From: an uncultured Bacteroidales bacterium
GTDB lineage: Bacteria; Bacteroidota; Bacteroidia; Bacteroidales; UBA4417
DNA: 34,661 bases
NCBI GenBank assembly: GCA_903913645.1
Contig: CAIWMA010000342.1
Location: 1 to 34,661 of the forward strand
Direction: 5' to 3'
The notes under the pieces were generated by a model. That model was not told where the DNA came from. It did not search any database and saw nothing but the letters and a program-made list of their open reading frames with translations. Below are positions 1 to 34,661 of this stretch, one piece after another. The translations under genes and the position numbers were made by a program. Positions within the stretch are counted from its first letter, which is position 1, and each line of letters opens with the position of its first letter.

Positions 1-2
1 AT

Positions 3-89
3 AACGGCACATTTACAAATAGTGTGGCAACAACCTATTCTATAGGGGGAAACCTCACCAATAATGCGACAACCTTTACTGCCGGAAAT
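3..89 (+). other. Partial coding of a Bacteroidota surface/adhesin repeat (frame 3), apparently cut off at the NRPS junction
   Basis: Frame 3 reads NGTFTNSVATTYSIGGNLTNNATTFTAGN, then RKHL*. The 'IGGNLTNN-TFTAGN' pattern is typical of Bacteroidota cell-surface repeat proteins and is in a different frame from the NRPS ORF. Confidence 0.5.
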
Positions 90-1557
90 AGGAAGCACCT
101 TTGATTATGTTGCTCCAGCGAATGAAGTTGAAGAAGGTATTTGCGGTGTTTATTCCAACATACTGAAAATTGATAAAGTAGGCACGCATGACAATTTCTT
201 TGAGATCGGAGGCTCGTCCATGTCTGCCATCAAGGCGATCATTCAGATCATCAATCTGGGATATAGCATCAAGTATGGCGATCTTTTCAAACTGAAAACG
301 CCGCTGGCTGTTGCCAAATTCCTTACGGATCATAAAGAGGAGGCAGAAACTGCCGAAGAGGTTCAATTGGAGGATATTTCAGATTACGATTACTCGGCAA
401 TCAACCGGGTTCTTGAAAAAAACAAACCAGATTTATGGGAAAATTTTACCGGTTATAATTTGGGAGATGTGCTTCTTACCGGTGCTACCGGATACCTGGG
501 AATCCACGTTCTGAAGGAACTCATCGATAAAGAGACTGGCAGGATTTACTGCATGGTGAGATCAAAAGGATCATTAACACCATCGCAACGATTGAAGACT
601 CAGCTGATGTATTATTTTTCGGATACTTTCGACGAAACCATCGGCACCAGGATTATTCCTGTCGACGGTGATATCACGAATATGGCTACCCTGAAATCAC
701 TCGAAGGCATGAAAATAAGTACTGTAATAAATTGTGCTGCCAGTGTAAAGCATTTTGATGCCAGTTCCGAAATTGAGAAGATCAACGTAGACGGAGTCGT
801 GAATCTGATTGGATTTTGTAAAGGTGAAAATGCCCGTTTGATACATATCTCAACCATGAGCACTTTTGGTCTTATCGAAAAGGATAAGCTTTCGAAGGAG
901 ACCGTGATGAATGAATCCCGGCTTTACATGGGGCAGAAAATTGACAATAAATATGTTTTGACCAAGTTTAAGGCTGAACGTCATGTGCTGCAGTCTGTCA
1001 GCGAAGGATTGGATGCAAAGATTATGCGGGTTGGTAACCTGATGGGCCGCCACTCCGACGGTGAGTTTCAGATCAACTTCAGGAGTAATGCTTTTGTTAA
1101 TGTTCTTAAATCGTACAAAGTACTAGGAATGTTCCCTCTTAGCCAATTGATTTCACCACTGGAAATATCACCGATCGATTGCACTGCAAGAGCTGTTGTT
1201 TCACTTTCCAGGGCTCCGCATGAAATTGTTGTACTTCATGTTTACAACAATTACAGGCTTAATATGGCAAATGTGATTTTTGCAATGCAGCAGTATGGGT
1301 TTGAAGTTACGCTGGTTTCTGATAAGGTTTTTGATGAACGCTTCGGGGAATTTATGAAAGACTCCATCAAGAGTGAGTATCTGTCGGGACTGCTTCAATA
1401 CCAGCCTGGTGGAAATTTGGTTGAGGTTCCTGACGAAAATAACTTTACCACCACTCTGCTATATAAGAATGGTATCCGCTGGCCGCTTGCCAGTGACGAC
1501 TATTCAATCAAGTTAATCGGGTTGCTCGACGGACTTGGTTTTTTTGATGAAGACTAG
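64..1557 (+). CDS. NRPS C-terminal fragment: peptidyl carrier protein + thioester reductase (R) domain; true N-terminus missing
   Basis: PCP motif DNFFEIGGSSMSAIKAI; R-domain Rossmann motif LLTGATGYLGIHVLKEL and VINCAASVKHF...INVDGVVNLI. LPEIGSTFDYVAPANEVEEGI resembles the end of an A domain. The called ATG lies in the adhesin-like sequence, so it is not a credible native start. Confidence 0.85.
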   Translation: MRQPLLPEIGSTFDYVAPANEVEEGICGVYSNILKIDKVGTHDNFFEIGGSSMSAIKAIIQIINLGYSIKYGDLFKLKTPLAVAKFLTDHKEEAETAEEVQLEDISDYDYSAINRVLEKNKPDLWENFTGYNLGDVLLTGATGYLGIHVLKELIDKETGRIYCMVRSKGSLTPSQRLKTQLMYYFSDTFDETIGTRIIPVDGDITNMATLKSLEGMKISTVINCAASVKHFDASSEIEKINVDGVVNLIGFCKGENARLIHISTMSTFGLIEKDKLSKETVMNESRLYMGQKIDNKYVLTKFKAERHVLQSVSEGLDAKIMRVGNLMGRHSDGEFQINFRSNAFVNVLKSYKVLGMFPLSQLISPLEISPIDCTARAVVSLSRAPHEIVVLHVYNNYRLNMANVIFAMQQYGFEVTLVSDKVFDERFGEFMKDSIKSEYLSGLLQYQPGGNLVEVPDENNFTTTLLYKNGIRWPLASDDYSIKLIGLLDGLGFFDED

Positions 1558-1788
1558 TTTAATGGGGAAGCACTTAATGTATTATTTGAGATAATGCTTC
1601 CTCTATAATTTTTAACTGAAAAGCGTACGGGATACTTGCCTGATATAAATTATTTGTGTCAATGTATGGAAATCTGGAGAAATAACTCAATAATACTAAT
1701 GGGTAAGGCATCACATTTTGAAAAATAATTTGAGATCAAAAACAGAGATTTGTCTGTAAATTGATAAAATAAAATAATTCTACTCTAT

Positions 1789-2595
1789 ATGTCAATCACG
1801 AAGAAAGCGACACTTTTATTGATTATCAGTGTTTTGTGTTCAGTTTGCAAAGCACAGGACAAACCACATTCCGACAACCTAACTGCCGCAGCCAATGCGC
1901 TCAATCCGGTTGCACCGGTGCTCAAATTCCAGCTGCAACCAAACTATTCGATTTTCCATAGCGGCGGTCAACAACTCAACCTTATGACCCGCATCGTGAT
2001 ACCGTACGATGGAATGTTGCTGCCCTTTTTTAAGTCGAAGGATAAAAAATATACTTCAATGGTTCGTATTGAAGCACCCATCATCAGCCAGACCTATGAT
2101 TCACTGTCTGAAATGAATGCAACGGGTCTTGGTGATATTAATGTTTCTGAAGTTCTTGCCAGGAAATTTTCATGGGGGAAATTAGGGTTTGGGCCTTGCT
2201 TTGGCTTTCCGGTTGCAACCCAATCTGTACTGGGATCCGAGAAATGGACGGCAGGCCTGGTAGCGCTAGCCATATACAACAAACCCAAACATGTTATGAT
2301 GGGAGTTTTTATGTACCAGTATTTTTCTTTTGCAGGATCTTCAGCACGGCCATCAAAGAACTATATGACTGTCCAGCCATTCATTAATTATATTTTCAAT
2401 AAGGGCTACTTTGTTATGGTTAACCCGGTATGTACATTAAACTGGGAAGAAGAAAATTATACCATACCCCTTGCCCTCGGATTCGGGAAGGCTTTTGCCC
2501 GGAATTTATCAGCGTATATCATGCCTGAATACATTATAACAGGCCCGACTAAAAAAAGCTGGGTAATCCAGTTTAACCTGAATACTATGTTCTGA
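1789..2595 (+). CDS. Exported, probable outer-membrane beta-barrel protein of unknown function
   Basis: Signal peptide MSITKKATLLLIISVLCSVCKAQ; alternating aromatic/polar strands; C-terminal VIQFNLNTMF ends in Phe. Confidence 0.6.
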   Translation: MSITKKATLLLIISVLCSVCKAQDKPHSDNLTAAANALNPVAPVLKFQLQPNYSIFHSGGQQLNLMTRIVIPYDGMLLPFFKSKDKKYTSMVRIEAPIISQTYDSLSEMNATGLGDINVSEVLARKFSWGKLGFGPCFGFPVATQSVLGSEKWTAGLVALAIYNKPKHVMMGVFMYQYFSFAGSSARPSKNYMTVQPFINYIFNKGYFVMVNPVCTLNWEEENYTIPLALGFGKAFARNLSAYIMPEYIITGPTKKSWVIQFNLNTMF

Positions 2596-3045
2596 GATAG
2601 TATAGCTGGTATAGTCAGGCAATTTTTACGACGCAGTATTTGCGAGATATTCAGGCAGTTATTTCCTTTCAATTGTTTAGCTATACTCGTTAGCTTTGTT
2701 CCTGAATTGCCATTTTTACAGCTAATAAATTATTCAGGAATATGAAAGACTGACAAAAGGCTGAAATGAATTATGGTGCAAAGCCGGCTTCGAAAAGTAA
2801 CCTCAAAAGAACTGTCATTCACTAAAATATTCGAAATGTATTTTACAGTTATTATCAGGAATTAAATTCACAGTAAGTAGATAATTAAAAATTCCGGTCA
2901 ATTGTTCCCCGATTTTATGCCTATTCCATAAACTGGTTGAGAATATTTCTTACTTTAGCATACTCATTCAGACATTTTATATAATCATAGGGGAAATAAT
3001 TGTTTCTGTTCAGTTACATTTCAAACCACATTTAAGCGACTACAA

Positions 3046-4164
3046 ATGACATTAGTGCTAAAGGATGTTTCTTCAAAAAAGGAATTTAAAGAATTTATTT
3101 ACCTGCCGGAAAAAATTCACCAGGGACATAAAGATTGGTTGCCTCCACTTTATATGGACGAGAAAGTCTTTTTTGATCCTAAAAAAAACCATTCTTTTAA
3201 TGCATGTGATCACCGCCTGGTAATTGCGTATAAGGATGACATTGCTGTAGGGCGCATAATGGGGATAATAAATCGCCAGCATAATGAAATGATGGGTTTA
3301 AAAAATGTCCGTTTTGGATTTATCGAAACCTATAATGACCAGGAAGTTGCACATGCCTTGATTTCGGAAATTGAAAACTGGGGACGTGAAAAGGGGATGA
3401 ATAAAATTGTTGGTCCATTCGGGTTTTCGGATCGTGAGCCGCAAGGATTGCTGATTGAGGGTTTCGAATATGAACCAGTAATTGATAGCGCCTGCAATTT
3501 CGAATACATGCCTAAACTTGTTGAAAACGAAGGATATACAAAAGAACTGGATTGCGTAATTTACCGGTATCCCGTGGCAAGCCCGCCTCCTGATATAATG
3601 TATAAAATATTTGACAGGATTACTTCCCGGAAAGACCTTCAGTTTCTGGAATTCAAAAGCAAAAGAGAGGTAAAACCCTGGATAGTGCCTATTTTCAGGG
3701 CTATGAATGAATCATTTGTCAATATATACGGATTCGTTCCTATGGACGAGACCGAAATGCAGGAAATGGCAAAAAAGTACCTGCCGGTTATTGATCTTGA
3801 ATTTGTAAGCGTGGTAGTAAAGGATGGCAAAGTAATTTCCTTTGTTATCAGCATGCCGAATATGTATAAAGGCTTGCAGAAAGCAAACGGCCGTTTGTTG
3901 CCTTTCGGATTGTTTCATATTCTCAGGGCCATGAAAAAAGCCAAAACTGTGAACCTGATGCTGGGCGCTGTAATTCCTGAATACCAGAAACAAGGCCTGA
4001 ACATATATTTATCGATAACTACAATTAAGGCTGCTATCAGAAGAGGAATGACCAGCGTTGATACCCATGTTGTTATGGAGGAAAATGATGATATGTCGAA
4101 CGAATTCAAACGTTACGGGGCATTCCTGATTAAAAAATTCAGGGTATACCAAAAGCCTTTATAG
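3046..4164 (+). CDS. GNAT-like N-acetyltransferase family protein
   Basis: 372 aa; resembles Bacteroidota YghO-like/GNAT proteins (FIYLPEKIHQGHKDWLPPL..., VIAYKDDIAVGRIMGIINRQHNE..., GAVIPEYQKQGLNIYLSITTIKAAIRRGMTSVDTHVVMEEND). Confidence 0.65.
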   Translation: MTLVLKDVSSKKEFKEFIYLPEKIHQGHKDWLPPLYMDEKVFFDPKKNHSFNACDHRLVIAYKDDIAVGRIMGIINRQHNEMMGLKNVRFGFIETYNDQEVAHALISEIENWGREKGMNKIVGPFGFSDREPQGLLIEGFEYEPVIDSACNFEYMPKLVENEGYTKELDCVIYRYPVASPPPDIMYKIFDRITSRKDLQFLEFKSKREVKPWIVPIFRAMNESFVNIYGFVPMDETEMQEMAKKYLPVIDLEFVSVVVKDGKVISFVISMPNMYKGLQKANGRLLPFGLFHILRAMKKAKTVNLMLGAVIPEYQKQGLNIYLSITTIKAAIRRGMTSVDTHVVMEENDDMSNEFKRYGAFLIKKFRVYQKPL

Positions 4165-4283
4165 TCGGACAGATAAATTTTTCTGGTTCCTGTTTGCTTT
4201 TTTCGCGTCCGGTTATTGGGGATTAAAAGCATCCTGGATTTTGTATGTCTATAAAAGTAATTGAGAATACTAATACAGGTTCC

Positions 4284-5150
4284 ATGCAAAAGATATCAGT
4301 CATAGCTGTTTGCCTTTTTATGCTCCTGGTTCCGGAGAAATTAATCAAGGCGCAAAACAGAGTTTTCAATTTTGATACTATTCATCTTATTCAACCAGAA
4401 TACTACTCACTGGATTTTTCACTTGATGATACTCTGATTAATACAATGAGTATTCAAAGGCAAAATGCGGTGCAGATGAATGTTGCGCATTTCAGAACCG
4501 GAGGAAATATTCTGGGAGGCGTAATGACATTAGCTACAGGATTTGGATTTGGCAGTACCTCAAATGTGGATTGGTACCTGGCTTCAGCTATCCGTACCAG
4601 TAATCCAAAACTGGATTGGATACTTGATGTTTATTGCCCGGGTTACATTGAAAAGGAAAGGACCAGGATTACAAACAGCGATGGAAGCCATTCGGTAGAG
4701 ACAAATTATGTCAACAGATTTTCGTGGTCGAAAGGAGCTATGGGGTTTATCATAGAAGGAAAAGATACCATCGGTTGGAATTATGTATACAGGAGTCCAC
4801 GAACTGACACGGCTGTGCAAAAGTGGTCACAACAAGTTTATAAAGGAATTCCGGAAACGGCAATGGCATTTTCTGCCGAGTTTGCATTGGTTGGTGAGTT
4901 TACCGGTAAAGCATGTGCCATTTTATTTAATACTACTGAGAACAGGATTTATATATTTAAAGAGAATAACCTTTCGGGCATATATCAATGCCAAAATCCT
5001 CCGAAAGTAACATTAAGCAAGAAAAAGAGAAAACCTGCTGCGCAGCCTTACCTGCTTGTCGGTACTGAACTAACTGCATGGGATCGTGTGGACATCCTTC
5101 GGTTAGCCATGGTTGGTTTACACATGGAAAGTGCTATAAAATCTTTGTAA
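4284..5150 (+). CDS. Exported hypothetical protein
   Basis: ORF 4245-5150. The internal ATG at 4284 gives a signal peptide, MQKISVIAVCLFMLLVPEKLIKAQ. No family recognised. Confidence 0.6.
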   Translation: MQKISVIAVCLFMLLVPEKLIKAQNRVFNFDTIHLIQPEYYSLDFSLDDTLINTMSIQRQNAVQMNVAHFRTGGNILGGVMTLATGFGFGSTSNVDWYLASAIRTSNPKLDWILDVYCPGYIEKERTRITNSDGSHSVETNYVNRFSWSKGAMGFIIEGKDTIGWNYVYRSPRTDTAVQKWSQQVYKGIPETAMAFSAEFALVGEFTGKACAILFNTTENRIYIFKENNLSGIYQCQNPPKVTLSKKKRKPAAQPYLLVGTELTAWDRVDILRLAMVGLHMESAIKSL

Positions 5151-5185
5151 AAGTACCAGTTGCCAGGTCAGACTACCTTTTTACA
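5147..5185. terminator. Weak candidate bidirectional terminator between convergent genes
   Basis: GTAAAAGTA ... TACCTTTTTAC imperfect inverted repeat in the 22-bp convergent gap and flanking codons. Confidence 0.2.
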
Positions 5186-5736
5186 AATTTTGTAACAGGA
5201 TGGATTTCATTAATCGAACCTCTCCAGCAGGTGGTTCTGCCCGGATTTGACTGAAAACTCATATTCCTGTGTTCGAGATCAGCAAATTTATAGCCGTAAA
5301 AATCAACAAAGTTATTCTTAAGGCTGTATAATTCGTCATCAGTCCAGTTAAACATCGCCTTAACCCGAGGTGTTACTTCAACTATTATATATTTGCTTTT
5401 ATCACCTGCATCAGAAGGCTCAGGCACAACTATGATATGAAAATCACGTGCATTCTGATCTCTGCAATTACAAACTTCAGGACCTTGTTGTTTTACGTCA
5501 ACCACATATCCACCAGTCATTTCATATGCTACTCCATCTCCCACACTATCATCTGGGAATTTAAGGAAATCAACCGTTGATATCTTTATATAATTTCCAG
5601 GAATATCAGTCCGGTTTTTTTTAATACTCAGGGCATAAGCCAATGTGCCTTCCTTGGCATTTCCCCAACGTGGACAGGGGCTCTGGGCATAGGCAAAACT
5701 GTGGATTAAAAGAAATACGATTATAGCGGTCCTCAT
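5173..5736 (-). CDS. Exported hypothetical protein
   Basis: ORF 5173-5787; start at 5736 gives a signal peptide, MRTAIIVFLLIHSFAYAQ. C-terminal TCWRGSINEIHPVTKF motif resembles small Bacteroidota exported proteins. Confidence 0.6.
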   Translation of the reverse strand: MRTAIIVFLLIHSFAYAQSPCPRWGNAKEGTLAYALSIKKNRTDIPGNYIKISTVDFLKFPDDSVGDGVAYEMTGGYVVDVKQQGPEVCNCRDQNARDFHIIVVPEPSDAGDKSKYIIVEVTPRVKAMFNWTDDELYSLKNNFVDFYGYKFADLEHRNMSFQSNPGRTTCWRGSINEIHPVTKFVKR

Positions 5737-6250
5737 ATCAGGAGTAAGTAAGGTTAGAAATGCCGAAAAAAAAGCAAGCCATAGCAATAGTAAAGGCTGA
5801 TTATTAACGGATAGGGTGATGTGTTTGTTCGGATGCTCGTGATAAATTTAAAGCAAACCCGCAAAGAAGTTTATGCAAAATCCTTTAATTCAGGTGAAAC
5901 TGAAGAGCCAGGTTACTTATCGACAATTTGCACACCTGTACTATTTCTATTTTATGAAATAAGCTGTATTTGGGTAAAGGAGGGTATTTTAAAATGAGTA
6001 TTAATAAAATACCAATCACCGAAAGTTTCTTTCTCATGGAGGAAATATTATCAGACCAAAGTTAATAATAAAACGCTGATAAAATTAGCCACAAAGAATT
6101 TTGCCGGTTTCAGGGGCTCAACTATATTGTCTTTTAAAAGATGGAACTTTCAGCCATTACAAGGAATTTAAGAAAAAAATGCAATGCTGGTAATATCTAC
6201 TCATTATAGTCATACTTTTACTCTTTGTCTGTACGCATAGAGTTTGAAAA

Positions 6251-8971
6251 ATGTTTTGCCAATTAAATAGTAAGCCTGTTTTCTTCTATCTGATTTTTCT
6301 TCTCTTAAGTAAAAATCTTTTTGGCCAGGTTTCATCCTCTCCCGCCCCGGATTCCTCGGGATTTATTTCGTACCAAAATTTTTTCGAAAAACTTCAGAAA
6401 AGAGATTCAGTTCACATTTACTATAAACCGGAGTGGTTTAAGGACAAAAAAATCAACAGCTCTTTTGCCGGCCTTACTCTTGAAGATGCACTTTCGCATG
6501 TAAAGTCAATCAGCAAGCTTTCTTATATTACTCCCGATCAGCATTCCTATGTTTTTGTTCCGTTCCAGGTAAGTACCTACAGCGTTACCGGTGGGAATAA
6601 TTCTGATGTATTAGTGATTGGAAATCCTAATGAATTTGGTAAATATTCAAAAGCAACCTTAAGTGGGAAAATTCTGGATGGTAAGACCTCGGAGTCACTT
6701 CCCGGTGTTACAGTTAATGTAGCGAAGCTAAAAATTGCAACAACAACAGACGCAAACGGAAATTTTTCACTGACTCTGCCGGTTGGAGAACATATGCTGA
6801 CGCTGTCTTTTATTGGTTTCGAAGAGAATACCAGGAAAATTAAAATTGTGAGCAACGGGAGTGCGGATTTTGAGTTATTTCAAAATTCAATTAAGCTCAA
6901 CGAAGTTGTAATTACGGCTGAAAGAGCCGAATTTAATGTTACCGGCACACAAATGAGCCTCCTGCGTTTAAACGCTAAAACCATCAGGGAATTGCCGACG
7001 TCATTGGGCGAAACGGATATTATCAGGAGCATGGCGTTGCTTCCGGGTATTCAGACTGCCGGAGAATTTGGTTCCGGGTTCAATGTTCGGGGCGGAGGTT
7101 CCGACCAGAACCTTATCCTTATCGAAGATGTTCCGATTTTTAATTCATCGCACCTGTTTGGTTTAACCTCGACTATCAATGCTGATAATGTAACAAGCGT
7201 TACACTTTTAAAAGCCGGTATTCCTGCACGGTATGGCGAAAGAGCTTCGAGCGTGATGGATATAAGATTGGGTAAGGATAATACCGGCAATGTAAAAGTG
7301 AAAGGCGGCATTGGTATACTCAGCAGCCGGTTGAGCCTGCAAATTCCTATGTTTAACAAAAAAGCAACCCTGCTGATTGGTGGACGCAGCTCTTATTCCA
7401 ACTGGCTTTTGCATAAGTTTCCCGATATTGATCTGAAAAACAGTTCCGCCAGTTTTTATGATCTGAACGCCTTGTATACATATAATGTCAATCGAAAAAA
7501 TAAGATCACAATTTTTGGCTATTACAGTAACGACAAGTTTGGATTCAGCAAAACCACCAACTATGACTACAGCAATCTATTAGCTTCGTTCAGGTGGACA
7601 CACCTGTTCACCAGCAAGCTTTCGTCAAGCTTTTTAACAGGATACAGCCGGTATAAATACAGCGTAAATGAATCGGACACACTTCATCGCGAAGAAGCCT
7701 ACCAGATAAACCTGAATACGCAATATAATAACCTGAAATGGAATTTTGCCTGGCTTCCGAATCATAAATATTCAGTTGATTTCGGAATCAACGCTGTGCT
7801 TTACAGGATAATGCCCGGAGAGGAAATTCCATTTGGCGCTAAATCGTTGATTAAGCCTTTACAAGTTCAAACGGAAAAGGCCATTGAAATAGCGGCTTAT
7901 ATCAGCGATAATTTCGATATTCTGCCTGGAATAAATACGGAGGCAGGTTTGCGTTTAGTGCATTATTCTGCGCTCGGGCCAGGTTCTTTCCAGACGTATA
8001 TTCCCGGGCAGCCATTTTCGATGGAAACAATAACGGATACAATTCAATATAATTCAAACCAGGTAATAAGCCGGAATTTCGCGCTGGAACCCCGGCTGTC
8101 ATTCAGGTATAATCTGAACGAAACGAGTTCCGTTAAATGGAGCTATAACCGCATCGATCAGTTTATCAGCCTTGTTTCGAATAATTCGGTAATGTCGCCA
8201 ACTGATACCTGGATACTAAGCAATACTTATATCAAACCATTAATTTCAGATCAGCTAGCCATTGGGTATTTTAAAAATTTTAAACAAAATACGTATGAGG
8301 TTTCGGTTGAAGCTTATTACCGGAAACTTCAGAATGTGGTTGAATACAAAAATGGTGCACAACTCCTGCTTAACCAGCACGTCGAAACTGATCTGCTCAA
8401 TGCAAAAGGATACACTTATGGTATCGAATTTTATGCCAGGAAAAGCGAAGGAGCGCTCACCGGCTGGATAAGTTATACTTATTCACGTTCTATGTTAAAA
8501 ACCACAGGGACTTCCACCGAAAAGCAAATCAACAGGAATCAATATTATCCTTCAAATTTCGACAAGCCTCACAACCTCGTAATCATTGCCAACTACCATT
8601 TATCAAGGAGATGGCGGGTTTCGGGGACTTTTGCTTTCAATACAGGCCGCCCGATAACTTTGCCCGAACTCAAATTTAATTCACAGGGTAACGAGCTCAT
8701 TTATTACTCCGACCGCAATAAATACCGTTTGCCTGATTATCACAGGTTGGACATATCAATTACCTACGACGAAAATCTCAGACTGAAAAAAATGTGGAAA
8801 GGAAGCTGGACTCTTTCCGTTATTAATGTGTATGGCAGGAACAATACATATTCGGTTTATTATGCAGCGCCCGACAAAAGGATCTATTATCCATCGGGAA
8901 CAACAACAATGTATAAAATGTATATTATCGGAATTCCGTTGCCTACACTCACATATAATTTTACTTTTTGA
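6251..8971 (+). CDS. TonB-dependent receptor with N-terminal STN-like and carboxypeptidase-regulatory-like domains
   Basis: Signal peptide; STN-like region (FFEKLQKRDSVHIYYKPEWF...); CarboxypepD_reg-like GKILDGKTSESLPGVTVNV...DANGNFSLTLPVGEHMLTLSFIGFEE; plug GFNVRGGGSDQNLILIEDVPIFNSSHLFG...; C-terminal barrel ending TLTYNFTF. Confidence 0.92.
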   Translation: MFCQLNSKPVFFYLIFLLLSKNLFGQVSSSPAPDSSGFISYQNFFEKLQKRDSVHIYYKPEWFKDKKINSSFAGLTLEDALSHVKSISKLSYITPDQHSYVFVPFQVSTYSVTGGNNSDVLVIGNPNEFGKYSKATLSGKILDGKTSESLPGVTVNVAKLKIATTTDANGNFSLTLPVGEHMLTLSFIGFEENTRKIKIVSNGSADFELFQNSIKLNEVVITAERAEFNVTGTQMSLLRLNAKTIRELPTSLGETDIIRSMALLPGIQTAGEFGSGFNVRGGGSDQNLILIEDVPIFNSSHLFGLTSTINADNVTSVTLLKAGIPARYGERASSVMDIRLGKDNTGNVKVKGGIGILSSRLSLQIPMFNKKATLLIGGRSSYSNWLLHKFPDIDLKNSSASFYDLNALYTYNVNRKNKITIFGYYSNDKFGFSKTTNYDYSNLLASFRWTHLFTSKLSSSFLTGYSRYKYSVNESDTLHREEAYQINLNTQYNNLKWNFAWLPNHKYSVDFGINAVLYRIMPGEEIPFGAKSLIKPLQVQTEKAIEIAAYISDNFDILPGINTEAGLRLVHYSALGPGSFQTYIPGQPFSMETITDTIQYNSNQVISRNFALEPRLSFRYNLNETSSVKWSYNRIDQFISLVSNNSVMSPTDTWILSNTYIKPLISDQLAIGYFKNFKQNTYEVSVEAYYRKLQNVVEYKNGAQLLLNQHVETDLLNAKGYTYGIEFYARKSEGALTGWISYTYSRSMLKTTGTSTEKQINRNQYYPSNFDKPHNLVIIANYHLSRRWRVSGTFAFNTGRPITLPELKFNSQGNELIYYSDRNKYRLPDYHRLDISITYDENLRLKKMWKGSWTLSVINVYGRNNTYSVYYAAPDKRIYYPSGTTTMYKMYIIGIPLPTLTYNFTF

Positions 8972-10173
8972 TGGTAACACTGATGGGAACTATACGAAAC
9001 TTTATTCTGCCTGTTATACTAATTCTGGCCATGGCGGGTTGTAAGGAAGAGTATTACCCGGCAACCGACAGGCAAAAAGAAGCTCTTGTTGTGAACGGGT
9101 TGCTGACAAACCTGCATGAATCCTTTAAAGTAAAGCTGACAATGGCTTCAGCCTATGACACAACAATTAATAACGAGGGAATTACAGGTGCCAATGTCTC
9201 AATAAATGATGATCTGGCAAATGTTTACCAAATGCTTGAAGATAGCAAACTGAAATGTTATTATTCTGATCCTGATCAATTTACTGCTGTAACCGGAAGA
9301 TCATATTCTCTTCGAATCACAATGCCAAATGGTGAAGTATACGAATCAGTTCCGCAAAAAATGCTGCAATCTGCTGCTATCGATAGCATACATGGAATTG
9401 TGACCAATAAAGATTACTGGTACAAGGACATATTGGGCAACATTGTTTCAAAATCAGTCTATGGATCGGAAACGTTAATGGATATTGGCTATAGCTCTGA
9501 TTCAATTTATCAATTCAGGTTTGATAATTACATAATCAACTGTTTTTCATACATGTACATGTATACTCCCGAGATGCGACGGGCAGAAGTTCCTTTTCCT
9601 CCTCCGAGGAGTTGCCCTGGGCCGGCCTGCCCATACTTGGTTTACAACTGGAACCGGTTCGATTTAGGAACAAACGCCTCTCTCACGGCAAAGGCTCACG
9701 ATTTTTCAATAAAAAAGATTAATAACAGCACCGTTTGTTTTTTTTCGTTTGATTCTGCTTCTTTCCCGGTTTATTATCAACAGGACTCCTGTGGATTGGA
9801 TGCTCAGAACAGATATCTCTGTGCCAGAATCAGGCAGCGCGGTGGCCCGGAAGGAAAAGCTCTTCAAACCCGTTTATACGCATTAAACCAAACCGCATCT
9901 GTATACTACCAGCAGTTGAACAAACAGCTTTCTTTCGAGGGCAAATTATTTGATCCGGTTGCGGTTCAACTTAACGGGAATATAAAGTGTATCAGCGATC
10001 CGGGTAAAATTGCACTCGGGCTTTTCGAAGTATCAGCCTGCTCTACGAAATCCTATTGGTGCGAATTTGATTATGGTGGAGGGAAGACACTTTTTTACCC
10101 TGTATCAGACCTTACAGGCTTACCCGATTCGGGGTCAAATAGGAATCAGCCGGAATTCTGGCTTCCTTATTAG
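8971..10173 (+). CDS. DUF4249-type lipoprotein
   Basis: Lipobox-like ILAMAGC; EALVVNGLLTNLHESFKVKLTMASAYDTTINNEGITGANVSI typical of DUF4249. Start overlaps the receptor stop (TGATG). The ORF track uses a TTG at 8968. Confidence 0.8.
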   Translation: MVTLMGTIRNFILPVILILAMAGCKEEYYPATDRQKEALVVNGLLTNLHESFKVKLTMASAYDTTINNEGITGANVSINDDLANVYQMLEDSKLKCYYSDPDQFTAVTGRSYSLRITMPNGEVYESVPQKMLQSAAIDSIHGIVTNKDYWYKDILGNIVSKSVYGSETLMDIGYSSDSIYQFRFDNYIINCFSYMYMYTPEMRRAEVPFPPPRSCPGPACPYLVYNWNRFDLGTNASLTAKAHDFSIKKINNSTVCFFSFDSASFPVYYQQDSCGLDAQNRYLCARIRQRGGPEGKALQTRLYALNQTASVYYQQLNKQLSFEGKLFDPVAVQLNGNIKCISDPGKIALGLFEVSACSTKSYWCEFDYGGGKTLFYPVSDLTGLPDSGSNRNQPEFWLPY

Positions 10174-10283
10174 CAAAACGACCGTTAAAAAAAGGAGAAA
10201 CTGAAAGTATTTGATTGGTTAGTGCATTGATATAGAGTGATTAGAATACCTTAAATAATTATTGAAAGGTTCCTGATGAAATT

Positions 10284-12026
10284 ATGAAAATCTTAAAAAT
10301 ACTGGTTTCTGTATGTTTCCCTTTTGCATTTCTTGCATTCAGTTTAACTGTGGCAGGAAATACTATTCATTTTGGCGATGAAACAGCATACCTCCAAACC
10401 GACAGGAATGTTTATATAGCTGGTGAGAATATTTTCTATAAACTTTATCTGATAGATTCATGCACGCATAAACTATCAGGAATCAGCAGGATTGCTTACC
10501 TGGTTCTTCGCAACGATAGCAATATACCAATTGCAAAAATTAAGATAAATGCAAATGGCGGATCGGCTTATGGAAGTATTTTTCTGCCTGATTCTTTAAA
10601 GTCAGGCACATACCAGATCGTGGTTTTTACCAATTGGATGCGAAATGCAGGCGAAGAATCATTTTTCGCAAAAGAGATTTTTATCGCAAACCGGTTTGAT
10701 AATGATTTAGCACTGCTTAACACATTTAATGGCTTCGGGAACAAAGGACATGATAGTATACTTCAGAAGCCGGTTGTGAATGCTCCTTTACTAGTTAAAA
10801 CTAATAAATCACAATATTTAAAGCGCGAAAAAATCAGTCTTTCCTTGGCCTTCCCTGAAGGTATACTGGCTGATACGGCCAATCTCTCCATATCAGTAAC
10901 TGAAGATATTCCCGGCAGAGGCAATGATTTTTCAACTGAGAACAACAGCTGGCGAAATGCTGGTAATTCTAAGAGAAGGCTTTCTGAAAAAAACAAATTT
11001 CTTCCAGAGCAAAAAGGTGAAATTATCCAGGGCAGGGTAATTAACCGGGATTCCGGAAAAGCAGTTGCTGGTACTAATGTTTTTTTGTCGGCAGCCGATA
11101 GCCTGGTTAACCTGCAATATTATGTTACCGACAGTACCGGAATGTTCCGTTTCCTGCTGAACGATTATTACTATGGAAAGGACTTGTATTTCAATATCAA
11201 AGATATTCCTGTGGGGCGGCAAAGTGAAATTATACCTGAAGATAAGTTTGAACTGAAAAATACCTTTGTTTCTTCACAACATCCGGATAATCAGTTGCTT
11301 AAAGAATATGTTCTGAAAAGCCAGGACATAGTTACCATTCAGAAAACCTACGAGGTAAAGACAGTGAGTGAAATGAGAAAGAAAGTTAATTCAAACTTCA
11401 GTTGTCCCCAACTTTTTTACAAGCCAAACTACCGTATTTCCCCCGCCGATTTCGTTCCACTGGATGATTTTGCTGAAATGGCAAAGGAAATAATCCCGCC
11501 ACAATTGAATCTGCGAAAACACAATGATATGTATACTGCAACCATGGCAGATGAAAACCTTCATTTGTATATGGACGAGGAACCAGTGGTTTTCCTGGAT
11601 GGTGTTTTAATTAATGATGTTAACCAACTCCAAAGATTGGGCTCAAAGGAAGTAAAGCATATAGAACTGGTATGCACCAGGTTTAATTGCGGCGAATTGA
11701 TTTTCCCTGGAATTCTGGCAGTCTTTAGTAAAAATGAAGAGATCAGAAACATCCGGTTTAATTCTCCTTCGCTTCATACGCAACTCGAAACCTTTCATCC
11801 CTGTTCGATTTATATTAACCAAAGTTATGCACAGGAAATTCCTGGTAACCATCCCGATTTCAGGCAGTTATTGTATTGGAACCCTGATGTGGAGGTTTCT
11901 GCCAGCCACAATCCGCTAATCGAATTCTATGCTTCCGATTATTCAGGGAATTATACGATCAGGATCGAAGGAGTTACCTCGGGTGGTGTACCTGTAAGTA
12001 TTAGTACCAGTATCAACGTTAAGTAA
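10284..12026 (+). CDS. Exported MG2-like protein with carboxypeptidase-regulatory-like and TonB-plug-like segments, no barrel
   Basis: AYLQTDRNVYIAGENIFYKLYL...GSIFLPDSLKSGTYQIVVFTNWMRN (MG2-like); GEIIQGRVINRDSGKAVAGTNVFLS; plug-like PVVFLDGVLINDVNQLQRLGSKEVKHIELVC. Confidence 0.65.
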   Translation: MKILKILVSVCFPFAFLAFSLTVAGNTIHFGDETAYLQTDRNVYIAGENIFYKLYLIDSCTHKLSGISRIAYLVLRNDSNIPIAKIKINANGGSAYGSIFLPDSLKSGTYQIVVFTNWMRNAGEESFFAKEIFIANRFDNDLALLNTFNGFGNKGHDSILQKPVVNAPLLVKTNKSQYLKREKISLSLAFPEGILADTANLSISVTEDIPGRGNDFSTENNSWRNAGNSKRRLSEKNKFLPEQKGEIIQGRVINRDSGKAVAGTNVFLSAADSLVNLQYYVTDSTGMFRFLLNDYYYGKDLYFNIKDIPVGRQSEIIPEDKFELKNTFVSSQHPDNQLLKEYVLKSQDIVTIQKTYEVKTVSEMRKKVNSNFSCPQLFYKPNYRISPADFVPLDDFAEMAKEIIPPQLNLRKHNDMYTATMADENLHLYMDEEPVVFLDGVLINDVNQLQRLGSKEVKHIELVCTRFNCGELIFPGILAVFSKNEEIRNIRFNSPSLHTQLETFHPCSIYINQSYAQEIPGNHPDFRQLLYWNPDVEVSASHNPLIEFYASDYSGNYTIRIEGVTSGGVPVSISTSINVK

Positions 12027-12036
12027 ACTGTTATAA

Positions 12037-12726
12037 ATGAAAAGATTGTTTTTATTTTTTCTGTTCTTATGCCTTGGATCAGCGCTTTGTGCTCAATCCA
12101 CGAATCTGGATTCGATATTTGAGCCAAAGCTGAGGGGTGAAATTTACCAAGTGCAGAAGGCTGTCAAAGGAAACCAGTTTTATAGCAATGAATGGATCAC
12201 GAGCAATATCCGGATGAGTTCGGGGGAAATGGTTTTCAATAAGCAACTGAAATATAGCATTTTGCTCGACGAAATAATCTGGTTAAAGCCAAATGGTTTC
12301 GAGCAGGTTAAACTTGAAAAGCATTTTATCGATCAGGTTTACTTTAAGAATTATAAAGGGAAAGACGTTTGTTTCAAAAGGATTCTCGCTAAATTGCCTC
12401 TTATGTTGGATTCCGCCGAATTTTTTGTTGAAGTGCTGGTTGAGAAATCGGCTTCACTTTATGTGTATAGAACTGCAAGAATAGAAGGAACCGTTAATAA
12501 TGTAAACGGTATTGATAGTTACATGGATAAAATTGTTCCCGATCCTAATTATATTGTAGTGCTTCCCGATAGCCAAAGAATTGTTTTAAAAAAAATCAGC
12601 AAGCGCAGCCTAATAAATTCATTGCCAGAAAAGTACAGTAACGCTGTTAAAGAAATCGTTCAGCAGAACCATCTTCCCGTCCATACTGAAAGTGATTTGA
12701 CAAAACTGGTTGGTTTCATCCTCTAG
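12037..12726 (+). CDS. Exported hypothetical protein, same operon
   Basis: Signal peptide MKRLFLFFLFLCLGSALCAQ; starts 10 bp after the preceding stop. Confidence 0.65.
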   Translation: MKRLFLFFLFLCLGSALCAQSTNLDSIFEPKLRGEIYQVQKAVKGNQFYSNEWITSNIRMSSGEMVFNKQLKYSILLDEIIWLKPNGFEQVKLEKHFIDQVYFKNYKGKDVCFKRILAKLPLMLDSAEFFVEVLVEKSASLYVYRTARIEGTVNNVNGIDSYMDKIVPDPNYIVVLPDSQRIVLKKISKRSLINSLPEKYSNAVKEIVQQNHLPVHTESDLTKLVGFIL

Positions 12727-12756
12727 CTAGCTTACTGGAAATACCAGAGATCCTGT

Positions 12757-12774
12757 GATTTTTAGTTAAAAATC
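12757..12774. terminator. Candidate terminator hairpin between convergent genes
   Basis: GATTTTT-AGTT-AAAAATC perfect 7-bp arms in the convergent gap 12727-12828; AT-rich, so weak. Confidence 0.3.
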
Positions 12775-12828
12775 CAGCTATTAGCACCTTCCCACCTATG
12801 CTTTCTTTTAATTGCTTCCCGGCAATTA

Positions 12829-13221
12829 TTATTTCGTTTTTGAGGATGTGTTTTTTGTGAGCACCCAGTAATAAATATATAAAAGGGAAGGCAAACTGAA
12901 GATCAGGAATACCATGATGGCACCCCTGCTATCGGGTGCGTCGGGGTTAAAGAAATTCAGGATGCACATAGTCACAAAGCTAACCAGGGAAATGAAGCCG
13001 CCCAATCCTTCTTTCCAGAGTGCAAGTACAAGTCCTGCAAGTGCGATGCCCCAGATGCCAAAAATAATTAGTATCAGGGTGCTTAAAGGGTTCCCGGTGT
13101 TTCTGCCCAGGCTGTCAATAAAGGTCGCGATACCAAATACCACTGTAAATACAACCAGGAAACTTCCGCTGATCCGGGCTATCAACCGGATAATTTGTTC
13201 AAAAGATTTTTTCTGTTTCAT
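12829..13221 (-). CDS. Small multi-spanning membrane protein
   Basis: 130 aa with four hydrophobic segments (FLVVFTVVFGIATFI, TLILIIFGIWGIALAGLVLAL, FISLVSFVTMCILNFF, IMVFLIFSLPSLLYIYYWVL). Confidence 0.65.
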   Translation of the reverse strand: MKQKKSFEQIIRLIARISGSFLVVFTVVFGIATFIDSLGRNTGNPLSTLILIIFGIWGIALAGLVLALWKEGLGGFISLVSFVTMCILNFFNPDAPDSRGAIMVFLIFSLPSLLYIYYWVLTKNTSSKTK

Positions 13222-13530
13222 AGTTCAAGATCTGATTAGTAAATTGTTGAATATTGCTTATTACAAATATATGAAGAAATATAGATGTGTTCTATTTTTT
13301 ACCAACAGAAAATTTCTAATGAGATAGAATATTTTAATAGCCAGGCAAATCATATAGCCTTAAAACAAACAGGTTGTTTAACCCAAATTACAAGGTGGTA
13401 CATAAAGCCGAACTATTTGCGTTAGTTGGTCAACCCCGACAAAGCAAATGTGTAATCTGGGCTAAATTCAATTCTTAGGGAATTACAAACTGACTTGAGC
13501 TCCCATGCCAAATTTCTTTAATTTAGTGCC

Positions 13531-15672
13531 ATGAGAAAAAAAGCTTCAGGTATATGCCTGTTATTGATTTTTTGTTTCGGAATCATTTATGCTTCCGGAC
13601 AAAGTGGCAAACTTATTGGTAAAAACGTTTGTGTTTTCTATCCTGTAAACTATAATGCCGGGCCACATACGCCTTCATTTGCATTGTTTCAGGAGCCAAA
13701 AGTTATTGGGAATGTTCCTGAAAACTGGACGTTTAAACCAAATTTCTATTCAAATAATGGTAAAACAATTGCTACTTTGCCAATTGCTAAAGGAACAAGT
13801 TTATACGGAACCGGCGAAAATACAGGTTCATTAATTCGAAATGGCAAAAAAGTAACGCTTTGGAATACTGATAACTATAAGTATTCAATTGATAGTGGAA
13901 CCAGACTTTACCAAAGTCATCCATGGGTATTGGGAGTTAATCGGGATGGAACTGCCTTTGGCATAATTGCCGACAATTCATGGAAACAACAAATTGAGCT
14001 TACAGACAGCATCCGGTTTATTTCCTATGGGCCCGCATTCAGGGTGATTGTCATTCAAAGGAGTTCACCACAGGAAGTTATCAGGGAACTGGCAAATTTA
14101 ACCGGGAAAATGGAAATGCCTCCGCTTTGGGCTCTTGGGTATCAGCAATCCAGGTTTTCGTATGTCCCTGACACACGGATTAAAGGCATTGCCGACACGT
14201 TGCGGATGAAAAAACTGCCCTGTGATGTTATCTGGATGGATATTAACTATATGGAACGATTTAAGATATTTACTTTTGATAAAGTTCAAATTCCTGACCC
14301 GAAAGCAGTAAATGATTACTTGCACCAAAAAGGCTTTAAATCAATATGGATGATCGATCCGGGAGTAAAGGCAGAAAAAGATTATTTCGTTTATGAATCA
14401 GGTTCAGAAGGAAATCACTGGGTTCAGAATGCTGATCATAAAGAGTTTAATGGCAAAGTTTGGCCCGGGAAATGTGCATTCCCCGATTTTACCAGACCTG
14501 AAACAAGGAGTTGGTGGAGCGGATTATATAAAGATTTTATGGCCACTGGCATCGATGGCGTTTGGAACGACATGAATGAGCCTTCCGTGTTTGATGGGCC
14601 TGCTGGTTCCATGCCTGAAAATAACTGGCACAGGGGAGGAGGTGATCTTCAGGCTGATGTCCATCTTCGTTATCACAATGTTTACGGAATGCTTATGGTA
14701 AAAGCTTCACGCGAAGGAATATTAAAAGTAAATCCCGAAAAACGCCCGTTTATACTTTCCCGATCAGGATATTTAGGTAGTAACCGCTTTGCTGCTACAT
14801 GGACCGGCGACAACTGTGCCACGGTTGAACACATGAAAATGTCTATTCCCATGTCGTTAAACCTGGGCCTTTCCGGACAACCTTTCAGTGGGCCTGATAT
14901 GGGTGGATATTCTTTCAATACTTCACCTGAGCTATTTGGGCAATGGATTGCAATGGGTGCATTTTTCCCTTTTATGAGAGGTCATGCCGAAAAAGGAACA
15001 GTCAACAAAGAGCCATGGGCCTTTGGGACGGAACTAGAAGACGTGTCGCGCACTGCATTAAACCGGCGTTACCGGTTATTGCCTTATTTCTACACCTTAT
15101 TTCAAGAAGCTGCTAAAACAGGGATGCCTGTTATGCGGCCTGTTTTTTTTGCTGATCCTAAGGATAGTACACTCAGAAATGAAGAACAGACTTTTTTACT
15201 TGGCGATGATTTACTGATAATCCCCAAATGGGCAGTAAATCCTTCTTTACCAAAAGGTACCTGGCGAACCATTTCAATAGCTGGCGAAAACAGTTCAACC
15301 GACAAATACCAGTCTGATGTCAAACTGAAAGGCGGTGCCATCATTCCTTTAGGGAAGTACATTCAAAACACAACCCAATATAGTACCGATTCGCTGACAC
15401 TAATTGTTTCGCTCGACGAAAACGGGAAAGCATCAGGCTCCTTGTACGAAGATTCAGGAGACGGTTTTCAGTATAAAAACGGCGAATATTTGATTTCCTC
15501 TTTTTCTGCAAAGCAAGTTGGCTCAGTCGTTAAAGTTGAAATAACAGCCAGTGAGGGCAAACTGAAACCTGCAAAAAAGAGATACAAAGTGGTTGTTGTA
15601 ACTAACAGTGGATCAGTCTCAAGTAACTGGATTTCCAAAAACAGCGTATCGGTTAAGCTTCCATCAGAGTAG
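13531..15672 (+). CDS. Secreted glycoside hydrolase family 31 (alpha-glucosidase-like)
   Basis: Signal peptide; GH31 motifs PPLWALGYQQSRFSY, CDVIWMDINYM, GIDGVWNDMNEPSVF, FAATWTGDNCATVEHM, MRGHAEKGT. Confidence 0.93.
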   Translation: MRKKASGICLLLIFCFGIIYASGQSGKLIGKNVCVFYPVNYNAGPHTPSFALFQEPKVIGNVPENWTFKPNFYSNNGKTIATLPIAKGTSLYGTGENTGSLIRNGKKVTLWNTDNYKYSIDSGTRLYQSHPWVLGVNRDGTAFGIIADNSWKQQIELTDSIRFISYGPAFRVIVIQRSSPQEVIRELANLTGKMEMPPLWALGYQQSRFSYVPDTRIKGIADTLRMKKLPCDVIWMDINYMERFKIFTFDKVQIPDPKAVNDYLHQKGFKSIWMIDPGVKAEKDYFVYESGSEGNHWVQNADHKEFNGKVWPGKCAFPDFTRPETRSWWSGLYKDFMATGIDGVWNDMNEPSVFDGPAGSMPENNWHRGGGDLQADVHLRYHNVYGMLMVKASREGILKVNPEKRPFILSRSGYLGSNRFAATWTGDNCATVEHMKMSIPMSLNLGLSGQPFSGPDMGGYSFNTSPELFGQWIAMGAFFPFMRGHAEKGTVNKEPWAFGTELEDVSRTALNRRYRLLPYFYTLFQEAAKTGMPVMRPVFFADPKDSTLRNEEQTFLLGDDLLIIPKWAVNPSLPKGTWRTISIAGENSSTDKYQSDVKLKGGAIIPLGKYIQNTTQYSTDSLTLIVSLDENGKASGSLYEDSGDGFQYKNGEYLISSFSAKQVGSVVKVEITASEGKLKPAKKRYKVVVVTNSGSVSSNWISKNSVSVKLPSE

Positions 15673-15676
15673 GCAT

Positions 15677-16309
15677 TTAAGGTTTTGCTGGTTTCTTCGA
15701 CAAAACTCTTTCGCGTAATGAGTGGATGGCTTTAAAGGGTGTTTCTGGAACGATTATATTATAAACCCAGGCCGGTACATTGCCGCCTGGGTCAATAAAT
15801 CCTTCAAGCATCACATGAACATTCCCGTTTTCTAAAGGCTGTACGGTCCATTTTTGATGGTATTTGTTAATGCGTACGAGGTCTTGCTTTTCAGGGACAA
15901 CATTGGCTAATGGCCCTGCAGAAAAAGTCCTTACTCCGGTCAATGGGTCTGAGGTTATTCTTGTGTCAGCCACTAAATCACGATTAGTAATCGGCCAGGG
16001 CATATTATAAATCAGGTAATACTGTATAAATGAATTCTCTTCGAAGGCAAGTACTTTTATATCACTTATGTTTTTATCCCACCAGTCATCATTCCTGGCA
16101 TTGCCTAGCATGGAGCAGACTTTTTCAAAAGCTGCATTGAAAGTTGTTTCTCCCTTAAAAGATTTTAATGAATTTTTCCCTTCTAGCCGCGTATATATTT
16201 TTATGCCATCTTTCTCTTTTACAAAGTTCCATGGCTGGCTGTACAAGGCAGAAATTAGGCACGAGTTTAAAAGTGAAAGAATAAATACAATCCTGAAATT
16301 TTTGTTCAT
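15677..16309 (-). CDS. START/SRPBCC-domain exported protein
   Basis: PWNFVKEKDGIKIYTRLEGKNSLKSFKGETTF...YLIYNMPWPITNRDLVADTRI, typical of START-like proteins; N-terminal signal sequence. Confidence 0.75.
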   Translation of the reverse strand: MNKNFRIVFILSLLNSCLISALYSQPWNFVKEKDGIKIYTRLEGKNSLKSFKGETTFNAAFEKVCSMLGNARNDDWWDKNISDIKVLAFEENSFIQYYLIYNMPWPITNRDLVADTRITSDPLTGVRTFSAGPLANVVPEKQDLVRINKYHQKWTVQPLENGNVHVMLEGFIDPGGNVPAWVYNIIVPETPFKAIHSLRERVLSKKPAKP

Positions 16310-16388
16310 TTAAGTTAAAAATTGCAATACAAAAGTACAGGTTTCTTTCAAGTGAAAACTCAGAAAAGAACGTCTTGCCTCAGTTTTT

Positions 16389-16469
16389 ATATTCTTGGTG
16401 GATCGGAATTGTCCCAAATTCAATTATACGCCTTCCTGCAATTGAATTGGCAAGAATATTGAAATTGCA
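16389..16469. repeat. Nested/alternative inverted repeats in a divergent intergenic region
   Basis: ATATTCTTG (16389-16397) pairs with CAAGAATAT (16451-16459); CCAAATTCAATT (16414-16425) with AATTGAATTGG (16440-16450); alternative TGCAATT (16437-16443) with AATTGCA (16463-16469). Confidence 0.45.
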
Positions 16470-16657
16470 TAAGTGGTTTTTTTACACTGCTTATTTCTTT
16501 CGGAAACCGTTAATGTTTTACTTTATCCAATCTTCGTACTTCAATTAGCTGGCTTTTTAAGGAATTTACAATAAGGATATTTATATTTGGTATAAAGATT
16601 GAATACTGTTTCAAAATGTTTTATAATTGTGCCGATTCTCCAGAACTAATTTTTTTT

Positions 16658-18259
16658 ATGAAAACCATTTTATTCCTTACTTGTCTGCTTTTTGCATCCG
16701 TAATTATTGAGGCACAGTCATTTGTCTCCACCAATATGCCGTTGGTGTTAATTGAAACCAACGGTCAAGCCATTCCTGACGGGTATAAGATTTCTGCCAA
16801 AATGAAAATAATCTTCAATGACCCGGCATTAAATACGCTGACTGACTCAGGCAATATTTACACTGGAAATATAGGAATTGAAATCAGGGGAAGCTATTCA
16901 GCTACGCTTCCGCAAAAGCCTTACGGGATCGAAACCCGGGATGCCGCTGGGAATAACCTGAATGTTCCGTTGCTTGGAATGCCTGCCGAGAACGACTGGA
17001 TTTTGCTGGCAAACTATAACGACAAATCATTCGTAAGGAATGCATTGGCTTTTCGTATGTTTCGCGATTGCGGTAATTACGCGCCACGGACTGCGTTATG
17101 CGAAGTGTTTATTAACGGTGTCTACCAAGGAATTTATGTGCTCACCGAAAAAATAAAAACGGACAAGGGTCGCGTAAATATTGATAAACTGGGAATTACT
17201 GATAATGCCGGGGATGCACTAACAGGCGGTTATATTTTTTCAGTCGATTATTACACAAATACCAATTCGTGGGCTGGTAGTTTTCCTCCGGTCGGTTACC
17301 CGGATAAAAACGTTTATTTTGTATACAATTTTCCTAAACCTGATGAAATTACAACGCAACAAAAAGCCTATATCAACAGTTATGTATATAATTTTGAATC
17401 AGTTCTATATGGAAGTGATTTCAAAAATCCCCTTACCGGCTACAGGTCTTGCATCAACGTAAATTCATTTATCGATTATTTTATTGTGGGTGAAGTTTCG
17501 CGTAATGTGGATGCGTATAAAAAGAGTTGTTTTTTTAACAAAAACAGGAATTCTATAAATTCATTATTAATTGCAGGGCCTGTTTGGGACTTTGATTGGG
17601 CATGGAAAAATATTCCTGAATGTTACTTTGGAGTCACTGATGGATCCGGATGGGCATATAAAGTGCTACAATGTAATGTGTGGCCGACGCCTACCGGCTG
17701 GATTCCCCGTTTAATGGAGGATCCTCAATTTGTGGCTGAATTGAAGGTGAGGTATTCAACCCTCCGGAAAACAACCTTGAGCAACGATTACCTGATGCAT
17801 TATATTGATTCAGTCAACACGGTTATAAGTGCTGCCGAGGTCCGTCATTTCAGAAAATGGCCCATCCTGGGGCAGAATGTTGGAGCGCCGGAGAGTGACT
17901 ATATCCCAACCACATTCGAAGGAGAAACAAATAAATTTAAAAGCTGGATTAGTACGCGGCTGGCCTGGCTCGATAAGCAATTGCTGGTGCCGCTTACCAC
18001 AGGACCTGAAATACCATCAGCCGGGCAGGTTTGCAGGATTTTTCCAAATCCCGCTCATGACATACTTAATATTGATTCAAATATGCAGGTTGAGTCATTG
18101 CAAATATACAGTTATACGGGTATGCTTGTTCAGGCTGATTCAAAAGCAAGGCCGGCTCCTTTTCAACTTAATATCAGTGGTTTAATACCTGGGATTTATA
18201 TTATGAATTTAAAACTTCAGGATGGTCGGACAATTTCCAGGAAACTGATAATAAATTAG
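16658..18259 (+). CDS. CotH-family protein with type IX secretion C-terminal sorting domain
   Basis: CotH motifs EIRGSYSATLPQKPYGIETRD, LLGMPAENDWILLANYNDKSFVRNALAFRMF, EVFINGVYQGIYVLTEKIKTDKGRVNIDKL; T9SS tail CRIFPNPAHDILNID...GIYIMNLKLQDGRTISRKLIIN. ATG at 16658 gives a good signal peptide. Confidence 0.88.
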   Translation: MKTILFLTCLLFASVIIEAQSFVSTNMPLVLIETNGQAIPDGYKISAKMKIIFNDPALNTLTDSGNIYTGNIGIEIRGSYSATLPQKPYGIETRDAAGNNLNVPLLGMPAENDWILLANYNDKSFVRNALAFRMFRDCGNYAPRTALCEVFINGVYQGIYVLTEKIKTDKGRVNIDKLGITDNAGDALTGGYIFSVDYYTNTNSWAGSFPPVGYPDKNVYFVYNFPKPDEITTQQKAYINSYVYNFESVLYGSDFKNPLTGYRSCINVNSFIDYFIVGEVSRNVDAYKKSCFFNKNRNSINSLLIAGPVWDFDWAWKNIPECYFGVTDGSGWAYKVLQCNVWPTPTGWIPRLMEDPQFVAELKVRYSTLRKTTLSNDYLMHYIDSVNTVISAAEVRHFRKWPILGQNVGAPESDYIPTTFEGETNKFKSWISTRLAWLDKQLLVPLTTGPEIPSAGQVCRIFPNPAHDILNIDSNMQVESLQIYSYTGMLVQADSKARPAPFQLNISGLIPGIYIMNLKLQDGRTISRKLIIN

Positions 18260-18289
18260 CCGGTTGGATTTTTACTAAATTCAACCAGC
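18259..18289. terminator. Candidate bidirectional terminator
   Basis: GGTTGGATTT (18262-18271) / AAATTCAACC (18277-18286), one G-T pair, between convergent CotH and Hpt genes; flanked by further GC pairs. Confidence 0.45.
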
Positions 18290-18347
18290 AACTTCGTGAT
18301 AAACTGTATTTTTATTTAATAAGCCCTTCTAGTACTGACTCTCAATA

Positions 18348-18710
18348 CTAACTATAAGAGTGGGTATGCGAAGTTATTTTATTTCTGTGTTTAAGCAATT
18401 CCTCAAGAAGTGCTTGTGTTGCAGCCTGAAGTTCGTTGTAGATTTCGGTTAGGCCGGCTTCAGTTTTGGTTTCTCCCATTTCCTCCAGTTTACCGCTAAG
18501 TTCTGTTGTTTCCGGGTCCATAAAATTAGCAATGGAGCCTTTTAGGTGGTGTGCGTTGAACCTGAGACTCAGGAAATCCTTATTATTGATGTTTTGTCCG
18601 ATCATTTTCAGGTCTTCCTTATGATCTTCAACAAACATGTCAATAATCTGGATTACAACATCGTTTCCGTAGTATTTGAAATTCTCGTAGAAGTTTTCCA
18701 AGTTAATCAT
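18348..18710 (-). CDS. Histidine phosphotransfer (Hpt) domain protein
   Basis: 120 aa helical protein with Hpt motif FNAHHLKGSIANF (predicted phospho-His54). Confidence 0.88.
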   Translation of the reverse strand: MINLENFYENFKYYGNDVVIQIIDMFVEDHKEDLKMIGQNINNKDFLSLRFNAHHLKGSIANFMDPETTELSGKLEEMGETKTEAGLTEIYNELQAATQALLEELLKHRNKITSHTHSYS

Positions 18711-18760
18711 GGTAGTGATTTTTAGCAGGTATTAATGTTTAGTTATTTTATGATTATATT

Positions 18761-19618
18761 TCAGGATAAGCGGGCAATGCAATTTTTTACGCTGTCTCTC
18801 CAATATGGAATTTCAATTGCGAGTTTCTTTTTGATTTTTGATTTGTCGAGCACACTATAAAAGGGTCTTTCGGCTGGTAAAGGATAATCTTTGGTAGGAA
18901 TAGGGTTTACTTTACAGTCGATACCTGCAAAGTGATGGATAGCAATTGCAAAATCATACCAACTGGCCACGCCTTCGTTAGAATAATGATAGACTTCAAT
19001 AGTATCAGAAGTCATTTCAAGAGGCAAAGTATCAAGTATTGCTTTAGCAAGATCGTGGGCATAAGTTGGAGTTCCTATCTGGTCGAAAACCACGTTAAGC
19101 GAATCGCGTTCTTTGCCATATTTTATCATTGTTTTAATGAAATTGTTCCCAAACGCAGAATACAACCAGGACGTCCGGATAATAATTGCTTTGCCGTTTG
19201 CCTGGTGAACAGCAAATTCACCGGCAGCTTTGCTTTTCGCATACACCGACAAAGGGTTTATTTTGTCGGTTTCGGTGTATGGAATGTGATTTCTGCCATC
19301 GTAAACGTAATCGGTCGAAATATGCACCATAAAGGCACCGCATTCCGAAGCTGCCCTGGCCAGGTTGCCGGTAGCCACAGCATTCACCAGGTATGCGGTT
19401 TCCTCGTCGGTTTCAGCTTTATCAACAGCGGTATAAGCAGCGCAATTAATTACAACGTCGGGATTGTGCAGTTCGAAAAAATGATTTACGCTGGATTCGT
19501 CAGTAATATTCAGTTCATCTACATCGGTGTACAGAAACTCATACAATGGATATCCTTCGGCAAGTGCTTTAAGTTCACTTCCAAGTTGTCCGTTCGAACC
19601 GGTGATCAGTATCTTCAT
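18761..19618 (-). CDS. rfbD: dTDP-4-dehydrorhamnose reductase (RmlD)
   Basis: MKILITGSNGQLGSEL; PDVVINCAAYTAVDKAETDEETAYLVNA; HISTDYVYDG; YAKSKAAGE; RTSWLY. Confidence 0.92.
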   Translation of the reverse strand: MKILITGSNGQLGSELKALAEGYPLYEFLYTDVDELNITDESSVNHFFELHNPDVVINCAAYTAVDKAETDEETAYLVNAVATGNLARAASECGAFMVHISTDYVYDGRNHIPYTETDKINPLSVYAKSKAAGEFAVHQANGKAIIIRTSWLYSAFGNNFIKTMIKYGKERDSLNVVFDQIGTPTYAHDLAKAILDTLPLEMTSDTIEVYHYSNEGVASWYDFAIAIHHFAGIDCKVNPIPTKDYPLPAERPFYSVLDKSKIKKKLAIEIPYWRDSVKNCIARLS

Positions 19619-19632
19619 AATTAAAATTGAGA

Positions 19633-20577
19633 TTATGATTTTATCAGCGCATCAAAATAAGCAATTGTTTTTATCAGGCCCTCTTCAAGTTGTATTTTTG
19701 GCGACCAGTCGAGTTCTTTCTTTGCCAGGTCTATGTTTGGCTGGCGTTGCATAGGATCGTCGGAAGGAAGTGGCATACGGATAATCCTGGATTTAGAATT
19801 AGTTAGTTCAATTACTTTGTTTGCAAGTTCAAGAATAGTAAACTCATTTGGGTTGCCAATGTTCACCGGACCAATAAAATCTTCACGCGAAGCCATCATT
19901 CGTAGCATTCCATCAATAAGGTCGTCGACATACTGGAAGCTACGCGTTTGCTGCCCGTCGCCATAAATTGTGATATCCTGGTTCTGCAACGCCTGCATAA
20001 TAAAATTAGAAACTACCCTTCCATCATGAGGATGCATTTTCGGACCATAGGTGTTAAAAATACGTATGATTTTGATTCTGACATTGTTCTGGTTTCTATA
20101 ACTCATAAAAAGGGTTTCGGCTGCCCTTTTACCTTCATCATAGCAGGAACGTTCACCAATGGGATTTACATGTCCCCAATAGGATTCAACCTGCGGATGA
20201 ATTTGAGGATCACCATAAACTTCGCTGGTGGATGCCTGCAAGATTTTGGCCTTTATACGCTTTGCCAGCCCGAGCATATTGATAGCTCCCATAACGGAAG
20301 TTTTCATTGTTTTAATAGCGTTATACTGGTAGTGTATAGGCGAAGCAGGGCATGCGAGGTTGTAAATTTCATCCACTTCAATAAAAAACGGCATGGTGAC
20401 ATCGTGCCGGATCAGTTCAAAGTAAGGATTGTCCATCAGGTGAACTATATTTGCCTTCTGGCCTGTAAAATAATTATCAATACAAACTACTTCGTGGCCA
20501 TCATTTAAAAGGCGCTCGCAAAGTTGTGACCCTACAAATCCGGCTCCACCGGTTACCAATACTTTTTTCCGAATCAT
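19633..20577 (-). CDS. UDP-glucuronate decarboxylase / UDP-xylose synthase (SDR)
   Basis: [104 protein letters not shown], a UXS signature. Confidence 0.93.
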
Positions 20578-20739
20578 TTTATTAAAGGGTTTAGGCTATA
20601 GGGATTTAAGCAATAGCTGTTGACGTTTTTATTAATCGGTTATTTTCGTTGTCGAAGTGAACAGATGAGTATACCTGGAATTATTTCTGGATTCCCGAAA
20701 GTGTAGTAACAGCTGCCAGGAATCTTTAAATGTTCAGGT

Positions 20740-22065
20740 TTATTTTGTAGTGTTGATCCCGATGCAGTAATAGGTAAAATCGTTGCGTTTCATTTCGGCG
20801 GCGTCGTAGATATTACGGCCATCAAAAATTACAGGTTGGTTTAATAATTTGCGCATAATTTTGAGGTTCGGGAATTTAAATTCAGACCATTCCGTAACAA
20901 GCAGAAGACAATCGGCATCGATAAGCGCTTCATATTGTTCTTCGGCATAGGTAATGCTTTCTCCCAAGGTATGGCTGGCTTCTTTCATTGCAACCGGATC
21001 ATACGCCTTAACTTTTGCGCCGGCACCCAGAAGTTTTTCAATAATTACCAGCGACGGTGCTTCGCGCATATCATCTGTTTGTGGTTTGAAGGACAATCCC
21101 CATACAGCAATTGTTTTACCTTTAATATCGCCTTGGAAGTGTTTCATAACCTTGTTAAACAGAACTGATTTCTGATCCTGGTTAACAGCCTCAACAGCTT
21201 TTAGAACTTTAAGCTCATAATTAAAATCTTCTGCTGTATGAATAAGCGCTTTTACATCTTTCGGAAAGCAGGAACCTCCGTAACCTATACCAGGATAGAT
21301 GAATTTATTCCCGATACGTGAATCTGAGCCAATACCTTTACGAACCATGTTGATATCAGCACCTACAATTTCGCAAAGGTTGGCAATATCGTTCATGAAA
21401 CTGATTTTGGTTGCTAACATCGAATTGGCGGCATATTTTGTCATTTCGGCAGAGGTAATATCCATAAATATTACAGGATGCCCGTTGAGTGTAAACGGCT
21501 TGTACAGGCTTTTCATAAGGTCCTCAGCGCGTGGCGAATCGAGGCCAACAACAATTCGGTCGGGTTTCAGGAAATCGTCGACAGCTGCGCCTTCCTTAAG
21601 AAATTCAGGGTTAGAAGCTACATCAAACGGTATATTTACACCTCGTTTATCAAGCTCTTCCTGAATGGCATTTTTAACTTTGAGGGCTGTGCCGACTGGT
21701 ACCGTGCTTTTAGTTACAACCAAGATATAACCTGTCATGTTTTTTCCACAATCGCGGGCAACGCTCAATACGTATTGCAAATCGGCGCTTCCATCCTCGC
21801 CCGGAGGCGTGCCGACGGCGCTAAATAAAACCTCACAATCTTCGAGCGCTTCGGCAATGCTGGTAGTAAATTGCAGCCTGCCTTTTTTAATGTTGCGGTG
21901 AACCATTTCTTCCAGACCTGGCTCATAGATCGGGATAATCCCGTTTTTCAGGTTTTCAATCTTTTTCTTGTCGATGTCGACACACATGACATCAATGCCT
22001 ACTTCGGCAAAACATGTACCTGTTACCAGGCCAACATATCCACTGCCAACAATTGCAACTTTCAT
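20740..22065 (-). CDS. ugd: UDP-glucose 6-dehydrogenase
   Basis: [88 protein letters not shown]. Confidence 0.95.
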
Positions 22066-22851
22066 AGGTAGTTAAATTTAATTAGCGTATTTTTAAACGT
22101 TTGTTTTTCCAAAAAATCTATTCTTATATAGGGAGCTCATTTATCGAAGAAAGCTTAAAATTACAAAATTACACTGTTGAAAGTATTGTCTGGTATAATT
22201 TCTGTATTTTTATTTGGACTGATGTGTGGAGGCCTAAACTTTTCCTTGTTTGGCTTCCCGTTTATTATTTTTTCATTTGTTTCCATCTTTAAATAGTGAT
22301 TTTGGAATCAAAATAAGTGCTTTGCAAAAACTATTTTCACATATATTATATTTTAAATAAATGTAACATGCATATAAACAACATGTTGACAATTTTTAAG
22401 GACCTCAAATCATAAAAGGATTCCTATGCTATTTCATTACCTGTCATACGAAAAGTAATGTACTAAAGTAGTAATTAATTTTACATAATTTTTAATATGA
22501 TCTAATATATATATTGATTGTTTTTTACAGAATAGTGGGTTTATTGCTACAGAAAAATAGTGAAACCACCTCTAAAAATGAATATAAATTGTTGAGTATG
22601 TATTTGTATAGTACTGATATAGAGATATATAAAATTTTATTGTGATTTAACAAATGGGCAGTAAATTAAGAAGTATACTAAGTTATATGTCAGTGGGAAG
22701 AACCTGTATGTGTACTCATAAAATGGTAGACTGAAATTAAAATATGTATAAAAAGTTTACTTGTTTTGTGGATTCCTGCTTAATAATGGTTTGGTCTAGG
22801 GAATTCAAATACCATATTCAATCAACCAATGCTATTCTATCAGCTTCAACT

Positions 22852-25800
22852 TTACAATTTGCTGTTCATGGAATGGCATAAGAGTGCCCATTTTTCTATT
22901 CCTGTTATTACTTGCCCAATGGTTAATGGCTTACTTATATAATCATCCATCCCCGTGGCAAGGCATTTTTCCTTATCGCTCTGAAGTGCGTTTGCAGTCA
23001 TCGCAACAATTAAAGGCCTTTTATCACCCCAATTTGCAATGATCTGCCTTGTTGCTTCAAGCCCATCCATTTCCGGCATTTGGATATCCATAAATATGAT
23101 ATCGATTTTCATCCGCTTGAGTGTTTCTATAGCTTCGAGCCCATTGGCAGCAATCTGAATTGAATAGCCCAATATTTCGAAAAGACTTTGCATCATTTTT
23201 TGATTGATCGTATTGTCTTCAGCTACAAGAATATGCAAAGGAAATCGTTCATTCAATTTTTCCAAAGGTTTCTGATCAAGGTGGGGTTGTTTTGTAACAT
23301 TATTCTGAACAGAAAGCAGGTTTGAAACCAGTGCAAGAAGTTGCGAATGTTTAAGCGGTTTGTTGATTTGGGAATTAAAATTTTGATAAATAGCTGGTTC
23401 CAAACCCGAAATGGTAGGATGTGAGACCAGAATCATCGGAATATCCATATTTTTCAATTTGTTCTGGAGTTCAGATGACAATATTGTTTCAGCCTCGTCT
23501 ACAATAGAATTATCGATCAGAATAAGATCAAAATGATTCTTTTTCTTTAACAATTCTGACATGTCAACACCTGAATTTGCAATTGTTGAATGCATTCCTG
23601 TTCCTGTAAACAGATTGAAAAGGATTGTGCTGTTGATTAAATTACTTTCAGCAATCAGAATGCGTTTTCCTTTCAACTGATTTCCTCCGGAATGTGAAAA
23701 TCCTACTGTACTGATGTCATTTCTATAGATTGTTTTGATAGTAAACAGGAATTCTGACCCGTTTTTTATTTCCTTGTTGACCCAGATATTCCCTTTCATT
23801 AATGTTACAAGTTTGGCGCTTATAGCTAATCCAAGGCCTGTACCGCCGTATTTTCGGGTTGTTGACGCATCAACCTGGCTGAAAGGTTTAAAAAGCCGTT
23901 CAGCTTTTTCTTCGGGTATACCTATTCCTGTATCTCTGACTGAAAACTGAAGGAGAGCATCATTTCCTCTTTTCTCAATCTGCATGACGCGGATGAGAAC
24001 CTCGCCTTTAGTTGTGAATTTAATAGCATTTCCGACCAGATTCACCAAGATTTGACGAAGCCGGGTCAAATCACCGACTATCTTTTCAGGAATTGCCGAA
24101 TCTACCTCAAAATACAAACCGAGATGTTTTTTTGATGCCGAAGTAGCTGTGAGGTCAAGTACGTCTTCTATTGCCGACCTTAAGTTGAAGCTATGTTCTT
24201 CAAGAACCATTTTCCCGGATTCGATTTTTGAAAAATCAAGGATATCATTGATCAGGTCAAGTAATAATTCGCCACTGGTTTTTATGGTTTCGGTGTACTC
24301 ACGCTGATCATAAGTCAGTGGTGTTTGCATCAAAAGGCTTGTCATACCAATTACTCCATTCATCGGAGTACGTATTTCGTGGCTCATGGTTGCCAGGAAT
24401 TCCGATTTAGTTTGTGTTGCATGTTCCGCAATATGCCTAGCTTCGATTAATTCGTTTTCAATATTTCTTCTCGAAATTCTCCCTCCAATGCTTGCTGCAA
24501 GGGCGTTGAGCAGCGAAGATTCGTTGTTCGACCAATGTATACCTTTTGTACAATCATCAAAACCCACCATTCCCCATAGCTTGTTATGCACAAAAATAGG
24601 TACAGCAATTAATGAAAGGATATCTTGTGCTTCCAATAAATGACGTTCTTTTTCAGGGAAATTTTGTACAAGGCCAGAAACAGCTTTCCCTGCTTTCAGT
24701 AATTTGTACCATCGGGGGAAACCTTCGCTGAAAGGGAGGTTCTGAAGATCCTGGTTGTCGATTTGAGGGAGCACTCCTTCGGCAACCCATTCAAATCGCT
24801 GGCTAAAAAAGGATTCGCCGGTTAGTTCGTCTTCTGTATTTTCAAAAATATAAACACGATCAACACTCGTTGCTGAACCAATTGCTTCAAGTGCCTGCTG
24901 AATGGCGGAATCATGATCAGGAATAGTCAGCAGGAAGTTCATGGCCATAGCCGTACCGTTGAGTATTTCACTCTGGCGGTACAAATCCCGTTCATTGTTT
25001 TTTCGCTGTGTAATATTTCTGTATATCCAAAGCAAACCCTGGTTTCTCATATCCGGGTCTACAATTGGGATGAAATCACGTTCGAGGTAGGTTCCGTTAA
25101 CCATTTTTAGTTCATGATCGGTGATAATTTTCCGGACTAAAAGGCTTTTATTGATATCATTGATAAAACTGTCAGGATCAGAAAAAAGGTTCTTAGACGT
25201 TTCTGCAGCCAGTTCGCAATCCATCCCAACCAATTTATCAGGCGTTACCGGAATTGAAAATATATCACAGAACTGCTGGTTAACCAGTACGACTTTTCGT
25301 TCTTCATCTTCTACCATCACTCCGGACTGCATACTCGAAATAAGCGAACGGAACCTGAGATTTGCAATCTGAAGTGCATCGTATTGTGCCTTACGCAGGG
25401 TTATATCTTCGGCCATCGCCAGAAAGCCTTTTACCTGGTTGAGTTCGTTGCGTAAAGCCGTTACTGTAAGTGACACCGGGAATTTACTCCTATCTTTGCG
25501 AACAAAAATAAATTCTCCGGTTTCTGTGAAAATATTTTTAGGTTCTGTCCCAACCGATATTTTAAAAATTTGCATATTCCTAAATTCTTGGGCCGTGCTG
25601 TGTTGTGCTATTTGCCGGATATCCATTTCATCGTGAAATAAATGAGGTGTCATTAGCCCTATTACTTCTTCAGGTTCGTAGCCAAGCATTTTAGTGGCCG
25701 AAGGATTAAAAGATTGAATTATTCCATTTAGGTCTGTCGAAACTATTGCAATAGCGGAACTGTTGAGTATGGCTTTCTGGAATGTAGTTGTTTTGATCAA

Positions 25801-27009
25801 TACCTGTTCGATTTCCTTTTCTTTGGTGATTTCTTTCTGTATTGAAATGAAATTTTCCAACCACCCTTTCGAATCGAATACTGGCTGTATCTGCACCTTT
25901 ATCCAATACTTTTTGTGTGATTTGGAATAATTGATAATATCAACTTCAATAGCCTTTTCATTCTTTAGGGCTTCAGAGATTAGTGCAACTGTATTCTGAT
26001 CTGTTTCCTCTCCCTGGAGGAAATCTCCTGGTGCTAATCCTTTTACCTCTTCAAACGAATACCCAGTAAGTTGTGTAAATGCATCATTTACCCATTCTAT
26101 CTTCCCTGTTTTGTCAGATAAAATAATAGAATTGCCGGTTTCTCGGGCAATAAGGGCCATTTTTTTTAGCTCGTTTTCTGCATGTTTCCGCCCTGTAATA
26201 TCCTGGCCATACAAATTAAAGTATGTTGTACCTTCAACAGGAGCAAAAAGAAATGAATAAATCGATTTGCCATCAGTTATTTCACGCTCAACCGGTTTTC
26301 CGGATGCTGATAATTCGGAGATTGCAGCCAGAAAATCATTACTCACTGTTTCCCCTTCTTTAAAGCCATGATGCGACAGCAATTGATAACTTGCTTTATT
26401 GGCGAACAATAAAATATTGTCGTGACTGATCCTCAGAATGGGATTTGGGCTTTCATTCGGAATTTTAGAAAGATTTAATATCTGCTCATTTGCTGTTTTT
26501 AAAAGGGTTTGATTCAATATTTTACCATAAAGAACACCAGCCATATTACTAATAAAAGAAAGGACTGCAATATCATCATCGTTGAATGCATTTGGTTTTG
26601 TATCTACAATTCCGAAGGTCCCAACCGCTTCTTCTCCGTTCATTACAGGTAGATATAAGCGCGAACGAATCTCAAAAGAGCGTTTGCTGGATATGGTGAG
26701 TTTTTGATTATCAAGCAAAGTGTCTGGAATATGAATCATTTGCTTCGATCGATAGACCATGCCTGGATGCCTGTCAATAGCAGTCTGTTCAGCATCTAGA
26801 AATTCTTCTTCATTAAATCCTTTTGCATAGAGAAGCCTTAACCTGCCTTCTGAAGGAACAAAGAGATAAAGCCCGGTGTGTTCAACAGCGAATACATCTT
26901 CCAGTATTTCTTCTACAGATTGCACCAATTCATCCAGGGTACCGATTCCGGAAAAGGCCGCTGCAAACTTATCTAACTGTTTAATAACTTGTATATAAGA
27001 TATATTCAT
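22852..27009 (-). CDS. Soluble hybrid sensor histidine kinase: GAF, multiple PAS, GAF, HisKA, HATPase_c, degenerate REC, canonical REC
   Basis: H-box FLATMSHEIRTPMNGVIGM; N box LVNLVGNAIKFT; G boxes DTGIGIPEE, GGTGLGLAIS; C-terminal REC ILVAEDN...IIFMDIQMPEMDG...YISKPL; no obvious transmembrane segment. Confidence 0.95.
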   Translation of the reverse strand: MNISYIQVIKQLDKFAAAFSGIGTLDELVQSVEEILEDVFAVEHTGLYLFVPSEGRLRLLYAKGFNEEEFLDAEQTAIDRHPGMVYRSKQMIHIPDTLLDNQKLTISSKRSFEIRSRLYLPVMNGEEAVGTFGIVDTKPNAFNDDDIAVLSFISNMAGVLYGKILNQTLLKTANEQILNLSKIPNESPNPILRISHDNILLFANKASYQLLSHHGFKEGETVSNDFLAAISELSASGKPVEREITDGKSIYSFLFAPVEGTTYFNLYGQDITGRKHAENELKKMALIARETGNSIILSDKTGKIEWVNDAFTQLTGYSFEEVKGLAPGDFLQGEETDQNTVALISEALKNEKAIEVDIINYSKSHKKYWIKVQIQPVFDSKGWLENFISIQKEITKEKEIEQVLIKTTTFQKAILNSSAIAIVSTDLNGIIQSFNPSATKMLGYEPEEVIGLMTPHLFHDEMDIRQIAQHSTAQEFRNMQIFKISVGTEPKNIFTETGEFIFVRKDRSKFPVSLTVTALRNELNQVKGFLAMAEDITLRKAQYDALQIANLRFRSLISSMQSGVMVEDEERKVVLVNQQFCDIFSIPVTPDKLVGMDCELAAETSKNLFSDPDSFINDINKSLLVRKIITDHELKMVNGTYLERDFIPIVDPDMRNQGLLWIYRNITQRKNNERDLYRQSEILNGTAMAMNFLLTIPDHDSAIQQALEAIGSATSVDRVYIFENTEDELTGESFFSQRFEWVAEGVLPQIDNQDLQNLPFSEGFPRWYKLLKAGKAVSGLVQNFPEKERHLLEAQDILSLIAVPIFVHNKLWGMVGFDDCTKGIHWSNNESSLLNALAASIGGRISRRNIENELIEARHIAEHATQTKSEFLATMSHEIRTPMNGVIGMTSLLMQTPLTYDQREYTETIKTSGELLLDLINDILDFSKIESGKMVLEEHSFNLRSAIEDVLDLTATSASKKHLGLYFEVDSAIPEKIVGDLTRLRQILVNLVGNAIKFTTKGEVLIRVMQIEKRGNDALLQFSVRDTGIGIPEEKAERLFKPFSQVDASTTRKYGGTGLGLAISAKLVTLMKGNIWVNKEIKNGSEFLFTIKTIYRNDISTVGFSHSGGNQLKGKRILIAESNLINSTILFNLFTGTGMHSTIANSGVDMSELLKKKNHFDLILIDNSIVDEAETILSSELQNKLKNMDIPMILVSHPTISGLEPAIYQNFNSQINKPLKHSQLLALVSNLLSVQNNVTKQPHLDQKPLEKLNERFPLHILVAEDNTINQKMMQSLFEILGYSIQIAANGLEAIETLKRMKIDIIFMDIQMPEMDGLEATRQIIANWGDKRPLIVAMTANALQSDKEKCLATGMDDYISKPLTIGQVITGIEKWALLCHSMNSKL

Positions 27010-27011
27010 TG

Positions 27012-27440
27012 CTATGGCATCTCATTATATAGTTTGATAGCAGCTTTTACGCATTCCTCATCCTGTTTGTAGTGCCCTCCACTGATGCCGATGGCACCTA
27101 TAACCGAATTATCTTCAATTACAGGCGAACCACCCCCTAGCAAAATAAAATCCCTGAATTGCTGGATCCCATTGAACAAAATAGGGTCATCCTTAATGAT
27201 TTCATACCAACTATCTCCGCTTGGTATTCCGTAACTAACAGCTGTTATAGCCTTCTTTCTTGAAGCATCAATAGTTACTAGAGCGGCATAGTCCATTTTG
27301 AAAAATGCCTTTAATACCCCACTTTCATCAACAAATGTGATGGCTATCTTTATTCCTAGTTCATCTGCCTTCCGGATAGCAGCATCTGCCATTAACAAAC
27401 AGGAGGTATAACTAATACTTGATTTGTTGATAAATTTCAT
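27012..27440 (-). CDS. HbpS/GlcG-family (heme-binding-like) protein
   Basis: ORF 27012-27476; alternative ATG at 27440. Motifs ADELGIKIAITFVDESGVLKAFFKMDYA, SRKKAITAVSYGIPS, GGGSPVIEDNSVIGAIGISGGHYKQDEECVKAAI. Ends 2 nt before the kinase start. Confidence 0.85.
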   Translation of the reverse strand: MKFINKSSISYTSCLLMADAAIRKADELGIKIAITFVDESGVLKAFFKMDYAALVTIDASRKKAITAVSYGIPSGDSWYEIIKDDPILFNGIQQFRDFILLGGGSPVIEDNSVIGAIGISGGHYKQDEECVKAAIKLYNEMP

Positions 27441-28003
27441 TATACATAAATTAAGATATATTTTACGAAAATACAAATTTTGAGTACAGCAGATACTGTT
27501 TTATGCATTTATTTCTATTTTAAATTGCCTCAATTAACCCTGTTTGATTCATAATCCGAAGCACTTAATTAGAATGATCGATGAATTAAAATAAATAAAA
27601 ATCTAAATAATTTTACATCATAGTCAATAAATGCCAATCTTTGTATCGTTAAATTGACGATTCTTAAAAGTTTGCTTGATCAATTCGTGTCTGAAGGGAA
27701 TCTTTAGTCCCCTAAAAATTGCCAAATTCTATGTTAATCAGTAAGAACTTTTTTGAATTTCACATTACTTTTCGTTTGCTAGCATTTTAACTTATTAATT
27801 GTTTTTTATAATAAACATGCTGGTAGTAAGTTGTTATGCACTTCTATGTTAGAAGGTTTCTTAAATGAATTAGATGATTTGGTTTAGTTAGTACAAAAGT
27901 GAAGAGGAAATTCGTAATAATGTAAAAAAAACATATATTTTGTATTACAATTACCATAAATGTTAATCAACAAATATAGAGAAAGTTGTTTTTAGAGGGA
28001 AGT

Positions 28004-28078
28004 GTAAAATAATTTTACGACATTGATTTCATGTCGAATAGGTGTACGGAAGTTAAAAATGCATGATGTTTTTACTTC
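28004..28078. promoter_or_regulatory. Three tandem inverted repeats upstream of the response-regulator/EPS operon
   Basis: GTAAAAT-A-ATTTTAC (28004-28018); CGACAT-tgatttc-ATGTCG (28018-28036); GAAGTtAAAAA...TTTTTACTTC (28049-28078). Confidence 0.4.
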
Positions 28079-28167
28079 TGACTAATGATTGAGATTCAAA
28101 ACTGAAAAAGTGGAAAGCTTTTAGTATTGCTTTAAACGGATTAAAACAGAATACATACCCAATAATT

Positions 28168-28554
28168 ATGAAGCACAAAATTCTTATTATCGACGACGAA
28201 AGGAGTATTCGCTTGTTACTGGAGAGTTTTCTATCTAAGAATTACGATGTAGTAAGTAAAAGTGATGGGATGGAGGCCCTGGATTGGCTTGAAGCAAATT
28301 TACCCGATCTGATTATTTGTGATGTTCAGATGCCAAATATGGACGGATATAAGTTTGTTGAAAAGGTGCGTCAGCGGGGATATACCAAACATACTCCTAT
28401 TGTAATGCTATCAGGTGTTGAAAGCAGTAAAGAACGTGTTAAATGTTACAAACTCGGCGCACAGGACTTTTTGGCCAAACCTTTCAATCCGGAAGAATTG
28501 GACGAAATTCTTAAAAAGAACCTTTTTCCGGTTCATTATGCCGTTAAATGGTGA
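28168..28554 (+). CDS. Stand-alone response regulator receiver
   Basis: KILIIDDE; DLIICDVQMPNMDG (Asp52); IVMLSG; DFLAKPF; no output domain. Confidence 0.93.
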   Translation: MKHKILIIDDERSIRLLLESFLSKNYDVVSKSDGMEALDWLEANLPDLIICDVQMPNMDGYKFVEKVRQRGYTKHTPIVMLSGVESSKERVKCYKLGAQDFLAKPFNPEELDEILKKNLFPVHYAVKW

Positions 28555-28618
28555 TGCGCAGGGGATTGAGTTGTATGATCAGAAATAGTTTCCATCCATC
28601 AGGCCAGCGTTTATAATT

Positions 28619-29818
28619 ATGGAAAAAGTGTTAAAACTTGTTTATATAGGAAACTCAAAAGGACCTATAGAAATGTTGAGTGCAAATGAGCATTTATCAA
28701 TTACCGTTCAACGCAATACGCTTGCAGCAGAAATTTACCTTAAATCGGGTCAGATACCTGATGCAATATTATGCGAAATGACTTTGTCGGGAGGTGATGG
28801 TATACGGATGCACGAATGGGTTCGCCAAAGAAAAGAACTGAACCACGTAAGTTTCATGCTTGTTACCCACGAATTTAAAGAAGACCTCTACAAAGAAGCA
28901 TTTAAAAGACGGATAGATGATTATTTTGTGATACCGTTGCAGAAAGTGGAAAGCCTGATTGGCAGGATTGAGTATCTGAAAGAATACAGGTTAAAAATTG
29001 TTCCTCTTGAGCCTGAACTGGAGCGTGAGATTACCTACCATATGCCGTTATCTAAACGTATTTTTGATATTTTGATGGCTAGCACTGCACTTATCGTTCT
29101 GTCACCTCTTTTGTTGCTGGTAATGCTTGCTATCCGGATTGAATCAAAAGGAAAGGTTTATTACACTTCCCGTCGGGTAGGCAGGGTTCCTTTCGATTTT
29201 TATAAACTCCGGTCTATGCGCCAGGGAGCGGATGCTGACCTGGCAAAGCTGGCAAAAGATAAAAATCAATATAATACAGCATCCGAAAAGTCCGAAATAG
29301 ATTTCGGGATACGATGTGAGGAGTGCAGTAAATTACCTGAGGGTAAATTCTGCTCTCCAATAATTCATATAGGAACACACGATATTTGTGAGAGTTCCTA
29401 TCATCGCCAGAAGAAAGAAATTGATAAATCAAAATCAGCATTTATTAAAATTGTAAACGATCCGCGTATTACCAAGGTTGGGAAAATTATCCGAAATACC
29501 AGTATCGACGAGCTTCCCCAACTCATCAACGTGATAAAAGGAGATATGTCCATTGTCGGCAATCGTCCGTTACCTGTTTATGAAGCAGAGCAAATAACAA
29601 AAGGGGATATGTCAAGGCGGTTTCTTGCACCGGCAGGAATAACCGGACTTTGGCAGGTTGAACTTAGGGGAAAAGGAGGTGATATGTCGGAAGAGGAACG
29701 AAAGCGGCTTGACAATGTTTATTCGGATCACTTCATAGGGCGTAATTATTCCTTCTGGTACGACTTTAAGCTTATCCTTCGCACGTTCAGGGCGCTATTT
29801 CAGAAGGATACCGTCTGA
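28619..29818 (+). CDS. Pseudo-receiver fused to bacterial sugar transferase (polyisoprenyl-phosphate hexose-1-phosphate transferase)
   Basis: C-terminal: MPLSKRIFDILMASTALIVLSPLLLLVMLAIRIESKGKVYYTSRRVGRVPFDFYKLRSM...DPRITKVGKIIRNTSIDELPQLINVIKGDMSIVGNRPLP...GITGLWQVELRGK. N-terminal: PDAILCEMTLSGGDGIRMHEWVRQR...DDYFVIPL aligns with receivers. Confidence 0.88.
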   Translation: MEKVLKLVYIGNSKGPIEMLSANEHLSITVQRNTLAAEIYLKSGQIPDAILCEMTLSGGDGIRMHEWVRQRKELNHVSFMLVTHEFKEDLYKEAFKRRIDDYFVIPLQKVESLIGRIEYLKEYRLKIVPLEPELEREITYHMPLSKRIFDILMASTALIVLSPLLLLVMLAIRIESKGKVYYTSRRVGRVPFDFYKLRSMRQGADADLAKLAKDKNQYNTASEKSEIDFGIRCEECSKLPEGKFCSPIIHIGTHDICESSYHRQKKEIDKSKSAFIKIVNDPRITKVGKIIRNTSIDELPQLINVIKGDMSIVGNRPLPVYEAEQITKGDMSRRFLAPAGITGLWQVELRGKGGDMSEEERKRLDNVYSDHFIGRNYSFWYDFKLILRTFRALFQKDTV

Positions 29819-29840
29819 TCACAACTTTAAAATAAAATAA

Positions 29841-30587
29841 ATGAAATTTCTACAATTTATACTTGTTTTAGGTTTGAGTAGTTTCTATCTGGGCTCAGCT
29901 ATAGCGCAAGATGTAAAACCGATACCCCCCCGATTGCTTTACGACAGTATCTCTATTCCTCCGTTGAGTGTGATGATCGATTCGGCAATTGCTCATAATG
30001 CGATGCTAACATATTTTGAGCATGGTATTCAGGTGAAAAAAATAAGTCTGGCAATAGATCAGAAAAACTGGACAAAGAATTTTGGGGTCCAGGCTGATGT
30101 GCGGTACGGGACATTTGATAACTTTTCGACAAACACAGCAGAAGGCCAAAACCCGTCTTTAATAGCAACAAAAACCAATCAGACCAACTATGGGATTGGC
30201 GGATATCTGAAACTTCCTCTTTCGGATTTTGTAAATCGAAAGAACCAGATTAAACTGGCCAGGACCGAGGTTGATCAGGCTCAGAGTATGGCTGAAGTTC
30301 AACGTGATCAAATTAGGCAAATGGTTATCAAACAATATAATGATTTGATTTTGAAACAATCTCTGTTGAAGATAAAGGCCAAAAACCTGGAAACTTCAAG
30401 AATAAACATGGTAATGGCGGAAAAAGAATTTCAAAATGGAGTAATACCACTTGGCACATATTCAAGCATGTCAGAAACAGCCGGTAACACAGAAATTAAT
30501 TTTGAAGAAGCGAAAGTTGATTTCAAAACCGCATATATGATTCTTGAAGAATTGGTAGGATTTAAATTCAATTTAAAAATACAATAA
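29841..30587 (+). CDS. Half-length TolC/outer-membrane-efflux-like protein
   Basis: Signal peptide ending AIAQ; PLSDFVNRKNQIKLARTEVDQAQSMAEVQRDQIRQMVIKQYNDLILKQSLLKIKAKNLETSRINMVMAEKEFQNGVIPLGTYSSM resembles one TolC repeat; only 248 aa. Confidence 0.65.
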   Translation: MKFLQFILVLGLSSFYLGSAIAQDVKPIPPRLLYDSISIPPLSVMIDSAIAHNAMLTYFEHGIQVKKISLAIDQKNWTKNFGVQADVRYGTFDNFSTNTAEGQNPSLIATKTNQTNYGIGGYLKLPLSDFVNRKNQIKLARTEVDQAQSMAEVQRDQIRQMVIKQYNDLILKQSLLKIKAKNLETSRINMVMAEKEFQNGVIPLGTYSSMSETAGNTEINFEEAKVDFKTAYMILEELVGFKFNLKIQ

Positions 30588-30596
30588 ACTACGCGA

Positions 30597-33107
30597 ATGA
30601 AGGTAATTGATTTTATAAGGATACTGCGAAGGCATATTGTTTTATTGGTTGTTATTCCATTTGTTCTGGCAGTAATGGTAACCTATATGACAAGGAAACC
30701 TGATCTGAAGTTCGATTCGGAAACTACTCTATATACCGGAATAGCAACTGGTTCAAGCGTTGAGATGGATAAAGCAATTAACTCACTGGCTTCAAATACA
30801 TCATTTGATAACCTGATTAACGTGATTAAGTCGCGCGAAACTCAGCAGGAAGTTGCAATAAGATTGCTTACCCAGCACCTTTTACTCGATAAAGCTGATT
30901 CGAGATATATTTCGGCAAAGAACTTCGCAGAACTCAAAAAAATTACACCGGCATATATTAAGCGACTCGTAGTAAAAAATACCAGTCCGTCAGGTCAAAA
31001 GGCCCTTGCGAATGTGTCTCAGGATGAAAATTCCAAAGCTGATACTTCAGCAGCAAATAAAACCTTTTCTTTTCAAGCAGAAGATGATTCAACAAAACCT
31101 TCCTGGCTCCCAGCTTCTATAAATCAGATTGCTTATGAAGAGACAGTAAAGAATCTGACTGATTATATGCAAAGCAGCGACACCAATTTCATATATAAAC
31201 TGTTGAATTTTTCGCATCCGCATTATTCTATTAGTGCTATATCAACAGTTAAAGCGCAACGAATTGGTATTAGTGATCTTGTGAGTTTAAAATACGAAAC
31301 CGACGATCCGGCAATTTGTCAGCAAACATTGGAATTCCTTACGCAGGTCTGTATAAAAAATTACAGGAGCTTTAAAGAGAATCGTTCAGATGCCGTTGTA
31401 AAATATTTTGAATTTCAGTTAAAACAGGCTGCAATCAGACTTACCATTGCAGAAGATAAGTTGTTGAAATTTAACACGGATAATAATATAATAAACTACT
31501 ACGAGCAGAGTAAAGCTGTTGCAGGTGTCAAAGAGCAGTTAGATCTTGATTTCAATAGCAAAAAAGTACATCTGGCCGGAGTGCAGGCCGCAATAGCGCG
31601 GCTCGAAGAAAAACTTGGAAACCAGGAGCAGATCCGGTTAAAAAGCTCAAATATAATTGAACTGAGGGATCGGTTAGGAGTACTTAGTTATAGAGTCGCA
31701 TCCCTCGAAAATAAGGATTCGATTAACTACAAAGAAATTCAAACTTTAACAGATATAAAGGCTCAGTCTGAAAAACTGAAAGATGAGATAAAAGTAGCTG
31801 TAGGCGAGTTGTATAAATATGGAAACACCACAGACGGATTACCAATCAGTTCTGTTCTTAATGATTGGATTACCAATGTGATTGATGCTGAAAACAGTAA
31901 GGCCGGCCTTGTTGTAATGGCTCAAAAAATTATAGAATTTCAGAAACAATATGCTATTTATGCCCCCGCGGGAGCGAACCTGAAGCGGATCGAAAGAGAA
32001 ATCTCTGTTGCAGAACAGGAATTCCTGGAAATATTACATGGGTTAAACCAGGCAAGACTTAAAATGCAGGACAATGAACTCTCTTCAAATCTCAAGGCTA
32101 TAGATCCACCCTATTTCCCTTTATCTCCAACTCCGACCAAACGTTCAATGCTTATTATTGTAGGTGCTTTGGTTGGTTTTCTGATAGTGCTGATTAGTGT
32201 CTTGATGATGGAATATCTTGATGAATCGCTCAACAATCCCGATAAAGCCTCCAGAATCCTTAAAATGACTGTACTGGGAATATTTCCCAAAATATTGCTG
32301 AAAGTTCAAAATACCAATTTCCTATTTATAACCAACCGTTTGCTGGAAATTGCAATTCAGAATATAGAACTCTATATCAAAGAAAGTAAATCCGAAAAAA
32401 GTACCAAGACAATATTGCTATTCAGTACATTAGGCGGTGAGGGGAAATCGGTTATTGCAGGAAACCTTGCACAAAAACTAAAATTGCAAGGGAAAAAAGT
32501 AATTGTGCTGGATTTCTCGCATGAAGCTTTGTTGAAAACGGAAACTACCCAGATTGGCTACCAGGAATCAACATCCCAAAGTAAACCTGCCTCGAAAAAC
32601 AAAGGCAAACAGCGGATGTCAATTATTGGTATGATTTTAGGTTACCCCGATTCGAGAATTGATTTCGAAAGTCCTTTTCTTGAAAATCCTGAAAAGCGGC
32701 TGGACGACGGAGAACACTTTGTTTACAATGTAAATGAAAAATTCTATTCAGCTAAAAACTACAAAGAAATTCTTGAACAGAATTCGTTTGTGTCAGCTTT
32801 TGTACCAGACTATGTTCTGATAGAATTGCCACCTATTCTATATTATCCTTACCCGGTTGCACTAGTTTCGGATGCCGATATCCCAGTGATGGTTTGCCGC
32901 GCTAACAGGGTTTGGTCCAATGCCGACCAAGTGGCTCTTGAGGTATTTATGAAGCTTACTGAACAACAAACGCATTTTATACTGAATGGGGTTGAACTTC
33001 CTGTAATTGAGTCTGTATTAGGCGATTTGCCTAAAAAAAGAAGCCTGTTTCGAAGGTTATTGAAAAAACTTTTCCGCCTCGAGTTCTATGCGAGAAACCA
33101 TATTTAA
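30597..33107 (+). CDS. Wzz/Wzc-like polysaccharide copolymerase with degenerate P-loop ATPase domain
   Basis: N-terminal TM (HIVLLVVIPFVLAVMVTYM), long coiled coil, second TM after PPYFPLSPTPTKRSMLIIVGALVGFLIVLISVLMMEY; Walker A STLGGEGKS; A'-like VIVLDFSHEA; B-like DYVLIELPP. Confidence 0.88.
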   Translation: MKVIDFIRILRRHIVLLVVIPFVLAVMVTYMTRKPDLKFDSETTLYTGIATGSSVEMDKAINSLASNTSFDNLINVIKSRETQQEVAIRLLTQHLLLDKADSRYISAKNFAELKKITPAYIKRLVVKNTSPSGQKALANVSQDENSKADTSAANKTFSFQAEDDSTKPSWLPASINQIAYEETVKNLTDYMQSSDTNFIYKLLNFSHPHYSISAISTVKAQRIGISDLVSLKYETDDPAICQQTLEFLTQVCIKNYRSFKENRSDAVVKYFEFQLKQAAIRLTIAEDKLLKFNTDNNIINYYEQSKAVAGVKEQLDLDFNSKKVHLAGVQAAIARLEEKLGNQEQIRLKSSNIIELRDRLGVLSYRVASLENKDSINYKEIQTLTDIKAQSEKLKDEIKVAVGELYKYGNTTDGLPISSVLNDWITNVIDAENSKAGLVVMAQKIIEFQKQYAIYAPAGANLKRIEREISVAEQEFLEILHGLNQARLKMQDNELSSNLKAIDPPYFPLSPTPTKRSMLIIVGALVGFLIVLISVLMMEYLDESLNNPDKASRILKMTVLGIFPKILLKVQNTNFLFITNRLLEIAIQNIELYIKESKSEKSTKTILLFSTLGGEGKSVIAGNLAQKLKLQGKKVIVLDFSHEALLKTETTQIGYQESTSQSKPASKNKGKQRMSIIGMILGYPDSRIDFESPFLENPEKRLDDGEHFVYNVNEKFYSAKNYKEILEQNSFVSAFVPDYVLIELPPILYYPYPVALVSDADIPVMVCRANRVWSNADQVALEVFMKLTEQQTHFILNGVELPVIESVLGDLPKKRSLFRRLLKKLFRLEFYARNHI

Positions 33108-33245
33108 CCTAACAAAAAAAGCATGAAAACAGGAAGACTGGATAGTTTTAAACGAATCGTTGAGATTATCGTGAAACTTTAACGCAATCCTTCTATATAA
33201 TACAACCTACTAAACATTAGAGACTACTGCGAATAAAATGATTTT

Positions 33246-34661
33246 ATGCTGACCCAACAAAATCCTTTCGAACTTTCATCAGGATCAAACTTGCTGACGA
33301 AACCTGCATACATCACATTAATACTGTGTGTTGTGGTAATTTCGGCCTTGGTGATCAGTAAATTGGGTATTGTCGGTGGTCTGGCTCTTATTCTTTTGCC
33401 ATTTGTTTTCATCTTCCTGTTTTACTTATTCCGATACCCGATTTTAGGACTTTATACTGCCGTAGGATTTGGATTTCTGTTACTTGGATTAGCCAGGTAT
33501 GTTTCGGGGATACAGATGGGAATATTATTAGATGGGCTTTTGATAATCACATATATAGCGCTATTTTTTAATAAGTTTAAGGAGCGGATTGATTTCTCGC
33601 CGGCAAAAAAAGACATTACGTTTTTAGCATTTATATGGACCTGTTACTTTGTCTTTGAGTTTGTAAATCCTGAGGTTGTTAGTAGAGAAGCCTGGTTTGC
33701 CGGAAGAGGCGTAGCTTTATATATGCTGTTGATTGTTCCATTAACACTGCTGTTTATTGATACAAATAAGAAGTTAGATATTTTTTTCGTCTTGTGGGGA
33801 ATCTTTTCAATACTGGCTACTTCGAAAGGATTAATGCAGCATTTCTGGCATGTTGATTATGCGGAGCAGCAGTGGCTGAATGAAGGAAATGCCTCGACAC
33901 ATATTCTTTTCGGTAAACTCAGGGTTTTTTCGTTCATGAGTGATGCGGGGCAGTTTGGTGCTAATCAGGGATATTCGGCAGTAGTAGCAATAATTATAGC
34001 TTTCGTCCAGAAAAAACGAGGAATGAAAATATTCTTTATTGTGGTTGCATTAATGGGATTTTATGGGATGGTTATCTCCGGAACCCGCGGAGCCATAAGT
34101 GTCCCTTTTGCCGGACTGACTGCATTTTTCGTCTTCAGAAAAAACGCAAAGGCATTGATAGCAGGATTTATATTGATTGCATCATTTTTCATTTTTTTCA
34201 AATATACCTTCATCGGGCAAGGCAACGCAGAAATCCGAAGGATGAGGTCGGCATTTGATCCTGATAATGCTTCCTTACAAGTTCGTCTTGATAATCAGAA
34301 AAAACTTAAAGAATACCTGGCAACCCGTCCTTTTGGAGGCGGTATAGGCCATGCCGGGGGGAAAGCCCGGAAATTCGCGCCAAAAGCATTTTTATCCAAC
34401 GTTCCTGCCGATAGCTGGTATGTATTAATTTGGGCTGAACAAGGCATTGTTGGGCTAACTTTGCATCTCTTAATTCTTTTTTATATCATTATCAAAGCTT
34501 CTTTCCACGTTATGTTCAGGATAAGAGACCCGATAGTGAAAATGAAAATAGCAGCTCTCGTCTGTGGGATGTTTGGGATTATGGCTGCTTCGTATGGAAA
34601 CATGGTTTTAGGGCAAATGCCGACCAGCGTTTTAATCTATATGTCGATGGCAATAATACTG
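33246..34661 (+). CDS. O-antigen polymerase/ligase-like (Wzy/WaaL) membrane protein, 3' truncated by window end
   Basis: Not in the ORF track. ATG at 33246 stays open to the end: MLTQQNPFELSSGSNLLTKPAYITLILCVVV..., many TM segments, ...VRLDNQKKLKEYLATRPFGGGIGHAGG...VPADSWYVLIWAEQGIVGLTLHLLIL. Confidence 0.85.
   Translation, partial: MLTQQNPFELSSGSNLLTKPAYITLILCVVVISALVISKLGIVGGLALILLPFVFIFLFYLFRYPILGLYTAVGFGFLLLGLARYVSGIQMGILLDGLLIITYIALFFNKFKERIDFSPAKKDITFLAFIWTCYFVFEFVNPEVVSREAWFAGRGVALYMLLIVPLTLLFIDTNKKLDIFFVLWGIFSILATSKGLMQHFWHVDYAEQQWLNEGNASTHILFGKLRVFSFMSDAGQFGANQGYSAVVAIIIAFVQKKRGMKIFFIVVALMGFYGMVISGTRGAISVPFAGLTAFFVFRKNAKALIAGFILIASFFIFFKYTFIGQGNAEIRRMRSAFDPDNASLQVRLDNQKKLKEYLATRPFGGGIGHAGGKARKFAPKAFLSNVPADSWYVLIWAEQGIVGLTLHLLILFYIIIKASFHVMFRIRDPIVKMKIAALVCGMFGIMAASYGNMVLGQMPTSVLIYMSMAIIL

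Follow-up and report, generated by a model that had tools for sequence, protein, structure and literature searches.

What is a receiver-like domain doing at the front of a putative initiating sugar transferase, and why does an ordinary receiver gene lie directly upstream of it? This question is raised by an open reading frame at positions 28619-29818 (forward strand) of the window, i.e., the whole 34,661-nucleotide stretch of DNA from an uncultured Bacteroidales bacterium that we analyzed. The frame encodes a 399-amino-acid protein whose N-terminal ~126 residues resemble the single-domain receiver (SD-RR) encoded at 28168-28554. An earlier note, made from the sequence alone, had described this protein as a pseudo-receiver fused to the sugar transferase initiating exopolysaccharide (EPS) synthesis. 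Direct reading confirmed its account of the frame, the coordinates and the replaced residues (Glu53, YIGN in place of IDDE, Ile in place of Lys), and the fusion itself is borne out by the comparisons described below.

A receiver-like domain is joined to a putative monotopic phosphoglycosyl transferase

The C-terminal part of the protein (residues 143-399; 29045-29818, forward strand) matched the Pfam Bac_transf domain with an E-value of 2.6e-51 and, in Foldseek, PglC (8g1n) and WbaP (8t53). It contains an Asp297-Glu298 catalytic dyad (29507-29512, forward strand), and this DE pair is kept in 133 of 136 family members. Judged by the Bac_transf domain and the dyad, this part is a monotopic phosphoglycosyl transferase (monoPGT), which makes the whole protein a putative sugar-phosphate transferase; helix 144-175 is likely a re-entrant membrane helix, as predicted by AlphaFold2. 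Large monoPGTs of the WbaP/EpsZ type consist of an N-terminal four-helix transmembrane bundle and a cytoplasmic DUF, followed by the catalytic domain. This layout was not found here, as in the AlphaFold2 model the N-terminal 126 residues form a receiver fold and are followed by a short linker. We also considered that the N-terminal domain could be a worn CoA_binding_3 domain of large PGTs, and rejected this idea, as there was no such Pfam match and Foldseek led to receivers.

The Bac_transf match is split in two around an insert of ~65 amino acids (29237-29431, forward strand). Its cysteines C233-x2-C236, C245 and C257 (29315-29389 in the window) occur either all four together or not at all (104 versus 32 of 136 members), which suggests a possible metal-binding knuckle in the catalytic part. 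Second, tandem copies of the gene occur in three relatives that belong to the same genus as the window (L012:4127-5314, L013:4030-5226 and L014:3758-4936); in these copies the Asp-Glu dyad is changed to DR or EK and the QKDTV-like C-terminal tail is lost; these are probably pseudo-enzymes that retain the pseudo-receiver and an SD-RR of their own.

The N-terminal domain has a predicted receiver fold and a lost phosphorylation pocket

The match of the N-terminal domain (residues 1-126; 28619-28996, forward strand) to Pfam Response_reg is sub-threshold (28.5 bits, E 1.8e-6, with a curated cut-off of 30.2). When a profile of 136 such domains from the family was compared with one built from the receivers encoded upstream of them, the probability was 99.7 and the E-value 8e-26, and the receiver resemblance is beyond chance despite the low Pfam score. 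The AlphaFold2 model, based on an alignment of 104 members, has the (beta-alpha)5 topology with pLDDT mostly of 95-98 in this domain (89.9 overall). Foldseek placed the modelled domain close to solved receivers, with target TM-scores of about 0.78-0.85, and the matches include BeF3-activated PhoB and the PhoB D10A/D53E variant (2jb9); the best NCBIfam match is the second receiver of PleD. Residues 1-126 are, by prediction, a receiver (REC) fold. Structure prediction had been proposed in the earlier note as a check, and it gave a receiver rather than a non-receiver fold. The orientation of the receiver relative to the catalytic part is modelled with a pTM of 0.69, compatible with an error of ~12 A.

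The codon at 28775-28777 (forward strand) is GAA, and it places Glu53 at the phospho-Asp site. The acidic pair is replaced, with YIGN (residues 9-12) standing where the upstream receiver has IDDE, and Ile105 (28931-28933, forward strand) faces Lys104 of that receiver; a lysine is found at this position in only 11 of 106 members. The full phosphorylation pocket was present in none of the 106. Recognizable as a receiver and devoid of phosphotransfer residues as far as its sequence tells, the N-terminal domain is classed as a pseudo-receiver (PsR), or Asp-less receiver (ALR). It does retain the switch residue T83, which was absent from the earlier note, as were the preserved D101 and R116 and the conservation of the arrangement across a family. 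Two proteins of another class, L163 and L164, have less decayed forms of the domain, with the beta1 acid and the Lys kept and Glu at the phospho-site.

Pseudo-receiver monoPGTs with an upstream SD-RR are a conserved family in Bacteroidota

The upstream gene (28168-28554, forward strand) encodes an SD-RR of 128 amino acids with a full pocket (D9, D10, D52, S82 and K104; Pfam Response_reg 4e-31), whose closest solved relative is the first receiver of PleD. In the window, the SD-RR and the monoPGT are separate genes and are not in one frame. Homologues were sought in genomes of the phylum Bacteroidota, its class, its order and several families, flanks were taken for 118 loci, and 110 distinct proteins with the N-terminal domain were collected first and 32 more later, which gave 142 from Bacteroidota, 140 of them judgeable. 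Of these 140, 137 have an SD-RR gene directly upstream in the same orientation. In the first set, 106 of the 110 had such a gene (~120-170 amino acids), usually at most 70 nt away or overlapping; among the remaining four, L108 and L153 have no receiver, that of L087 is truncated where the contig stops, and L089 itself begins at a contig end. Thirty of the 32 in the second set had an SD-RR, one lay at a contig end and one had none. Altogether, an adjoining SD-RR was missing in L108, L153 and L235, which counts against the switch that we propose below. Named hosts from a separate scan include Algibacter pacificus and several Bacteroidales MAGs. Thus, the pseudo-receiver monoPGT with its upstream SD-RR is a conserved family in Bacteroidota, and the idea that the domain pairs with the adjacent true receiver, which the earlier note had raised, gained strong comparative support and became the leading one.

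Relatives from the same PGT subfamily that have no N-terminal domain were accompanied by an adjacent SD-RR in only 3 of 15 cases. The raw contrast (137/140 versus 3/15) is strong, but its rows share descent. On the catalytic-domain tree, the N-terminal domain changes about six times and, where it is lost, the receiver is mostly lost as well, and the two well-supported independent pairs found there are too few for significance. No receiver was seen within the short upstream flanks of 19 loci of other PGT types. Two observations argue for a switch composed of both proteins: one is this near-obligate pairing, and the other is a division of labor, as the full pocket is present in 101 of 106 SD-RRs versus 0 of 106 pseudo-receivers.

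Some members depart from this pattern. In L168, L169 and L183 the upstream SD-RR itself has Glu at the phospho-Asp position, so that both partners would be unphosphorylatable there. Two PGTs (L170:3998-4774 and L171:3983-4759) follow an SD-RR and yet have no N-terminal domain, and in L170 a kinase-REC-Hpt fusion gene precedes the SD-RR; these two loci may have more in common with EpsW/EpsZ, discussed below.

Conserved residues and a docking model point to a probable pairing of the two proteins

The most conserved residue of the pseudo-receiver is Asp101 in beta5 (28919-28921, forward strand; D in 115 and E in 11 of 136, D/E 126), followed by Arg116 in alpha5 (28964-28966, forward strand; R in 118 and K in 4 of 136, R/K 122), and both outrank the hydrophobic core in information content. 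From alignment to the KdpE and PhoB sequences, we take these residues to be the equivalents of KdpE D97 and R111. In KdpE, D97-R111 is an inter-subunit salt bridge of the alpha4-beta5-alpha5 dimer of the OmpR/PhoB family (PMC4773095). The SD-RRs retain matching charges (D100 in 124, R/K90 in 134 and E110 in 133 of 136), and these charges, together with the conservation of D101 and R116 and their correspondence to the KdpE pair, speak for pairing between the two proteins. A point against it comes from the window itself, where the SD-RR residue at the Arg114 position is Ile.

In 33 loci both genes are in one frame, and these were translated through their stop codons as single chains and used as docking input. 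AlphaFold2 run on this paired read-through alignment (L010 first) gave a pTM of 0.80, with the 29-residue joint disordered. About 0.47-0.5 is expected when the mutual orientation is unknown, and 0.80 corresponds to an error of ~3 A, but this value has to be read bearing in mind that the chains were covalently joined, that AlphaFold2 is prone to joining receivers as well as chains that are covalently linked, and that receiver dimers are frequent in its training data. The model predicts a definite SD-RR:pseudo-receiver interface and counts in favor of pairing, not as proof of it. Both domains of the tandem model align to PleD (rmsd 10.3 over 244 residues), and the PleD orientation is not reproduced. 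A partial Mantel test gave further support, as the SD-RR and pseudo-receiver distances were correlated with the catalytic domain removed (0.40; 0 of 999 permutations); since SD-RR distances correlate equally with those of the catalytic domain (0.42), this correlation is possibly co-inheritance. Mean-field direct coupling analysis of 136 SD-RR/pseudo-receiver pairs (Neff 98) revealed no interpretable interface, which counts against the proposal.

We propose that the locus would be a two-protein switch acting on the first committed step of EPS synthesis. The 28168 protein would be a normal SD-RR, phosphorylatable by a histidine kinase or a phosphorelay, and the pseudo-receiver would have lost the phosphorylation chemistry and kept the receiver dimerization face (alpha4-beta5-alpha5). 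Upon phosphorylation, the SD-RR would pair with the pseudo-receiver of the monoPGT, and this could alter either the seating of the pseudo-receiver on the catalytic part or the pairing of two enzymes; as a result, sugar-phosphate transfer to the lipid carrier would be switched, most likely on. To the core of this proposal, i.e., that the committing step of EPS synthesis is gated by the phosphorylated SD-RR through its pairing with the pseudo-receiver, we assign a probability of roughly 60%. It is built on the observed loss of the pocket, the near-obligate gene pairing and the conserved interface residues, and on the predicted fold and docking; from these we infer that the two proteins physically bind, that they do so depending on phosphorylation, and in which direction the enzyme is affected.

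One could also imagine that the pseudo-receiver is a homodimerization module which holds two enzyme molecules together, in the manner of the WbaP cytoplasmic domain, and that the SD-RR simply shares the operon and has its target elsewhere, e.g., a kinase or transcription. D101 and R116 would serve equally well to hold two pseudo-receivers together (or to form a contact within one), and a cytoplasmic domain does dimerize large monoPGTs; for small monoPGTs, however, monomers suffice (PMC12802240). Homodimerization also leaves unexplained why the SD-RR accompanies enzymes with the N-terminal domain and rarely those without it, and we regard this explanation as unlikely.

Glutamate at position 53 is frequent and not defining

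It was suggested in the earlier note that Glu53 acts as a phosphomimetic; in such a case it would lock the domain in its active shape, the enzyme would always be on, and the true receiver would compete. On one hand, Glu is the commonest residue at position 53 (61 of 106 members, 58%) and exceeds the 26% found among Asp-less receivers generally, where it is the commonest replacement as well (PMC4395418), and PhoB D10A/D53E, an engineered protein described as constitutively active and one of the Foldseek matches, resembles the natural loss of the acid combined with the D-to-E change. On the other hand, cataloguing this position, as the earlier note had advised, yielded ten residue types: 45 of the 106 members have a residue other than Glu (D in 14, and Y, N, S, Q, G, H, A or K in the rest), and there are at least 12 switches between E and non-E on the tree. 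Glu53 was thus rejected as an invariant family signature, and this variation weakens the phosphomimetic reading. Moreover, 95 of 106 members have lost the Lys, which means that the contact for a phosphomimetic Glu is gone, and for some pseudo-receivers the idea was disproved by tests of the D position (PMC12632262). While the frequency of Glu and the PhoB parallel stand, a locked-on enzyme appears very unlikely.

Binding of a small ligand, by which the pseudo-receiver would sense a second messenger or a nucleotide sugar, seems barely plausible. There is a precedent in the kinase ShkA, whose central pseudo-receiver binds c-di-GMP (PMC7010744), and the beta1 motif YIG is well conserved across the pseudo-receivers; no ligand motif was recognized in the domain, however, and the linked SD-RR would be left unexplained. 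That the domain is a relic, a decayed receiver which is neutral and tolerated, can practically be dismissed, as its fast divergence (mean information 1.36 bits versus 2.35 bits for the SD-RR) would fit this view but a confident full-length receiver fold and conserved surface residues are kept across several classes, and losses of the domain mostly accompany SD-RR loss.

Operon context and candidate sources of phosphate

The next gene of the operon (29841-30587, forward strand) encodes a short outer-membrane-efflux-like protein (Pfam OEP, 2.5e-17), and such a gene lies directly downstream in 66 of the 104 family loci with room for it. It is followed by a gene for a Wzz/PCP-like co-polymerase with a P-loop domain (30597-33107, forward strand; weak chain-length-determinant, GNVR and CbiA matches), a type of gene found at most 2.5 kb away in 71 of 104 loci. 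Both are consistent with an export-type EPS operon. The 30597-33107 protein has the P-loop GGEGKS and no tyrosine-rich tail, and it may be a BY-pseudokinase, cf. EcpK named in PMC12802240.

As for the phosphate that would drive the proposed SD-RR switch, a divergent gene for a hybrid histidine kinase (22852-27009, reverse strand; GAF/PAS, HisKA, HATPase and REC by Pfam) is a possible source, and the Hpt protein encoded at 18348-18710 (reverse strand; Pfam Hpt, 6e-10) a possible phosphorelay step, as judged from their domains. Only 14 of 97 loci have a histidine kinase gene in the 1.5 kb that precede the SD-RR. The SD-RR is hence usually an orphan, and a kinase within the same operon was ruled out as a rule. 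Between the hybrid kinase and the receiver there is a small TTG-start frame (27012-27476, reverse strand), presumably, by eye, for a GlcG/HbpS-type (DUF336) protein.

Relation to known systems and significance

The nearest tested precedent appears to be that of Myxococcus xanthus, where phosphorylated EpsW activates the large monoPGT EpsZ; our locus would also resemble the pair of receivers in PleD, but in trans. The statement in the earlier note that no characterized example was known is therefore too strong, as EpsW is a characterized receiver acting on a PGT (PMC12802240). It is further qualified by the receiver-type domains fused to small monoPGTs in the 2021 network analysis of O'Toole et al., as cited in PMC12802240, and the 28619 protein may belong to that set. 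As with EpsW and EpsZ, a single-domain receiver is encoded with the initiating monoPGT of a Wzx/Wzy pathway in an EPS locus, in the window as in the 137 of 140 judged homologues, and the kinase is usually elsewhere. EpsZ belongs to the large monoPGTs and has a transmembrane bundle and a cytoplasmic domain that is not a receiver, whereas the enzyme described here is a small monoPGT with a pseudo-receiver as the presumed docking domain; binding and stimulation by a phosphorylated SD-RR would be a candidate parallel, for which a docking is predicted.

In PleD of Caulobacter (receiver, pseudo-receiver and diguanylate cyclase), the phosphorylated receiver works through the pseudo-receiver on the enzyme (PMC12632262), and the same order of control, from receiver through pseudo-receiver to enzyme, would operate here. 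The likeness extends to sequence, the SD-RR being similar to PleD receiver 1 and the pseudo-receiver to receiver 2. Unlike in PleD, the receiver is a separate protein rather than part of one chain, and the enzyme is a membrane PGT. Both EpsW/EpsZ and PleD thus serve as precedents in favor of the proposed switch. With the bacterial pseudo-receivers, or Asp-less receivers, the domain shares a receiver fold without the phosphorylation residues and Glu as the commonest replacement (PMC12632262, PMC4395418); while the characterized ones are mostly DNA-binding or scaffold proteins, the output here is a biosynthetic enzyme, with a true receiver co-encoded. In the open-licence literature we found no study of a Bacteroidota receiver-PGT pair.

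Activation of bacterial pseudo-receivers was called a mystery in a recent review, where receiver:pseudo-receiver heterodimers are listed as a hypothesis (PMC12632262). The family described here comprises at least 137 gene pairs, a working receiver nearly always accompanying the pseudo-receiver enzyme, and since the enzyme activity is measurable, the hypothesis can now be tested directly. That the switch is Bacteroidota-wide, with the phosphorylated SD-RR heterodimerizing with the monoPGT-borne pseudo-receiver and gating sugar commitment as a two-protein, PleD-like device, we consider slightly more probable than the opposite. If true, direct receiver control of polysaccharide initiation, as conceived for EpsW and EpsZ, would extend to a second phylum and to small monoPGTs. 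The pairing with the SD-RR suggests that in many Bacteroidota the cells switch on production of their sugar coat through two receivers.
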